64,000 nucleotides of DNA, taken from contig NZ_JACXST010000002.1 of assembly GCF_014850975.1 (NCBI RefSeq), forward strand, positions 992,001 to 1,056,000, read 5' to 3'. Both the position numbers and the translations under genes were made by a program. Below are positions 1 to 64,000 of this stretch, piece by piece (position 1 is the first letter of the stretch; every line of letters starts with the position of its first letter). The stretch is from Methylomonas fluvii (lineage in GTDB: Bacteria > Pseudomonadota > Gammaproteobacteria > Methylococcales > Methylomonadaceae). Below the pieces are notes generated by a model, which was given only the letters and a program-made list of their open reading frames with translations, ran no database searches and was not told the origin of the DNA.

Positions 1-768
1 TTGCACATGAATTTTTATGAACAATTCATGTGCCAAAACAATTCGATCATCGAACAACAATATCCAAGGCTTGATGACAGTTACCCAAGCACCATAAGGA
101 ATGACAAAAACACTTATCAATAATGTCAAATCGCGCGTTGTCACGGACCTGGGTGCCGATAACGATAGCCATCCACCATAGGCAATTAACACAGCGAGTC
201 CGCCAATTGTCAGCAACCAACCTAATACAACCCATACATGCCACCGACGCAATTCGATTTGTCCGTTCCGAAACAACCACCTCACTATCCAACTAGGTTG
301 TACCTCACCCAATTCAGTCATCTGATAGTTGGCTTTCAACTCGGCTGCGATGCTGTTGTCTACCCAATCCTTATCGATAGCGCTATCATCTTCCATGACT
401 TCTGGTACCCGCTCGGCTTTGATATAAAACGTGGTGAGTTTTCCCGGACCGCCCTTTGTACTTTTTCGTTCCGGTTTCGGGTAATGCGGTAGCCCGCGTT
501 TACGAGCAAACTCTATAATTTGCCCCTCGCGAGTTTCGCAATATTTTTTCAAGAAACCCGGCCAATCAATCCACTTTTTCGGATCCGTACTTCCTATCGA
601 GTCTCCAACGGCAGCGACGATTTCTTCGGCTGTGAACCGTCGTTTCGACTCATCGAAATCCGCCTTCTTTAACGATTCCTGGGCTAACGCACGCAATATG
701 CGGTGGCCTTTTTCATCGCTTGGCTCGCTATTCAACCAATCGATCAAGCATTGAATTACCTCGCGCAT
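1..768 (-). CDS. Hypothetical membrane protein, C-terminus cut by window edge
   Basis: An open frame of 256 codons runs leftward from an ATG at 768 and leaves the window without a stop, so the C-terminus is missing. I translated it directly. The first ~165 residues are soluble and charged (KKADFDESKRRFTAEEI; a KPERKSTKGGPGK basic patch near residue 105). They are followed by two hydrophobic segments around residues 182-200 and 215-235. I do not recognise the family. The start is chosen because ATG at 768 is the first ATG in frame; the frame stays open upstream to about 920 with only TTG alternatives. A 23-codon ORF with a strong ribosome binding site (756..827) overlaps the start. The gene points away from the FlhDC-like cluster and probably belongs to the same integrated element. 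Confidence 0.7.
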   Translation of the reverse strand, partial: MREVIQCLIDWLNSEPSDEKGHRILRALAQESLKKADFDESKRRFTAEEIVAAVGDSIGSTDPKKWIDWPGFLKKYCETREGQIIEFARKRGLPHYPKPERKSTKGGPGKLTTFYIKAERVPEVMEDDSAIDKDWVDNSIAAELKANYQMTELGEVQPSWIVRWLFRNGQIELRRWHVWVVLGWLLTIGGLAVLIAYGGWLSLSAPRSVTTRDLTLLISVFVIPYGAWVTVIKPWILLFDDRIVLAHELFIKIHVQ

Positions 769-827
769 AAACCACCCCAAACCAGGTAACCGGTAGTTGC
801 AGTCTGGTTTGCGCTTTGTCGATTCAT
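756..827 (-). CDS. Possible 23-aa leader peptide overlapping the next gene
   Basis: An ATG at 827 is preceded by a clear GGAGG and opens a 23-residue frame (MNRQSANQTATTGYLVWGGL, then CAR) whose stop at 756-758 lies just past the ATG (768) of the membrane protein gene. The downstream gene itself has only a weak GGGGTGG before its ATG. The layout fits translational coupling: ribosomes finishing the short frame would restart at 768. The alternative is that the membrane protein starts further upstream at a TTG and the short frame is chance. Confidence 0.35.
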   Translation of the reverse strand: MNRQSANQTATTGYLVWGGLCAR

Positions 828-1194
828 AACAATGTCCTCCATAACAATTCAAGCTTTGGGTAATACCGAAATGATTTTTAACTATCTGAATTTTATTGGT
901 GTACCAGAAAAAGCACCTTCAGCAACAGCAAGCAACGCTGGAAGCCGGAACGAGAGTATAAGAGTTTCGGAATCATTCAATGGATTCATGTACTCGTTTT
1001 ACGTTTCCGCATTGATCTGGCGGTCCAGTTCGGAAAAAAGAACGTTACGACCATTAATCATTAACTGCTGCAATAAAGTGCCATCAAGGCTTCCAGAGGT
1101 TTGTGACCCAAAACAGGTCACCTTGCGAACGGGACATTTGTGCTTTGACCTCCTAGCATATCGACAACAGCCATTAATCAACTAAGAGGCGTCT
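828..1194. other. Intergenic region between divergent transcripts
   Basis: This gap separates the leftward membrane protein from the rightward flhD-like gene and should contain both promoters. Short open frames exist on both strands, but none has convincing composition. One minus-strand AGGAGG at about 1150 precedes only a 17-codon frame. I see no recognisable operator. Confidence 0.5.
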
Positions 1195-1488
1195 ATGTCA
1201 ACACTGGATGAAGATCTTGCCCGGTTAAATTTCGAATATCTCATGCTAGCCCGGGAATGCGCCCGTAGCAACCCGGCAGAAACAGCATGGCGATTTGGCT
1301 TGGATAAAAACCGTATAGAAAAACTGGCGGACATGACACTGGAACACCTTCGAGATCAAGCTGAAAGTAGCCGAGCGGTTATTCAACTGTTGCCGGTCTT
1401 CGTTCCAAGTGGCGTCTCCATGAGCACCTACGTGGATTTACTTCAACCCTTCATGCCGGAGTGGACCGATGAAAACAGTGCGATTTAA
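1195..1488 (+). CDS. FlhD-like transcriptional activator subunit
   Basis: A 97-residue protein with the FlhD layout. An N-terminal segment LARLNFEYLMLARECAR matches the FlhD dimer helix (E. coli has LSYLLLAQ there). It is followed by a helix-rich region with WRFGLDKN and LADMTLEHLRDQAES, matching the FlhD FRLGINEE...LTLPQMVKLAE region. FlhD works as a hetero-oligomer with FlhC to bind DNA and recruit RNA polymerase. An AAGAGG ribosome site precedes ATG 1195, and the gene overlaps the flhC-like gene by 20 nt, so the two subunits are translationally coupled. No flagellar gene is nearby. In ICEs and IncC plasmids such pairs (SetDC, AcaDC) switch on conjugation genes, and the tRNA-adjacent context favours that role by inference. 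Confidence 0.8.
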   Translation: MSTLDEDLARLNFEYLMLARECARSNPAETAWRFGLDKNRIEKLADMTLEHLRDQAESSRAVIQLLPVFVPSGVSMSTYVDLLQPFMPEWTDENSAI

Positions 1489-2062
1489 AAAGGCATCGAA
1501 TTTTGCCAACCACTTGGTTTTAGCTGAGCAATTGATCCAGCTTGGCGCTCGCCCTCCTATTGTGAGTCAACTTTGTCGATTGTCTCGGCAGCAGAGTATC
1601 GACTTGTATAAATCAGTAAAAGGATGCCCACCCAAACAAGGCATGCTTCCTCATGATCACCAATGGGTTATTCAGTCCACCTGCCGTAATATTCACGCGT
1701 CGCTATTTTTAGGCATTCTCGATGATATTCGGCGTCGATTATCAATTCAGCAATCTTCAGCACAGGTATTGGTTGACGCCTATAGCATTTATAAAAACAT
1801 CGTATCAAACATATTCATCGAGCCTAAAGGAATATCTCTTGGAGCAAAACAGTTCTCGTTAGACATAAACAGAGCATGGTCTTTAATCAGCATGCTCTTG
1901 GCCGGCGATTTGATATTCACTGTTTGCGCATGTTGCAGAGCACGCTTTCTCAGCATGATTCACCCTAATGCAACCTTTAGCCAGTGCCCAATCTGCACTG
2001 TTTGGACTGATCGTTCGGGACGACGACGCTGGGTTTCTGCAAAGTCCAAAAAACCGATTTGA
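1469..2062 (+). CDS. FlhC-like transcriptional activator subunit
   Basis: A 197-residue protein matching FlhC end to end. AEQLIQLGARPPIVSQLCRLSR is the FlhC N-terminal DNA-binding region, followed by IDLYKSVKGCPPKQGMLP (E. coli LIKLYKELRGSPPPKGMLP) and a central helical region with NRAWSLISMLLAGDL. The C-terminal zinc site is intact, with Cys pairs in VCACCRARF and QCPICT. FlhC binds DNA with its zinc domain in complex with FlhD. A GGAG lies just upstream of ATG 1469, inside the end of the flhD-like frame. The basic C-terminal tail (RSGRRRWVSAKSKK) is typical. Probably a mobile-element activator rather than the flagellar regulator, since its partner and neighbours are non-flagellar. Confidence 0.85.
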   Translation: MKTVRFKKASNFANHLVLAEQLIQLGARPPIVSQLCRLSRQQSIDLYKSVKGCPPKQGMLPHDHQWVIQSTCRNIHASLFLGILDDIRRRLSIQQSSAQVLVDAYSIYKNIVSNIFIEPKGISLGAKQFSLDINRAWSLISMLLAGDLIFTVCACCRARFLSMIHPNATFSQCPICTVWTDRSGRRRWVSAKSKKPI

Positions 2063-2112
2063 TTACATCACTCAGCCTGGAGACCATCCATACGCTACTA
2101 AGGAGAAGTCGC

Positions 2113-2706
2113 ATGCATATTGCTGTCATTACAGCCACTGAATCCCAAATACCTCAGCCCGTTCATGGCAAAAATCTGGCTCGGCTCGCACGCGAGTGCT
2201 TTGCCAATCAGCAGATATTGACCATTGATTTTAAGGACGTCAAGACAATTACCCAGGGATTCTTTCAGGAATTATTTTTTCCTTTGATTACTGAGTTTGG
2301 CGCCGATTATTTGAAATCGAAACTTATAGTCATTAACTTGAGTGACACAAATAAAATCCAAATGCAATCTGCATTCAAAAGCTTGGACGACTATTTCGAT
2401 AAACTTTCATCGATCAATCACCAAGGGTGCGACGAAGAGATTTACACGATGAATCAAACTTGGTTGATCAAGGCCAGAGAAATCGCGCGGGAAAATCCAG
2501 TATTGACAGAGTTAGTGCTGGGGATAACGGATGACACCATGCGAACAGCACTCGGTCATTTGTCCTTGGAGGACATTCAGTTCATCGCTCGCTCCAATTG
2601 GCTTTGCTTCACTCCTCGGTTTTCCAGTCAGTTCCTGATGAACATAAATAAGGAACAACCGCCGATAGTGGAGGCCATGCTCGGTTTAACCGGTTCTATA
2701 TGCTGA
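2113..2706 (+). CDS. STAS-like (DUF4325) domain fused to an FlhD-like domain
   Basis: The frame is open from a TTG at 2059, but ATG 2113 has AAGGAG at good spacing, giving 197 residues. Residues 1-95 resemble the STAS-like DUF4325 domain: GKNLARLAREC, the core strand ILTIDFKDVKTITQGFFQE and then LIVINLSD. Residues ~113-185 resemble FlhD: WLIKAREIARENPVLTELVLGITDD and LGHLSLEDIQFIARSNW match the FlhD subunit upstream. An in-frame ATG at 2449 (residue 113) could yield the FlhD-like part alone. STAS-like domains usually carry protein interaction or signal input, so this could gate the activator. I know of no described FlhD with this fusion. It is followed directly by the second flhC-like gene. 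Domain calls are from motif recognition only. Confidence 0.65.
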   Translation: MHIAVITATESQIPQPVHGKNLARLARECFANQQILTIDFKDVKTITQGFFQELFFPLITEFGADYLKSKLIVINLSDTNKIQMQSAFKSLDDYFDKLSSINHQGCDEEIYTMNQTWLIKAREIARENPVLTELVLGITDDTMRTALGHLSLEDIQFIARSNWLCFTPRFSSQFLMNINKEQPPIVEAMLGLTGSIC

Positions 2707-2717
2707 GAGGGTGGTCT

Positions 2718-3185
2718 ATGCTGAAAAAATATCAACAGCAAACGTTAGCCATTGAATTGCTGAAACGCCATGCCAGGGTGAAAATCGTGCATCAAGTGAC
2801 CGGCATTCCCATCAAGCCATTAAGGCAAACCTATCGACAATTGCATGGTCGTTCTCCTACCCCAGGTTCAATCAAGTTTTCAACACGCGGGTTGACTGGA
2901 AGTAGACGCAAATATAAAGACGTTACGCTGTTTGCGGTTTGCTATCGGGTGGCCGCGAGTAAGTTGGCCGATGATCAAATTCAAGCAGTGATAACCGCCT
3001 TTGATGCCTATAAACATTCCTACCCATTCGGAAACCTTGATTTTTCAGCGGCGTGGGTTGTGTCTGAGGACATTAAGGATAAAAAAGTGCAGGTCTCAAT
3101 ATGTCCACATTGTCGTGCTTGGGTACTGTTGAATGCAAGAGAAGACCTGGTTGAACGATGTGGCGTATGTAACAACTATTTGTAA
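2718..3185 (+). CDS. Second FlhC-like activator subunit
   Basis: A 155-residue FlhC-like protein. It shows the N-terminal LAIELLKRHARVKIVHQVTGIPIKPLRQTYRQLHG region (compare LIKLYKELRG in FlhC), then SPTPG, a central helical segment and a C-terminal zinc site with Cys pairs in ISICPHCRAW and RCGVCNNY. It is shorter than the first copy (197) and diverged from it, so the two pairs are not a recent duplication. ATG 2718 is chosen because AGAGGGTGG precedes it; ATG 2700 overlaps the previous stop and is an alternative. It probably pairs with the STAS-FlhD protein just upstream. Confidence 0.75.
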   Translation: MLKKYQQQTLAIELLKRHARVKIVHQVTGIPIKPLRQTYRQLHGRSPTPGSIKFSTRGLTGSRRKYKDVTLFAVCYRVAASKLADDQIQAVITAFDAYKHSYPFGNLDFSAAWVVSEDIKDKKVQVSICPHCRAWVLLNAREDLVERCGVCNNYL

Positions 3186-3197
3186 TCAGGTTATCCA

Positions 3198-3422
3198 GTG
3201 AATATTGAATCCGAGCAAAATTCGACGGCAAAAGAAAAGGAATTCCTGAAAATTAACGACATGGTTGAAAAATTGGGCGTGACTCGGACCCAATTTTGGC
3301 GAATGAGGAAGGCAGGTGAGGTTCCTCCACCGGTAATTCGAAATCCACAAATGTGGCTTGCAAGCCAAATTAAAGAATTTTATGAAAGGAGGGTAAAAAA
3401 AGAAGATGTCGGAACACTTTGA
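3198..3422 (+). CDS. AlpA-like excisionase-type DNA-binding regulator
   Basis: A 74-residue protein starting at GTG 3198. It has the AlpA / MerR-like winged-helix pattern: FLKINDMVEKLGVTRTQFWRM, then RKAGEVPPPVI, MWLASQIKEFYERR. AlpA-type proteins act as excisionase or integrase regulators in prophages and integrative elements. It is the last gene before the tRNA cluster, which is the usual place for such a gene next to an attachment site. No integrase lies between it and the tRNA; one would be expected at the other end of the element, outside the window. An internal ATG at 3261 would delete the N-terminal tail. Confidence 0.7.
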   Translation: MNIESEQNSTAKEKEFLKINDMVEKLGVTRTQFWRMRKAGEVPPPVIRNPQMWLASQIKEFYERRVKKEDVGTL

Positions 3423-3546
3423 TGCTTTACAACTGCATTCAAACCTTATTTGTCGTTTGGTGCCGTATATTTTTCGATCAAACACGAAATTTTTTTAGGA
3501 TTTGAGTGAAAAACAAAGTGACCATAAAAGTGACCACGCAATAAAA

Positions 3547-3576
3547 AAGGGCTTAGACATTTCTGTCTAAGCCCTT
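3547..3576 (-). terminator. Rho-independent terminator of the tRNA cluster
   Basis: A perfect 13-bp inverted repeat (arms 3547-3559 and 3564-3576, loop TTTC) is followed on the minus strand by a T-run at 3541-3546. It sits just past the tRNA-Asn 3' end and ends the leftward tRNA transcript. Confidence 0.85.
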
Positions 3577-3584
3577 GATTTATT

Positions 3585-3660
3585 TGGCTCCCCCGGACGG
3601 GCTCGAACCGCCGACCTAGTGATTAACAGTCACCCGCTCTACCGACTGAGCTACAGGGGA
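3585..3660 (-). tRNA. tRNA-Asn (GTT)
   Basis: A complete 76-nt cloverleaf on the minus strand. The acceptor begins TCCCCTG at 3660, the D-loop has AGCTCAGTCGGTAGAG, the anticodon loop reads CTGTTAA (anticodon GTT), the T-loop has GGTTCGAGCC, and CCA is encoded. Its 3' half faces the accessory region, the usual geometry for integration into a tRNA gene. Confidence 0.95.
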
Positions 3661-3683
3661 TTAATTTCGGTAATTTACTCAAA

Positions 3684-3760
3684 TGGCGCGCCCGGAGAGA
3701 TTCGAACTCCCGACCGCACGGTTCGTAGCCGTGTACTCTATCCAGCTGAGCTACGGGCGC
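3684..3760 (-). tRNA. tRNA-Arg (ACG)
   Basis: A 77-nt cloverleaf starting GCGCCCGTAGCTCAG at 3760. The anticodon loop CTACGAA gives ACG, the T-loop has GTTCGAATC, and the CCA end is encoded. Read in the same direction as the flanking tRNA-Asn and tRNA-Ser, so probably one transcript. Confidence 0.95.
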
Positions 3761-3816
3761 TTATCTGAGCCGCTTATTGTCTTATTTTTGCTATTCTTTG
3801 TCAAACTTTAATTTAG

Positions 3817-3907
3817 TGGCGGAGAGAGAGGGATTCGAACCCTCGATGCGCTTTTGGCACATACTCCCTTAGCAGGGGAGCGCCTTCGGCCTCTCGGCCA
3901 TCTCTCC
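3817..3907 (-). tRNA. tRNA-Ser (GCT)
   Basis: A 91-nt class II tRNA starting GGAGAGATGGCCGAGAGG at 3907. The anticodon loop CTGCTAA gives GCT. A long variable arm (GTATGTGCC...GGCGC type) is present and CCA is encoded. It lies 10 nt from the csrA stop, so csrA and the tRNAs may be cotranscribed. Confidence 0.95.
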
Positions 3908-3917
3908 TATAACTTAT

Positions 3918-4109
3918 TCAGCCTTCCGTACTCCCTGCTTCAGACTGCTCTTTCTTAATTCTCTCGTAGATTTCTTCCCTATGAACAGATATATCTTTTG
4001 GTGCGTTTACACCAATTCTAACTTGATTTCCTTTTACCCCGAGAACTGTAACAGTCACATCGTCACCAATCATCAAGGTCTCTCCTACTCTACGAGTCAA
4101 GATAAGCAT
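3918..4109 (-). CDS. csrA: Carbon storage regulator CsrA
   Basis: A 63-residue CsrA/RsmA. It starts [18 protein letters not shown] and carries the RNA-contact residues L4 and R44 (in [11 protein letters not shown]). CsrA is a homodimer that binds GGA-containing hairpins in mRNA leaders to repress translation and alter mRNA stability, and is itself titrated by small RNAs. Full length, no lesion. It is followed on the same strand by the tRNA-Ser, tRNA-Arg, tRNA-Asn genes, a csrA-tRNA order common in gammaproteobacteria. Confidence 0.97.
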
Positions 4110-4270
4110 ACTATCTCCCTACACTATTAATGCGCTTTGTTACTGCAACATACTCGAACCGACGATTATATCCGTTTTTGAGAAAAAATAAAGATATATT
4201 TGCTATCCGTAAAGAAAAGCACACGAACAGCTACGACGTCAGAATAAACAAATTCGTGCCTTTTTCTGGA

Positions 4271-4462
4271 CTATCCCTTAGACAACCACTCGTGGCGCAT
4301 TGCATCCAGACTCTGCATCAACTCATCTAATGCTTTAACCGATTCCTTGTGCAAAGGATGAGCATGGTTGTGAACCGGGTGCTTGGTGTCGTTCATTAGT
4401 TCATCAATGAAACGCTCTGCCTCCATAATATCTTGTGGAAGCGAATCTGATTTTTCGGCCAT
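4271..4462 (-). CDS. Small hypothetical protein, 63 aa
   Basis: A short acidic, histidine-containing protein (MAEKSDSLPQDIMEAERFID; then HPVHNHAHPLHKES; C-terminal LDELMQSLDAMRHEWLSKG). It appears helical and soluble, with no signal peptide or TM. I do not recognise the family. Amino-acid composition looks protein-like, and the gene sits between csrA and an upstream terminator on the same strand. The ribosome site is weak. Confidence 0.55.
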   Translation of the reverse strand: MAEKSDSLPQDIMEAERFIDELMNDTKHPVHNHAHPLHKESVKALDELMQSLDAMRHEWLSKG

Positions 4463-4497
4463 CTGAATAACAAACAGGTTTATGGTAATTTGCGCAT

Positions 4498-4628
4498 AAA
4501 AAAGCCCACGATTAAGTGGGCTTCGTCCGGTGTTATTTTTATGTTTTTTGGACGCCTGATATCTGTGATAGCAGGTTAATAGCTTGCGCTTTTATTATTG
4601 TTGTACCGTTACACGGTCGCATTCCCTC
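4498..4628 (-). ncRNA. Candidate FNR-activated small RNA, about 130 nt
   Basis: On the minus strand, an FNR-type palindrome (4660-4673) is followed by a -10-like TATCTT at 4640-4635 and, ~128 nt later, by a rho-independent terminator. The terminator has arms 4502-4509 and 4516-4523 and a run of six U at the end. With a start near 4626 the palindrome is centred close to -41.5, the class II FNR position. The body has a small hairpin (ACCGT / ACGGT) and long A/U-rich single-stranded stretches, as in Hfq-binding sRNAs. No convincing protein gene occupies this strand here; a 27-codon frame inside it (4539..4622, with GGGAGG just upstream) is the alternative. Comparable known RNAs are E. coli FnrS and neisserial AniS. 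Inferred, not homology-based. Confidence 0.5.
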
Positions 4629-4659
4629 CCCCAAAAGATACGAAGCTTTTCGGCTCGTA

Positions 4660-4673
4660 TTGACCTAAGTCAA
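4660..4673 (-). promoter_or_regulatory. FNR/CRP-family palindrome
   Basis: TTGACCTAAGTCAA is a perfect palindrome matching the FNR consensus TTGAT-N4-ATCAA except for the fifth base of each half (C/G). Its spacing to the TATCTT box on the minus strand suits class II activation of the small RNA candidate. Confidence 0.55.
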
Positions 4674-5292
4674 GGTGGGCGCATTCTAGTGCACTTAAAT
4701 CGCTTTGTCCAGAAAAAGTGCGACGATTTGTCGCAACCTTAAAACACCGACATATCAAGGCTTTCGGCAATCGGCCAAACAGATGGGTTTTTAGCGTTAT
4801 CATTCTCCGCGCCGTCACCTTCTGGCTGGTCGGCCAGTCGCGTTTCGATGAGTTAGGGTTCCGCAAAAAAGCAACATAGCCCGCATCCGGCTTCCAAACA
4901 CTAAATCGACGCGAGATACCAATAATCCCTAAAGCCGGGTTATGATTTGTCGTCGAATCCCGATATTGAGCAAAGTACATATTCGGCAACACAAAGCCAG
5001 CGGGTTCCAACACCGGACTGAACGTCCGGATACTCGTCGCTTTAGCTTAAATCCCCAGGATTCGTCATTCCAGAAAATGGCAGCCGCTAGACCGCGCAGC
5101 GAACTCGTTACAGCCGCTTGCTTTATAAACCCACCTTTCGTAAGTCGGAATAGCTCGAAAATAGTGATCACTGCCTGTCGATGCTCTTATCCCGGCAGGC
5201 ATGATGGAGTTTGTGATTTAAGGGATGTGGCTAATCTGGATTTTTTACATTAAACCTGCTGTCTCGCAGCTTATTAAAACAACGGAACAACC
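4674..5292. other. Intergenic region without recognisable gene
   Basis: Open frames up to 134 codons occur here on both strands but have biased, low-quality composition (runs of Arg, Cys and Ser), no ribosome sites and no recognisable domains. I see no RNA gene or mobile element. The rightmost part should contain the promoter of the PhnA-like gene. Confidence 0.5.
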
Positions 5293-5634
5293 ATGAACGA
5301 TTTACCTAACTGCCCAAAATGCGGCTCCGAATACACCTACAACGACGGCACCATGAATATTTGCCCGGATTGCGCCCACGAATGGTCAGCCGATGCCGCT
5401 GGTGACAGCGAAGAGGAGACGAAAGTAGTCAAGGACGCCAACGGCAACCTGCTGCAAGACGGCGACACCGTCACCGTGATTAAAGACTTGAAAGTGAAAG
5501 GATCTTCACTCGTTGTCAAAGTCGGCACCCGCGTTAAAAACATTCGCCTGGTGGACGGCGACCACGATATAGACTGCAAAATCGACGGCATCGGCGCGAT
5601 GAAGTTGAAATCCGAATTTGTGAAAAAAGTCTGA
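5293..5634 (+). CDS. yjdM: PhnA/YjdM-family zinc-ribbon protein
   Basis: A 113-residue YjdM (formerly PhnA) protein. The N-terminal zinc ribbon has Cys pairs [10 protein letters not shown] and ICPDCAHEW, followed by an acidic linker and the C-terminal PhnA domain ([57 protein letters not shown]). Full length for the family. Despite the old name, the family is not a phosphonoacetate hydrolase and its function is unclear. It stands alone between two long intergenic gaps. Confidence 0.93.
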
Positions 5635-6168
5635 TCCCGTCTACTAATCGCAAGGCGCATGTGGCTCTATTAACCCGGCCCTAAATACCGTTCGCCTTAA
5701 TAGTTCATCGAAGGGCGCACCCGCCAGGGCTTCGTCGCGCTCAGGACGAACGGAACACCCTTGGTAAAAAGGGCCGGCTTGCTAAGATGATTGAACGTCA
5801 GCCACCCGCGACTCACAGACATCCGCCGAAGCGGCCTGAAACCGCTTCGGCGGCTCATTCTGCATTCCCGGCAAACAGCGGGATTGAATACTTTCACATA
5901 ATGGGTGCTATCATATGGCCCGTGCAACGCTGCACCTTCTGCCCCCTTCAACAACGACGTTGGAAATAGGCTGATTCAACTTCAGCTAAGCGATTTACTC
6001 GTCTGTTGTGCCTTGCCTTCGCTCGTTTCAGGACACCCACACTTCATGAGTAAATAAGCCCTTTCAAGGGGAGCAATAGCTTGTGCATGCAAGCTACTTG
6101 ATACGAATTTCCGGCGCTCAACACCGCAATCGAAATTCATTTTGTCCTCCACTTTTCAAAGGTAAGTT
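5635..6168. other. Intergenic region with strong hairpins upstream of narK
   Basis: No gene is supported here. A perfect 12-bp inverted repeat (arms 5823-5834 and 5842-5853, 7-nt loop) could act as a terminator-like or REP element. Nearer narK, a 7-bp inverted repeat (arms TAGCTTG 6079-6085 and CAAGCTA 6092-6098, 6-nt loop) lies in the probable leader, followed by a half FNR-like site TTGATACGAAT at 6100-6110. These could serve nitrate- or oxygen-responsive control, but the loop does not match the known ANTAR hexaloop pattern. Confidence 0.4.
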
Positions 6169-7644
6169 ATGTCCTCGAGCAAACTCAATCTTTTTAGCTT
6201 TACCGGCAAAATGCAGATTTTGCACATGAGCTGGCTGGCGTTTTTTATTAGCTTTGTGGTGTGGTTCAACCATGCACCGCTCATGTTGGCGATTGCCGAG
6301 AGCCTTAAACTCAGCCAAGCCGAAATTAAAACCATCTTGATATTAAACGTGGCGTTGACCATCCCGTCGCGGATTGCGATTGGGATTTTGGTGGATAAAT
6401 TTGGCCCCAAACGCACCTACTCAAGCTTATTGGCAATCGGCAGCATTCCCTGCTTCATGTTCGCCACCGCCGATGACTTTCAACAATTGGCCCTGGCGAG
6501 ATTTTTAATGGGTTTCGTCGGCGCCGGCTTTGTCATCGGAATCCGTATGGTCGGCGAATGGTTCCCGGCCAGACAACTGGGTGTTGCCGAAGGCATCTAC
6601 GGCGGCTGGGGCAATTTCGGCTCAGCCGCTGCCGCCATCGCCTTACCGTCCTTGGCCTTGGCAATTGGTGGCGAAAACGGCTGGCGTTATGCGATTGCCT
6701 GCACCGGCATCGTGGCTTTGCTCTATTCGGTGATTTATTTTTTCAGCGTCAGCGATACGCCCAAAGGTTCGACGTATTTCAAACCCAAGAAAGCCGGCGC
6801 CATGGAAGTCACCAGCATCTGGGATCTGTTTTTCTACATCCTGATGACCATTCCCTTGTATGCAGCGTTAAGTTTGCTGACCTGGAAACTGTCGCCAACC
6901 GGCATGAAGCTGTTATCCGGTGATGCCACCATCGGCCTTTACATCGGGATCTGGCTATTGTTTCTCTACAACTTGTACAAAATCGTGCACGTTAATCAGG
7001 AACATCTCACCCAACCTATTGAGCCGATACACCAATACAAGTTTAAGCAAGTCGCCATTCTGGATCTGGCATACCTGGTGACCTTTGGCTCAGAACTCGC
7101 AGTCGTCTCCATGCTGCCGCTGTTTTTCCACGAAACCTTCAAACAGACCGGCATCACCCCAGTGCAAGCAGGCCTGTTGGCATCCAGCTTCGCGTTCATG
7201 AATCTAGTCGCCCGGCCTGGCGGCGGCTGGCTGAGCGATAAGTACGGGCGCAAATTGTCGCTGAGTGTTTGCGTGATCGGTTGCGCACTAGGCTATGCCG
7301 CCATGTCGCAAATCAATTCGGCATGGCCGATTGCCCTGGCGTTTGCCGTGACCTTTTTGTGTTCATTTTTCGTGCAAGCGGGATGCGGTGCAGTGTACGC
7401 GATGGTGCCATTGATCAAACGCCGCATGACCGGGCAAATCGCCGGCATGGTCGGCGCTTACGGCAATGTGGGCGGGGTCACCTTTCTGACGGTCTTGTCT
7501 TTCGTCACACCGGAAGCCTTTTTTCTCACCATCGCCGGTACCGCTGTGGTTGTCGCACTGGCAGTGCAATTTATCGAGGAACCCGCCGGCCACATGGCCG
7601 AAGTGATGGAAGACGGCACCGTAGCCATGATCGAAGTGGTTTAA
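6169..7644 (+). CDS. narK: Nitrate/nitrite transporter, NarK/NNP family
   Basis: A 491-residue MFS protein with about 12 TM helices. The MFS loop motif appears twice ([10 protein letters not shown] and [10 protein letters not shown]). The nitrate signatures of the NNP family are present: [20 protein letters not shown] with GGWGNFGSA, and [18 protein letters not shown]. It moves nitrate (and possibly nitrite) across the inner membrane. The region between the two halves (residues ~200-290) contains extra hydrophobic segments, somewhat longer than minimal NarK. AAAGG precedes the ATG. It is followed by a 95-aa protein and a PP2C-kinase fusion on the same strand, a pairing I associate with nitrate assimilation clusters. 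No nitrate or nitrite reductase gene is in the window. Confidence 0.9.
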
Positions 7645-7723
7645 CCAAAAGAGCATCCCTTCTGGCGTCTGCCGAAGTATTGTTGTAGCAATTTTTAATA
7701 TTTAGTTATTTAGAGGAATACCG

Positions 7724-8011
7724 ATGATCGAAGCATTATTAGCCGTCTTAGCCCTGACTTTAATCGTTTGCTGGCGTTGCGCTTGCCAGACATCCGGCGG
7801 AGAACACCACTTCGTCCAGTCCCAAAGCCACCTTTTTTTGCCGGAAGATGCCGTTCTGAGACGGCATGTCATTTCCCTGGTCCACCACGAAATCGAAGCC
7901 ACCCTGCCCCCGCGCCCCAGCGACTCAGTGTTACTACGTCATCACCAAGCTTTGCTGATGACTAAACTGGAACAGCGCTTGGCGGAATTGCGCCATTACC
8001 GCGCCTGCTGA
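7724..8011 (+). CDS. Hypothetical 95-aa protein with N-terminal membrane segment
   Basis: One hydrophobic N-terminal helix (MIEALLAVLALTLIVCW) is followed by a His-rich soluble part (SGGEHHFVQSQSHLF; RRHVISLVHHEIEATLPP; LLRHHQALL). It lies between narK and the kinase-phosphatase gene, 28 nt from the latter, with TAGAGGA as a ribosome site. I do not recognise the family. It may be a small accessory of the nitrate transport unit; that is inferred from position only. Confidence 0.6.
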   Translation: MIEALLAVLALTLIVCWRCACQTSGGEHHFVQSQSHLFLPEDAVLRRHVISLVHHEIEATLPPRPSDSVLLRHHQALLMTKLEQRLAELRHYRAC

Positions 8012-8039
8012 GCCACGCAACATCCGTTATCCGCAGATT

Positions 8040-9767
8040 ATGGGCAAAACCTTATCAGTCAAGCTTGGTTCGCACAGCGACAAAGGTGTGAAACCCGAAA
8101 ACGAAGATTGCTGGGGGGCGGTCGTCCCTGAGGAACCGCAACTCACCCTAAAAGGCATCGTGGCGGGCATTGCGGACGGCATGAGCGGCAGTGAAGCCGG
8201 CAAGGAAGCCAGCCATTGCTGTATCACCGCGTTTCTGGAGGATTACTACAGCACGCCTGATTCCTGGTCGGTCGCCAAAGCCGGACAAAAAATCCTGTCG
8301 GCTACCAACTCCTGGCTGCACAGCCAAGGGCAAATCCGCTATGCCTCGGTTAAAGGCATGGTGAGCACACTCAGCGTACTGGTGCTTAAGTCCAACACCG
8401 CCCATATTCTGCACGTCGGCGATTCGCGGATTTATTTATGGCGACAACATGGGCTGGAACAACTCACGCGCGACCACAGACTTTGGGTGTCCAACGACAA
8501 AAGCTATCTGAATCGGGCGATGGGTATCGAACCGCATTTGGAGGTGGATTACAAATCGCTGACCATCGAAAAAAACGACTTGTTCTTAATGACCACAGAC
8601 GGGCTCCACGATTTTATTAGCGAGCACCAACTAAAAGCGCTGCTCTCGCAAGATTCCGATCTGCAAACTCTTGCCGAAACCTTGGTAACAACCGCCTTGG
8701 CTAACGGGAGTGACGACAATGTGACCTGCCAACTGGTTCGCATCGACGACTTGCCGCAGCTGCGCGAAGACGAAATATTGCGCCACTATGGACATTTGCC
8801 CTTTCCACCTCTGCTGGCACCCGGCATGCTGCTGGATGGCTACCGGGTCGAAGCGGAATTGCATGCCAGCAAGCGCACGCAAATTTACCAAGCCTTCGAT
8901 ACGCTGCATACGCGCTGGGTGATTTTGAAGACGCCATCGGTGCTGTATAACGACGACACCCATTATATCGAGCATTTTTTGCACGAAGAATGGGCCGGCA
9001 AACGCATCAACCATCCCAACGTCTTGACGGTGCTCGAATCCGACCGCGCCAAAAGCTGTCTTTACTACGTAACCGAATTTATCGAAGGGCAAACCTTAAG
9101 AGAATGGATCAGTCAGAACCCCAAGCCGGAGATCAAGCGGGTTCGCGCCCTGATCGAACAAATCGCCAAAGGGCTGCGCGCTTTTCATCGGATGGAAATG
9201 CTGCATCAGGATTTGAAGCCGGAAAACATCATGATCACCGAGCAAGGCAGCGTTAAGATCATCGACTTTGGTTCGGTAAAAATCGCCGGCATCGCCGAGA
9301 TCACCCCGCTCGACCGGCATCAGACCGAGAACATTCTCGGCACGCTGAACTACACCGCGCCGGAGTATCACCTGGGGCAATCCGGCACGGTGAAGTCGGA
9401 TTTGTTCTCCTTAGGCGTCATCTGTTACGAAATGCTCAACGGCAGTTTGCCATTCGCCAACATGCCGGAAAAACCCAACCGCCACAATCTCGAGTGCCTG
9501 GTTTACATCCCCAGCATCCGCCGCAACGAAATGGTGCCGATCTGGATAGACGGCGCCTTGAAAAAGGCCACGGCCGTTTCGCCACGATCCCGCTACGACG
9601 AATTGTCCGAGTTCCTGCACGACCTATCCACCCCCAACCCGCAATTTCTGAAAACGGAAGACAAGATTCCGCTTATAGAACGTAATCCACTGTTGTTTTG
9701 GAAATGCGCGACAGCGCTGTTCTTTCTGAGCAACGTGGTTTTACTCTTCTTGCTGACCCGGAAATAA
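8040..9767 (+). CDS. Bifunctional PP2C phosphatase / Ser-Thr kinase, C-terminal TM anchor
   Basis: A 575-residue fusion. Residues 1-~240 form a PP2C phosphatase with metal-binding motifs SDKGVKPENEDCWG, IADGMSG, VGDSRIYLWR, TTDGLHDF and GSDDNVTC. Residues ~265-530 form a Hanks-type kinase: the VAIK-like VILKTP, the catalytic loop as HQDLKPENIMI (HQD instead of HRD) and IIDFGSVK. The glycine loop is degenerate. The last ~20 residues (ATALFFLSNVVLLFLLTRK) are a membrane anchor. Writing and erasing activities in one chain suggest reversible phosphorylation of a nearby partner, plausibly the NarK transporter, but no target is shown by sequence. Confidence 0.9.
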   Translation: MGKTLSVKLGSHSDKGVKPENEDCWGAVVPEEPQLTLKGIVAGIADGMSGSEAGKEASHCCITAFLEDYYSTPDSWSVAKAGQKILSATNSWLHSQGQIRYASVKGMVSTLSVLVLKSNTAHILHVGDSRIYLWRQHGLEQLTRDHRLWVSNDKSYLNRAMGIEPHLEVDYKSLTIEKNDLFLMTTDGLHDFISEHQLKALLSQDSDLQTLAETLVTTALANGSDDNVTCQLVRIDDLPQLREDEILRHYGHLPFPPLLAPGMLLDGYRVEAELHASKRTQIYQAFDTLHTRWVILKTPSVLYNDDTHYIEHFLHEEWAGKRINHPNVLTVLESDRAKSCLYYVTEFIEGQTLREWISQNPKPEIKRVRALIEQIAKGLRAFHRMEMLHQDLKPENIMITEQGSVKIIDFGSVKIAGIAEITPLDRHQTENILGTLNYTAPEYHLGQSGTVKSDLFSLGVICYEMLNGSLPFANMPEKPNRHNLECLVYIPSIRRNEMVPIWIDGALKKATAVSPRSRYDELSEFLHDLSTPNPQFLKTEDKIPLIERNPLLFWKCATALFFLSNVVLLFLLTRK

Positions 9768-10258
9768 GGGCCTGGACAAAAAACTTAGGTTGAATGAACG
9801 GCTGGAATTGGCGTGCATGTCTTGATCTATTCCGACTACCGTTTTGTGCTACAACAGGATGGTTGAGACGAATGGGAGCTGGGCATTATGGGATTTTTAC
9901 AGTGCGTTGAGTGTTGAATTTCAACCTGTTTCTGACGGATAAAATTAACTTTGCGGCGACAGGAAAAGGCAAATACGCTGCCATTCAAAATGTAGATACT
10001 GTTATAGCTTGCGTAGTCGCACATTTCAAAGTTAAGTTCTCCATGCGCATCGCCAAACGGCACGGGCTTGACATAAAACACCTACCTGATAAAGTCAGTT
10101 GCGCATCAATACGTAGGCAAGATTGCTTGATATACCGGCTAATAGCAAGTTATCGAGGCAACATGCCCACTTTTCAAAAGTGCCTGAAAAGGCGGTTAAT
10201 ATCAACTTATCTGGGCATATTTGCCTGATAATCAATAGTTATGCCTTGGAGGTAATAC
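9768..10258. other. Intergenic region without recognisable gene
   Basis: Frames of 81 and 105 codons overlap here on opposite strands. Neither has a recognisable domain or a good ribosome site. The right end provides a strong GGAGG for the next gene and a short CACTTTT/AAAAGTG inverted repeat near 10170. I see nothing else. Confidence 0.45.
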
Positions 10259-11065
10259 ATGCCTGAACCGCTCACTGCTGTTGGGCTTGGTGCCGTTGCT
10301 GCGTATTTAGGCAAGGACGGAATTCAAAAGCTGCTTGGTCCGACCGCCGATTACTTAGGTCAAGGGCTTCGAGACTACACACAAAAACGTGCCCAGACCA
10401 TTGGCCAAATCTTTCAAAAGGCCGAAGCAAAGCTTGGGGAAAAGCTCGACACGCCTGGCGAAGTACCTCCAAAGGTTCTAAAGGCCGTCCTTGATGAGGG
10501 TTCGTTTTCCAATGACTCCTTAGCGGTCGAATATCTTGGGGGGATTCTTGCCTCCTCAAGAACCGAACGCGGTCGAGATGACCGGGGCGCACGCATAGCA
10601 AAAGTTGTAGATAACCTTTCGACATATCAGCTCCGAACACACTACTTGGTCTATTCAACAGTTCGCAAATTGTTTGCGGATTCCGGACTTCTACTGAACA
10701 TGGAAGGTAGGCCAAAGATGCAAATCTTCATTCCCTACTCGGGTTATCTTTCCGCAATGGATTTCTCTGAGTCCGAGCTACATCAGCTAAATTCACTTTT
10801 TAGTCATATTTTTTTTGGCTTGCATGGCGACAATCTGTTGGAAGGGCAATGGCGGTATGGAGAAAAAGAACACATTGTGAAGATTTATCCCGCCGCATCA
10901 GAAGGAGGCATTGTCTGTCAACCATCTTCACTTGGCGTGGAGTTGTTCCTGTGGGCATTTGGCCATGCTGACAAGGGGCTTAACTACCTATTTAGCCCAG
11001 AGTTCTCGCCAGTCGCCGACGGATTGCCAATATCGATTGACGACGCCTGTGCGACAACGGCATAA
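10259..11065 (+). CDS. Abi-alpha-like (DUF4393-type) protein
   Basis: A 268-residue protein with GGAGG six bases before its ATG. The N-terminal half has the layout of the Abi-alpha / DUF4393 family: GLGAVAAYLGKDGIQKLLGPTA, DYLGQGLRDYTQKRAQTIG, then a long helix and VPPKVLKAVLDEGSFSNDS, LAVEYLGGILASS and a linker before LSTYQLRTHYLVYS. The C-terminal half (150-268) is unassigned. Family members were linked to abortive infection in lactococci; a phage-defence role here is inference. It stands alone, followed by a strong inverted repeat. Confidence 0.5.
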   Translation: MPEPLTAVGLGAVAAYLGKDGIQKLLGPTADYLGQGLRDYTQKRAQTIGQIFQKAEAKLGEKLDTPGEVPPKVLKAVLDEGSFSNDSLAVEYLGGILASSRTERGRDDRGARIAKVVDNLSTYQLRTHYLVYSTVRKLFADSGLLLNMEGRPKMQIFIPYSGYLSAMDFSESELHQLNSLFSHIFFGLHGDNLLEGQWRYGEKEHIVKIYPAASEGGIVCQPSSLGVELFLWAFGHADKGLNYLFSPEFSPVADGLPISIDDACATTA

Positions 11066-11076
11066 CACGGCAGCAA

Positions 11077-11134
11077 GTAGCCTCGATGGAATCGTGGGTT
11101 CGAAGGCCGACACCCTCGATTCCATCGAGGCTAC
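11077..11134. repeat. 18-bp inverted repeat, possible REP element or terminator
   Basis: Two perfect 18-base arms (11077-11094 and 11117-11134, beginning GTAGCCTCGATGG and ending CCATCGAGGCTAC) flank a 22-nt spacer. There is no T-run after it apart from four A. It lies 12 nt after the Abi-alpha-like gene and may stabilise or end that transcript, or be a dispersed palindrome. Confidence 0.7.
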
Positions 11135-11276
11135 AAAAACCCGCCCTGGTAGTACAATCTCATAACAACCTCAAGCGGCTATCCATTCCACTGCGGTCAC
11201 TAAAGCCGAAGCGCGATGGTCCGTTTTTAGCCGCTCTCGTAGATCCAACCTCATTGATTTTGAGCACCAACAAACC

Positions 11277-13154
11277 TCAAACCGCCCCTCTCAGTTCCAC
11301 CGGCCGCCCCATGCAAAGCCTTAAATACACTCTGGCGATGGCAATGCCGTTGATCACAAACGATACGGTAATCGGCGCGGCGAACCAGGGATGCTGACTG
11401 CTGGCATGCGACAGCAGCAAATCCTCGCCCAAGAATGCCGGCGTGATCGGAAAGCCGACCAAGCCCAGGAAGCTCAGAAACAACATTAAAGACCAACCGG
11501 GCTGGGTTTCGGCGAAGGCGCGAAACACAAAAGGTTCGTCGGCGAAATGGTAATGTCTCAACAAAACGCTAAGCGCAACAATACCCAAAGCCCATGAGGG
11601 GATGATGCCGCTGAAAAACAACGCGACATCGTACCAAGCGGCAGGCACCATCAACCACACCGCCACGCCAGCCAAAATACTGCTCAAGGCCACGCTATGC
11701 CAAACCTGGAACGGGCTGCGTTTGTTGCTGAACGCGCTCAAAGACACGACCGCCATCGCCAGCGAAATCGGCATCGACAAATAAATTCTGGCCACGCTGC
11801 TGACGCCGGATGCAGCGATGGCGATAATCGCCAACAGCGCTAGGCCCGCCAAAATTTTGATCCACAGGCTCACCCCGTTCAGTTGCCGACCCACGTTTTT
11901 CAGAGGTTCCCACAAAATCTTCTTCACCAACAGCTCCAACAGCCCTTCCTGCAGGGCAAACACATACAAGGTGTTTTGCAATACGTCAGGCAAGGAATCG
12001 CGAATCGAGGTTGGCAAAAACGTCATTTGATCATTGTTTTTGATATAAAAATCGCTATCGACATTGCCTTCCACGCGCAGTAAATGTGCCACGATGGATG
12101 GCGACACCAACAACTGATAGCAACGCAAAAAGGCATTACCGGTAAAGTGCAGCAACACCAAATCTTCCAGGCCCAATGCCAACTCGACGAACATAATCCC
12201 TACTTGCGCGATAGAGGCGTAAGCCACTTGACCTTTGATATTGGATTGGGTCTTTTCGGCCAGCGTGGCGACAAACACCGTCAACACACCGATGCTTAGG
12301 ACAATCAAACGCGGCAGGTAGTGATAACTCCAGATCGGCATGGTCCGCAATAACAGAAACACGCCCAGATGAATCGATAGCGCGCCATAAAAAATCGCGC
12401 TGGACGGCGTCGGCCCTTCCATGGCCCTAGGCAGCCAGAAGCTAAACGGAAACTGCGCCGATTTACCGGAAGCAGCCAAAATGATCAGCCAGGATAAAAT
12501 CGACAAGGAGGCATAGCCGGCGGGCGGAATATTGTTGGGATCGAACATAGTCAACAACTGGCTAAAATGCTGACTTTCGTGAAACAGCAGATGGCTCATC
12601 CAGGTCCCGACCAGCAAACCGACATCGCAAAAGCGGTAAATGGTGTAGGCGCGTAAAGCATTGCGTACCGGCTGTGGCCGATGCCGATAAAAGGCAATCA
12701 GCAAAAATGAGGATATACCGACGATCTCCCAACCGGCAAACAGCATGTCGATACTGCCGGACAGCACTATCAGGTTTAACCCAAACGCAAACCCGAAAAT
12801 AGCTTGGAAAAAGCGTTTGTAGCCCGCTTCCCGGTGCAAATAAACCCGGCAATATTTGACAATGGCCGAGAACACCGCCCACACCACAAACAAATACACG
12901 GCGCCGACCCTATCCAGAAAAAACAGCAAGGGGAATTGATAATCGTCGTGTTGATACAGCACCAGCCATTGATATTCAAAGTTGGCAAAGCCATGGGCGG
13001 CCCATGCCGCCAGTAAACCTAGCACAGCCACCCCTTTGATTCGGGTCATCCACAGGCTGATCGCGGCAATTCGATGTTCGTTGTCCGGGCTGAAAAAAAT
13101 CAGCAAAAATCCAAGCAATGGCAATAACACACACGCCAATAATAAAGCACTCAC
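11277..13154 (-). CDS. dabB: DabB, NuoL-like membrane subunit of the DAB inorganic-carbon pump
   Basis: A 625-residue polytopic protein of the proton-conducting NADH dehydrogenase subunit-5 family (NuoL/MrpA-like), with about 14-16 TM helices. Typical features are SFLLIAFY, SGKSAQFPFSFWLPRAMEGPTP and KGQVAYASIAQVGIM. In DAB systems this subunit forms the membrane half that couples an ion gradient to vectorial CO2 hydration by DabA. Its start overlaps the dabA stop by 4 nt (ATGA type), so the pair is one operon on the minus strand. Confidence 0.88.
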   Translation of the reverse strand: MSALLLACVLLPLLGFLLIFFSPDNEHRIAAISLWMTRIKGVAVLGLLAAWAAHGFANFEYQWLVLYQHDDYQFPLLFFLDRVGAVYLFVVWAVFSAIVKYCRVYLHREAGYKRFFQAIFGFAFGLNLIVLSGSIDMLFAGWEIVGISSFLLIAFYRHRPQPVRNALRAYTIYRFCDVGLLVGTWMSHLLFHESQHFSQLLTMFDPNNIPPAGYASLSILSWLIILAASGKSAQFPFSFWLPRAMEGPTPSSAIFYGALSIHLGVFLLLRTMPIWSYHYLPRLIVLSIGVLTVFVATLAEKTQSNIKGQVAYASIAQVGIMFVELALGLEDLVLLHFTGNAFLRCYQLLVSPSIVAHLLRVEGNVDSDFYIKNNDQMTFLPTSIRDSLPDVLQNTLYVFALQEGLLELLVKKILWEPLKNVGRQLNGVSLWIKILAGLALLAIIAIAASGVSSVARIYLSMPISLAMAVVSLSAFSNKRSPFQVWHSVALSSILAGVAVWLMVPAAWYDVALFFSGIIPSWALGIVALSVLLRHYHFADEPFVFRAFAETQPGWSLMLFLSFLGLVGFPITPAFLGEDLLLSHASSQHPWFAAPITVSFVINGIAIARVYLRLCMGRPVELRGAV

Positions 13155-15724
13155 GCCTGTCTCCTTTCCAATTGGTGAACCGGAATCGTCCGGTTTTGTC
13201 CGACAATAATTTTTTCCGAGTGGCTGGCAGTCGGCAACGGTCTGCCAGCCGCGGGTTCAGCCACCTTCCAACCATCGCTGCTGTACAAATACAGGGCGCG
13301 GCTCACCGGATCGCAAGCCACCAAACGTATCCACTCGTTATCCAGCCATTCCCGCCAGCCGCCCAACATAGCAATGGCCTGATCGGCAATCGCGGTCGTT
13401 TGCTCCACTACCATTAACAAGCGCGCCGGCTCGTGCACCTCCACCATTTGCGACGGCAAGCCGGTGCGTAAATCGCCTTCCACGCCGTTGGCCACGCCCA
13501 ACAGACCGATCACGTTGTGCGGCAGCTTGGTGCCGGCGCCGTAGACCGAATTGTCGATGCGCGAAAACAGGTACTCCAGATTGATACCGCCGCATACCGG
13601 AATCACCGCCGACAACACCTTGACCAAAATCGAACCGTCGCTATCGCTGTTGGGATCGTAGGATTGCAAAAACGCCCGCCGGTCCAAGAATAAATGCCGG
13701 GTCAAGTCGCGCCGCCCCACCACGCAATACAGATTATTGGAGTGGTTCAGTTCAGGACGCGGCTCGAAAATCGACGAGGCCCGCGCCACCACATGATTAT
13801 GCGCTTCTGCGTTGTTATGCGATTTTGGCCCCAACTCAAACCAACGGCAGCGTTCGCGCGCATTGCGCTGCAAGGCATGTTGCATGCTATGCTGAAAATT
13901 GTGCAGTTGCTGGCGCGCGGTTTTATCCAGTTCCTGTTGATCGAAATAACTGATCTCGTCACGGCTAGTGTTGTGTAAGGCCGGCACAAAATGCGTACCG
14001 GCAGGAATGTCTATCCCCCGCTCACGCAAAATATCGCGAACCTGCGGATGATTCGCCATCCAGGCAAAAGCCCGCGCATTCGGCGCACCGGGCTTACCGG
14101 AGCAAGCACCGCAATCATAAGCAGCGAAATGCGGATTGTTGACGCTGCTGGAACCATGCGCCACCACCACGATTAACGGCGCAAACTGCTTGGTTAGACC
14201 AATATTACGCAGTAGCCCCCCTACCCGATCAGCCATTTCCGGCAACGAAAAACCCAACAGATAGCCGTCTTCGTTGAGTTCCTCGCTCTCGCGCAGCAGA
14301 TGCAAATGACTGTGCGCTTCCACTTCGCTCAAGCTTTGGATGCCCGGTAATTGGCCGCCGGGGCGCAATACGCTCCAGCCCAAGCGCAACGCATATGCCA
14401 GCCCCAGCGTTTGCGTGTACAGCCACCCGCGCAGCATGGAATGCGCGCCAAAATGCATAGTCGACAGCGATTCGCCCTTATCGGATTTGTCAGGCTGCGG
14501 CGTATCGGTCGATTCCAATATCAGATGTTTGGGTTTAATCACCACCGGACACTGCGCCACCGGATACACATCGTCCAAGCCTTGGTAGAGAAAATCGATA
14601 CCAAAAAATCCCGGTGCGCCGAAGGTTTCGATACCCGGATCCATTTCTTCCAAATAGCGCCGCAGCGAACACTCTCTATCGTCAATGCAAAATAGCGCCT
14701 GCACTTTGGGCGCATGCTCCGCTGACGGATTAATGGGCGCTTGCTGGTGCAAGGCTATTAGTAATTCAGAATGCAGCGACCACTCCATTGCCTCGTGCCA
14801 CACCCGCATTTTCAACGGCACCTGGGGCTGGGTCGCATCGCGCTCCAGTAAAGGAATAGCGTGTAAATTCGGTAGCTGGGCGATCTGTAAAAATCGATGC
14901 CCGTGTTTTTTATCGATAAACGCCAACTCGCAAGCCAGTTCCACCGCTAACAATTCTTTCAGCGAAATAGCCCGTGGCGCTAGCAACACGTTGGGCTGGG
15001 TTTCGATAATCCGCACCATCCCGGACCAACCGGGATGCGCCAGCAATACTTCCAAGAGATATTGGCCGTATAAGCTTTCATCGCCAACAATTTTGCCTAA
15101 ACAGTTCAAAATCACCTGGTCCGGCCCGGCGTCCAGCATTTGCCGCACCACCGGCTGATGAAACGGATACAGAGGTAAAAGGCTGTTTTGCACCAAACGT
15201 AACACGCAATCCCAAAAACGCTCGTCCGGTTTGGGCATGGCCCAACGGCTGATGCCCTGATCAAGAAAATTGCTTAACAATCTGAACATCACCGGATGCA
15301 CCATCCCGTTCAAGTCGATTTCCAGGTGATTGAGCCAAGCAATACGGATACCGTGGTTAGCCAACGACTGTGGCGGATAATGGCTATGATCATCCGGCTC
15401 AAACAAAGACGACCGCAATGACTGTTCTTGATAGACGCTGCAATTGGCCTGCGCAATCGCCCATTCCAGCGCCTGATCGCTGATCCGGCCTTCGTGATAG
15501 CGTTTCAGGTAATCGGCCAAAGGCAAATAGCTTTTCGCGCCATACACTTGAGCCGCCACCGCCACACCCTCGTGAAACGGATAGTCCTGCACGGCGTGCA
15601 AGGTGTTGTGATGAATAAAATCCTTGATAGGCCCCTGGCTGGGCAGCCAATGGGCGATGTGGTCGATAGCCGCATTGAGATCGAACGCAGCCTTGTGAAC
15701 ATTGTGATGGGCGGAAGCAGACAT
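13151..15724 (-). CDS. dabA: DabA, DUF2309 carbonic-anhydrase-like subunit of the DAB pump
   Basis: An 857-residue DUF2309 protein. The zinc-site residues known from Halothiobacillus DabA are all present by counting: C346 and D348 in LFCIDDRECS, H523 in VVAHGSSS and C538 in AYDCGACSG. These positions nearly coincide with C351, D353, H524 and C539 of the characterised protein. With DabB it hydrates CO2 to bicarbonate one-way in the cytoplasm, raising internal inorganic carbon. It is transcribed divergently from a SulP-type anion transporter, a second candidate bicarbonate importer. No LysR regulator is adjacent. Confidence 0.92.
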   Translation of the reverse strand: MSASAHHNVHKAAFDLNAAIDHIAHWLPSQGPIKDFIHHNTLHAVQDYPFHEGVAVAAQVYGAKSYLPLADYLKRYHEGRISDQALEWAIAQANCSVYQEQSLRSSLFEPDDHSHYPPQSLANHGIRIAWLNHLEIDLNGMVHPVMFRLLSNFLDQGISRWAMPKPDERFWDCVLRLVQNSLLPLYPFHQPVVRQMLDAGPDQVILNCLGKIVGDESLYGQYLLEVLLAHPGWSGMVRIIETQPNVLLAPRAISLKELLAVELACELAFIDKKHGHRFLQIAQLPNLHAIPLLERDATQPQVPLKMRVWHEAMEWSLHSELLIALHQQAPINPSAEHAPKVQALFCIDDRECSLRRYLEEMDPGIETFGAPGFFGIDFLYQGLDDVYPVAQCPVVIKPKHLILESTDTPQPDKSDKGESLSTMHFGAHSMLRGWLYTQTLGLAYALRLGWSVLRPGGQLPGIQSLSEVEAHSHLHLLRESEELNEDGYLLGFSLPEMADRVGGLLRNIGLTKQFAPLIVVVAHGSSSVNNPHFAAYDCGACSGKPGAPNARAFAWMANHPQVRDILRERGIDIPAGTHFVPALHNTSRDEISYFDQQELDKTARQQLHNFQHSMQHALQRNARERCRWFELGPKSHNNAEAHNHVVARASSIFEPRPELNHSNNLYCVVGRRDLTRHLFLDRRAFLQSYDPNSDSDGSILVKVLSAVIPVCGGINLEYLFSRIDNSVYGAGTKLPHNVIGLLGVANGVEGDLRTGLPSQMVEVHEPARLLMVVEQTTAIADQAIAMLGGWREWLDNEWIRLVACDPVSRALYLYSSDGWKVAEPAAGRPLPTASHSEKIIVGQNRTIPVHQLERRQA

Positions 15725-16050
15725 CTGTAACTTAAACCTCGCTAGTCAAACAGAAATTGAGGCCAACAGCCTCTTATGCTTCACTTTGCATAGTGCGTGC
15801 CAAATCCCTAAACACCGGCATACCAACGCTTCCCGACTATTACTTAAACCCCAAGCCAAGCCACCTCGGTGCAAATAAACCACCCGTTTGGTTGAAGCTG
15901 ACGAATCAACCAGACCAACCCATCAAATCAACAACCATTTTCCGGGCAACCACGTCCACAACCCTTGATATATCTGCACTGACGCAGTTCGTGAAAAATT
16001 GGCATGTTTCTCGCTGCACTTTGGTTTTCCTAGGCTTCTTGAGAAAAACC
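15725..16050. other. Divergent promoter region dabA / sulP
   Basis: The SulP reading frame stays open back to 15757, but this stretch has poor protein composition and no matching family, so I treat it as the shared promoter region. No clear operator palindrome is visible. Confidence 0.5.
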
Positions 16051-17697
16051 ATGACCACATCCTTTTCGGCCACCTTGCCTAAAACCGGGCTCCCCGGTTT
16101 AATCGAAAACTGGCGTAGCGATCTGCTATCCGGGTTTTTAGTGTTTTTGATTGCCCTGCCTTTGTGCCTGGGTATCGCCATGGCGTCGGGCTTTCCGCCC
16201 ATGTCCGGCATCATCACCGCGATTATCGGCGGCGTGGTGGTTTCCCGAATCAATGGCTCGTATGTCACTATCAACGGCCCGGCGGCAGGTTTAATCGTGG
16301 TGATCGTCGATGCCGTACAAGCGCTGGGCCAAGGCGATGCGATGGCCGGCTACCGTTACACACTGGCCGCCATCGTCATCGCCAGCGTGTTGCAAGTGCT
16401 GCTGGGCGTGTTCAAGGCCGGCAAACTCAGCGCCTTTTTCCCCTCATCCGTGGTACACGGCATGCTGGCCGCCATCGGCATCATCATCATGGCTAAGCAA
16501 ATTCATACCTTGCTGGGGGTTAAACCGGAAGCGAAGAGCCTGTTGGGGACCATCGCCGAAATCCCACACTCGCTGATGGACATGAATCCGGAAGTCTCGC
16601 TGATCGGCTTGCTCGGCTTGTTGCTGTTGATACTCTGGTCGGTGATCAAACACCCTACTTTAAAAATGATTCCCGCCCCGCTGCTGGTGGTATTGCTGGG
16701 CTTGGCCTTGGGTCAGTATTTTGATTTGGACCATATCCACCAATACCTGTTTTTGCCGGATGCCGCGATTCTGCCGCACCATGAATTCAGCGTCGGCCCG
16801 TCATTTTTGGTCGCAGTGCCCGAACATTTTCTAGCGGGTTTCTATTTGCCCGACTTTGGCAAGATCGCCACCGGCGAATTCTGGCTGGCGGTATTGACCA
16901 TCTGGCTGGTCGGTAGCCTGGAAAGTTTGTTAAGCGCATCGGCCGTAGACAAACTCGACCCGTATAAGCGCAGTTCCAACCTGAATCGCGATTTAACCGC
17001 AGTCGGTATCGGCAATGTGATTGCCGGCATGTGCGGCGGTTTACCGATGATTGCCGAGATTGTCCGTAGCTCCGCCAACATCAATAACGGCGCGAAAACC
17101 GGCTGGGCCAACTTCTTTCATGGTTTATTCCTGCTGATTTTCGTCGCGCTGTTTCCCAAACTGATTCACGAAATCCCGTTGTCGGCTCTGGCCGCACTGT
17201 TAGTGTTCACCGGTTTTCGCTTGGCCTCACCCAAAGAATTTGCAAAAACCCTAGCCGTGGGTGTGGATAATTTCGCCGTCTTCGTCATCACGATTCTCGG
17301 TGTGTTGGCGACCGATTTGCTGGTTGGCGTGGCGATCGGCATCGCCGTTGAACTGGCGATTCATGTCAGCCGTGGCCTCAAGCTACGCAACGCCTTTTCG
17401 ATGGCTTTTCATGTGCATCAAACCGACGCCGATACGCACCATATCGAAGTATCCGGCGCGGCAGTGTTTTCTAACTTTATTACGCTGAAAAGCTTGCTGG
17501 CTGACTTTCCGGCTCGCAAAACCGTATTTTTTGATTTGACCGAAGCCAATTTGATCGACCATACGGTCATGGAATTCATCCACCACTTTGCCGAAGATTA
17601 CAACCAAGCCGGCGGCCGCTGCCAAATTGTCGGCTTGGACGATCACGAAAGCTACTCCGACCATCATCTCGCGGCGCGTCGAAAAATTGCACTCTGA
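16051..17697 (+). CDS. SulP-family anion (probably bicarbonate or sulfate) transporter with STAS domain
   Basis: A SulP/SLC26 transporter of 548 residues when started at ATG 16051, where the family N-terminus (LPGLIENWRSDLLSGFLVFL) begins; the open frame extends 98 codons further upstream without support. Signature segments are ALPLCLGIAMASGFPPMSGI, NGPAAGLIVVIVDAV and ESLLSASAVDKL. A C-terminal STAS domain lies at about 455-545. Position next to dabAB suggests Na+- or proton-linked bicarbonate uptake (BicA-like), by inference; sulfate cannot be excluded. Confidence 0.88.
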   Translation: MTTSFSATLPKTGLPGLIENWRSDLLSGFLVFLIALPLCLGIAMASGFPPMSGIITAIIGGVVVSRINGSYVTINGPAAGLIVVIVDAVQALGQGDAMAGYRYTLAAIVIASVLQVLLGVFKAGKLSAFFPSSVVHGMLAAIGIIIMAKQIHTLLGVKPEAKSLLGTIAEIPHSLMDMNPEVSLIGLLGLLLLILWSVIKHPTLKMIPAPLLVVLLGLALGQYFDLDHIHQYLFLPDAAILPHHEFSVGPSFLVAVPEHFLAGFYLPDFGKIATGEFWLAVLTIWLVGSLESLLSASAVDKLDPYKRSSNLNRDLTAVGIGNVIAGMCGGLPMIAEIVRSSANINNGAKTGWANFFHGLFLLIFVALFPKLIHEIPLSALAALLVFTGFRLASPKEFAKTLAVGVDNFAVFVITILGVLATDLLVGVAIGIAVELAIHVSRGLKLRNAFSMAFHVHQTDADTHHIEVSGAAVFSNFITLKSLLADFPARKTVFFDLTEANLIDHTVMEFIHHFAEDYNQAGGRCQIVGLDDHESYSDHHLAARRKIAL

Positions 17698-17710
17698 CCC
17701 GGCTTAGGCT

Positions 17711-17809
17711 CACGCGACGGCAACAACAGTCGCGTGACGGCCCAGCCGTCTGCACCACACTTTAACAACCTCGCCAAAAGCCCATTCCTCTCCCGATAAA
17801 ACCGGGAGA
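17711..17809. repeat. Two hairpins between sulP and the DUF2490 gene
   Basis: An 8-bp inverted repeat (CACGCGAC 17711-17718, GTCGCGTG 17729-17736) follows the sulP stop but lacks a T-run. A second 7-bp hairpin (17789-17795, 17803-17809) sits ~35 nt before the next start and would lie in its leader. Confidence 0.4.
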
Positions 17810-17844
17810 TACAGGAGCTTTTGCTTAAATTTTGGAGAATCGTC

Positions 17845-18558
17845 ATGCCCACACTATCGCGAACATTCTTTTATTCATGCTGCGCATGCTCGCTGCTGGC
17901 CATTTCGGCTTCTGTAAACGCCGATGAATTGGTAGAGGACTCCGGCGCTTGGTTGCAAGCCGTAGCCGAAGGCAGCATGGGTTTTATCGATCCCAGCCTG
18001 AAAAACGGCCGGGTCTGGCTCGAAGGCCAATCGCGCTTCGATGGCGATTGGGGCCATTGGTATCAAGGCATGGTGCGCACGGCGGCCGGTTATTCCTTGA
18101 GCGACCGCGCCACTATCTGGGCCGGTTACACTTGGCTACCGACTCAAAACATCGGTAAATCTTATGTCGCGCAACAGGATATTTGGCCGGCGTTTAGGTA
18201 TGTATTGCCCACGGAAATAGGCACTTTTACCTTCCGCACCATGTGGGAAACCAACTTTTTAAACGGCAGCCAACTACGCGAACGTCCCCGGCAGATGATC
18301 AAATTCATGCATCCCCTCGAGTTCGAACCGCGCTTGAGCTTGATTGCTTGGGACGAAGCCTTTTACCGGGTCAATTCCACCACGTTTGGCGGCAAGTCCG
18401 GATTTGATCAAAACCGCGCGTTTGCCGGTTTCGGTTGGAGCTTCAACAAAAATGTCAGAACCGAATTGGGTTACATGAACCAATATCTCGATAACGCCAA
18501 TCACAGTGCGGCGACGATGCGACATTTGGGCATGGCGTCGGTGTTTGTTAACTTTTAA
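17845..18558 (+). CDS. DUF2490-family outer-membrane protein
   Basis: A 237-residue exported protein. ATG 17845 has TTGGAGA upstream and opens a signal peptide (MPTLSRTFFYSCCACSLLAI, cleaved after SVNA). The mature part shows alternating aromatic beta strands and ends in phenylalanine (ASVFVNF), typical of a small outer-membrane barrel. WLEGQSRFDGDWGHWYQ and QNRAFAGFGWSFN fit the DUF2490 family. Function is unknown. It lies in the carbon-uptake region, just before the mgtA-like gene. Confidence 0.75.
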   Translation: MPTLSRTFFYSCCACSLLAISASVNADELVEDSGAWLQAVAEGSMGFIDPSLKNGRVWLEGQSRFDGDWGHWYQGMVRTAAGYSLSDRATIWAGYTWLPTQNIGKSYVAQQDIWPAFRYVLPTEIGTFTFRTMWETNFLNGSQLRERPRQMIKFMHPLEFEPRLSLIAWDEAFYRVNSTTFGGKSGFDQNRAFAGFGWSFNKNVRTELGYMNQYLDNANHSAATMRHLGMASVFVNF

Positions 18559-18608
18559 GCGGCAGACGTTAAACACGATCCCCACTAAAACGATTGTCAA
18601 GGTCGCAG

Positions 18609-21143
18609 ATGCCCAGCAAAGTCATACCAAAACCCGCAAAACCGTTTTGGCATAATCCGATTTCGGAATTATTCCAACAGTTGCAAACCGATGAACGCGG
18701 CCTAACCCAGCCGGAAGCGGCTTCGCGTCTGAAACGCTATGGCGATAACCGTTTACAAAATCACAAACCGCCCAGCACTATCAGCTTATTTTTCGGGCAA
18801 TTCAAAAGCTCGATTATTCTGATCCTGCTGTTTGCCACCGGCCTGTCCTTTTACCTGCACGACAAACTCGACGCGGCCATCATCCTGAGCATCATTCTGA
18901 TGAGCGCGCTGCTGGGCTTTTGGCAGGAAAAAGGCGCCGCCGACGCCGTCAGCAACTTACTGGCGATGGTGCAAATCCGGGTCGCCGTATTGCGCGACGG
19001 CACTTTCCAAGAATTGCCCGCGGAACAAATCGTCCCCGGTGACATCGTTCAGTTAAAGGCCGGCGACGTGATTCCAGCCGACTGCCGGCTGCTAAGTTCC
19101 GACAACCTGTTCGTCGACGAAGCCATTCTCACCGGCGAAAGCTACCCCGCGGAGAAATACGTCACCGACCTGCCGATCAACACAGGCCTCAACCAGCGCC
19201 AAAACTGCCTGTGGATGGGCTCGCACGTACAAAGCGGCAGCGCCACGGCCCTGGCGGTCGCGACCGGTTCCGGCAGCGAATTTGGCAAACTCTCCGAACG
19301 CATCAAACTAAAAGCGCCGGAAACCGAATTCGAACACGGCGTGCGCCGCTTCGGTTATCTACTGATGGAAGTCACATTGATCCTGGTCATCATGATCTTT
19401 GCGGTCAACGTCTATCTGGACAAACCGATCATGGACTCGTTTCTGTTCGCGCTGGCCCTGGCGGTGGGCTTGACGCCGCAGCTGTTACCGGCGGTGATCA
19501 GCATCAATCTCGCGCACGGCGCCAAACGCATGGCCGAACAAAAAGTCATCGTCAAACAACTGGCTGCTATCGAAAATTTCGGCAGCATGAACGTGTTGTG
19601 TTCCGACAAAACTGGCACGCTGACCGAGGGCACGGTGCAACTGAAAGACACGCTGGATATTGGCGGCCAGACCAGCGACAAGGTGGCACGCTACGCTTAC
19701 CTTAATTCCATATTCGAAACCGGCTTCAACAACCCTATCGATCAGGCCATCCGCCAGTTCAAAACTTTTGCTGTCGCCGAGAACGGCAAGCTCGACGAAA
19801 TCCCTTACGACTTTCATCGCAAGCGGCTAAGTATGCTGGTGCTAGATCAAGGCGAAACCTTGATGATCTGCAAAGGCGCGTTGAACAATATCCTGGAAAT
19901 TTGCGACACGGTGGAAAACGCCGACGGCGAGCTGCAGCCGATCATGACCGCTGCGGATGCCATTCAGCAACGCTACCGGGACTATAGCCATCAGGGCTTC
20001 AGAACCCTGGGCGTCGCTTACAAACCCATGCCTGGTAAAACCAAATTTGCTAAGGATGACGAAACCGACTTGCGCTTCCTGGGCTTTTTAACCTTCTTCG
20101 ACCCGCCAAAAGCCGATTGCGCGGAAACCATCGCCTTGTTACGCGAACAAGGCGTGACCTTAAAAATCATCACCGGCGATAACCGTTTAGTGGCAGAAAC
20201 CGTGGCAGTTCAGTTGGGCTTAGAGTCTCCGGCCATTCTGACCGGAACCGATCTGGCCGGCATGAGTGAAAGAGCCTTGATCAATCGAGTCGCCCAGGTG
20301 AATCTGTTCGCCGAAATCGAACCCAATCAGAAAGAGCGCATCATCGTTGCTTTAAAGAAAGCCGGCTTCGTGGTCGGTTACATGGGCGACGGCATTAACG
20401 ATGTCTCGGCATTGCACGCCGCGGATGTAGGCATTTCGGTGGACAGCGCCGCCGATGTCGCCAAGCAAACCGCGCAAATCGTACTGCTGGAAAAAAATCT
20501 GCGGGTCTTGCTGGCAGGGATTCGCGAAGGCCGCACGACCTTTGCCAATACCCTTAAGTATGTGTTCATGGCTACCAGCGCCAACTTCGGCAATATGTTC
20601 AGCATGGCCGGCGCGTCGCTGTTCTTGCCCTTTCTGCCGTTACTCCCCAAACAAATCTTGCTGACCAATCTACTGACCGATTTTCCGGAAATGACCATCG
20701 CGTCGGACAACGTCGATCCGGAAATGCTCGGCAAGCCGCACCGTTGGGATATAGCCTTTATCCGTAAATTTATGATTACCTTCGGCATTATCAGCTCGGT
20801 GTTCGATTATCTGACCTTCGGCCTGTTGTTGTGGCTGCAGGTGCCGGTCGAGCAATTTCGCACCGGCTGGTTTAGCGAATCGGTGATTTCCGCTGCGCTG
20901 ATCGTGTTCGTGGTACGCAGCCAAAACAGCTTGTTCAGCAATCGTCCGGGCAAGTATTTGATCATCACCACCGCCACCATCGTCGCGCTGACTATGGCAC
21001 TGCCTTATACGCCCTTGGCGCCGTTTATTGGCTTTCAGCCCCTGGCTCCGGCTATTTGCGGCTGGCTAGGTTTGATCGTATTGCTTTACATCCTGACTGC
21101 AGAATTGGCGAAACGGATTTTCTATCGTCACGTAAGCTTATAG
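18609..21143 (+). CDS. mgtA: Magnesium-type P-type ATPase (MgtA/MgtB family, P3B)
   Basis: An 844-residue P-type ATPase. ATG 18609 has CAAGG upstream; the open frame begins 5 codons earlier at TTG. Motifs are TGES (LTGESYPAEK), the phosphorylated Asp in SDKTGTLTEG, KGAL, TGDN and MGDGINDVSALHAADVGISV. The C-terminal membrane part (NFGNMFSMAGASLFLPFLPL, then LLTNLLTDFPE) is typical of MgtA/MgtB. It imports Mg2+ down its gradient at the cost of ATP. No Mg2+-sensing leader is evident: only ~50 nt separate it from the previous gene. Confidence 0.92.
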   Translation: MPSKVIPKPAKPFWHNPISELFQQLQTDERGLTQPEAASRLKRYGDNRLQNHKPPSTISLFFGQFKSSIILILLFATGLSFYLHDKLDAAIILSIILMSALLGFWQEKGAADAVSNLLAMVQIRVAVLRDGTFQELPAEQIVPGDIVQLKAGDVIPADCRLLSSDNLFVDEAILTGESYPAEKYVTDLPINTGLNQRQNCLWMGSHVQSGSATALAVATGSGSEFGKLSERIKLKAPETEFEHGVRRFGYLLMEVTLILVIMIFAVNVYLDKPIMDSFLFALALAVGLTPQLLPAVISINLAHGAKRMAEQKVIVKQLAAIENFGSMNVLCSDKTGTLTEGTVQLKDTLDIGGQTSDKVARYAYLNSIFETGFNNPIDQAIRQFKTFAVAENGKLDEIPYDFHRKRLSMLVLDQGETLMICKGALNNILEICDTVENADGELQPIMTAADAIQQRYRDYSHQGFRTLGVAYKPMPGKTKFAKDDETDLRFLGFLTFFDPPKADCAETIALLREQGVTLKIITGDNRLVAETVAVQLGLESPAILTGTDLAGMSERALINRVAQVNLFAEIEPNQKERIIVALKKAGFVVGYMGDGINDVSALHAADVGISVDSAADVAKQTAQIVLLEKNLRVLLAGIREGRTTFANTLKYVFMATSANFGNMFSMAGASLFLPFLPLLPKQILLTNLLTDFPEMTIASDNVDPEMLGKPHRWDIAFIRKFMITFGIISSVFDYLTFGLLLWLQVPVEQFRTGWFSESVISAALIVFVVRSQNSLFSNRPGKYLIITTATIVALTMALPYTPLAPFIGFQPLAPAICGWLGLIVLLYILTAELAKRIFYRHVSL

Positions 21144-21167
21144 TCACCATATTTCTTAAAAAACACC

Positions 21168-22225
21168 GGCGTTGTTGCATAAATCGAGGCAAAGGTAAAT
21201 TACCCCTACCCCAGTCTGCCAGACGGATTTAGGGCATGACCACGGTGATCGGCGTTCCCAACTGGGTAAACCGATTTAATAGCGCCGCACGGATTTGAAG
21301 TTCGGCGACTTGGCTAGTAAAGATACGCGCATTGACCCGTTCGCCCAGTAGTTTGAAGCAACGCATTTTGGTTTCCACCAGGCTGCGACGATGATAACCA
21401 CTCCATTTCTTCCAGATGGCTCTGCCTAACCGTTGCGTGGCACGTAGCGTTTCATTTCGGACTTGAGCCCCTGGCGTATTTCTTTCCAGGGTTTACCGTT
21501 CTTGCGGACGGGAATAATCGCCTCGGCATCGCGCTCAACGATTGAGGTGTGCGCGTTCTTGGTGTCATATGCGCCGTCACCGCTGACTGAATCGATGCGT
21601 TCGTCGCGAGTTATCTGATTCAGCATATCGGGCAACACCTGCGCGTCACCGACACGATTCGATGTCACTTCAATCGCCCGAATTTCCAAGGTTTCAGCAT
21701 CAATACCCAAATGAACCTTGCGCCATTGCCGACGGTACTCGGCGCCATGCTTCTTAGTTTTCCATTCGCCTTAGCCCAGCATTTTCACGCCCGTACTGTC
21801 CACCAACAGATGTAAGCCATTCAGGTTGGGACGATAGGAAATACAGACTTGCAGATGCTGTTGGCGACGGCAGAGTGTCGTGTAATCAGGCGTGGGCCAA
21901 TCCAGTCCCGACAGCTTCAACAAACTGGCCACCATGCCACTGGCTTGTCGTAATGCCACTCCGAATAGATTCTTAACCATCAAGCAAAACTGGATGGCGG
22001 CATCAGAAAACTTCTCAGATCGACCTCGCTTACCGCTACCAGGGGATAACCAATCCATCTTTTTATCAATCCACAACAGCATCGCGCCACGTTGCTTCAG
22101 AGATTGATTATAGTCACGCCAGTTCGTGGTTCGATATTTCTTCGGTTGCGGCTTGGACATTCCAGTTGTGGGTCAATAAATTCACCCCCAACATGGGGTC
22201 GGCAGTCGATTTATGCAACAAAGCC
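21168..22225 (-). mobile_element. Degraded IS5-family insertion sequence
   Basis: Near-identical inverted ends GGC(G/T)TTGTTGCATAAATCGA lie at 21168 and, inverted, at 22225, enclosing 1058 bp and one transposase frame on the minus strand. The size and ends fit the IS5 family. I see no clear target duplication (ACACC left, ACATC right). Confidence 0.8.
21229..22160 (-). pseudogene. IS5-family transposase, inactivated
   Basis: The frame starts MSKPQPKKYRTTNWRDYNQS at 22160 and contains the DDE-transposase parts VDSTGVKMLG and GDGAYDTKNAHTSI. It is broken twice. A TAA replaces an expected Glu codon right after KMLG (around 21773-21775). A one-base frameshift near 21436 follows VPRNG, after which KWSGYHRRSLVETKMRCFK continues in another frame to a stop at 21229. 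The element is therefore unlikely to move on its own. Confidence 0.85.
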
Positions 22226-22575
22226 ACATCGCCATCAAAACTACGTTAAGACGGCCTGCAACTGGTTTCAAATCAACGCGTGCTTTTAGCCAATTCGAGG
22301 GCGTAGGGACATGTCCGAGTATGCGTAAACATCACAAACTTCGGACAAAGTATTTTGGAGTTTTGGCTACCCAAGCAAACGGGATAATTGTGTAACAACT
22401 ATTAAAATTCCGGACGTCCGCTTAGCACAGAATTGCAGTCACAGCCTAGATGCTGACCTAAGAATGGAAATGCCCCATCCCAACGCTTCTAACCTCCAAT
22501 AACTGTCACTCAATACCGGCGTCATTAGGTCGCAACCGATGGCCGATTTCGCGAGGAATATACTCACAGCGCCGA
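22226..22575. other. Intergenic region after the IS element
   Basis: No gene, RNA or repeat is recognisable. It separates the IS from the msrQ stop codon and has no obvious terminator for the leftward msr transcript. Confidence 0.4.
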
Positions 22576-23205
22576 CTAAACAGCCTTTTGATGTGCGGTG
22601 CGGTTACCGGCTAAGCGGTAAGCCACACGCATACCCAGCAGCAAAGCCAATACAAGCGCAAACATTATGGGTCTGGTTAGATCTTTTTTTACCAACCAGC
22701 CGAAATGCACCACGCCGGCAATCGCGCAGGGATAGGTTAAGCGATGTAATGCCCGCCAGCGTTTGCCGCCCAGGCGGCGGATAATGGCGTCATTTGAAGT
22801 CAATGCCAGCGGAATCAGCACTACAAATGCGCTAAAGCCGATGGTGATGTAGGGCCGTTTCAGGATGTCTTTAGCGATTGCCGGCCAATCGAAAAATTGA
22901 TCCAAAACCAAATAGGTCGCAAAGTGCAAAGCAGCATAAAAGAATGCAAATACGCCCAACATGCGCCGCAAGCGCATCAGCCATAAGCAACCCGATAGAC
23001 GCCGCAGCGGGGTGATTGTTAAAGTAATCAGCAAAAAACTCAAAGCCCAAAACCCGGTAACGTGGGTCATTTTTTCAATGGGATTGGCACCCAACTCATC
23101 CGCATAAGCGGCTACGGCCAATTTGGCGAACGGCAGCAAAGCCGTCAGAAATACAGCCGCTTTCACCCGGACCAGCCCACGGTTGTCGAGATTTTTGATC
23201 GTCAT
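22576..23205 (-). CDS. msrQ: MsrQ, heme membrane subunit of periplasmic methionine sulfoxide reductase
   Basis: A 209-residue membrane protein of the MsrQ/YedZ family (ferric-reductase-like) with about 6 TM helices. Family segments are TGFWALSFLLITLTITPLRR, LMRLRRMLGVFAFFYAALHF and WRALHRLTYPCAIAGVVHF; the His residues are candidate heme ligands. It passes electrons from the quinone pool or flavin reductase to periplasmic MsrP. It begins 3 nt after the msrP stop. Confidence 0.95.
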   Translation of the reverse strand: MTIKNLDNRGLVRVKAAVFLTALLPFAKLAVAAYADELGANPIEKMTHVTGFWALSFLLITLTITPLRRLSGCLWLMRLRRMLGVFAFFYAALHFATYLVLDQFFDWPAIAKDILKRPYITIGFSAFVVLIPLALTSNDAIIRRLGGKRWRALHRLTYPCAIAGVVHFGWLVKKDLTRPIMFALVLALLLGMRVAYRLAGNRTAHQKAV

Positions 23206-23208
23206 GGC

Positions 23209-24141
23209 TTAAAAATTCCGCTGCAAGTCCATGCCGGCGTACAGTGCCGCGACTTCGTCGGTGTAGCCGTTGAACATCAGGGTTTTGCGTTTCAGAAACT
23301 CGCCGATGCGCCGCTCCTTGGCCTGGCTCCAGCGCGGATGATCGACCTCGGGATTGACGTTGGCATAAAAGCCGTATTCGCCGGGCCCGGCTTTCATCCA
23401 ACTGGTCAAGGGCTGCTGTTCAACCAGCCGGATTTTGACGATGGATTTGGCACTTTTAAACCCGTATTTCCAGGGCGTCACGATGCGGACCGGCGCGCCG
23501 TTTTGCTTGGGCAACACCTCCCCATACAAGCCAAAGGTCAACAAAGTCAAGGGATGCATGGCTTCGTCCATCCGCAAGCCCTCGCGATAGGGCCAATCCA
23601 GCACCGCGGCTTTTTGTCCCGGCATTTGGGCCGGATCGTGTAGGCTGACAAATTCGACAAACTTGGCATTGCCGGTCGGTTCCACCCGCTTGAGCAATTC
23701 CGCCAGCGAATAACCAACCCACGGCACCACCATCGACCAGGCTTCCACGCAGCGCAGGCGATAAACCCGTTCTTCCAACGCCGCCATTTTCAATAACTTG
23801 TCAATATCAAACACCTGGGCTTTTTTCACTTCGCCTTCTACCGTGATGGTCCAGGGCCGGGTTTGCAGGGTGCCGGCATTGATGGCGGGCTGATCTTTAC
23901 TGGTGCCGAACTCATAAAAGTTGTTGTATTGGGTAACATCCCGCCGTGGCGTGAGTTCATCCGCCGCGCTGTATTTAGATTTTCCAAGCTCGCCCAAATT
24001 ATCCATCGCCCATAGTGCCTGCGGCCAAACCGCCGCCAGCGCGGCACCGCCTGCCGTTTGCATAAATTTTCGCCGTGCCTGGAACAGGGCTTGCGGCGTG
24101 ATTTCCGAGGAAGGGATAGCGGGTGGTTTGTAGGGTTTCAT
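23209..24141 (-). CDS. msrP: MsrP, periplasmic molybdenum methionine sulfoxide reductase
   Basis: A 310-residue sulfite-oxidase-fold molybdoenzyme (YedY). It has a Tat signal ([18 protein letters not shown]), the molybdopterin Cys in [15 protein letters not shown], and [20 protein letters not shown]. It repairs oxidised methionine in periplasmic proteins. Full length. It lies downstream of the bufferin operon on the same strand with only ~46 nt between; E. coli msrPQ is also tied to copper/HOCl stress regulation, so a functional link to the copper genes is plausible but inferred. Confidence 0.95.
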
Positions 24142-24187
24142 TTCAATGAGCCTCTGCTCTAATAATAAGGGTGATTCGCCAGCCGAA

Positions 24188-24922
24188 TTAATCTGCGCGC
24201 GTAGCCAAGTCGACGGCGGTTTCTGCTATTCGGTCCTGATCGGGCGATACCAGCGCTACGGAGTCCGGCGCCAATCCTGGTACTGGCTGGCCGTTCCAAG
24301 TGTCAATCAAGCGTTTCGCCGTCAGTAAACCAACAGGGCTGTCCGCATTTTCTTGGTCATGCGCAGAAACCCAAGCATTGCATAATCCGGCCGTATCGAC
24401 CTTGCCGACTGCATAGTAGATTTGCTCGCTGCAGCCTGATCCGCCCAACAAAGTGGATACGCAGATAATGTGGGTCGGTGCGACTGCTGTAGCGGCTTGC
24501 GCACCGCCTAGTGAAAACTCGCGCAGCGCCTGTCTGACGCATAAAAGCTGCCCGACCAGGTTTTGCCGCAAAATTTCCCGCCATTGCTCCCGATCTATAC
24601 CACCAGTCGGCACAGCAATCTCCAGGTCGGTATTCGTCACCAGCACATTCAAGCGGCCCCAATAGGCGGCAAGTACATCAAACATACTGTTGACCTGGCT
24701 TTCCCGGCTAAGATCCGCCTGAAATATCATGGCTTGTCCCTGTTTGGCCCGAATCCGCTGAGCAATGCGGTCCGCTGCCGCGCTTTCGTGCCAATAATTG
24801 ATCAACACCTTGGCACCGGCGGCAGCAAACGCTTCCGCCACCACGGCGCCGATGCCGCAGTCGCCGCGAATCACCAATGCTGTTTGCCCCGATAGCGGCG
24901 CTTCGCCGTTCAGAATGTTCAT
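24188..24922 (-). CDS. Short-chain dehydrogenase/reductase in the bufferin operon
   Basis: A 244-residue SDR. The open frame reaches 25051, but ATG 24922 ([20 protein letters not shown]) gives the normal SDR N-terminus and overlaps the doxX stop as ATGA. The nucleotide motif is altered (RGDCGIGA instead of TGxxxGIG), while the catalytic YxxxK is kept (YYAVGK) after a Ser in [10 protein letters not shown]. Substrate unknown. Its coupling to doxX-bufC-bufB suggests it belongs to the cluster, perhaps in peptide or redox chemistry; that is inference, as SDRs are not standard members. Confidence 0.75.
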
Positions 24923-25440
24923 GCGTTCTCCCGTTTTAGCGCCGACCTGATTGCGCCGACATTCACCGGGAAAAAGTAGCGGCTTATCCAGGCATCGAGC
25001 GACAGTTTGCCCGGCCCCTGCAAGCAACAAACTAACAACATGACGCCCCATTCTTTATGTTGCTCAATGCCGGCGCCGCCCAAATCAGGGTAAGAAATCA
25101 CCGCGACGATATTGAGTAAAAACAGCAATACTGCCGCAACGCGCCCGCAAAGACCCAGTGCCAGTAAGACTGGACCGATAAGCTCGATTGCGGTCGCCAG
25201 CACTGCTGCCAAGTCGGCAGGCAATAGCGGCACGGCGTATTCGTTTTCGAAGAGATATAAGGTGCTGTCCCAGCTTTGGATTTTCAGCAGACCGGAAATC
25301 CAGAACGCATAAGCAACCCAGCAGCGCAGCAGCAAACTGCTCCACGGGGTTAAACTGCCCAGTAACAGACCGCAGCGGCTGCCCCAGCCTTGCGGCTGAT
25401 AAAACGGCGCTAATAATTTGGCAATCATGTGTGTATGCAT
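24919..25440 (-). CDS. DoxX-family membrane protein of the bufferin cluster
   Basis: A 173-residue DoxX protein with about 4 TM helices: LLLRCWVAYAFWISGLLKI, AVLATAIELIGPVLLALGL, GRVAAVLLFLLNIVAVIS and WGVMLLVCCLQGPG. DoxX-type proteins are regular partners of DUF692/DUF2063 copper-peptide clusters, where a redox or quinone-linked role is suspected. It starts 4 nt from the stop of the bufC gene. Met5 is an alternative start. Confidence 0.85.
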   Translation of the reverse strand: MHTHMIAKLLAPFYQPQGWGSRCGLLLGSLTPWSSLLLRCWVAYAFWISGLLKIQSWDSTLYLFENEYAVPLLPADLAAVLATAIELIGPVLLALGLCGRVAAVLLFLLNIVAVISYPDLGGAGIEQHKEWGVMLLVCCLQGPGKLSLDAWISRYFFPVNVGAIRSALKRENA

Positions 25441-25443
25441 GGG

Positions 25444-26220
25444 TTAGGCATCCGCAAGATAAAAATCGGTTAACAGGCCTTTAAGCAAGCAGCGTTGCAA
25501 CAGGATAGGCAGGTTTGCATCGGGGTGATCGGTAAGTAAGGTCTCGACGGCTTCACTTAGCGCAGTGCCAACGGCCAACAGCTGTAGAAATTGATATTCC
25601 GCCTGATCCAGATAATCGATTTCGACGTGCCGACCCGGACGGTACAGCAGTAAGCGGCAAGCACCGATACGCAAATCGATGTATTCCCGGCCTGCGTCAT
25701 CGGCCTGGTTACTGGCCCAGATCCGGGCTATCGGATAGTCCGAGGCGATGAAGCGTGCGCTGGGATGCAGTCTGAAAACCAATCGGCCGTAGGCAGCGGG
25801 ATCGATCTGCGCTAACGCTGCCGCGGACAGTATCGGCGCATCGGCAGCGTGATAGGCTTCGTGCCACAGCCACTCCAACTTGGCGACATCGGCTAAATAA
25901 ACCAAACCTTGCGCCGCGGCAAACCCGCTTATCAGCTCGGAAAAATGCGCGCCGTATGCCGATAGACACGCCGATTGTGGCGGATAGCTTTTGATGTAAG
26001 CAGCGGCCAGCCCGGCAAAAAAGCTATCGCCGACCAGACGGTTTACGACCGGATAGCTGTCGCGCAATGCGGCTGTTAAACCAAGCCGGGTATTATTTCG
26101 ATAAATAGCCAGCCGTTGCTCGGCACTCAGGCCTATCGACTTGACGCCCGCCGGCACCTGTTGGGATTCTTGCAACACATAGCTGGAAAAATCCCGCTGT
26201 AACTCACGCAGCCTGTGCAT
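25444..26220 (-). CDS. bufC: BufC-type (DUF2063) partner protein
   Basis: A 258-residue DUF2063 protein (HvfC/BufC/MbnC-like): LRELQRDFSSYVLQ, RLAIYRNNTRLGLTAALRDSYP, VNRLVGDSFF, DVAKLEWLWHEAYHA and FRLHPSARFIASDYPI are family hallmarks. In methanobactin and bufferin pathways such proteins bind the precursor and form a heterodimer with the DUF692 oxidase to install copper-binding heterocycles from cysteine. It overlaps bufB by 17 nt. Confidence 0.88.
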   Translation of the reverse strand: MHRLRELQRDFSSYVLQESQQVPAGVKSIGLSAEQRLAIYRNNTRLGLTAALRDSYPVVNRLVGDSFFAGLAAAYIKSYPPQSACLSAYGAHFSELISGFAAAQGLVYLADVAKLEWLWHEAYHAADAPILSAAALAQIDPAAYGRLVFRLHPSARFIASDYPIARIWASNQADDAGREYIDLRIGACRLLLYRPGRHVEIDYLDQAEYQFLQLLAVGTALSEAVETLLTDHPDANLPILLQRCLLKGLLTDFYLADA

Positions 26221-27085
26221 AAGCCTGCTCCATATAACAATCGGCAGTCGCGGCTTCCGCCACTAATACCGACCAGGGCGGCAGATCGGCATCCCATTCG
26301 ATCAAGGTTGGACGGCAACCGAAACGTTGTATGGCTGTTTGATAGAGTTGCCAGACCGCTTCGCAGACCGGCGCATTGTGCGTGTCGATCAGAATGCTCT
26401 GCCCGCCGAATTGATTGACGGTATGCCCTGCCAGATGAATTTCGCCAACTTTGTCTGCGGCTATGTCGTTTAAATACGCCAGCGCCTGCCAACCATGGTT
26501 TACGCAAGACACGTAAAGGTTATTCACGTCTAACAAAATCCCGCAGCCGCAACGCCGGGCAAGTTCGTTGAGAAATTCGCTTTCCGAATAGCTGGAAAAG
26601 CCGTATTCCAGATAGCTGGAAGGATTCTCGATCAACAGCGGCCTGCGCAGGTAATCCTGCACCTGCGAGATGCGCGCAGCGACATGGGCCAGTGTTTCGT
26701 CGGTATACGGTAACGGCAACAGATCGTTCAAGTACCTGCCGCCGAAGGCACTCCAGCTTAAATGCTCGGACACCAGTCCCGGTTCGATCCGCTGAATCAG
26801 ATCGCGCAGTTGCCGCAAGTGTTGCCAATTCAACGGGTCGACGGAACCCAACGACATGCCGACCCCATGCAAACTAATCGGATAATCGGCTCGGATGGCT
26901 TCCAAGTCGCGTAACGGAATACCGCCGTTGCTGAAGTAGTTTTCGCTATGGACTTCCAACCATCCAGGCCTAACGGGGTTGTTTAAGGCATCCCAATGAT
27001 GTTGCGAGCGAAGTCCGATTCCGGCTCGCGCCGGAATCGCCGAGCTCACTGTTGCATGTCTAGCGTGTTGCTTAGTGAGAGTCAT
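26204..27085 (-). CDS. bufB: BufB-type DUF692 multinuclear iron oxidase
   Basis: A 293-residue DUF692 (MbnB/HvfB/BufB) TIM-barrel enzyme. Metal-binding motifs appear in order: WLEVHSENYF, ISLHGVGMSLGS, LVSEHLSWS, LLIENPSSY, ILLDVNNLYVS, EIHLAGH, LIDTHNAPV and LIEWDADLP. The family uses a diiron/triiron site to convert Cys residues of a precursor peptide into oxazolone/thioamide or 5-thiooxazole groups. The precursor gene lies 134 nt upstream. Full length and intact. Confidence 0.93.
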   Translation of the reverse strand: MTLTKQHARHATVSSAIPARAGIGLRSQHHWDALNNPVRPGWLEVHSENYFSNGGIPLRDLEAIRADYPISLHGVGMSLGSVDPLNWQHLRQLRDLIQRIEPGLVSEHLSWSAFGGRYLNDLLPLPYTDETLAHVAARISQVQDYLRRPLLIENPSSYLEYGFSSYSESEFLNELARRCGCGILLDVNNLYVSCVNHGWQALAYLNDIAADKVGEIHLAGHTVNQFGGQSILIDTHNAPVCEAVWQLYQTAIQRFGCRPTLIEWDADLPPWSVLVAEAATADCYMEQAYAQAA

Positions 27086-27146
27086 GTCTTACTCGATTTA
27101 ATGGTGAAACGGTGTTGTCTATACGCCGCAGAACCTTGTGAGCGGG

Positions 27147-27169
27147 ATGCCGGCAATCACTGCCGGCAT
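27147..27169. promoter_or_regulatory. Hairpin between bufA1 and bufB
   Basis: A perfect 9-bp inverted repeat (ATGCCGGCA, loop ATCAC, TGCCGGCAT) lies in the 134-nt gap after the precursor gene. Without a T-run it is more likely a 3' stabiliser or attenuator that lets bufA1 mRNA outnumber bufBCD mRNA, as is common for precursor peptides. A chance dispersed palindrome is possible. Confidence 0.5.
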
Positions 27170-27219
27170 GACTACGCACTTTAATGGTTCGCGCGGCCCA
27201 GTAACCGGCATCTGTGCCG

Positions 27220-27498
27220 TTATTTCATGTCCGCCGGCGCTTCCATACTGCCGCCGACGATCCTCTCGCAAGTACCGGCAGGCACGGCGATAAACGCGTC
27301 TTTTTGATTGTCGGCAGTGGAGTGTCCGGCACAGGCATTGGAGAGTGTTTTACAGTCGTTCTTGCCGGCTTTGGCTACGCCGTAACATTTCTCCATGTCT
27401 TTTTTGTCGGCGGCAAAGGCTGCCGATGGCAAGCCTGACGCCCCTAAAGCAATCAGAGAGGCCAAAGCGGTCGATACAACAGTGTTTACGTTTTTCAT
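27220..27498 (-). CDS. bufA1: BufA1-type (DUF2282) bufferin precursor
   Basis: A 92-residue DUF2282 protein with a signal peptide (MKNVNTVVSTALASLIALGA...AFA, cleavage near residue 29). The mature part carries four Cys: MEKCYGVAKAGKNDC, LSNAC and VPAGTCERIVGGS. This pattern defines bufferin-1 precursors, whose cysteines are modified by DUF692/DUF2063 enzymes to chelate copper in the periplasm. It is the first gene of the minus-strand operon, and a -24/-12 promoter lies ~70 nt upstream of its start. Confidence 0.9.
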   Translation of the reverse strand: MKNVNTVVSTALASLIALGASGLPSAAFAADKKDMEKCYGVAKAGKNDCKTLSNACAGHSTADNQKDAFIAVPAGTCERIVGGSMEAPADMK

Positions 27499-27565
27499 CA
27501 GTTTTTTCCTAGTCGTTAATTAATTTAGTGGAGCCCACCGATTTGCCGGCAGACGCTTAACTAAT

Positions 27566-27581
27566 GGCAAACGGCATGCCA
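27566..27581 (-). promoter_or_regulatory. Sigma-54 promoter of the bufferin operon
   Basis: Minus strand TGGCATGCCGTTTGCC matches the -24/-12 consensus TGGCAYR-N4-TTGC with the required 10-nt GG-to-GC spacing. Transcription would start near 27555, leaving a ~57-nt leader before bufA1. The reverse reading (TGGCAAACGGCATGCC, 27565-27580) is a weaker match pointing to the activator gene. Directly repeated AATAGTTG(T/C)GGCT at 27673-27685 and 27692-27704 lies ~105-135 nt upstream, a fitting place for an activator site. Confidence 0.7.
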
Positions 27582-27766
27582 AAACGCTTTCAAATAAAAT
27601 ATTTAAATAAAAACAAACTCTTATAAATTATCAAGCAAATTCAAGCCGCATCGCGCCCGCCCAAAATCCACCAATAGTTGTGGCTGCCGCGAATAGTTGC
27701 GGCTTGGTGTTGTGGCGGCCGCTGGTTAGAATGCTGCTTTACGCAAGCAACCGGGCCACTTCACTC

Positions 27767-29632
27767 ATGCAAACTGTCGATTCGTCGGAACTGACCATAC
27801 TGCGGGCGTTGGTGGAAGGTACCGTGCAAACCACCGGCGAAGACTTCTTACGGTCTCTGGTGCGGAATCTGTGCATTGCCACCAATGTGGCGAACGGCTT
27901 CATTGCCGAATTCACCGTTGATAAAACCCGGATAAGGTCCTTGGCTTATTGGACGCAAGGCGAATTTATCGACAACCAAGAGTGGGAACTGGCGGGGACG
28001 CCCTGTGTGGACGTATTGGCCGGCAAGCTGTGTCATTACCCGTCGGACCTTTCAAAGATATTTCCCAAAGAAGAAGGCGTAGAGAGTTATCTTGGCGTAC
28101 CGCTACAAGATGCCGACGGTCATATCCTCGGGCATTTGGCGATATATGATGAGCGGGCGATGCCCGAAGAACCGAGATTGCTCTATACGTTCAAGATTTT
28201 CGCGGCCAGGGCGGCGGCGGAGCTTAATCGGATTCGCATCGAAGAGCTGCGAAAGCAAAGCGAACAGCGCTATAAGGATTTATTCGATGAAGCGCCGATT
28301 GCTTATGTGCATGAGGATACCGATACCCGTTTTCTGGCTGCCAACCAGGCCGCCATGCGCATCCTGGGCATTACCCCGGAACAGGTGCCGGGCCTGGTTG
28401 GCAGCTCATTCATACCCGATACTTTGGAAGCCCAACAGCGATTACAGCTGGCACTCAAGTCCATCGAAGACGGTACGAATAGTGATGGCGTCGTTCTGGA
28501 ATTGCGCCGCAGGGATAACGATCAGCCGATTTGGATACAGTGGTGGTCCAAACTCGACCCGAGCCGTCAATACATGCGCACCATGTTTATCGACATTACC
28601 GAACGGGTGTTGATGGAACGGGAACAGGCCAGACTGCAAGCGCAAAACCTGTATTTACAGGAAGAAATTAAATCGACGCATAATTTTGACGACATCATAG
28701 GCCGCAGTCCGGCGCTGCAATCCTTGTTACACCAAGTCCAACGCGTGGCGCAGACTGACGCCTCGGTATTGATCCAAGGCGAATCGGGTACCGGTAAAGA
28801 ACTGATCGCCCGCGCCATTCACGCCGCCAGTCCCCGGAAAAACCGGCCCTTGATTAAAGTCAATTGCGCAGCATTGCCTTCCAGCTTGATTGAAAGCGAA
28901 TTATTCGGTCACGAAAAAGGCGCATTTACCGGCGCTATCAACAAACGTATCGGCCGCTTCGAATTGGCTGAAGGTGGCACGCTGTTCCTGGATGAAGTCG
29001 GCGAAATTCCGCTGGATGTGCAGGTCAAATTATTGCGGGTGATTCAGGAACGGGAATTCGAACGGGTGGGCGGGCAAATACCCATCAAGATGGATGTGCG
29101 GGTGATTACCGCGACGAATCGGGATTTGCTGACGGAAGTGGCGGAAAAGAATTTTCGCGAAGACCTGTTTTATCGGCTGAATGTGTTTCCACTGCGGACA
29201 CCGCCGCTACGCGAACGGCTGGAAGATATTCCGCTGTTGGTAAATTTTTTGGTCGGCAAATTCGCGCCGAAAATCGGTAAAAAAATCACCGGGGTCAGCG
29301 CCCAATCGATGCAACGTTTGCAGAACTATCGCTGGCCGGGCAATATCCGCGAGCTGGAAAATATCATTGAACGGGCCGTGATTCTGACCGATACGCCGAT
29401 ATTGGACATCGGCCCAGAGCAGTTGCCCGCGGCGGCCGACGCCGGCGTAAAAAGCGCGGCAGCCGAAGACACCAGCCTGGATAGCGTAGCCAAAGAGCAT
29501 ATCCTCAGCGTCCTGGAACAAACCCGCTGGGTCATTGAAGGCCCCAATGGCGCCGCGCAACGCCTCAATTTAAAACCGAGTACCCTGCGTTACCGCATGC
29601 AAAAATTGGGGATCACCAAGACCAGTCGCTAG
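27767..29632 (+). CDS. Sigma-54-dependent activator with GAF and PAS domains
   Basis: About 621 residues from ATG 27767; in-frame starts exist at 27731 and 27680, none with a good ribosome site. Order: GAF domain (~1-165, including [16 protein letters not shown]), PAS domain (~180-285), short coiled coil, AAA+ domain with GESGTGKE, the sigma-54 contact loop GAFTGA and LFLDEVGE, and a Fis-type HTH at the C-terminus ([19 protein letters not shown]). It is an FhlA/NorR-style activator sensing a small ligand or redox state. It is divergent from bufA1 and upstream of the RND operon, both of which have -24/-12 promoters, so it is the leading candidate regulator of both. Confidence 0.88.
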
Positions 29633-29970
29633 CGATGGCCATTTCGACAAAACGCTATCACCCTGGCCTTTCGGGCTGAGCCGCGTCGGCCTCCAAACAG
29701 CAGGAACGCTAAATAGGGCTGATAAAAATCTTGCAACGGTGTATCAGCAACATTTCGGCATCCCCTGCTTGCCGGCAATCCGCAGCTTCGGCTAACGTGC
29801 CGCCCGACCGCGAAGGCATAACAGACTTAGAACTTTTTCGGCCACGCACCGACATAAATTGGTTTATATAAACCAGTTCCAATCAATAGAACCGCTAGCA
29901 TCCTAATTCCCACCGGCAAATAAGGTTGAAATAAGCCGAATTTCCCGGCCTCTCGATCTCACATTGGCTT
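29633..29970. other. Upstream control region of the RND efflux operon
   Basis: No gene. It contains a perfect 16-bp palindrome TGGTTTATATAAACCA at 29860-29875, centred ~105 nt upstream of the -24/-12 promoter at 29971. That is the usual distance for an enhancer site of a sigma-54 activator. Confidence 0.55.
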
Positions 29971-29986
29971 TGGCAGACTACTTGCT
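29971..29986 (+). promoter_or_regulatory. Sigma-54 promoter of the RND efflux operon
   Basis: TGGCAGACTACTTGCT matches TGGCA-N6-TTGCW with GG and GC exactly 10 nt apart. A start near 29998 leaves a ~36-nt leader before the czcC-like ATG at 30034. Confidence 0.75.
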
Positions 29987-30033
29987 TTGAGTGCTTACCA
30001 AGCACGATCAATTGCACAACTCCGGGATCGACC

Positions 30034-31380
30034 ATGCAAACCAAACGTTTCATCCATAGCGCGGCATTCGGCTTACTGGGTGCTATGCTGACTTTCCAGG
30101 TCCACGCCCAAAATGTCCCCATATCCCTGGATGAGGCGCTGACGCTGTTTTACCGGCGCAACCTGGATTTGATTGCCGCGCAATACAATATCGACCAATC
30201 CCGTGCCGATGCGGTGATTGCCGCAGCGATACCCAATCCGACCCTGGGCGTGCAGATTTCCGAAATCAGCAACCGGCCCAATATGGGCTCCAATGCCACA
30301 GGCTGCAATCACGATGTCAACGTCTCCTGCGGCCCTGCCGAATATTTTTCCTTCAGCCAACTAATTGAAGTAGCCGGCAAACGCGGCCTGCGCATCCAAA
30401 GCAGTGGTTTCGCCACCCAGGCGGCGGAAAGCGACTTCCGCGATGCGGTGCGTATCTTCTCCAACATGGTCGAAGACGCCTATTACGACCTGCTGCTGGC
30501 GCAAAAGAACCGCTGGTTGGCGCAGGAAATAGTCGATCATTACCAAACCATTGCCAAAGCCAACCAACTGCGGATGAACAGCGGCGATATAGCCGAATCC
30601 GATTTTCTGCGGGTCAAAATGGAAGCAATGCGCGCCCAATCGGATCTGGATACCGCGCAAACAGCCGTAGAACAGGCCCAAGCCGCTTTGGCAGTGATCT
30701 TGCGCTGGCCGAGCGACGGTCTGCATTTCGAAGCCAAGGAGCAATGGCCGGACATTAAAGACATCGGCCAAAATCTGTCCAAAGACGAGCTGATGAACAA
30801 AGCTTTGCAACAGCGACCGGATTTATTGGCCGACAAACAGCGGGCTGCTCAAGCCGAGAAAGAACTGGAATTGGCCAGGCGCCTGAAATACCCGGATGTC
30901 ACCGTCAATGCTGGCTACGCCCGCGACCCCAGCAATAACGCACTCAATTCGTTTTTTGTCGGCGTCAGCGTGCCGGTGCCGGTGTTCGATCAATATCAAG
31001 GCCAATCGGACAAGGCGGCGGTGGCTTTAAACCAAAACCAACTGGCAGTCGAACAAACCGAGCTGAGCATTCGTAACGATGTCGCTAATGCCTTGGCCGT
31101 CTGGAATAGCGCGGACAAAATCGTACAGCGTTTTCACAGCGGTTTGCTCGATGACGCGTTGGCGGTACGGAACAGCGCCGAATTAGCCTACAGCAAGGGC
31201 GCTACCAGCGTGCTGGATTTTATCGAAGCGCAACGCAGTTATAAAAATGTGATGCACGATTACAGCCAGGCCATGATCAACCGCGCCAATGCCTATTACG
31301 ATCTGGCTAAAGCCCTGGGCGAGGAAGTCGGTAACGACAATACCGCCAACAAGGCGCAGACACCTACTCAATTACCATAG
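30034..31380 (+). CDS. czcC: CzcC/CusC-type outer-membrane efflux factor
   Basis: A 448-residue TolC-family protein with a signal peptide (MQTKRFIHSAAFGLLGAMLTFQVHA). Two OEP repeats follow: ISLDEALTLFYRRNLDLIAAQYNI...NPTLGVQISE and LMNKALQQRPDLLADKQRAAQ...YPDVTVNAGY. The second half ends with AYSKGATSVLDFIEAQRSYKNV. It forms the outer-membrane exit of the tripartite metal pump with the two genes downstream. It is the first gene after the -24/-12 promoter. Confidence 0.9.
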   Translation: MQTKRFIHSAAFGLLGAMLTFQVHAQNVPISLDEALTLFYRRNLDLIAAQYNIDQSRADAVIAAAIPNPTLGVQISEISNRPNMGSNATGCNHDVNVSCGPAEYFSFSQLIEVAGKRGLRIQSSGFATQAAESDFRDAVRIFSNMVEDAYYDLLLAQKNRWLAQEIVDHYQTIAKANQLRMNSGDIAESDFLRVKMEAMRAQSDLDTAQTAVEQAQAALAVILRWPSDGLHFEAKEQWPDIKDIGQNLSKDELMNKALQQRPDLLADKQRAAQAEKELELARRLKYPDVTVNAGYARDPSNNALNSFFVGVSVPVPVFDQYQGQSDKAAVALNQNQLAVEQTELSIRNDVANALAVWNSADKIVQRFHSGLLDDALAVRNSAELAYSKGATSVLDFIEAQRSYKNVMHDYSQAMINRANAYYDLAKALGEEVGNDNTANKAQTPTQLP

Positions 31381-31402
31381 CAGGCTCGAACGAATAACCG
31401 AC

Positions 31403-32571
31403 ATGAATACTTCCATACCACCTTTCACCCAAAATTCGCTGGTCTGCTGTTGTGCGCTGGCCGCTATTCTATTATCGGGTTGTTCGGACGCCACCGACCC
31501 TAAACCTGCTCCGCCCAAACCACCCACACCCGTCGGCGAAGTGGTCCTGGCGCCGGACTCGCCGAAAAAAGCCTATGTTAAAACCGCGCACTTGACCTTG
31601 TCGCAACATCCTTTGCTGGAACCTTTGGCCGGCAAAATCGTGTACGACGAAAGCATGACTTCGCGCATCAGCTCACCCGTCGCCGGTCGTGTTGTCACCG
31701 CGCCGATTGCACTGGGCTCGCCGGTGCAGACTGGTTCGACTTTATTGGAACTCGACAGCCCGGATGTCGCCGACGCGGAAGCCGATTTCGCCAAGGCACA
31801 AGCAGCAGTCACGCTCGCCAGCCATGCTTTCAATCGGCAACAGGAACTGTACGCCGGCAAAGCCATTTCCCGCAAAGAACTGGAACAGGCGCAGAGCGAT
31901 TTGAGCAGCGCCCGCAGCGACCTGCAACGCGCTACCGACCGCTTGAAAAACTTGCACTTGTCCGCTCGCCAAGCCGACGGCCGCTTCGCGCTGCGGGCGA
32001 CACTGCCCGGTATCGTCGTGGAACGCAACGTCAATCCGGGCATGGAAGTACGGCCGGATTTGGACCCCCCTTGTTTGTGGTTTCCGATCTCAAACATTTG
32101 ACCGTGCTGATGGAGGTGTTTGAAGTCAACATCGGCAAAATCAAACTGGGGCAGCAAGTCGCCGTGTCGGTACCCGCCTACCCCGGCGAGACCTTTCCGG
32201 CGACGGTGCAGTACATCGGTCAAGTGCTGGACGAAACCACCCGCACCGTGCAAGTCAGATGCAAATTAGACAATTCGGATGGCCGCTTAATGCCGGGGAT
32301 GTACGCCACCATCAACGTGGAAAGCACTACGGACGACAAGGCTTTCGTGATTCCATTGACCGCAGTATTTACCGAAGGCGACGCCGATTATGTGTTCATT
32401 GCCCTGGATGACAACCGCTACCGCCAGCGCCGGGTCGACATCGGATTGCGTTTGAAAGACCGAGCGGTCGTCACGCAAGGACTGGATGCCAACGAGCAGT
32501 TGGTGACAGAAGGTGCGCTAATGCTGCGCGCGGAAGAAGAAGTCGAAACCGAAAGCACCCACCAGCCCTAA
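31403..32571 (+). pseudogene. czcB: CzcB-type periplasmic adaptor, frameshifted in a C-run
   Basis: An HlyD/CzcB-family adaptor in two frames. Part 1 starts at ATG 31403 with a lipoprotein signal (LAAILLSGCSD) and runs through ISSPVAGRVV, a coiled-coil hairpin and LPGIVVERNVNPGMEVRPDL, then stops at 32101. Part 2 resumes LFVVSDLKHLTVLMEVFEV in another frame and runs to 32571. The break is at a run of six C (32065-32070); seven C would restore one ~389-residue protein. Either a sequencing error, a slippage-prone phase-variable site, or a true null that would disable the pump. All other residues look intact. Confidence 0.85.
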
Positions 32572-32592
32572 CGCCTTAACCAGGACACTGAC

Positions 32593-35500
32593 ATGATCGA
32601 GCGCCTTATCGCGTTTTGTTTGCAACAACGACTGATGGTCATCGGCGCCACGCTGGCGATTGCCGTTTCCGGCATCATCGCCTTCGAAAATCTGCCGGTG
32701 CAGGCCTTTCCTGACGTGCAAAACGTCTTTGTGCAAGTGGTCACCCAATTTCCCGGCCAAGCACCGGAGGAAGTGGAAAAACAGATTTCATTGCCGATCG
32801 AACGGGAAATGAACGGCTTGCCGCATTTGCTGAATATGCGTTCGGTATCCATCTTCGGCCTGTCGGTGGTGACTCTAACTTTCGACGATAAGGCCGAGGA
32901 TTATTTCTCACGCCAGCAAGTGCTGGAGCGCCTGCAATATGCCGATATTCCCGACGAAGCCAAACCGCAACTAGGTCCGCTATCCACTGGCGTCGGCGAA
33001 ATATTGCGTTACGTAATCGATGCCAAAAATCTGCCCTTGATAGAGCAACGGGCCTTGCAGGATTGGGTCATAGAACCGCGCTTGCGCTCGGTCCAAGGCG
33101 TCGCCGACGTGGTCGGTTTCGGCGGCGGGGTGAAAGAATATAAAGTTGCCGCCAAGCCGGATCGCTTAAAAAATTATCGCATCGACCTGAACCAGGTGTT
33201 TCAGGCGATTGCCGCCAACAACACTAATACCGGCGGCGGCTATATCGAGCACGGCGACGAAGCCTTGGTCGTGCGCGGCACCGGCTTGTTAAAGTCCGCG
33301 GAAGAAATCGGCGAAATCGTCGTCACTACCAACGACGGCGTACCGGTACGTATCAAAGACGTGGCCGAGATCAGCGTCGGACCGCAACCGCGTAACGGCA
33401 TGGTGGGTATGAATCAGCGCGACGATGTGGTGGAAGGCATTGTGTTGTTGATCAAAGGCCGCGATGCGGTCAACGTGCTGGATGGCGTGAAACAGAAAAT
33501 CAAGGAACTCAACGAGTTTGGTTTACCGCCGGGGGTAAAAATCACGCCGTTCTACGACAGGACCGAGCTGGTGGGCCACACCATCCATACCGTCGAACAT
33601 AATATGATCGAAGGCGCGGTGTTGATCCTGATTATCCTGCTGGTATTTTTACGGCGCTTTGTCGCGGCGCTGCTGGTGACGCTGATTATCCCGCTCTCCT
33701 TGCTGTTCGCGTTCATTTTGGTGGATCTGGGCGGCATTTCTGCTAACCTGATTTCCTTGGGCGCCATCGACTTCGGGATCATCGTTGACGGCGCAGTGGT
33801 ATTGGTGGAAGCCGTGATGGTGCAAGTCACGCTGGATTTGCAACGCAATGCCGACATTCGCCACCTGCGGCAATCGCTACTCACCACCGCCACCGAAATG
33901 GGCCGGCCCATCCTGTTTTCCAAGGCCATTATCATTATCGCCTTCTTGCCGATTTTCACGTTCCAGCGCGTGGAAGCCAAAATATTCTCGCCAATGGCCT
34001 ATACCCTGAGCTTTGCACTGGTGGCATCCATGCTGTTCAGCCTGACTTTTATGCCGGCGATGCTGACCTATCTCCTGGGCCCTAAGTTGGCCGAGCAACA
34101 CAATCCGCTGGTACATGCGATGGAACATCGTTACCGTCAAGTGCTGGAGTGGGTGTTACGGCATGGGCGGGCGGTATTTATTAGCGCGATCACCGCGCTG
34201 GTGCTGAGCTTCATGTCTGTAAAACTAATCGGCACCGAGTTTATGCCCAAACTCGATGAAGGCAATATCTGGCTGACCATTACCCTGCCGACGCCGGTAT
34301 CGCTCACCACCGCCAAACAACTGGAACGGCAAGTGCGCGAAACCCTGGAAGCATTTCCGGAAGCCAAAACCATCATCACCCAATTGGGCCGCCCGGAAGA
34401 CGGCACCGACCCCAAAGGCTTTAACAACCTGGAAGTGCTGATCGATCTGAAGCCCAAGGATACCTGGCGCTATCAGCGTAAAGACGATCTGGTACAAGCC
34501 ATGGACAAGGCACTGGCAATTTTCCCCGGGATTCTCACCAATTTCTCCCAGGTAATTCAGGACAATGTCGAAGAGGCCATTTCCGGCGTGAAAGGCGAGA
34601 TTGCCATCAAAATCTTCGGCAGCGATTTACAAACCTTGCAAGACAGAGCCGATCAAGTCACGCATATCCTGGCCGGCATTCAAGGCGCCACGGATGTCGC
34701 GGCCGAGCAGCAGGCCGGCTTGGCGCAAGTGATCGTGGACATCGACCGCGCTAAGGTATCGCGTTACGGCATCAATGTCGCCGATGTGGAGCGGGTGATG
34801 GAAATCGGCATGGGCGGCAAGGCGGCGTCGCAGTTTTTGGAAGGCGAACGCCGGTTCGACATCACCTTGCGTTACGAGGACAGCGCCCGCAATTCGGTGG
34901 CCAATCTGGAAAGTTTGACGGTGCAAACCCCAACCGGCCAACGCATTCCGCTCTCCGAGCTGGCCACCATCAAAATCAACCAAGGTGCGTCCCGTATCAG
35001 CCGCGAAGACAATATGCGGCGAATTGCCATCAAATGTAACCTAATTGACCGCGATCAAGGCAGCTTCGTGGCCGAGGCCCAACAAAAAGTCGCTGCGCAA
35101 GTCGATTTGCCGCCCGGCTATCACATCGTCTGGAGCGGCCAGTTCGAAAACCAGCAACGGGCGATGAAGCGTCTGGCCATCATCGTGCCGATCAGCTTAG
35201 GCTTAATTTTTGTATTGTTGTTTTGGGCGTTCATGTCAGTTAAAAATGCCTTGCTGATCGTGATGAACGTGCCGTTCGCGATGATAGGCGGCTTACTGAT
35301 TTTATTAGCAACCGGCATTAACTTGAGCGTATCGGCCGCGGTCGGCTTTATTGCCTTATTTGGGATTGCGGTACAGAACGGTGTGATTTTGGTCTCGCAA
35401 TTGAACAAATTGCGTCGGGACGGCCAGAAACTGCATGATGCCATCGTCAACGGCTCCGTAAGCCGCTTACGGCCGGTGGTGATGACCGCCTTGATGGCGA

Positions 35501-35661
35501 TGCTGGGCTTGTTTCCGGCCGCGCTGTCCACCAGCGTGGGTTCGGAAACCGCCAAACCGTTTGCCATCGTCATTATCGGCGGCTTGATCACCGCTACGAT
35601 TTTGACCTTAACCCTGCTACCCGCGCTATACCGCTATTTTGCCGAACCTGACGAGCTTTAG
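32593..35661 (+). CDS. czcA: Heavy-metal RND efflux pump, CzcA type
   Basis: A 1022-residue HME-RND transporter with 12 TM helices and two large periplasmic loops. The TM4 proton-relay segment reads DFGIIVDGAVVLVEA, the form found in divalent-metal (Co/Zn/Cd/Ni) pumps rather than the Cu/Ag CusA type. Other marks are LPVQAFPDVQNVFVQV at the N-terminus and GLFPAALSTSVGSETAKP near the C-terminus. It exports metal from periplasm or cytoplasm with the adaptor and outer-membrane factor encoded upstream. Metal choice is predicted from motif only. Confidence 0.92.
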   Translation: MIERLIAFCLQQRLMVIGATLAIAVSGIIAFENLPVQAFPDVQNVFVQVVTQFPGQAPEEVEKQISLPIEREMNGLPHLLNMRSVSIFGLSVVTLTFDDKAEDYFSRQQVLERLQYADIPDEAKPQLGPLSTGVGEILRYVIDAKNLPLIEQRALQDWVIEPRLRSVQGVADVVGFGGGVKEYKVAAKPDRLKNYRIDLNQVFQAIAANNTNTGGGYIEHGDEALVVRGTGLLKSAEEIGEIVVTTNDGVPVRIKDVAEISVGPQPRNGMVGMNQRDDVVEGIVLLIKGRDAVNVLDGVKQKIKELNEFGLPPGVKITPFYDRTELVGHTIHTVEHNMIEGAVLILIILLVFLRRFVAALLVTLIIPLSLLFAFILVDLGGISANLISLGAIDFGIIVDGAVVLVEAVMVQVTLDLQRNADIRHLRQSLLTTATEMGRPILFSKAIIIIAFLPIFTFQRVEAKIFSPMAYTLSFALVASMLFSLTFMPAMLTYLLGPKLAEQHNPLVHAMEHRYRQVLEWVLRHGRAVFISAITALVLSFMSVKLIGTEFMPKLDEGNIWLTITLPTPVSLTTAKQLERQVRETLEAFPEAKTIITQLGRPEDGTDPKGFNNLEVLIDLKPKDTWRYQRKDDLVQAMDKALAIFPGILTNFSQVIQDNVEEAISGVKGEIAIKIFGSDLQTLQDRADQVTHILAGIQGATDVAAEQQAGLAQVIVDIDRAKVSRYGINVADVERVMEIGMGGKAASQFLEGERRFDITLRYEDSARNSVANLESLTVQTPTGQRIPLSELATIKINQGASRISREDNMRRIAIKCNLIDRDQGSFVAEAQQKVAAQVDLPPGYHIVWSGQFENQQRAMKRLAIIVPISLGLIFVLLFWAFMSVKNALLIVMNVPFAMIGGLLILLATGINLSVSAAVGFIALFGIAVQNGVILVSQLNKLRRDGQKLHDAIVNGSVSRLRPVVMTALMAMLGLFPAALSTSVGSETAKPFAIVIIGGLITATILTLTLLPALYRYFAEPDEL

Positions 35662-35670
35662 GGGACTACT

Positions 35671-35997
35671 ATGAAAGAAATTCGCGCCTACGTGCAGCCG
35701 CACAAGCTCAGCCAGATCACGATGGCATTACTGGAAATACCGGGTTTTCCGGGGATGTCGATCATGGATTGCGAAGGTTTCGGTCGCGAGCGCACTGAGC
35801 ACAGCCAAGATTACAAGCCGTTTCTCTTGAAAAAACGCCTGGAGATCTTCGCACCCGACGACTTGGTGGAGATTATTTTCGAGACTATCCTGCGCACGGC
35901 CCATAGCGGGCACCATGGCGACGGCAAGGTGTATATCCTCGACGCGCAAGAAGGTGGCCGGGTCAGCAGCGGCGAACGGGATAAGGATTTGGGCTGA
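35671..35997 (+). CDS. PII-like protein of the metal-RND-associated group
   Basis: A 108-residue PII-superfamily protein: MKEIRAYVQPHKLSQITMAL, EIPGFPGMSIMDCEGFGRER, the T-loop region shortened, then RLEIFAPDDLVEIIFETILRTAHSG and GDGKVYILDAQEGGRVSSGE. The Tyr51 uridylylation context of GlnB is absent. Such PII proteins (the PII-NG group) are repeatedly found beside CzcA/CusA genes and may sense metal or nucleotide state for the pump. It starts 9 nt after czcA with GGGG at the ribosome site. Confidence 0.85.
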   Translation: MKEIRAYVQPHKLSQITMALLEIPGFPGMSIMDCEGFGRERTEHSQDYKPFLLKKRLEIFAPDDLVEIIFETILRTAHSGHHGDGKVYILDAQEGGRVSSGERDKDLG

Positions 35998-36002
35998 ACC
36001 CC

Positions 36003-37466
36003 ATGAGCCAGCAATCTCTCTCGGCATTTTTCTACGGCACACTGCTGGCACTAACGCTTAGTTTTGCCAACGCGGAAGCCGAGGAATCACAGTCTGCTGC
36101 CGAAGACGGAAATTTTTCGTTTATGCAGTTGCTGGCGGATCATGACTGGCACGATATGGCCGAGGAACGCTGGAATGCCTACGGCCAAGCTACCTACATT
36201 TCCAGCTGGAAACCGGCCTTCCCTGCTCAATACACCAATCTGAATGGCACTCCTCACTCGTTGCTGCCCAATGCCGAGCGCAGTTTCACCGGCACTGTCA
36301 CCGCTTACTTTGGCCTAAAGGCCTGGCAAGGTGGCGAAATCTATCTGGCCCCGGAAATGATTTCCGAACTGCCCTTATCGGATTTAAAAGGTCTGGGCGG
36401 CAGCATCCAAAACTTTGAGTTGCAAAAGTCCGGTTCGGTCAGCGCCACTTGGTATAAATCGCGTTTCTACTTAAAGCAGACCTTTAATCTGGGCGGCGAC
36501 AGCCATGCGGTCAGCTCCGGCCCGCTGCAATTGGCAGGCAGCGCCGACAGTCGGCGCTTGGTGATCACCGGCGGCAACCTTAGTGTCCTGGATATTTTCG
36601 ATAAAAACAGCTACGCCGCCGACTTGCGCCAGCAGTTTCTGAACATGGCCTTTCTAACCAATGCCGCATACGATTTTGCCGCCGACGCCCGGGGCTACAG
36701 CGTCGGTCTGGCGGCCGAATATTATTTCGACGACTGGACCTTCCGCCTCGGCCGCTTCGCCACGCCGCAAAACCCCAACGACTTGCCGTTGGATTTTCGG
36801 CTGTTTAAATATTACGGCGATCAAATGGAAATCGAGCATCGCCACAGCCTATTTAAACAGCCGGGTGCGGTCAGGCTATTGGCCTACCGGAACCGGGAAC
36901 GGATGGGTCGTTGGGACGATGCCATCGCTGCCTACCAAGCCAATCCCGCGCAAAACGCCGCCAATTGCACAAGCTTCAATTACGACTCTGAGAACAGCAA
37001 CGCCCCGGATCTGTGCTGGGTACGCAAAGCCAACATCAAAACCGGCATAGGCATTAATCTGGAACAACAGGTAATCGACGGCGTCGGGGTGTTTTTACGC
37101 GGGATGTATAGTGATGGTAAAACCGAAGTGTATTCCTAGACCTCCGCGGATCGCTCACTATCGTTCGGCACCTTAATCGGCGGCGACAGTTGGGGCCGGC
37201 ATTACGACGCACTCGGTATCGGGTATGCAAGCAGCTGGATTTCCGCCGGGCATGTCGCGTATTTACGCCTGGGCGGGGTGGACGGTTTTATCGGCGACGG
37301 CAATCTGCGTTACCGGCCCGAACAAGTGGTGGATATTTATTACAAACTGCGCCTGCTGCCTTCGGCCTGGATGACCCTGGATTATCAACACATCGCCAAT
37401 CCCGCCTACAACGCGGATCGCGGACCGGTTGATGTGTATGGCGTCAGAGCGCATTTTGAGTTCTAG
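36003..37466 (+). pseudogene. Carbohydrate-type porin with in-frame amber stop
   Basis: One continuous frame of 488 codons, interrupted only by TAG at 37137-37139. It encodes a signal peptide (LLALTLSFANA), then an outer-membrane barrel resembling carbohydrate-selective porins (WNAYGQATYISSWKPAFPA, GLKAWQGGEIYLAPEMIS, GRFATPQNPNDLPLDFR) and ends in phenylalanine (VYGVRAHFEF). The stop removes the last ~108 residues, including several strands and the terminal Phe needed for insertion. A Tyr codon is the likely ancestor (VYS-Y-TSADRS). It could be a sequencing error, a recent null or a suppressed amber. A porin inside a metal efflux operon is common. Confidence 0.8.
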
Positions 37467-37486
37467 GCAAAAATTCAGGAGTTCCC

Positions 37487-38509
37487 ATGCAAGCCTCTTT
37501 AAAGCATCTAAGCATTTGTCTGCTGTTAATGCTTACTCCGGACATTAGCGTCGCGGAACAATCTTTGGCAATTGCCGAGGGCGAACGCTTGCTGGTGCTG
37601 GCGCCGCATCCCGACGACGAAAGTTTAAGCGCTGCCGGACTCAGCCAACAGGTTCTCGCTCAAGGCGGCACGGTGCGCAGCACAGTCGTCACCGCCGGCG
37701 ATGCTTACGTCGGCGCGGTGATGCTGGACAGCGGTAAACGCAACCCGTCGGCAGCGGATTATCTGGACTTTGGCGAAAAGCGGCTGGAAGAGTCGCGGCG
37801 CGCAGCCCAGCTACTCGGCAATGGCTTTATCCATCTGGATTTACTCGGATTCTCGGATGGCAGCATCTATTCGGCGTTGATCTCGCATTGGCGGCGTAAT
37901 CAGCCGATGCGATCCGAATATACCGGCTTTGACCACGTCCCCTACCGGGAAGCCGAAGACCGGGGACTGGCCCAAGACGGCCATGACCTGCTCAACGAGC
38001 TGGTAGCCATTCTGCGCGATACCAATCCGACAATTATCGCCTTCCCGGATGTGATGGAAAACGATTCTGACCATGCCGGTCTGGGCATGTTTACCTTACT
38101 GGCCGTCCATCAGTGGCTATTGGAAGGCCCCACTCCGCACCCACAACCCAAATTACTGGCCTATCTGATTCACTGGCAAGCCGGCTGGCCGACCGGCTCC
38201 AATTGGGGCATTCCACAGGACTGGAGCGATCAACCGCTGGTATTGCCCGCTGATTTGCCGCTGCGCGGCCATAGCCGGGCTTGCGTCAATCTATCGCCTG
38301 CGCAAATCAACTTAAAGCGGGCTGCGCTGGCCGAATACAAAACCCAACAACGCATCATGGGCGACTTTTTATCGGCCTTCGTGCGCAGCAGCGAGTGCTT
38401 TACGCTACTGAAGCCCAACGACGGTAATCGTATCGAACAGGTTTTGGCGCATTGGCGGCAGGTACGCAAGACATTTGATAATCATCCCTTGAGTCGGCGT
38501 AAAATTTGA
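37487..38509 (+). CDS. Exported PIG-L/LmbE-family deacetylase
   Basis: A 340-residue PIG-L family protein with a signal peptide (LSICLLLMLTPDISVA). The zinc site motif is LVLAPHPDDESLSAAG, with the distal His in MENDSDHAGLG. Family members remove N-acetyl groups from GlcNAc-type sugars or similar amides. Export suggests action on periplasmic glycans; the substrate is unknown. It is the last structural gene before the two-component pair and starts 20 nt after the porin stop with AGGAG. Confidence 0.85.
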   Translation: MQASLKHLSICLLLMLTPDISVAEQSLAIAEGERLLVLAPHPDDESLSAAGLSQQVLAQGGTVRSTVVTAGDAYVGAVMLDSGKRNPSAADYLDFGEKRLEESRRAAQLLGNGFIHLDLLGFSDGSIYSALISHWRRNQPMRSEYTGFDHVPYREAEDRGLAQDGHDLLNELVAILRDTNPTIIAFPDVMENDSDHAGLGMFTLLAVHQWLLEGPTPHPQPKLLAYLIHWQAGWPTGSNWGIPQDWSDQPLVLPADLPLRGHSRACVNLSPAQINLKRAALAEYKTQQRIMGDFLSAFVRSSECFTLLKPNDGNRIEQVLAHWRQVRKTFDNHPLSRRKI

Positions 38510-38567
38510 ACGGACCTGCCCGCAAACTGGCGCTACGCTTGGCCGTCAACAACCTGAGATCTCGAAT

Positions 38568-39992
38568 ATGCTAAAACTTTTGCTACGTCCGGTCATTTTC
38601 GTCACGATCGTGATGAGCATATTGGTGATAGGCGAACTGCTGGCCATTGGCCGCCTGACCTGGCGCAATCATCAACGCATCCAGACCATAGAAACCGACA
38701 TCGGCAAAGGCCACCACCTGGAAGAAACAATCTTCGAATTGCTGGAGCTGCAATCGCAACTGGCCTTGCATCGCAGCAATCCTGACCTGTCCGCCGAACA
38801 CCTTAATGACATACAAGACCGCCTGCTGGATTTGCTGCAAGCCCACAACAACGGCACTGACTTCACGATCTCGGTAGATTTGAACACCTTGCAAGCCAAA
38901 TTCGCCGCCGCCAGCAACGGCGACCCGCAGGCGCTGATCGATTCCGTGAATATGATCCGGCAAGTCCTGGATCGGCAAACCAACGAAGAAGAGAAAATGC
39001 TGATCGGCGTTGAGGACGACAGCCAGTTGGAACTGCAACTTGCGGTCATTTTGCCGCTGCTGCTGTTTTGGATAGGCCATTATTTTTTTCGCAACAATGT
39101 ATTGGAGCCGCTGGATGCGCTACGCGATTTATTGTCCGGCCTGGCGGAAGGCGTTAAGCAGCCGATCACCCGCGAAACGGCCGATCCAATTTTGCGCGAC
39201 TTGTTCGACCGCTACAATCACTTGGTCGAGCACTTGATCGAACTGGAACAGGAGCATCTGCATTACACCAATCGCCTGGAGCAGCAAGTGCGGCAGACCA
39301 GTCACGCTTTACTCGAACAAAGCCAGCGCCTGGCTAAAGCAGAGCGCTTGGCAGCCTTGACCGAAATGGCCGCCAGCACCGCCCACGAATTGCGCAATCC
39401 GCTGGCGATTATTCAATTTGCGCTGGAAAATTTGTTGTCCGAAGCCATCGCCCCGGACCTGCGCCAACGTATCGGTCTATTACATAGCGAAGTGCAACGC
39501 TTGACCAACCACCTGAATGACCTGCTGAGCTCGGCGCGCCATGGCAATAAAATTGCCCAGCCTACCGATGTGAATGCAGTGGTCAACGACTTGATCACGC
39601 TATTCAAATACCAAGCCACCGATAAAATCCAATTTACGGTGCAGGGAAAAGCCGACAGTTCCTTGATGCTGCCGGAAATCGAATTCCGCCAAGCACTGTT
39701 AAATTTGTTGCAAAACGCTGTGCAAGCCATCGGCAACCGCAACGGTAGCGTAGAGGTACATATTGCCCAAGATGCCCAACACCTCTCGGTGACGGTGATT
39801 GATAGCGGCGACGGCTTCGATGAGGCCTTTTTGCGGCAAGGCATTCGTCCGTTTGTCAGCTTGAAGGAAAAAGGCAGCGGCTTAGGGCTGGTGATGGTGC
39901 AACGCTTCGCCAAAGACTTGAGCGGCCAACTCAAACTCGACAACGATGCCGCCGGCCACGGCCGAGCAAGCCTGAGCTTACCTTTGACTTGA
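38568..39992 (+). CDS. Sensor histidine kinase of the efflux operon
   Basis: A 474-residue kinase. TM1 (~7-28), a ~125-residue periplasmic helical sensor rich in Leu, Gln and His, TM2 (~155-173), a coiled-coil linker, HisKA with MAASTAHELRNPLAIIQFAL (His near 270) and the ATPase with LLNLLQNAVQAIGN, VIDSGDGFD and KGSGLGLVMVQ. The architecture is like ZraS, the zinc sensor partnered with an NtrC-type regulator. It probably senses periplasmic metal. The regulator gene follows after 88 nt. Confidence 0.9.
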   Translation: MLKLLLRPVIFVTIVMSILVIGELLAIGRLTWRNHQRIQTIETDIGKGHHLEETIFELLELQSQLALHRSNPDLSAEHLNDIQDRLLDLLQAHNNGTDFTISVDLNTLQAKFAAASNGDPQALIDSVNMIRQVLDRQTNEEEKMLIGVEDDSQLELQLAVILPLLLFWIGHYFFRNNVLEPLDALRDLLSGLAEGVKQPITRETADPILRDLFDRYNHLVEHLIELEQEHLHYTNRLEQQVRQTSHALLEQSQRLAKAERLAALTEMAASTAHELRNPLAIIQFALENLLSEAIAPDLRQRIGLLHSEVQRLTNHLNDLLSSARHGNKIAQPTDVNAVVNDLITLFKYQATDKIQFTVQGKADSSLMLPEIEFRQALLNLLQNAVQAIGNRNGSVEVHIAQDAQHLSVTVIDSGDGFDEAFLRQGIRPFVSLKEKGSGLGLVMVQRFAKDLSGQLKLDNDAAGHGRASLSLPLT

Positions 39993-40080
39993 AACGACAC
40001 CCCCGAACAAATTCCAGCAATGCGCCGGCGAATACCCGTCAGTCGCATACAATGCCGTAACTCGCAAACCAGCCATAACC

Positions 40081-41478
40081 ATGATGACCAATACCCTGTT
40101 AATTATCGAAGATGAAGCCCTGTTAGCCTCCGAATTGGCGCGTTACTTTAGCAAGGGTGGCTGGGAAGTCAGCATTGCCCACTCCCTGCAACAAGCCGAA
40201 CAGTTTCTCAGCGGACAAGCGCTGGACCCGCTGGTGGTGTTATCGGACATGAACCTGCCGGACGGGAACGCCCTGGATTTGCTGGAAAAACTCAAACCGG
40301 AAATCGGCAGCAGCGAATGGGTGTTTCTGACTGGCTACGGCAGCGTTGCGGATTCGGTGCGCGCGGTGCGCCTGGGGGCTTACGACTTTATCGAAAAACC
40401 TTGTTCGCTGGACCGGTTGAATCTGTTAGTGGAAGGCGCAGCCCGCAGCGCCCGGGCGCAACGCCGCCTGGAACAACAAACCGCATCGCAAAACCATCAA
40501 TACAGCATCGACAGCTTGATCGGCTCCAGCCCGGCTATGAACCAGTTGCGGGCCATGCTGAAACAAATCGCCAACGTGCCGTTCTCCAGCCTGATCGTCA
40601 GCGGTGAAACCGGCACCGGCAAAGGCATGATCGCCCGGATTCTGCACTATTCCGGCAGCCGCGCCGCTGCACCGCTGGTGGAAATCAACTGCGCCGCCCT
40701 GCCCCGCGAATTATTGGAAGCCGAATTATTCGGTTACGAAGCCGGCGCCTTTACCGGCGCGAAAAAACGCCATCGCGGCCTGTTTGAGCAGGCGCACACC
40801 GGCACGCTGTTTCTGGACGAAATCGGCGAAATGGACCTGGACTTGCAAAGCAAGCTGTTAAAAGCCGTGGAAGATCTACGCATCCGCCGGGTCGGCGGCG
40901 AAGCCGAGATCAGCATTGACGTGCAAATCATCGCCGCCACCAACCTGGACTTGGTGGAAAAAGTAGCTGAAGGCTTATTCCGCCGCGATTTGTACCATCG
41001 TTTAAACGTGATCAATATCCGCATGCCGGCCCTGCGCGAACATAAGCAGGATTTGGATCAATTGGTGCCGCAATTTATCGGCGAATGCAATCGCAAATCG
41101 GCCAAGGCGGTCAGCCACATTCCGGAGCAAGCCTGGCAGATGCTGAAAAGCTACGATTGGCCCGGCAATATCCGTGAATTGCACAATGTACTGGAGAGGT
41201 GCGTATTGCTGTCCAACGATCATAATTTGCCGGTGGAATGGTTGCAGTTACAAGCCCCGCAAGCGACGACCGCCACGCACAACGCCAAAGTCAATCAGGA
41301 AGGCGTATTCATCCCGCTGGACGGCAGCATCAGCCTGCACGAAATGGAAAAATTCATCATTCAGGAAGCCCTGAACCGCAACGACGCCAACGTCACCGGC
41401 GCGGCCCGCATGCTGGGCACCACCCGCGAAACTCTGCGCTACCGGGTACAGAAATATCATCTTAAATGTAAGTTTTAA
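40081..41478 (+). CDS. NtrC/ZraR-type sigma-54 response regulator
   Basis: A 465-residue regulator. The receiver domain has D56 as phospho-acceptor (VVLSDMNLPDG). The AAA+ domain has GETGTGKG, AGAFTGAKK (sigma-54 loop) and LFLDEIGEMD. The C-terminal Fis-type HTH contains VTGAARMLGTTRETLRYRVQK. It partners with the kinase upstream. It is the second sigma-54 activator of this region, so the czcC and bufA1 -24/-12 promoters could respond to either. Confidence 0.92.
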   Translation: MMTNTLLIIEDEALLASELARYFSKGGWEVSIAHSLQQAEQFLSGQALDPLVVLSDMNLPDGNALDLLEKLKPEIGSSEWVFLTGYGSVADSVRAVRLGAYDFIEKPCSLDRLNLLVEGAARSARAQRRLEQQTASQNHQYSIDSLIGSSPAMNQLRAMLKQIANVPFSSLIVSGETGTGKGMIARILHYSGSRAAAPLVEINCAALPRELLEAELFGYEAGAFTGAKKRHRGLFEQAHTGTLFLDEIGEMDLDLQSKLLKAVEDLRIRRVGGEAEISIDVQIIAATNLDLVEKVAEGLFRRDLYHRLNVINIRMPALREHKQDLDQLVPQFIGECNRKSAKAVSHIPEQAWQMLKSYDWPGNIRELHNVLERCVLLSNDHNLPVEWLQLQAPQATTATHNAKVNQEGVFIPLDGSISLHEMEKFIIQEALNRNDANVTGAARMLGTTRETLRYRVQKYHLKCKF

Positions 41479-42178
41479 GCGGAACAGATGTTGGCTGGCT
41501 GATACGCGAGGGATTTATCTCGGGCAAAAAAAATGCGCTCTGCCTGTCCAAAGAACTTCGACCAAGTAGAGCGCCACGTCCACACATGAGAACAGGTAGG
41601 AGTAACAACACAAGCTAAGTGTTGCAAAGTTGATGCCAAATAGCCTATTCCTTGATTTTCCTGGATTTAGAGAGTTATCAGCCGACTTAGAGCCGGTAAA
41701 TTTGCACCAGACACAACCAAAATCCGGCTGTTTTGCACCAGGATGGTTCAATTGACGAGTCAAAGCCGATGATTCTCCTCATGAATCGCAGCATTCGATA
41801 AATTTTGTGGATCGTTCTCGCTCGGAACTCAACGATTGTACAAAATTACGCCAATCAACGAGCTCCCGGCGAGAATGATCGAGAAAAAAGCTCGGCGGTT
41901 TAAACGAAGAACCTCATCGTTCTACAAAAGTTGCCAATCGCTCACGCTCGGAACTCAACGATTGCACAAAATTACACCAATGAACGAGCTCGCGGCGAGA
42001 ATGGCTGAGTTATTTTGGAGATCCGTGGAGAAAAAGGCTCGACGCTTTTAGCAGAAAGCCTGGATAACCAAGTAGGGTTTCCCGCCAACGAATTCGAACA
42101 ACCAAGCCACCAAAGTCCGACATCTGGCGCTCAAACAATCAAACCGCGTAGGTACAAAAACTGTGTCCACCCTCGGCT
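41479..42178. other. Gene-free, repeat-bearing region
   Basis: About 700 nt with no convincing gene. It carries the two 58-bp direct repeats described separately. A 71-codon frame (41836..42051) spans both repeats and ends KKARRF, but it lacks a good start; I do not call it. Confidence 0.45.
41820..42003. repeat. Two 58-bp direct repeats, period 126 nt
   Basis: Copies at 41820-41877 and 41946-42003 begin GCTCGGAACTCAACGATTG and end GGCGAGAATG, with four mismatches. A weaker match (GAAAAAAGCTCGGCGGTTT / GAAAAAGGCTCGACGCTTT) continues after each. The period of 126 equals 42 codons, so one frame reads as a protein repeat (GTQRL-KITP-NELxARM), but no start codon supports it. Confidence 0.75.
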
Positions 42179-43258
42179 TTATTGAAGCTTCCTTTTAAGG
42201 TACTTTTGAGCTGGAATTTCAATATAACGATAGGTTATAAATGAGAGCACGAATATTATGAACATCAAAGAAAAATACTTTAATATTGAAACATTCATAG
42301 GACTATAGTTACTTGACAGCGCGCCAAAAACATAAACACCATAAAACAAGTATGCCTTATAAATAATCCAATGATTGAGGTAAATCGAATAAGACAGCGT
42401 ACCAAGAAGTACAAATATTCGTGTATTTAACAGTTTCGCTAGGAAGCCACAATCACTCGCTGTTGAATACAATAACAAGCCAAAGGAAACAATAACCACC
42501 GAGTGGCTCAAGCTAAAATGCATCGCAAACAATACGCCACTCCCGCCTATTAACTGCAAGCTCGTAGCAACCCCATAGTCAGTAACCGGCATTTCCTTAT
42601 ATACTATAAAAATAAAAATACCCAACATAAAGCCTGCAAAACAACGAATAACAACAAAACCGTCTTTCTCACCATAATATATTAAATACAACGCGATAGA
42701 TAAACCAACAACTATCATGCCAACAAAAAATATATTGAACCGTAGCCATTTTATTATAAAAGGAAACACTAAATAGCAAGCCATCTCCGTACTAATACTC
42801 CAGGCAGGACTGTTCAAGGGTGCCAAGGTCAAATCAGATAAGCTCCAGCCCTGAATTAAAAGCAAACTCGCAATTAAGCTTTCAAAACTTACACCAGGCA
42901 TACCAACCACTTCACGCCGATAAAAGTAAAAAGAGAACTCTAAAAAAAGGTATAAAATAAGTGTAAAAAGATGAAGAGGATAAACTCTAGAAAAGCGTGC
43001 AACGTAAAAAGATTTAATCAAACTACTCTTATAATCATACAAAAACAATGAAGCGTATACATACGAAATAATATACCCGCTCAAAATAAAAAAGAAATCT
43101 ACCCATAAGTACCCCATACTAAAAAAAGACGTTACCGAATCAAGAGCCACACCTTTATCGTAAGATATTTCCCTAATATGAAAAAACACAACCAATACCG
43201 CAGCAACCCCTCTCAGAGAGTGATGAGAAACAATAGTTTTTCGATACCGATTATCCAT
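42179..43258 (-). CDS. OafA-type membrane acyltransferase (acyltransferase 3 family)
   Basis: A 359-residue polytopic protein with ~10 TM helices. The family motifs are HHSLRGVAAVLVVFFHIREI (catalytic His region), GYLWVDFFFILSGYII, and LNSPAWSISTEMACYLVFPF. Such enzymes transfer acetyl or other acyl groups to sugars of LPS, capsule or exported glycans. The gene is markedly AT-rich compared with its neighbours, which suggests recent acquisition. No glycan synthesis genes are nearby. Confidence 0.9.
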   Translation of the reverse strand: MDNRYRKTIVSHHSLRGVAAVLVVFFHIREISYDKGVALDSVTSFFSMGYLWVDFFFILSGYIISYVYASLFLYDYKSSLIKSFYVARFSRVYPLHLFTLILYLFLEFSFYFYRREVVGMPGVSFESLIASLLLIQGWSLSDLTLAPLNSPAWSISTEMACYLVFPFIIKWLRFNIFFVGMIVVGLSIALYLIYYGEKDGFVVIRCFAGFMLGIFIFIVYKEMPVTDYGVATSLQLIGGSGVLFAMHFSLSHSVVIVSFGLLLYSTASDCGFLAKLLNTRIFVLLGTLSYSIYLNHWIIYKAYLFYGVYVFGALSSNYSPMNVSILKYFSLMFIIFVLSFITYRYIEIPAQKYLKRKLQ

Positions 43259-43400
43259 TCTTAAATAAGCACCTTACAAAAAGTTAACATGTATTTTTAG
43301 CCAAACCCATGTCCAATTTCATCTATAGCGTTTTCAACGCTCATCGGGAGTAAATATTTTGCAAGGCAGGCATTCATATTTGATTTTATATCATAGTAAT

Positions 43401-43759
43401 TCATTCCGGTTTAGCTCTGGGCTGTAGGACGACCAACAAATCCCAATACGCTTTTGTTTTCTTGGCGTTGTGAATCGATGCGTTATCCAAAATCGCCACC
43501 AAGGGCTTGTTAAAACCTTCGATCAAGGCCACCAGAAAACCAAAGAACCAGAAATATTCACTTAATGCCACAGTTTAATCAGCATGGCCCGGTCGGATGA
43601 AAGTAAATGACTTATGACATCCATCCACTGCGCGTGCGTGGCGCTCACTGTATGAACATCACCGCTTTTCGCCCAAGCAGAATGATTCGGCGGTTGTGGC
43701 GCAAATCCGGCGGCATCCCCGTAGGCCAACTCGATGTATCCGGCTTCCGTATTCGGCAA
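43401..43759 (-). pseudogene. IS630-family transposase remnant
   Basis: Minus-strand translation shows two IS630-like pieces. One is GYIELAYGDAAGFAPQPPNH and following residues in frame at 43562..43759. The other is GFNKPLVAILDNASIHNAKK (the second catalytic-Asp region) at ~43450-43540, after an intervening stop. Both ends of the transposase are missing, so this is a relic. Confidence 0.7.
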
Positions 43760-43805
43760 TTTACGACGTTTTATAGGGCGCGTTTACAATGGCGTAATGG
43801 GCCAC

Positions 43806-44240
43806 ATGATTTAATGCCAACATACGGCGCAATACGGCTACGCCTATTGACGTCCTACGAATTGCGCCTTACGGCCTCGTTCTTAAACTTACCCCGGATT
43901 ACAACCATGAGAAAATTGGTTTTTAGTACACTACTGGTCGCCATCACCCAGTTTAGCCACGCCAAGCCTCCGGAAGCCCGCTCCCTGCCACTGGAGCAGA
44001 TCAGTATCGAACACATCGACCTTCAAGGCCAGATCCGGACCTGGAAACTGAATAAGGTGTGTATCGACCAGCAAGCTTACCTACTGCTGATGAAAGGTTT
44101 GACCGAACCGATCAGCATCTCGCCGTCCTTCAAAGACGGGAAACCGGAGCAATGCCGGGTTGCAGACTAAAACCGGAAATGATTTAAGGCCAAAATACGG
44201 CGCAATACGGCTACGCCTATTGACGCCCTACGAATTGCGC
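43806..44240. repeat. 62-bp direct repeats flanking a small exported-protein gene
   Basis: Copies at 43806-43867 and 44179-44240 share ATGATTTAA, ATACGGCGCAATACGGCTAC, GCCTATTGACG and CCTACGAATTGCGC. Each contains an internal inverted repeat GGCGCAAT...ATTGCGC(C), like a dispersed intergenic palindrome. The period is 373 nt with an 87-codon gene in between. Confidence 0.7.
43907..44170 (+). CDS. Small exported protein, 87 aa
   Basis: ATG 43907 opens a signal peptide (MRKLVFSTLLVAITQFSHA). The mature part is ~68 residues: KPPEARSLPLEQISIEHIDL, then TWKLNKVCIDQQAYLLLMKG and KPEQCRVAD, with two Cys able to form one disulfide. The frame is open further upstream (43607), but that part overlaps a repeat and the IS relic. 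I do not recognise the family. It lies between two copies of a 62-bp repeat. Confidence 0.6.
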   Translation: MRKLVFSTLLVAITQFSHAKPPEARSLPLEQISIEHIDLQGQIRTWKLNKVCIDQQAYLLLMKGLTEPISISPSFKDGKPEQCRVAD

Positions 44241-44554
44241 TTTCAGGCCTTTGGGTTTGGAACAGTTTTGCTCCCGTATGCCGCGCCGAGCACCGGAGCT
44301 TTTGAACGGATCAGCCCTTTAGGGGCGCCGCAGGGATGCGGCGCGTTGCCGAAGGGGCAGGAAGCCCCTTTCGGCAACCCCGTTCAAAAGCGAGGAGCGC
44401 AGGGAATAAGCGGCATCCGGGTGTCTTTTCTTTTGGATACTTTTCTTTGGACAAGCAAAGAAAAGTATCTCGGCTGTCGGGCCGAGACCCGACATTAAAA
44501 TAAGCCGTGGCATATTCCAAAACATGCGTACGATTACGCTATCGCTAATCGTAC
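44241..44554. repeat. Dispersed-repeat-like segment with two strong hairpins
   Basis: No gene. It contains a GTTGCCGAAGGGGC / GCCCCTTTCGGCAAC stem (one bulge, ~44344-44378) and a perfect 14-bp inverted repeat GATACTTTTCTTTG / CAAAGAAAAGTATC (44436-44449, 44456-44469). Segments like this recur between genes in many proteobacterial genomes and give rise to spurious ORFs on both strands. Copy number here cannot be seen. Confidence 0.5.
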
Positions 44555-45583
44555 CTACGCGGGCTGAGCTGCATCTTCCAGGCTGAACCCTAATGCAAGC
44601 ACAGAATCGTTACTAATCCTTTGATTCTCCTCAATGGGAAGATCGTACTTTTCTGTAAGTTCATTGAGATGGAGAAAATTGAGCATTATGATTTCGGCAA
44701 GCGGTTTTGTTTCGTACTCAATTTTTAATTTGTTTTTATTTGTTTTATCAACTTCTACGCTAATGACATTAGTTAAGCAAGTTAGAAGCCACGTAAGAGT
44801 TGTGTTATTTTCTGGATTTGCACAAAAAAAGAACCAATATTTTATTTTTGGTTCAGCTTTTTTCGCCCATCTCCTAACTTCTCTGATTTCCCATAACTCC
44901 CTTTTATCGAAGAAATATCCTTCTACAGAAACAACTATCTTACCTTGAAGGCGGATTGATAGCTCATCATTAGAAAGAATACGTTTAATAAACTCCGCCA
45001 ATGGCTTTACATTGAGCGACTCAATATCTTTCCGTGATACCGAGTAATGAACGTAATCGGCCACCTTTAGAGCTTTAATCATTTCCCAGTGCTCACTTGC
45101 TTTGCCTAAAAAATCAACCGGATCACCAACAAGCTCTAAGAGTGCATCCTTACTATGAGACGAAAATTTGTTTCGTCTAGGAATATTAATTTTCCAGTTT
45201 TTATCAGTCTTTTCTGTTTTTTCTATTAAAAATTGATCCCAGTAGCATTCCCTGCTTTCTGGGTCACAGATTATTATGATTACTGGAAAAGGTGCGTTGC
45301 AGTAATAATTTAGATGCTTGTTTTCTCCATAAAAAGTAAATCCGGTTTTGGTCTTTGTCTTGAAAAACGATTCTCCGCATTTTATTTGGGCCGCAATAAC
45401 CTGACCCGTGACAGATCCATTTTCAGTAACAATCTCAATGTATGCATCTATTCCAAAATCATATTCCCCATTATTTCGCTTGAATATGAACTTCATATCG
45501 TCATTTACAACTTTGGATACCAAATTCACCCCTATATCCCCTGTGTTACTTGAGCGTAAATAGGTAGGAAATATATTACTCAT
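44555..45583 (-). CDS. DUF4365-domain protein, nuclease-like
   Basis: A 342-residue protein. The N-terminal ~150 residues fit DUF4365: TGDIGVNLVSKVVND, NNGEYDFGIDAYIEIV, VTGQVIAAQIKCGESFF and NYYCNAPFPVIIIICDPES. The D...E...QxK spacing resembles a PD-(D/E)XK nuclease core. The C-terminal ~190 residues are unassigned. DUF4365 occurs in restriction- and defence-associated proteins, so a defence role is possible. The gene is AT-rich, has no partner methylase nearby and sits among repeats. Confidence 0.7.
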   Translation of the reverse strand: MSNIFPTYLRSSNTGDIGVNLVSKVVNDDMKFIFKRNNGEYDFGIDAYIEIVTENGSVTGQVIAAQIKCGESFFKTKTKTGFTFYGENKHLNYYCNAPFPVIIIICDPESRECYWDQFLIEKTEKTDKNWKINIPRRNKFSSHSKDALLELVGDPVDFLGKASEHWEMIKALKVADYVHYSVSRKDIESLNVKPLAEFIKRILSNDELSIRLQGKIVVSVEGYFFDKRELWEIREVRRWAKKAEPKIKYWFFFCANPENNTTLTWLLTCLTNVISVEVDKTNKNKLKIEYETKPLAEIIMLNFLHLNELTEKYDLPIEENQRISNDSVLALGFSLEDAAQPA

Positions 45584-45648
45584 AATTTTATTGCTCGCAA
45601 ATCCTAACAGGGAATAAAAAGCTTCTGAATATCATCCCAACAATCTCC

Positions 45649-47418
45649 CTACACCACTAACCTCGGCACCGCCGACAACAACTTCTGAGTATACGGATGC
45701 TCCGGCGCCCCACAAACTTTCGCAGTCAAACCTTCCTCCACAATCGTCCCCTTATACATCACCACAGTCCGATCACTCAAATACTCCACCACCCCAATGT
45801 TATGCGTAATAAACAACAAGGTTAGATTCCGCCGCCGACGAATATCCAGCAGCAATTGCAGAATTTCCGCCTGCACCGACACGTCCAGCGCACTGGTAAT
45901 TTCGTCGCACACCACAAACTCCGGATTCAAGGCCAAAGCCCGCGCCAAGCCGATCCGTTGCCGCTGGCCGCCGGAAAATTCGTGCGGGTAGCGCCAAAGT
46001 GATTCGCGACTGAGTTGCATGTCTTCCAGCAGTTGCCCGGCCAGTTCGATGCGCTGTTCATGACTGGCACCGATGCCATGCACCTTCATCGGTTCGGTCA
46101 GCGTGGTTTCCACTAGCAAACGCGGATTGAGCGAGGATTGCGGGTCTTGAAAGGCGATCTGCATCTTGCGGCGCAGCGGCCGCAGTTCTCGGGCGGACAA
46201 GCCGGTGAGTTCTTGACCGTCGATGCGGATGCTGCCGGCAGTCGGCAGTTCCAGTTGCAATACCGCTCGCCCCAACGTGGTCTTGCCGCAGCCGGACTCG
46301 CCGACCAAGGCGACGATTTCGCCGCGCGGAATATCCAGCGATACCTCGTCCACGGCTTTGACGTAATCGACTGTTTGCCGGAATACCCCCTTCTTGATGG
46401 GAAACCAGACTTTCAAATCGCGGATTTGGATTAAGTTATCGACTTCCGCTTCACCCTGGGCGGCATTTTGGCTGGCCTGCCGCCGCAAACCAACACGATT
46501 CAAAACCGACAATAAGCGCCTATCACTATCGCTCAGGTTCTCGTCATCCGCCAACGCCGGCGGCAGATCGACGACTTCCGGAACTGAAGGATTGGCACCA
46601 ACTGCCGCCCTGCCCGGCTTAGCCAGATTCTCCGGCACGGCGGCCAGCAATTGTTGGGTATAGGGATGCTGCGGCGTGCGCAACACGGTTTGGCAGGCAC
46701 CAACTTCCACCAATTTGCCTTGCTGCATCACCCCCACCCAATGCGCCATCTGCGCCACCACACCAAAATCGTGGGTGATGAACAACATGCTCATACCGGT
46801 GTCGTCCTGAAGCTTGCGCATCAGGCGCAGAATCTCGGCTTGCACCGTAACATCCAGGGCCGTGGTCGGTTCGTCGGCGATCAGCAATTGCGGCTCGCAA
46901 GCCAGGGCCATGGCGATCATCACCCGTTGCCGTTGACCGCCGGAGAGTTGATGCGGATAGTCACGAAAGCGGCTGGCAGCATTGGGAATTTGCACTTGTT
47001 CCAATGCCTTGATAGTACGCTCGGTGGCTTCCGCATCGTCCATATCGGGATGGTGCAATTGCAGGGCTTCGGTGATTTGCTCGCCGATGCTCATCACCGG
47101 GTTCAAGGAGGTCATCGGCTCCTGAAATATCATCGCGATTTTTAAGCCGCGCACCGCGCGGATGCCCGGATCGTCCAGGGTTAACAAATCCTGGCCGTTC
47201 AACAAAATCTCGCCGCTGGGGTGCGAAGCTACCCCATCCGGCAATAAACGGATCACCGACAAAGCGCTGACCGATTTGCCGCTGCCCGACTCGCCGACCA
47301 AGCAAAAGGTTTGGCCTTTGGGAATGCTGAAACTGATGTCGTCCACCGCTTTGACTTCACCGCCGCCGGACCTCAGATAAGTGCGCAGGTTGCGGACTTC
47401 CAACAAGGGCTGGCTCAT
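45649..47418 (-). CDS. yejF: Oligopeptide ABC transporter double ATPase, YejF type
   Basis: A 589-residue protein with two ABC ATPase domains. N half: Walker A GESGSGKS, signature LSGGQRQR, Walker [14 protein letters not shown] half: [28 protein letters not shown]. Each is followed by the OppD/F-type C-terminal region ([24 protein letters not shown]). It drives the peptide permease encoded upstream; its start overlaps yejE by 4 nt. Confidence 0.93.
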
Positions 47419-48596
47419 GATTTGACCCCAGCCTTGTCGGACAAGCGCGGATCGATGGCATCACGAAACGCTTCGCCGATCAGGTTGTAGGCAAACACCG
47501 TCATAAAGATCGAGCCGCCGGGAAACACCGCCATCCACCAGTTAAAGGTCGAGGATTTAACAGCCTGATCCAGCATCGCCCCCCAGGATGGCGCATCGAC
47601 CACACCCAAACCGAGAAAGCTTAGTGTCGCTTCGGATAGAATCGCCCCGGCCACCCCGAAACTAACGGCTACCAGTAAGGGTGCGACGCCGTTTGGCAGC
47701 ATGTGCCTAAATAAGATAGAGGTGAGAGGCAAACCGCTAGCTACCGCTGCTTGCACGTAATCCTGTTTGCGCAGTTTCAAAAACTCCTGGCGCACATAAC
47801 GTGCGTAGCCAGACCAGCCGGTCACGCCGATGATCACCATCATCATGTACAAGCTACGGCCGAAGAAGGCCACGAAGGTCAGCAGTAAAAACAACGTCGG
47901 AATATCTTCGAAGATTTCCACCAGCCGCATGCCCAGCATGTCGACGACGCCGGAGAAATAGCCCATCAAGCCGCCGACGACGATACCGATGGCCAAGGCG
48001 ATGCCAGAAGCTATCAGACCGATGCTCAAGGAAATCCGGCAGGCGTGGATCATCCGGCTTAACACGTCGGCACCGTTCTCTTCGGTGCCCATCAGATGGG
48101 TATGGCCTTCTGTGGCGAACGGCGCTTCCAGGCCTTTGCTGCCCAAATCCCGCAGATAATCGACCGGCGCATACGGTATCGGCGGCATGAGCTTCCAATC
48201 CACTTGCATATAAGCGGGGCCGCGGAAGTCGTCGTAGATCACCAACACCGGCGGTTTGACGAAGCTGTTGACCAACAGCGCGGCTAACGCACTACCCAGC
48301 AAAAACAACAAAACCTGTTTACCGCCGTCGATGTTTAGCCGGTAAACCGCCAGAGCAATGAAAAAGCTGGCCAAGATCCAGGCGTCTTCCACGGACAAAT
48401 ATTGCAATACCGGCGCGGAAATAGCCCCGCCTTTGCTCATCAGCAAGGGCATGGAGTTGGCGAGAAACGGCGCAAACACCGCGCAAAACACTAACAAGGC
48501 GACCCAAGCCAAGCCCAGCTTGACGCCAACGCCGGCCAGGGTTTTGCGCCAGATGCGCGCAGAAAAAGATTCGCGGCTGATCACGGGCTTAGTCAT
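47415..48596 (-). CDS. yejE: Peptide ABC transporter permease, YejE type
   Basis: A 393-residue permease of the DppC/OppC/YejE family. After an N-terminal TM and a periplasmic segment (GTEENGADVLSRMIHACRIS) come five TM helices with the EAA loop region (GYARYVRQEFLKLRKQDYVQAAVASG). The N-terminal third has extra TM helices (WVALLVFCAVFAPFLA; KQVLLFLLGSALAALLV). It overlaps yejB by 8 nt. Confidence 0.92.
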   Translation of the reverse strand: MTKPVISRESFSARIWRKTLAGVGVKLGLAWVALLVFCAVFAPFLANSMPLLMSKGGAISAPVLQYLSVEDAWILASFFIALAVYRLNIDGGKQVLLFLLGSALAALLVNSFVKPPVLVIYDDFRGPAYMQVDWKLMPPIPYAPVDYLRDLGSKGLEAPFATEGHTHLMGTEENGADVLSRMIHACRISLSIGLIASGIALAIGIVVGGLMGYFSGVVDMLGMRLVEIFEDIPTLFLLLTFVAFFGRSLYMMMVIIGVTGWSGYARYVRQEFLKLRKQDYVQAAVASGLPLTSILFRHMLPNGVAPLLVAVSFGVAGAILSEATLSFLGLGVVDAPSWGAMLDQAVKSSTFNWWMAVFPGGSIFMTVFAYNLIGEAFRDAIDPRLSDKAGVKS

Positions 48597-49665
48597 AACT
48601 CACCCGCGGATCGGCCAGGGTGTAACAGAAATCGGCAATCAGATAGCCGATCAGGGTCAGAAAGCCGCTGATCCAGGTAATCGACAACACCAACTCGCGG
48701 TCGCGGCCTTTCACCGCTTCCACCGCCAACTGGCCCATGCCGTTGATACTGAAGATATTCTCGACGATCAAGGAGCCGGCCAGCAAACTGGGTAACAAAC
48801 CGGCCGAGACGGTAATCAAGGGCAATAAACTATTGCGGAATACGTGTTTCCACAACACGTCGTTTTCGGCCAAGCCCTTGGCGCGGGCGGTGCGGGCGTA
48901 ATCGGCGTGCAGGTTTTCCAAAATGGAGGTGCGGGTCAGTTTGGTTAATGCCGCAAAGCCGCCGTAGGACAAGCAGATCACCGGCAAGATCAGATGCCAG
49001 ATTCTATCCAACAAGAAACCTCGGATAAATCCGCTCTCTTCCCAATGCGGCAGGAACGGCATGTCCTGCGCCTCCCGACTGCTGATGCCGGCGGTGGGGA
49101 ACCATTGAAAATATTGGACGTTGGCAAAAAAACCCAGCAACAAAACGCCGGCCAACATGGTCGGAATCGACCACAAGGCCAACATCGACATACCGGCGCC
49201 GACATCGAAAGCGCTACCGCGCTGGGTGGCGGCTTTCATGCCGACCATGATGGCGATGATGTAGGTAAACGGCAGTGTTACCAGATTGAGTAGCAAGGTA
49301 ATCGGGATGCGCTCGGCCAGAATATCCGAAACGGGCCGGCCGTATTGAAAACTGGTGCCCAGATCCATGCCCTTGCTGAAGGAAAATTCACCGTGCTGGC
49401 CTTCAGCATCGGTGACGAAACCAATCGGCGAGACATTATTCAGCCAGCGCAGATATTGCACCGGGGCTGGCTGGTCCAGGCCGTAGCGTTTGTTGTAATA
49501 GTCCAGCAAGGCCTGTTTTTCCTGCGGCTTCATGTCCATGCCGCCGATTAAAGTCTGGGCGCTGATGCCGCCCGGCGACATGGCCATGACGCTGAACACC
49601 AACACGGTGATACCCAGCAAGGTGGGGATCATCAGCAGCAAACGCCGCAGCAGATAGGTCAACAT
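48589..49665 (-). CDS. yejB: Peptide ABC transporter permease, YejB type
   Basis: A 358-residue DppB/OppB-type permease: MLTYLLRRLLLMIPTLLGIT at the N-terminus, then a periplasmic loop, and the EAA region LTRTSILENLHADYARTARA, ending with DPRVSYD. With YejE it forms the membrane channel for peptide import. Confidence 0.93.
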   Translation of the reverse strand: MLTYLLRRLLLMIPTLLGITVLVFSVMAMSPGGISAQTLIGGMDMKPQEKQALLDYYNKRYGLDQPAPVQYLRWLNNVSPIGFVTDAEGQHGEFSFSKGMDLGTSFQYGRPVSDILAERIPITLLLNLVTLPFTYIIAIMVGMKAATQRGSAFDVGAGMSMLALWSIPTMLAGVLLLGFFANVQYFQWFPTAGISSREAQDMPFLPHWEESGFIRGFLLDRIWHLILPVICLSYGGFAALTKLTRTSILENLHADYARTARAKGLAENDVLWKHVFRNSLLPLITVSAGLLPSLLAGSLIVENIFSINGMGQLAVEAVKGRDRELVLSITWISGFLTLIGYLIADFCYTLADPRVSYD

Positions 49666-49680
49666 CGACGGATCCTTGGC

Positions 49681-51534
49681 CTATTGGGTGTATTTTTGCT
49701 GCGCCAGCGGCACGTAGTTTTCTAGCGGCAGGGAGCCGAAGTTCAAACCCAGTTTGGTCATTTGCAAGTTATGAATGCGCTTGTCGACGAACAACAGGCT
49801 CTTACGGCGCATCAAGAAGGTATAGGGCTGGTCTTCGTAGAGAATGTGCTCGGCTTGCTGCCACAGCGGCATGCGTTTGCTTTCATCGACAGTGCGGCGG
49901 GCATCGTCGATGAGCTTATCCAAAGCCGGGTTCTTGTACCCGATAAAATTATCGCCCTTACTCACCGCCTGAGAACTATGAAATATCTGATACAAATCGG
50001 TTTCGATACCGCTGGTCCAACCCAGGGTAATGGCGTCGAAATCTTTTTTATCCAGATTCTCCAACATCACCGGCCATTCCTGAGGAGTTGGAATCAGTTT
50101 GACGCCAGCGCGGGCGTACAAGTCTTTCAACAGCAACACCAGGCGTTTGGTGTCCTCGTTGGCTTGAAAGTAGGTCAGTTTAAATTCAAAGGGCGCGCCG
50201 GCCTTGTCTTCTAAAACGCCGTCGCCATTTTTATCCTGGTAACCGGCTTCTTTCAGCAAGGCTTTGGCTTTTTCCAAATCGGCTTGATAGGGCTGCAAAG
50301 CCACATCATGCTGCTTGCTGGTTTTACTGAACGGACTCACCGCAGGCTCGGCGTAATCCAACATCACATCTTTTATCACCCGACTGACATCGGTCAGATA
50401 AGTCATGGCTTGCCGCACCCGCTTGTCGGCGAAGCGAGTCGGCTTGCCGCCGCGTTCCTGATTCCAGCCTATCCAACTGTACCCAACCACTGGCGGCATG
50501 TATTCGAAATTTTGGCTCTTGGCCTGAATTTGCGGGTCTTTTTTCAGCTCCTGGTATTCGACTGGCCGCGCTGAGTAAGAGTCGATATCGCCATTGCGAA
50601 AGGTAGTTAAGCGGGCGCTATCGTTTTGAATGATTTTCCACAGAATCCGATGGTAAGACGGTTGCACGTCACCCCAGTAACGCTCGTTACGCACCAGCTC
50701 GATGTTGCCTTTGTCCGGCGTCCAGTTTTTCGGATCGTTTAATCGATAAGGACCGCTGCCTAATAACAGACCTTTGGATTCATTGAATTTTTGCGGCTCT
50801 TTTAAATAAGGCTCGTAAAAATGCTTGGGCAGGATGCCGATGCCACCGGCCAGCGACAAGGCTTCGAAATACGGCTCTTTGAAGGTAAACACCACTTCGT
50901 ATTTGCCGTTGGCTTTGACGCTGGCGATTTTTTCCAAATACGCCCGTTCCCGAGGCGCTTGAATCGCGTCGGTCATAATGAAATTGAAACTGAATACCAC
51001 ATCATCGGCGGTCAGCGGTTGGCCGTCGGAGAAACTGACGTCTTCGCGCATCCGGAAAGTAATCACCAACCCGTCTTCGCTGATGGTCCAATCTTTGGCG
51101 ACCAGGCCCTCCCATTCCAAAGTATCGGGGTTGCGGGTGATCAGGCTCTCCAGCACATAGCTTTGTACGTTGGAGGCGTAGGCATCGCTGGACACCAGCG
51201 GCGTGATGGTCTTGAGGTTGGTGCCGAACGCTTCGACGCTCCAGTCGCCCTGGGCGTAATCCGGCTGGCGACTGGCGGCATAAGCGCGTTGAAACGCTTG
51301 AGCCACTTCGCCGCTTGAAGTCGAATTTGCTGGGGCGTTTGCGGCAATTGCGCCAGAGGCGATGGCGCTTCGCAGTTCGCGCATATCCTTGGCTTGCTCC
51401 GACAGCGCGGTTTGCATCTCGCTCAATTTCAGCCATTGCCGGTCGATTTGATACATCGCCAACACGATCAGCACAATGGTCAAACTGAGCAGCGAATAGA
51501 GAATCCAGTCTCGGGTAGTGGATGGTGTTTGCAT
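49681..51534 (-). CDS. yejA: Peptide-binding protein, membrane-anchored, YejA/OppA type
   Basis: A 617-residue family-5 solute-binding protein. Instead of a cleavable signal it starts with a TM anchor (WILYSLLSLTIVLIVLAMY, residues 10-28) and a short coiled coil (QWLKLSEMQTALSEQAKDMRELRSAIA). The SBP core follows: VAKDWTISEDGLVITFRMRE, FSDGQPLTADDVVFSF, GSGPYRL and RVRQAMTYL. It delivers peptides to the permease encoded 15 nt downstream. Anchoring in a Gram-negative is unusual for this family. Confidence 0.88.
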   Translation of the reverse strand: MQTPSTTRDWILYSLLSLTIVLIVLAMYQIDRQWLKLSEMQTALSEQAKDMRELRSAIASGAIAANAPANSTSSGEVAQAFQRAYAASRQPDYAQGDWSVEAFGTNLKTITPLVSSDAYASNVQSYVLESLITRNPDTLEWEGLVAKDWTISEDGLVITFRMREDVSFSDGQPLTADDVVFSFNFIMTDAIQAPRERAYLEKIASVKANGKYEVVFTFKEPYFEALSLAGGIGILPKHFYEPYLKEPQKFNESKGLLLGSGPYRLNDPKNWTPDKGNIELVRNERYWGDVQPSYHRILWKIIQNDSARLTTFRNGDIDSYSARPVEYQELKKDPQIQAKSQNFEYMPPVVGYSWIGWNQERGGKPTRFADKRVRQAMTYLTDVSRVIKDVMLDYAEPAVSPFSKTSKQHDVALQPYQADLEKAKALLKEAGYQDKNGDGVLEDKAGAPFEFKLTYFQANEDTKRLVLLLKDLYARAGVKLIPTPQEWPVMLENLDKKDFDAITLGWTSGIETDLYQIFHSSQAVSKGDNFIGYKNPALDKLIDDARRTVDESKRMPLWQQAEHILYEDQPYTFLMRRKSLLFVDKRIHNLQMTKLGLNFGSLPLENYVPLAQQKYTQ

Positions 51535-51709
51535 TTGTCCAGTGTTTCGCAGAAATTAAACAGAAACTTCAGCGACGCTTTTGCTTGATGGCCAGAGCCA
51601 TCTGAATCGCTTCTGGGGCTTATCGATAACGCCGCCTTTGCAAAAACGTCAGGTGTCCTTACTTTTTAACCCAGTGGGTCGCCGCCGCGCTAGCCACCGG
51701 GGTACATCT

Positions 51710-52900
51710 TTATAGCAAATTGGTGATTGGTGCCTCGGGATTGACGTCGGCATCGTAATCCACGCCGTCCACCTCGAAACCAAACAACTTTAGAAATTCG
51801 TGTTTGTAACCGGCAAAATCGCTCAATTCGTTGATATTGTCGTTGTTGATTTGTTCCCACAAAGCGTTGACTTTATCTTGCACTTGCGGCTGCAACTCTT
51901 TTAAATCGGCGCGCAGGCGACCGGTATCGTCCAGGATAGGAGTGGCACCGTACAGACTATCGCGGAACAAGCCATTTACCTGCTCGATGCAACCTTCGTG
52001 AGTACCCTCGGCCTTCATGGTTTTGAATAGCAAGGCCAGATACAAAGGCATAACCGGAATTGCCGCGCTGGCTTGAGTGACTACGGCTTTGAGCACTGAT
52101 ACGCGCGCGTCCCCGCCTAGAGTCGCTAATTTATTGCGAATATCGATGACGCGTTTATCCAAGTCTTTTTTGGCCGCACCAATGGTGCCGTCCCAATAAA
52201 TATCCCAGGTGATTTTTTCGCCCAGATAAGTGTATGCGGTGGTTTTGGCGCCTTCCGCCAAGACGTCGGCGTCGGCCAGCGCATCGATCCACATTTGCCA
52301 GTCTTCTCCGCCCATAACGGCCACGGTATTTTCAATTTCTTCCGGCGTAGCGGCCGGCAAGGTAAAGGATTTAATGACTTCTTTGTCAGTATCAATACCG
52401 TTTTGTACCAAATCTTTACCTATCGGTTTCAAGGTAGAATTATGCGTGACACCGGTTTTTGGATGCGTGCGGCGCGGCGCGGCCAAGCTGTATATAACCA
52501 GATCGACTTTGCCCATGTCTTGCTTAATGACATCAATGGTTTTTTGTTTGATCTCGTCGGAAAACGCATCCCCGTTGATGCTTTTGGCGTAGAGGCCTTC
52601 GGCTTCGGCAAATTTATGGAACGCCGCGGAATTGTACCAACCCGGAGTACCCGGCTTATCGGCCGTACCCTCGCGCTCAAAAAACACACCCAAGGTTTTC
52701 GCACCGGAACCAAAAGCCGAGACAATCCTCGATGCCAGGCCGTAACCGGTGGAAGCGCCTAAAATCAGGACATTTTTCGGGCCGTTGCTAATTGCACCAA
52801 AGCTTTTGACATAGTCGATTTGCTGATTGACATTGGCTTCGCAGCCGACCGGATGGGTGGTGACGCACATAAAACCGCGTACGCGAGGTTTGATAATCAT
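51710..52900 (-). CDS. fabV: FabV, trans-2-enoyl-ACP/CoA reductase
   Basis: A 396-residue Fab[21 protein letters not shown], the NADH-binding [27 protein letters not shown] and the catalytic Y-x8-K ([10 protein letters not shown]). It catalyses the last step of the fatty-acid elongation cycle and is the triclosan-insensitive type. Full length. Monocistronic, with divergent short DNA upstream. Confidence 0.96.
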
Positions 52901-52989
52901 GTTGATCCTTAAATCAAGCTATTAAAAATTAAGACGAGTGTCGCTTTCGCAGCGATGTTTGTTACAAATTTTAAAGTTTATCCCATGAT

Positions 52990-53187
52990 ATGGCTGAACA
53001 GGAAAATAATATCGATTGTATCCGAAGCGAAAAATCACCCTATTCGGCTATCCGCGACTATGTTAATAAACGTGTGCCTAAAAGCCAATGTGGGTTGGAC
53101 GCTGCTAGAGCTGTTAACGCACTGGCTAACGGTTGTGGCGGGATGTCTCAAGACTTTGCCCATAATCCGCAACAGCATCACCGCTGA
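52990..53187 (+). CDS. Possible small hypothetical protein, 65 aa
   Basis: MAEQENNIDCIRSEKSPYSA followed by VNKRVPKSQCGLDAARAVNA: a soluble, mixed-composition frame divergent from fabV and followed within 30 nt by a terminator. No family recognised, and the ribosome site is poor. It could be chance; an overlapping 83-codon frame in another phase looks less protein-like. Confidence 0.4.
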   Translation: MAEQENNIDCIRSEKSPYSAIRDYVNKRVPKSQCGLDAARAVNALANGCGGMSQDFAHNPQQHHR

Positions 53188-53212
53188 TAAGCAGCTAACC
53201 GCTTAGACAAGC

Positions 53213-53242
53213 AAAAAAAAGGGAGCGCTAAGCTCCCTTTTT
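53213..53242. terminator. Bidirectional rho-independent terminator
   Basis: AAAGGGAG / CTCCCTTT stem with a short loop, A-run on the left and T-run on the right. It serves the leftward ppiD transcript and any rightward transcript of the small frame before it. Confidence 0.75.
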
Positions 53243-53260
53243 GCAGGTCCACCTAACGGT

Positions 53261-55129
53261 TTACTGTTTTTGCGTATTGATAACGATCTCGGCTTTAGTC
53301 TGCAACGCATTCAATACAGCTTCCATCTGCGCCTTGCCGAAGGCGGCAGAGATGTTTTTGGCAATCAAGGCCTGCTTGCTCTTGTCACTATCCGACATAA
53401 CGCCCTCGTGTACACTGTTGACGCTAACCACCAATTTACCGCCCTTGGCTTCGTCGATTACTGCCACGCTAGGCTGACCTGCCTTCGGTTTGGCGGTTCT
53501 AAAAATCTCTTGAGTGACCGCCGCCGGCAAATCGCTGGCAGTACGAGTCAAGCCATTGATTTTTTTGGTTTGCAAATGCAGTGCTTCGGCGATTTGAGCA
53601 AGCGTTTTACCGCCCGCCAATTCTTGCTTCACTTTATCGGCAGTAGCGACGGCCTGCTGTTTTGCTTTATCTTGCTGAATCGCGGCAATGACCTGCGCCT
53701 TAACATCCTTGAGTTCCCTGCTGGCGGCAGGTTGATGCGATAACATGCGCAACACCACGACTTTGTCGCCGCCAATTTCCAGCGGTTCGCTGTTGCTGCC
53801 TTTTAACACATCTTCGGAGAACGCCGCCGCCCGAACTTTTTCGTCGGCAGCGATACCTTCACCCGCCGCGCGAGTAAACGCTTCGGTCTTGCTGGTCGCT
53901 CCACCCAACAGTTGCGCAACGGCTGCCAAACTATCGGGATTTTCGTAACTAACTTCGGCCACTTTCTCGGCCAAAGTGTTAAATTTGGCTTCGGCCTGGG
54001 CTTTTTGATAAGCCTTGCTGACTTCGGCTTTTACCGCTTCGTAAGGCTTTACGTCGCCGGGTATTAATTCGGTCACTTTAATTAAATGATAACCAAAAGC
54101 CGATTTGACGGGCTCAGATACTTCGCCCAATTTTAAGCTGCTTGCAGCATCTTCAAAGGCTTTCTCCATCACGCCGACATTGAATAAACCCAGGTCGCCA
54201 CCATTTTTCGCGGTCAGTTTATCATCCGACACTTCAGCTGCCAGGGCGGCAAAATCCTTGCTTTTAAGATCTTGTTTCGCCTTCAGCGCTTTTTGCAACG
54301 CAAGTTCGTCAGCCGTTTTATCCTTGCTGAACGCGAACAAAATATGGCTGATTTTTCTGCGCTCTTTCGTAGTGAATTGGACTTTTTGTTCTTCGTAATA
54401 GGCTTTTAACTGCTCTTCGGTGGGGCTAATATCTGCGGCCAACTTATCCAATGATAATTCCACGTATTCGATAGCCACCTGCTCGGGAGTCTGATACGCG
54501 TCCTGGTGCTGCTGATAATAAGCGGTAATTTCCTCTTCGCCGGGCTGTTGACTGACAGCCGTTAACGGCACGGTCAAATATTCCACATCGCGGGTTTGGT
54601 TCTGGATTTTAAAGAAGTTGTTAATTTCCGCCGGCGTCACAAAGCTGCTATCCACCAGGGCTCGTTGGAACTGCTCCATCACCAAGGCTTTTTTGATGCG
54701 ATTGACGAACTCGGCGGAAGACATACCTTGCGAACCGAGCATGGTTTGGTATTGCGTCTTATCGAACTTTCCGTCTTTTTGAAAATACTCGAGAGTTTGA
54801 ATGAAGTCCCTGGCCGTCTCATCGCTAACCAACAGGTTTTGATCTTGAACGTATTGCAACAATACCTCGTCGCGAACCAGCTTTTGCAAAGCCTGTTTTT
54901 TTATCGTCTCTTCGTCGAACTTCATCCCTGCCAGATTTTGCGCATATTGCTGATAGGCCTGACTGACATCGCGCTGAAAAAACTCCTTGTCTCCCACAGA
55001 CACCACCGGGGCTTCTTTCCCGCCGCCAAGGTAGTTTTGGATGCCCCACAATCCGAAAAGCACACAAATCAAAATCAATATGATTGATGCAAACAGACCG
55101 TGCACCTTTTCTCTAATCTCTAAAAGCAT
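53261..55129 (-). CDS. ppiD: PpiD, membrane-anchored periplasmic folding factor
   Basis: A 622-residue PpiD. N-terminal TM (GLFASIILILICVLFGLWGI, residues 12-31), SurA_N-type chaperone domain, then a parvulin domain (RRKISHILFAF, NGGDLGLFNVGVM, SAFGYHLIKVTE) and a C-terminal region. It assists proteins leaving the Sec translocon. It follows hupB and two tRNAs in the order seen in many gammaproteobacteria. Confidence 0.94.
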   Translation of the reverse strand: MLLEIREKVHGLFASIILILICVLFGLWGIQNYLGGGKEAPVVSVGDKEFFQRDVSQAYQQYAQNLAGMKFDEETIKKQALQKLVRDEVLLQYVQDQNLLVSDETARDFIQTLEYFQKDGKFDKTQYQTMLGSQGMSSAEFVNRIKKALVMEQFQRALVDSSFVTPAEINNFFKIQNQTRDVEYLTVPLTAVSQQPGEEEITAYYQQHQDAYQTPEQVAIEYVELSLDKLAADISPTEEQLKAYYEEQKVQFTTKERRKISHILFAFSKDKTADELALQKALKAKQDLKSKDFAALAAEVSDDKLTAKNGGDLGLFNVGVMEKAFEDAASSLKLGEVSEPVKSAFGYHLIKVTELIPGDVKPYEAVKAEVSKAYQKAQAEAKFNTLAEKVAEVSYENPDSLAAVAQLLGGATSKTEAFTRAAGEGIAADEKVRAAAFSEDVLKGSNSEPLEIGGDKVVVLRMLSHQPAASRELKDVKAQVIAAIQQDKAKQQAVATADKVKQELAGGKTLAQIAEALHLQTKKINGLTRTASDLPAAVTQEIFRTAKPKAGQPSVAVIDEAKGGKLVVSVNSVHEGVMSDSDKSKQALIAKNISAAFGKAQMEAVLNALQTKAEIVINTQKQ

Positions 55130-55187
55130 AAACGCTGTCCTTAAACAGTATTAAACCCGAATGCTTCAGGCCATAAAATTAACAGGC

Positions 55188-55220
55188 AAAAAAAAACCTC
55201 GGACCATACGGCCCGAGGTT
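55188..55220 (-). terminator. Terminator after tRNA-Val/tRNA-Asp
   Basis: AACCTCGG / CCGAGGTT stem (55195-55220) followed on the minus strand by a run of nine T. It ends the hupB/tRNA transcript before ppiD. Confidence 0.8.
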
Positions 55221-55227
55221 TCTGTTT

Positions 55228-55304
55228 TGGCGGAGCGGACGGGGCTCGAACCCGCGACCCCCGGCGTGACAGGCCGGTATTCTAACCAACTGAACTACCG
55301 CTCC
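55228..55304 (-). tRNA. tRNA-Asp (GTC)
   Basis: A 77-nt cloverleaf starting GGAGCGGTAGTTCAGTTGG at 55304; anticodon loop CTGTCAC gives GTC; CCA is encoded. It lies 6 nt from tRNA-Val. Confidence 0.95.
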
Positions 55305-55310
55305 AAAGTC

Positions 55311-55386
55311 TGGTGGGTGCTGAGGGGTTCGAACCCCCGACCCTCGCCTTGTAAGGGCGATGCTCTCCCAGCTGAGCTAAGCACCC
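55311..55386 (-). tRNA. tRNA-Val (TAC)
   Basis: A 76-nt cloverleaf starting GGGTGCTTAGCTCAGCTGGG at 55386; anticodon loop CTTACAA gives TAC; T-loop GTTCGAACC; CCA is encoded. Confidence 0.95.
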
Positions 55387-55399
55387 GACTAAAGAGCGG

Positions 55400-55672
55400 C
55401 TAGTTTACAGCATCTTTTAAAGATTTGCCAGCTTTAAATGAAGGAATTTTCGCGGCTTTAATGGTGATCTCTTCACCGGTTTGCGGATTGCGGCCTTTAC
55501 GCTCTGCTCTTTCTTTAACATCGAATGTGCCGAAGCCAACCAAGGCAACGGAATCGCCTTGTTTCAAAGCATCTTCTACTGCTTTGATAAAACCATCTAA
55601 AGCACGACCTGCATCAGCTTTAGTTAACTGGGACGCACTGGCGATTGCATCGATAAGTTCCGATTTATTCAT
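55400..55672 (-). CDS. hupB: Nucleoid protein HU-beta
   Basis: A 90-residue HU protein: [40 protein letters not shown] with the DNA-binding arm [10 protein letters not shown] and the C-terminal [12 protein letters not shown]. It binds and bends DNA as a dimer. AAGGGG precedes the ATG. It follows lon as in E. coli. Confidence 0.97.
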
Positions 55673-55879
55673 TTATTTCCCCTTAGGATGTCGTTGTATT
55701 AATTATGCTCAGCAAACAAATGTTTGGATTTGCCCGCTAACCGGTTTTCCACCAACCCGATTTACAGCCTCTCCTGGTGCGAGAGGCCGACATTTATATC
55801 AATCGCCTGCAAGCGATGTCAAGCACAGAAGTCCGCGGAAGCCACGACACTGATGGTTTCCGCCGACCCGACTCGACTT

Positions 55880-58297
55880 TTAATGGGCAACAACACCCGG
55901 CTTTTTTACCTCTGCCTTGCTGGCAGCAGTTTCAGTTATTTCAGCCACCGGGATTGCAGCAATGGGGGTGGGCATATGCTGTAGAGCTAACTCCAACACT
56001 TCATCTATCCAACGGACACACTTAATCGCCAAATTACGTTTGATATTTTCCGGGATTTCGGCGAGGTCCTTTTCGTTTTCCGCCGGAATCACCACGGTCG
56101 CAATGCCGCCGCGATGCGCCGCCAACAATTTCTCTTTCAGCCCGCCAATCGGTAGCACTTCACCACGCAGGGTAATCTCTCCGGTCATCGCCACATCAGC
56201 ACGCACTGGAATTTTGGTCAGAGCGGAAATAATGGCGGTACACATACCAATACCGGCGCTAGGCCCGTCTTTTGGGGTTGCGCCTTCCGGAACGTGAATG
56301 TGAATATCATTTTTCTGGAACACATCGCTGTCGATTCCCAAGATGTTGGCGCGACTCCTGACTACCGTGACCGCCGCTTCAATCGACTCCTTCATCACAT
56401 CACCGAGCTTACCGGTCGTTAGCTGCTTGCCCTTACCCGGCATCACCGCAGTTTCAATCGTTAGCAACTCACCGCCGACTTCAGTCCATGCCAAACCGGT
56501 CACTTGACCAATTTGATCGCTGTCTTCGGCCATGCCATAGCTAAACCGCCGCACTCCCAGATATTTATCAAGTGTTTTTTCGGTAACCGAGGTTCTACTT
56601 TTGCGGGATTTCAACAACAGGTCTTTCACGACTTTCCGGCAAATTTTCGAAATTTCCCGCTCCAGTCCGCGCACACCGGCTTCCCGCGTGTAGTACCTGA
56701 CAATATCCTTGACCGCTGCTTCGGAGATAGAAATTTCCGACTCAGCCAGACCGTTGTTTTTGATCTGCTTCGGAATCAAAAAGCGCATGGCGATATTGAT
56801 TTTTTCATCCTCGGTATAACCGGCCAGACGGATTATTTCCATTCTATCCATCAAAGCAGCCGGGATATTCATCGTATTCGCGGTTGCCACAAACATCACA
56901 TCGGACAAATCGAAATCGACTTCCAGATAATGATCGGAGAAAGTATGGTTTTGCTCCGGATCCAACACTTCCAACAGCGCAGAAGCGGGATCACCGCGAA
57001 AATCCGCCGCCATTTTGTCGATCTCGTCCAGCAAGAACATGGGGTTACGGGTTTTGATTTTCGAAAGATTTTGCAAGATTTTACCGGGCATCGAACCAAT
57101 GTAGGTACGCCTGTGCCCGCGAATTTCCGCTTCATCTCTAACCCCGCCCAATGCCATCCGCACATATTTACGGTTGGTGGCCCGCGCAATCGACTGGCCA
57201 AGTGAGGTTTTACCGACCCCCGGAGGACCGACCAAACACAGAATAGGCCCTTTCAACGCCTTAACACGTTGCTGCACGGCGAGATATTCGAGTATCCGCT
57301 CTTTTACTTTATCCAGGCCGTAATGTTCGGCTTCCAACACCTCTTCGGCGACTTTCAAATCGTGCCTAACCTTGGTTTTCTTTTTCCAAGGCACATTGAC
57401 CATCCAATCGATGTAATTGCGCACCACTGTGGCTTCCGCGGACATCGGCGACATCATTTTCAGTTTATTCAGCTCGGCCGTAGCTTTGGTTTTGGCTTCT
57501 GCGGACATACCGGCAGCAGCAATCTTTCTTTCCAGTTCTTCGATCTCGTTGCTGGCTTCGTCCATCTCGCCCAGCTCTTTTTGAATAGCCTTCATTTGCT
57601 CATTCAAATAGTATTCGCGCTGATTCTTTTCCATCTGCTTTTTAACGCGGCCACGAATTTTCTTTTCCATCTCCAGAATATCGACTTCACCTTCCATCAA
57701 GGTCATCAAATTTTCCAGACGTTTGGCGACATCGACCATTTCCAGCATCAGCTGTTTTTCTTCAACTTTTAAAGCCATATGTGCCGCCATGGTGTCGGCC
57801 AAGCGGCTGGGGTCGTCAATGCCGGCCAGGGAGTTCAATACTTCAGGCGGAATTTTATTATTCAATTTCACATATTGATCGAACGAATTAATCGCGGTCC
57901 GCTGCAAAACTTCCGCTTCCTGTTCGGAAATATTTAATTCGTCGCTCAACTCGACCACGCTGGCCGCACAATAATTGTCCACATCTTGGTATTTTGTAAC
58001 GGAGCAGCGCTGACTGCCTTCAACCAATACTTTCACCGTACCGTCCGGCAATTTCAATAGTTGCAGGATGTTGGCCAAGGTACCGACTCTGTATAAGTCA
58101 TCAAAACCCGGCTCATCGACATCGGCCTGTTTCTGGGCGATCAGCAAGACTTGTTTGTCTTGCTTTATGGCAGCATCAAGGGCATCAATCGACATACCTC
58201 TACCGACAAACAATGGAATCACCATATGCGGATAGACCACCACGTCCCGTAACGGCAAGACAGGAATTAATTCATCTTTGGTTTTTAACTCGGTCAT
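55880..58297 (-). CDS. lon: ATP-dependent protease Lon
   Basis: An 805-residue Lon: N-terminal LON substrate domain ([20 protein letters not shown]), coiled-coil region, AAA+ with [15 protein letters not shown] and [10 protein letters not shown], and a C-terminal Ser-Lys protease with [15 protein letters not shown] (catalytic Ser) and [11 protein letters not shown] (catalytic Lys). It degrades misfolded and regulatory proteins. Slightly longer than E. coli Lon (784). Separated from clpX by its own terminator. Confidence 0.97.
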
Positions 58298-58386
58298 TTC
58301 ATTTGCTCCCTTGAGCAGCTCAAAACATTGGATGTCATCCTATATGAGGATGAACTCCCAGAAAACAAGTATCTTTAATTTCAGGC

Positions 58387-58420
58387 AAAAAAAAGGGGGC
58401 TTTATTGAAAAAGCCCCCTT
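58387..58420 (-). terminator. Terminator of the tig-clpP-clpX transcript
   Basis: An 11-bp GC-rich stem (AAGGGGGCTTT 58393-58403, AAAGCCCCCTT 58410-58420) with a minus-strand T-run of eight. It separates clpX from lon. Confidence 0.85.
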
Positions 58421-58471
58421 GAATTTGATTATTTCTTCGCGAGAACGCTAGGAAAGCTCAAAGCCCCAAAG

Positions 58472-59749
58472 CTAAGAAGCGTCCGAAGCCACCAGCTTTT
58501 GCTCTGCTTCGTAAACCAAAATTGGCTCCGAATTACCCAAAATGACGTTCTCGTCGATGACAACTTTCGATATTTTGTCGTTGGAAGGCAGTTCGTACAT
58601 CGTATCCAACAACACGTTCTCAACTATTGTGCGCAAACCTCGGGCACCGGTTTTTCGCTCCATCGATTTGCGGGCAATCGCGGCTAACGAATCATCTCTA
58701 AACTCTAGCTCCGCACCTTCCATTTCAAACAAATGCTTGTACTGCTTGATCAAAGCGTTTTTAGGCTGTGTCAGAATTTGAATCAACGCGGCTTCATCCA
58801 ACTCGTCCAAAGTGGCAATAACCGGCAGACGACCAACAAACTCCGGAATCAAACCATATTTGATCAAATCCTCGGAACGTACATCGGCAAAAATCTCGCC
58901 GACGTTACGTTTGTCGTCTTTGGTTTTTACTTCGGCGGAGAAACCGATACCGCCTTTTTCGGTACGGTGCTTAATAACCTTATCCAATCCGGCAAACGCC
59001 CCCCCGACAATAAATAAAATGTTGGCGGTATTCACCTGCAGAAAGTCTTGCTGCGGATGCTTGCGACCGCCTTGCGGCGGGACGGAAGCGACAGTACCTT
59101 CGATAAGCTTCAGCAAGGCCTGCTGCACACCTTCTCCGGACACATCCCGCGTAATCGACGGATTATCGGATTTACGGGAGATTTTATCGATTTCGTCGAT
59201 GTAAACGATCCCGGTCTCCGCTTTTTCCACGTCGTAATCGCATTTTTGCAGAATCTTTAAAATGATGTTTTCAACATCTTCACCGACATAACCGGCCTCG
59301 GTCAGTGTGGTGGCGTCTGCTATCGTGAAAGGCACATCCAGCAATCTGGCCAAGGTTTCGGCTAACAAGGTTTTACCGGAACCGGTAGGCCCGATCAGCA
59401 AGATATTGCTTTTCGCCAGCTCGACTTCGTTCTTTTTGCTGTTGCTGCGCAAGCGCTTGTAATGGTTGTAAACAGCCACAGCCAGAATTTTTTTGGCATT
59501 TTCCTGACCGATGACATAACCATCCAATTCTTGCTTGATTTCCTTCGGCTTAGGCAGCGCACCGCCGGCCACGGACATTTCATCTTCCAGCAACTCATCT
59601 CTGATGATGTCGTTGCACAATTCCACACATTCGTCACAAACATAAACGGATGGACCTGCAATCAGTTTCCTGACTTCATTTTGACTTTTACCGCAAAAAG
59701 AACAGTAAAGAAGTTTTTCATCGTCTTTACCTTTCTTGTCTCTACTCAT
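58472..59749 (-). CDS. clpX: ClpX, ATPase subunit of ClpXP
   Basis: A 425-residue ClpX with the N-terminal zinc domain ([24 protein letters not shown]), Walker [16 protein letters not shown], Walker [11 protein letters not shown] and the arginine-sensor region [12 protein letters not shown]. It unfolds substrates for ClpP, encoded ~100 nt upstream. Full length. Confidence 0.97.
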
Positions 59750-59852
59750 AGACAGACTCCACCGTGATACATTACCTCGTCATGGCGATGAAATATATCA
59801 AAAACCAACATTCAAATCACGTCGCACTCTTGACGAAGCGACGCGACACTTA

Positions 59853-60488
59853 TCAGGCAGTACGACTAGTCAATACTTTGTCGATCAAACCGTAATCAAC
59901 CGCTTGCTGAGAACTCAGAAAATTATCTCGATCCGTATCTTGCTGAATTTTTTCCAACGGTTGCCCGGTATGATGAGCCAGAATTTTATTCAATCGTTCG
60001 CGAATAGCCAAAATCTCTCGGGCATGAATATCAAAATCCGATGCTTGGCCTTGAAAACCACCCAAAGGTTGATGAATCATCACCCTGGAATGAGGCAAAC
60101 AATAGCGCTTACCCTGAGCACCACCCGCCAATAAAAGAGCCCCCATACTGGCGGCCTGGCCGATACACATGGTGCTGACATCCGGCTTGATAAATTGCAT
60201 CGTGTCGTAAATCGACATCCCTGCTGTCACCGAACCCCCGGGAGAGTTGATATACAAATGTATATCCTTATCCGGATTTTCAGATTCCAGGAACAGCAAT
60301 TGCGCCACCACCAGATTAGCCGAGTAATCTTCGACTTGGCCTACCAGAAAAATGACCCGCTCTTTCAGCAAACGGGAATAAATATCGAAGGATCTTTCCC
60401 CACGGGCTGTTTGTTCAACCACTATAGGCACTAGACCGCCCGCCGCTTGCGGCGCCATCATTTCGCTCATCACATTTTGGTTAAACAC
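59853..60488 (-). CDS. clpP: ClpP, ATP-dependent Clp protease proteolytic subunit
   Basis: A 211-residue ClpP. Catalytic Ser114 ([14 protein letters not shown]), His139 ([11 protein letters not shown]) and the Asp in QQDTDRDNF. The start at 60488 gives a short propeptide ([18 protein letters not shown]) before [20 protein letters not shown]; Met7 is an alternative start. It forms the barrel with ClpX. Confidence 0.97.
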
Positions 60489-60504
60489 GTTTAGCCCTCA
60501 TTCG

Positions 60505-61800
60505 TTACTGTTTTTCCATGACATCATCAAAACCAACTGTTACGTCGGTGATTTTAGCCTGACTGACAATCCATGCAACAGCTTGGTCCTCTAAGACCAT
60601 CTGCTGCACATCATTTAGACGGGCCTTGTCGGCATAATACCAGTTCACAACGTCTTCGGGGCGCTCATAACTCTTCGCCATGTCATCAATTACCGCACGC
60701 ACTTTATCGGCATCGACCTTGATTTCATTTTTTTGAATGATTTCACCCAGAATCAAGCCCAAGGCCACTCGGCGCTTGGCCTGACCTTCAAAAGCATCCC
60801 TTGGCAAATTCAGGTCTTCCAGCTTCAAACGCATGTTTTTCGCGCGTTCGGCGTAAGGCTTCATCAACGCTTGAATTTCTTGATCGATCAATGCGTTAGG
60901 CATCGCTATAACAATGTTTTCGTATAACGCATCCATCACCGCATTTTTTAACTTGTTTTTTAGACCTTGGTTCAGCTCTCTTTCCATATTGGCGCGAACA
61001 TCGGTACGGAAACTTGCCGCATCGCCGTCTTCAACACCGTAAGCCTTGATAAATTCCGCATCGACGACTGGTAAAACCGGCTCTTCGACTTTAATCAACT
61101 CGATCTCAAATTCGGCAACTTTGCCTGCTAATTTTTCGCTGTTGTATTGCTCTGGGAATGTCACAGAAAAGGTTTTGCTTGCACCGGCAACCAAACCCTT
61201 CAATTCATCTTCAAAACCAGGAATCATTTGTTTGCCGCCGATTTCCACCTGGTAGTTTTCTACCTTACCGTCGGTAAAATTCTCGCCATCCGCCATGCCG
61301 GAGAAATGAATGGTCACCCTATCGGCATCCTGCGATCCGCGCTCAACAGTGTTCCAAGTTTTCTTTTGCTGACACAGCTTTTCGATCATATTATCGACAT
61401 CGGCCTCCTCCACAGCTGCGGAAGGACGATCTACTTTTAATTCGCTAACACCGTCCAGAACGATCTCCGGATAAACTTCGAACTCGGCGATGTATTCAAA
61501 ACCTTCGGTTTTTTCTGTGGGGTGGATATGCGGATGACCGGCGGGATTTAAATCCTGTTGCTGCAATGCTTCAAAATAAGTCGATTGAATCAAGTCACCG
61601 GTTACTTCGTTTCTCACTCTATCGGCGTACAATTTTTTTACCATGCTCGCAGGTACTTTACCCGGACGAAATCCGTCCACTTTGACTTCGCGCGCGAGTT
61701 TTTTAAAGCGAGTTTCCATTTTCTCCTGAACCACGGCATCAGGAATGCTAACAGTCATTTTTCGGCTTAACTCTGATGTCTTCTCGACAGAAACTTGCAT
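60505..61800 (-). CDS. tig: Trigger factor
   Basis: A 431-residue trigger factor with the ribosome-binding signature in the N domain (GFRPGKVPASMVKKLYADRV), an FKBP-type PPIase domain (~150-245: DRVTIHFSGMADGENFTDG, MIPGFEDELKGLVAG) and a helical C domain. It binds nascent chains at the ribosome exit. First gene of the tig-clpP-clpX block. Confidence 0.97.
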   Translation of the reverse strand: MQVSVEKTSELSRKMTVSIPDAVVQEKMETRFKKLAREVKVDGFRPGKVPASMVKKLYADRVRNEVTGDLIQSTYFEALQQQDLNPAGHPHIHPTEKTEGFEYIAEFEVYPEIVLDGVSELKVDRPSAAVEEADVDNMIEKLCQQKKTWNTVERGSQDADRVTIHFSGMADGENFTDGKVENYQVEIGGKQMIPGFEDELKGLVAGASKTFSVTFPEQYNSEKLAGKVAEFEIELIKVEEPVLPVVDAEFIKAYGVEDGDAASFRTDVRANMERELNQGLKNKLKNAVMDALYENIVIAMPNALIDQEIQALMKPYAERAKNMRLKLEDLNLPRDAFEGQAKRRVALGLILGEIIQKNEIKVDADKVRAVIDDMAKSYERPEDVVNWYYADKARLNDVQQMVLEDQAVAWIVSQAKITDVTVGFDDVMEKQ

Positions 61801-61908
61801 TGCATTACCTCAAAAAATTAAAAATACGGTTTTATATTTTGGGAGACCGGCCGGCGATGTTTAGATCTGGGGAACTTAAGGTCGTATCGTTACGAATAAC
61901 GCAGGATA

Positions 61909-61992
<84 letters not shown>

Positions 61993-62061
61993 TAAATAAT
62001 TGAACGCGGCATTATAATCAGCCGCATCTTTAAAGACAACCTTATATTACTGACATCGCGC

Positions 62062-62520
62062 ATGCGCTCTTATCTTTCCTGTACCATTTTCGGCATAGCT
62101 TTTATTGTGACACTCAGCAGCGCGGGGGCTTCAGCAAACGCGTTTACCGAGTTCAACCACCCAATCACATTTCTAACTCAACAACGTATCGTCTACGCGG
62201 CTATCGCCGCTAACGAAAGCGAACGCGAGCACGGACTGATGTTTCGGCATACACTTGCCGAAGACCAGGGCATGCTGTTTGTCTATCCGGATCAAACCCA
62301 TCGCGCAGTGTGGATGAAAAACACCTTACTGGCATTGGATGTGGTGTTTCTAGCAGGAGACGGCCGGATTGTAGGGCTGTTAAAAGATTTACAGCCCTGC
62401 GCCAAAGATCCGTGCCGGATCTATGATTCCAAAGTAGCCGCCAGATACATACTGGAACTGCCAGCCGGCTTTATCGACAAACACACCATCCAGCTCGGAC
62501 AAACAGTATCACTACCCTAG
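62062..62520 (+). CDS. Exported DUF192-family protein
   Basis: A 152-residue DUF192 protein with a signal peptide (MRSYLSCTIFGIAFIVTLSSAGASA). Family motifs: ANESEREHGLMFRHTLAEDQGMLF, AVWMKNTLLALDVVFL and ARYILELPAGFIDKHTIQLG. Two Cys (QPCAKDPC) could form a disulfide. Function unknown. Its stop lies 2 nt from that of topA, so the genes converge without an obvious terminator. Confidence 0.9.
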   Translation: MRSYLSCTIFGIAFIVTLSSAGASANAFTEFNHPITFLTQQRIVYAAIAANESEREHGLMFRHTLAEDQGMLFVYPDQTHRAVWMKNTLLALDVVFLAGDGRIVGLLKDLQPCAKDPCRIYDSKVAARYILELPAGFIDKHTIQLGQTVSLP

Positions 62521-62522
62521 GC

Positions 62523-64000
62523 TCAAGCCGGCCCGTTTGCGTCGTCCGGATCACCCTCATAAGGTGTTGCGTATTTGCACTCTTTCTGCGGACAGACTTT
62601 TTCGGTGCCACGGCGCTTGGTGGTTTTCAAGGTCAAAATCGGCCAATTACAATCAGGGCAACTTTCCTTGATCGGTGCATCCCACAAAGCATAATCGCAT
62701 TTTGGATATTCCGAGCAAGAATAAAAAATCTTCCCGCTGCGCGCCTTGCGCTTTAGGATAGCCCCATTCTTGCACTGCGGACATTCAACCCCGGTATCGG
62801 AAGGCTTTTCCAAGGGTTCGATGTGCTTGCACTTCGGATAGGCGCTGCAACCGACAAATTTGCCATATTTGCCAGTCTTTATAACCAGCGTCGACTCGCA
62901 CTTCGGACACACCCGCCCTTCCACCACTTCCGGTTCAGCGGACGTTGCGCCGACATTGTCGTCACCTAAATTACGCGTATAGGAACAGGTCGGATAATTG
63001 GTACAACCGATAAAGCGGCCATTCCGCCCCAAACGAATCGACAGCGGACTACTGCACTCGGGGCACTGTTCATCTATGCTTTCCTGCGTCACATCCTTTC
63101 GCTGTACGCTTTCTTCTTTCTCGTTAATCAACTGCGTAAACGGCCGCCAGAAGTCGTTCATCAATGGAATCCAATCCTTCTCGCCGCGCGACACGGCATC
63201 CAGATCGTCTTCCAGGTTGGCAGTAAAGCTGTAATCGACGTATTTAGTGAAATGCTCGGTCAAGAACTTGTTAACGATACGCCCCACATCGGTTGGATAA
63301 AACCGCTTGTTGTCGATCGTGACATATTCGCGGTTTTGCAAGGTCGAGATAATCGTCGCGTAGGTAGAGGGGCGACCAATACCATGTTCTTCCAAGGCTT
63401 TTACCAGGCTCGCCTCGCTATAACGTGGTGGCGGCTCGGTAAAATGCTGGGTGGCAGCGATCTCGTTCAACACCACCGGCCGCCCTTCTTCCATCGGCGG
63501 CAATAAACTATCCTGATCATCAGCGGCTTCCTTGCTGTCGTCCACGCCTTCCAGATACACCTTCATGAAGCCGGGATTGGTGACCGTGGAACCGGTGGCG
63601 CGAAATACGTTTTTATCGCTGCCGCAATTCAGATCGACCGCCACCTGATTTAACGTGGCATGAATCATCTGACAAGCGACGGTGCGCTTCCAGATCAAGT
63701 CATACAGCTTGAACTGCTCGGCGCTGAGCCGGTTTTTGACCTGCTCGGGCAAACGCTGTACAGACGTCGGCCGGATCGCTTCGTGGGCTTCCTGAGCGTT
63801 TTTGGACTTGGTTTTGAAACGGCGCGGCTCTTTAGGCACATCGTCGGCACCGTACTTTTCGGCGATCAGCGCGCGAATATCAGCCAAGGCTTCTTCGGCC
63901 AGATTGACCGAGTCGGTACGCATATAGGAAATCAAACCGACGGTTTCGCCGCCCAGATCGATACCCTCGTATAGCTGTTGCGCCACCATCATCGTGCGCT
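62523..64000 (-). CDS. topA: DNA topoisomerase I, C-terminal part (continues past window)
   Basis: The frame continues upstream past 64000, so the N-terminal TOPRIM domain is not seen. What is seen begins at TMMVAQQLYEGIDL and includes the active-site Tyr region (GLISYMRTDSVNLAEEA), GIGRPSTYATIISTLQNREYV, and four C-terminal zinc ribbons (CPECSSPLSIRLGRNGRFIG, CPKCESTLVIKTGKYGKFVG, CPQCKNGAILKRKARSGKIF, CPDCNWPILTLKTTKR). It relaxes negative supercoils. Confidence 0.96.
   Translation of the reverse strand, partial: RTMMVAQQLYEGIDLGGETVGLISYMRTDSVNLAEEALADIRALIAEKYGADDVPKEPRRFKTKSKNAQEAHEAIRPTSVQRLPEQVKNRLSAEQFKLYDLIWKRTVACQMIHATLNQVAVDLNCGSDKNVFRATGSTVTNPGFMKVYLEGVDDSKEAADDQDSLLPPMEEGRPVVLNEIAATQHFTEPPPRYSEASLVKALEEHGIGRPSTYATIISTLQNREYVTIDNKRFYPTDVGRIVNKFLTEHFTKYVDYSFTANLEDDLDAVSRGEKDWIPLMNDFWRPFTQLINEKEESVQRKDVTQESIDEQCPECSSPLSIRLGRNGRFIGCTNYPTCSYTRNLGDDNVGATSAEPEVVEGRVCPKCESTLVIKTGKYGKFVGCSAYPKCKHIEPLEKPSDTGVECPQCKNGAILKRKARSGKIFYSCSEYPKCDYALWDAPIKESCPDCNWPILTLKTTKRRGTEKVCPQKECKYATPYEGDPDDANGPA

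Follow-up and report, generated by a model that had tools for sequence, protein, structure and literature searches.

The stretch of DNA analysed here, hereafter the window, covers 64,000 nucleotides of Methylomonas fluvii (contig C2:992001-1056000 of a 5.59-Mb genome in four contigs). The host bacterium is likely methane-eating. At positions 1195-3185, four genes lie in the order D1-C1-D2-C2, and neighbouring genes overlap or almost touch (Table 1). In the Pfam search, D1 and D3 (the latter from a third pair described below) matched FlhD, and C1 and C2 matched FlhC, at or above the cut-off of 27. The FlhD part of D2 (19.7) and C3 (22.9) fell below this cut-off; the assignment of D2 to the FlhD family was supported by structure prediction, and that of C3 to the FlhC family by alignment and tree. 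A four-Cys zinc site, predicted from sequence, was read in both C1 and C2, and C148, C151, C167 and C170 are invariant across an alignment of 15 C3 proteins. The C-terminal FlhD motif was not seen in D1.

Table 1. Features around the D1-C1-D2-C2 array; positions refer to the window.
Feature	Position	Strand	Remarks
Part of a 356-aa membrane-protein-like ORF	1..852	-	Divergent; adjoins type-I arrays
Box A, candidate dyad operator (GTGACC-CAAAACA-GGTCAC core)	1098..1126	+	Upstream of the array
Promoter-like -35 GGGACA, 17 bp, -10 TAGCAT	1131..1159	+	4 bp 3' of box A
D1	1195..1488	+	FlhD-like, 97 aa; Pfam FlhD match stops at residue 62
C1	1469..2062	+	FlhC-like, Zn site intact; clade adjoining flagellar FlhC
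D2	2113..2706	+	STAS-like (DUF4325) + FlhD fusion, 197 aa; longest ORF opens at TTG 2059
C2	2700..3185	+	FlhC-like, Zn site intact; start likely 2718; own clade near SetC/AcaC/C3
xis-like (AlpA/HTH_17) gene	3198..3422	+	12 bp 3' of C2
attR, 63-bp direct repeat	3569..3631		Second copy at contig C2:837263-837325, 158,306 bp upstream
tRNA-Asn(GTT), integration site	3585..3660	-	Overlaps attR

The xis-like gene (HTH_17, 18.3 bits, under the cut-off of 27) is probably the final gene of the array transcript. In all 15 loci where a tRNA-Asn-type xis was found, its start lies -4 to 13 bp after C2. The membrane-protein-like ORF is likely 328 aa long, with a start near 768; it gave no match in a Pfam search, and matches to it were found at 25 of the 41 array loci searched, its own included. 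An upstream ORF at 832-1185, fused to D1 and spanning the promoter, was dismissed, since it results from calling the longest ORF.

The N-terminal domain of D2 is STAS-like (DUF4325, E 2.2e-12), and both of its domains are present in 94 of the 99 homologues found, the closest of which (98%) belongs to Methylomonas sp. MK1. In the predicted structure, residues 103-170 correspond to FlhD and residues 1-91 to STAS antagonists of anti-sigma factors, so that the N-terminal part, as modelled, is a STAS fold. The mutual placement of the two domains is unsure because of the model quality (pLDDT 76, pTM 0.59). Foldseek alone ranked FlhD at the top for this model, without significance. Among 369 sampled gammaproteobacterial genomes, the full-length fusion was found in the genome of M. 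fluvii alone, and the FlhD part of D2 matched one further genome. The fusion is apparently unreported: among the titles listed in a search of the open-access literature, there was no report of it.

The 3' part of the tRNA-Asn gene is repeated exactly, over 63 bp, at the far end of a 158-kb element, and the array is located at the right end of this element. From the left end, the element carries genes for a tyrosine integrase, a Fic protein and a transglycosylase (LTG), followed by D3, C3, traG-H-F, mobI, cargo and mobH-traD. To the right of mobH-traD lie cargo, including a nonribosomal-peptide-synthetase-like protein, then traL-E-K-B-dsbC-C-W-U-N and again cargo; the right part consists of ssb-recT, further cargo, the array, xis and attR. 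Profile searches matched the Arm-type tyrosine integrase, MobI (9.5e-36), the SLT transglycosylase, D3 and C3. By tblastn against R997, mobH, traD, traL/E/K/B/C/W/U/N and traF/H/G were found in the element, and its tra proteins are about 32-61% identical to those of R997. MobH/TraD, the F-type tra order, MobI and traFHG adjoining an activator pair, all features of SXT/R391 ICEs, are accompanied by a different integration site: SXT/R391 ICEs integrate in prfC, whereas the att repeat of the present ICE sits in tRNA-Asn. A second difference is that no SetR, the CI/LexA-like repressor encoded divergently from the activator operon, was found, in that no ORF of at least 60 aa in the ICE matched the SetR region of R997 at E 1e-4. 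A distant repressor may be encoded in the element.

The preliminary description of this locus had reported four FlhD/FlhC-like genes in the order D-C-D-C, intact zinc sites in both C subunits and no flagellar genes nearby, and had suggested control of an integrative element. The Pfam matches (below the cut-off for the FlhD part of D2), the four cysteines of C1 and C2, and the transfer genes inside the repeat-bounded element bear this out. Both of its tandem pairs are real; the third pair, D3C3, and the STAS fusion in D2 had been missed.

D3C3 lies 150 kb from the array, adjoining the transglycosylase gene and traG. In R997 this position is taken by setDC, in an IncC plasmid by acaDC, and in a Thiodictyon plasmid by a further pair; the LTG-D-C order is also common to AcaDC (IncC plasmids) and SgaDC (SGI1). 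This context has been described for SetCD, AcaCD, SgaCD, AqaCD and AsaCD, with one pair per element (PMC4542580). The methanotroph ICE, in contrast, has three pairs, two of them in a separate array. AcaD has two FlhD-like halves, whereas D2 is a STAS-FlhD fusion. In the tree, C1, C2 and C3 form three groups, the deep order of which is weak. C1 groups with flagellar FlhC (support 99/93), and C2 (100/100) and C3 (89/90) group with SetC, AcaC and a Thiodictyon protein. A recent tandem duplication giving C1 and C2 is ruled out by this tree. Since the three form separate groups, the array was likely assembled from old, differing pairs, as judged from these sequences.

The grouping of C1 would be in keeping with a role of the array in regulating host flagella, and the array could also be idle cargo. 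Of 101 related genomes, M. fluvii included, 33 gave FlhC matches, which make up 80 loci when grouped by place; 40 of these are tandem pairs, distributed over 21 of the 101 genomes. As the preliminary description had suggested, the same gene order was looked for there: each of the 40 tandem loci carries D1-C1-D2-C2 in this order and on the same strand, and 36 also have a marker (tRNA, xis or integrase gene) no more than 3.5 kb after C2 (the exceptions are L078, L086, L092 and L093). FlhC matches above 250 bits, the level expected of flagellar proteins, occurred in two of the 101 genomes alone (G047 and G033). Against this conservation and this scarcity, we consider regulation of flagella, or idle cargo, highly improbable. 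The nearest tRNA after the array is Asn in 15 cases, Pro in 4, His in 4, Ser in 2, Thr in 2, and Met, Lys and Leu in 1 each, with an integrase alone in 6; the att repeat was confirmed for the ICE of the window alone. A C3-type gene above 200 bits was counted by hand at 46 loci.

For comparison between elements, traL, D3C3 and the array were assigned to 36 ICEs, by position wherever this could be done; for G036a and for draft genomes they were linked through genome and type. One of these ICEs, G005a, spans 252 kb, and the third ICE of M. fluvii crosses a contig break. G018a has the array and box T (see below), and D3C3 was not found in it. In G032a the array is split, with D2C2 retained beside ssb. 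From this neighbouring ssb, we infer that D2C2 has another place within this element, and G032a was not counted as an ICE devoid of D2C2; the two stretches read showed no att repeat between them. About 132 kb of the 349-kb YRD-M1 plasmid showed no clear third pair and a weak FlhC-like trace.

Three kinds of dyad precede the genes in question. Of 44 D1-type upstream regions, 37 contain box A (at least 22 of 39 positions). The 158-kb ICE has a single copy (best score 34, next 6.4), which rules box A out as a regulon-wide box. When up to three mismatches were allowed, its 19-bp core had two matches in the whole 5.59-Mb genome, each preceding an array (control, 0). The -35 that follows box A is poor, and the spacing between the two is inferred to be class II-like. 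Since AAAGTGACC is also directly repeated close to either end of the tRNA-Asn ICE, with the pair in six of six tRNA-Asn loci looked at, box A might be taken for an arm site of integrase or Xis, the array being repressed by Int/Xis. Nine type-I arrays with other integration modules, however, keep box A and have no AAAGTGACC pair within 2.6 kb downstream of C2. We therefore rejected the arm site and give hardly any credence to repression of the array by Int/Xis.

Box L, CGAAAAACC...GGTTTTTCG, lies upstream of LTG-D3-C3 and, by eye, upstream of the -35 region. Its best copies have the 11-7-11 layout of box A, and the best copies of both boxes are near-perfect dyads. The boxes could be repressor sites. 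D1C1, D2C2 or both would then repress at box L, and also at box A, and keep LTG-D3-C3 silent, in the role of SetR, until a signal received by the STAS domain releases them. The equal geometry of the two dyads and the lack of any ICE ORF matching the SetR region are consistent with such a brake, as is the precedent of CapS, a STAS-wHTH repressor which is released by phosphorylation (PMC13373217). The placement of the boxes argues against it: box A ends 4 bp before the -35, and box L stands upstream of its -35 region, an arrangement shared with the class II promoters that SetCD and AcaCD are reported to activate at the -35 region. Moreover, the studied relatives SetCD, AcaCD and FlhDC are all described as activators in these reports (PMC4344509, PMC4207636). 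It is therefore unlikely that the array acts as a brake.

Box T, CAGCTGA-N14-TCAGCTG, was found upstream of mobH, traL and traF and, in a weaker form with two mismatches, of ssb. Counted from its first base, the distance is 67 bp to mobH and 85 bp to traL. With up to one mismatch, the 5.59-Mb genome contains it four times, namely before mobH, traL and traF of the ICE and before mobH of an apparently decayed element; the reversed-pattern control gave one place (0 exact). Markov copies of the element yielded 0 in 20, compared with the 3 sites observed. The ssb site was found in the ICE of the window and in three relatives. In relatives, 58 exact matches were spread over 21 of 61 genomes; the reversed pattern had no match. 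Seven of the 58 sites lie off known ICEs. Three of these have a sensible context, in islands; two (G029:C559 and G015:C26) have no informative context, and G067 and G081 hold single sites. Common dyad sites, as predicted from sequence, are thus situated upstream of the mob and tra operons. The predicted targets of D3C3 (mob, tra and ssb-type operons) resemble those of SetDC, as does the position of the dyad upstream of the -35 region.

The dyad before traL keeps a fixed place, about 50-57 bp upstream of the traL start, and its sequence differs clearly between ICEs, while the TraL proteins of the ICE set share 82-100% identity. We distinguished types I (with variants I' and I''), II (a and b), III, IV, V, VI and a plasmid type, for which TraL is about 48-51% identical; type VI, weakly dyadic, was named by eye. 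The IIa and IIb boxes also stand upstream of traF. SetCD, AcaCD and FlhDC are known to recognise very different DNA motifs (PMC4344509, PMC4542580). The grouping into I, I' and I'' was made by eye. As a check, an ungrouped Mantel test on aligned boxes compared box T distance over 32 aligned bases with protein distance in 23 ICEs with type-I arrays. The correlations were 0.64 for C3, 0.61 for D3 and 0.58 for LTG (p 0.0002-0.0004, n 22), against 0.21 for C1 (p 0.014), 0.22 for D1 (0.026), 0.10 for D2 (0.11) and 0.05 for C2 (0.24). Boxes of types I and I' differ at 7-9 of 32 positions, and the grouped comparison of type I with the four I' ICEs gave p 0.0006 for D3 and 0.0002 for C3, against 0.17-0.50 for the array proteins. 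One exception is G009b, the box of which is nearest to I' (4 mismatches) and the C3 of which is of type I (up to 91%); with G009b moved to I', the values were 0.001 for D3, 0.0002 for C3 and 0.24-0.60 for the array. Across all 36 ICEs, with unaligned boxes, the rank correlations argue less clearly: those for C3 (0.52), D3 (0.51) and LTG (0.51) exceed those for C1 (0.48), D1 (0.46), C2 (0.43) and D2 (0.42) by a small margin only. LTG, D3 and C3 are linked and therefore inseparable as the partner of box T. Within the limits of related sequences, which make the Mantel and grouped statistics not independent, these results suggest that box T follows D3C3.

Box L behaves differently. In the four I' ICEs it matches the type-I consensus at 52-62 of 66 positions; it is thus recognisable there and does not follow D3C3. 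In G005b and G035, C1 belongs to one subgroup (63% to the window) and D2 and C2 to the other (92% and 91%), and box L resembles that of the D2C2 subgroup. This single recombinant lineage hints that D2C2 may read box L. The subunits might also be exchanged between pairs, with D1 or D2 joining C1, C2 or C3, so that specificity would be set by whichever FlhD and FlhC are present and no fixed relay would exist. Three D and three C proteins are kept together, D1 is without the usual C-terminal FlhD motif, and AcaD has two FlhD-like halves, all of which would favour such exchange. Free exchange looks distinctly improbable, given that C1, C2 and C3 are three old clades and that D3C3 can vary while the array does not.

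We consider it fairly probable, from the arrangement and variation of these sites, that the three pairs act as a relay, in which the array product would act through box L on D3C3, and D3C3 through box T on the transfer genes. The retention of D2C2 in G032a is in favour of this relay; the missing D3C3 of G018a, and the off-ICE box T sites with no sensible context, count against it. D3C3, as the counterpart of SetDC, would activate mobH-traD, traL-N, traF-H-G and ssb-recT from box T in class II fashion. LTG-D3-C3 would itself be activated via box L by the array product, D2C2 being a likelier candidate than D1C1. The array promoter would be regulated through box A, with the product of the array as the most likely candidate, and xis would therefore be made along with the regulators. 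SetCD acts on the xis and int promoters (PMC4344509), whereas here xis is inside the array. Once the element is excised, the order would become array-xis-attP-int, which would allow the array transcript to reach int. The cascade proposed in the preliminary description survives as the best reading of the operators; that the transfer-gene operator tracks D3C3, and not the tandem pairs, had been missed. A cascade of activators within an ICE, with an FlhC-like heteromer at its end and feedback, is known from BisR-BisDC of ICEclc. In that system (PMC7423338), however, there is one heteromer, BisD is ParB-like and has no FlhD domain, and the upstream step is made by BisR and not by a second FlhDC pair.

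In the proposed relay, the STAS domain of D2 would be the likely input for a stress signal, replacing the SetR repressor. VapS and CapS serve as substrates for kinases linked to DNA damage (PMC13373217), and these CapKS/VapKSC switches share with D2 a STAS-like domain joined to a regulator. VapS matched the STAS part of D2 with E values of 4.2e-5 (alignment A2) and 0.0092 (alignment A3), and it was not among the rows given by VIA-align for the D2 model. The column of the VapS phosphoserine is Ser or Thr in 1 of 43 D2 sequences, and the preceding residue is so in 41 of 43. A difference between the two systems is that none of the genome's 17 matches to PF13581, the family searched for a linked GHKL kinase, lies inside the ICE. 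A kinase partner encoded within the ICE was accordingly discarded on the basis of this search. For both reasons, the idea of a signal input through D2 is a guess.

A wider picture is possible and is put forward tentatively. The FlhDC relay would have three steps, with a STAS stress switch in the first ones, and the last regulator and its operators would be swapped together as a lock-and-key cassette, so that several closely related ICEs in one cell would each answer only their own activator. Genomic islands are known to exploit the activator of a helper through boxes of their own, as reported for AcaDC (PMC4207636). The three box T copies found in islands (G012, G018 and G036) stand upstream of operons judged similar by eye. 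In G018 (L194) the operon consists of AlpA, a protein of unknown function and DUF927 (a weak match to the Cch cassette helicase), and the island also carries a large serine recombinase and the DISARM genes DrmD and DrmMI. The gene starts in G036 (L195) are the same; family searches were made for L194 only. The stretch read in G012 (L196) contains a DUF927-like region and no DISARM genes. By analogy with SGI1 and MGIs, which answer AcaCD and SetCD, these islands may answer type-I D3C3.

Among the titles listed in our search of the open-access literature, there was no report of an element with several FlhDC pairs or of such ICEs of methanotrophs, in agreement with the earlier view that the element was undescribed. 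Three FlhDC-type pairs per element are a variation on SetDC/AcaDC control, the known relatives of which carry one. Control of an ICE appears here without a CI-type repressor having been found, and the STAS-FlhD fusion is a possible signal input. Defence islands appear to listen to the activator of the ICE. Dozens of related ICEs, with TraL 82-100% alike, carry at least six clearly different versions of an operator at one position, each with its regulator pair. These versions (I with its variants, II, III, IV, V and the plasmid type) provide a ready set for mapping recognition by heteromeric activators.

The divergent ORF beside the array (the tandem FlhD/FlhC-like pairs D1-C1-D2-C2) resembles a membrane protein and gave no match in a Pfam search. 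Full-length counterparts with 76-98% identity were found in 22 other loci with a type-I array, the kind present here, and partial ones in two. The ORF is a candidate sensor. A reverse-transcriptase-like ORF (C2:989893-991386) also adjoins the array and shows a 32% match to a group II intron protein.

The genome contains a further, apparently decayed element (C3:855818-898415) with traL, mobH, the operator-like box T and a D2-C2 pair, the STAS part of which is damaged. In the ICE at G032:C1:903808-995191, about 90 kb lies between D1C1 and D2C2; all three pairs seem to be retained despite the split array. AcaD of an IncC plasmid (L202 133-741) has the appearance of two FlhD-like halves within one protein.

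The cargo of the window's ICE includes large genes (C2:899420-922108), and one 1767-aa product is NRPS-like, with AMP-binding, condensation and PP-binding domains. Outside the ICE, a chromosomal frame of 344 aa (C2:1122141-1122836) matches GHKL ATPase and DUF4325; it is possibly a CapK/VapK-like kinase.

Locations of the array-adjoining ORF and of box T operons outside ICEs
Feature	Location	Strand
Divergent membrane-protein-like ORF	window 1-852 (C2:991782-992852)	-
Operon with DUF927 gene behind ICE-type box T	L194 10816-13557	
Operon with DUF927 gene behind ICE-type box T	L195 7457-10207	
Operon with DUF927 gene behind ICE-type box T	L196 11817-15070	

An I'-looking box T precedes traL in G009b (L163), alongside a type-I D3C3, the third pair. 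This ICE is an exception to the match between box and regulator.

Box T was also found in three islands outside ICEs (L194, L195 and L196), with AlpA and DUF927 assigned in its operons by family searches on L194 only. L194 and L195 additionally encode a large serine recombinase, together with genes of the DISARM type. The three may possibly represent mobilisable defence islands that respond to the ICE activator.
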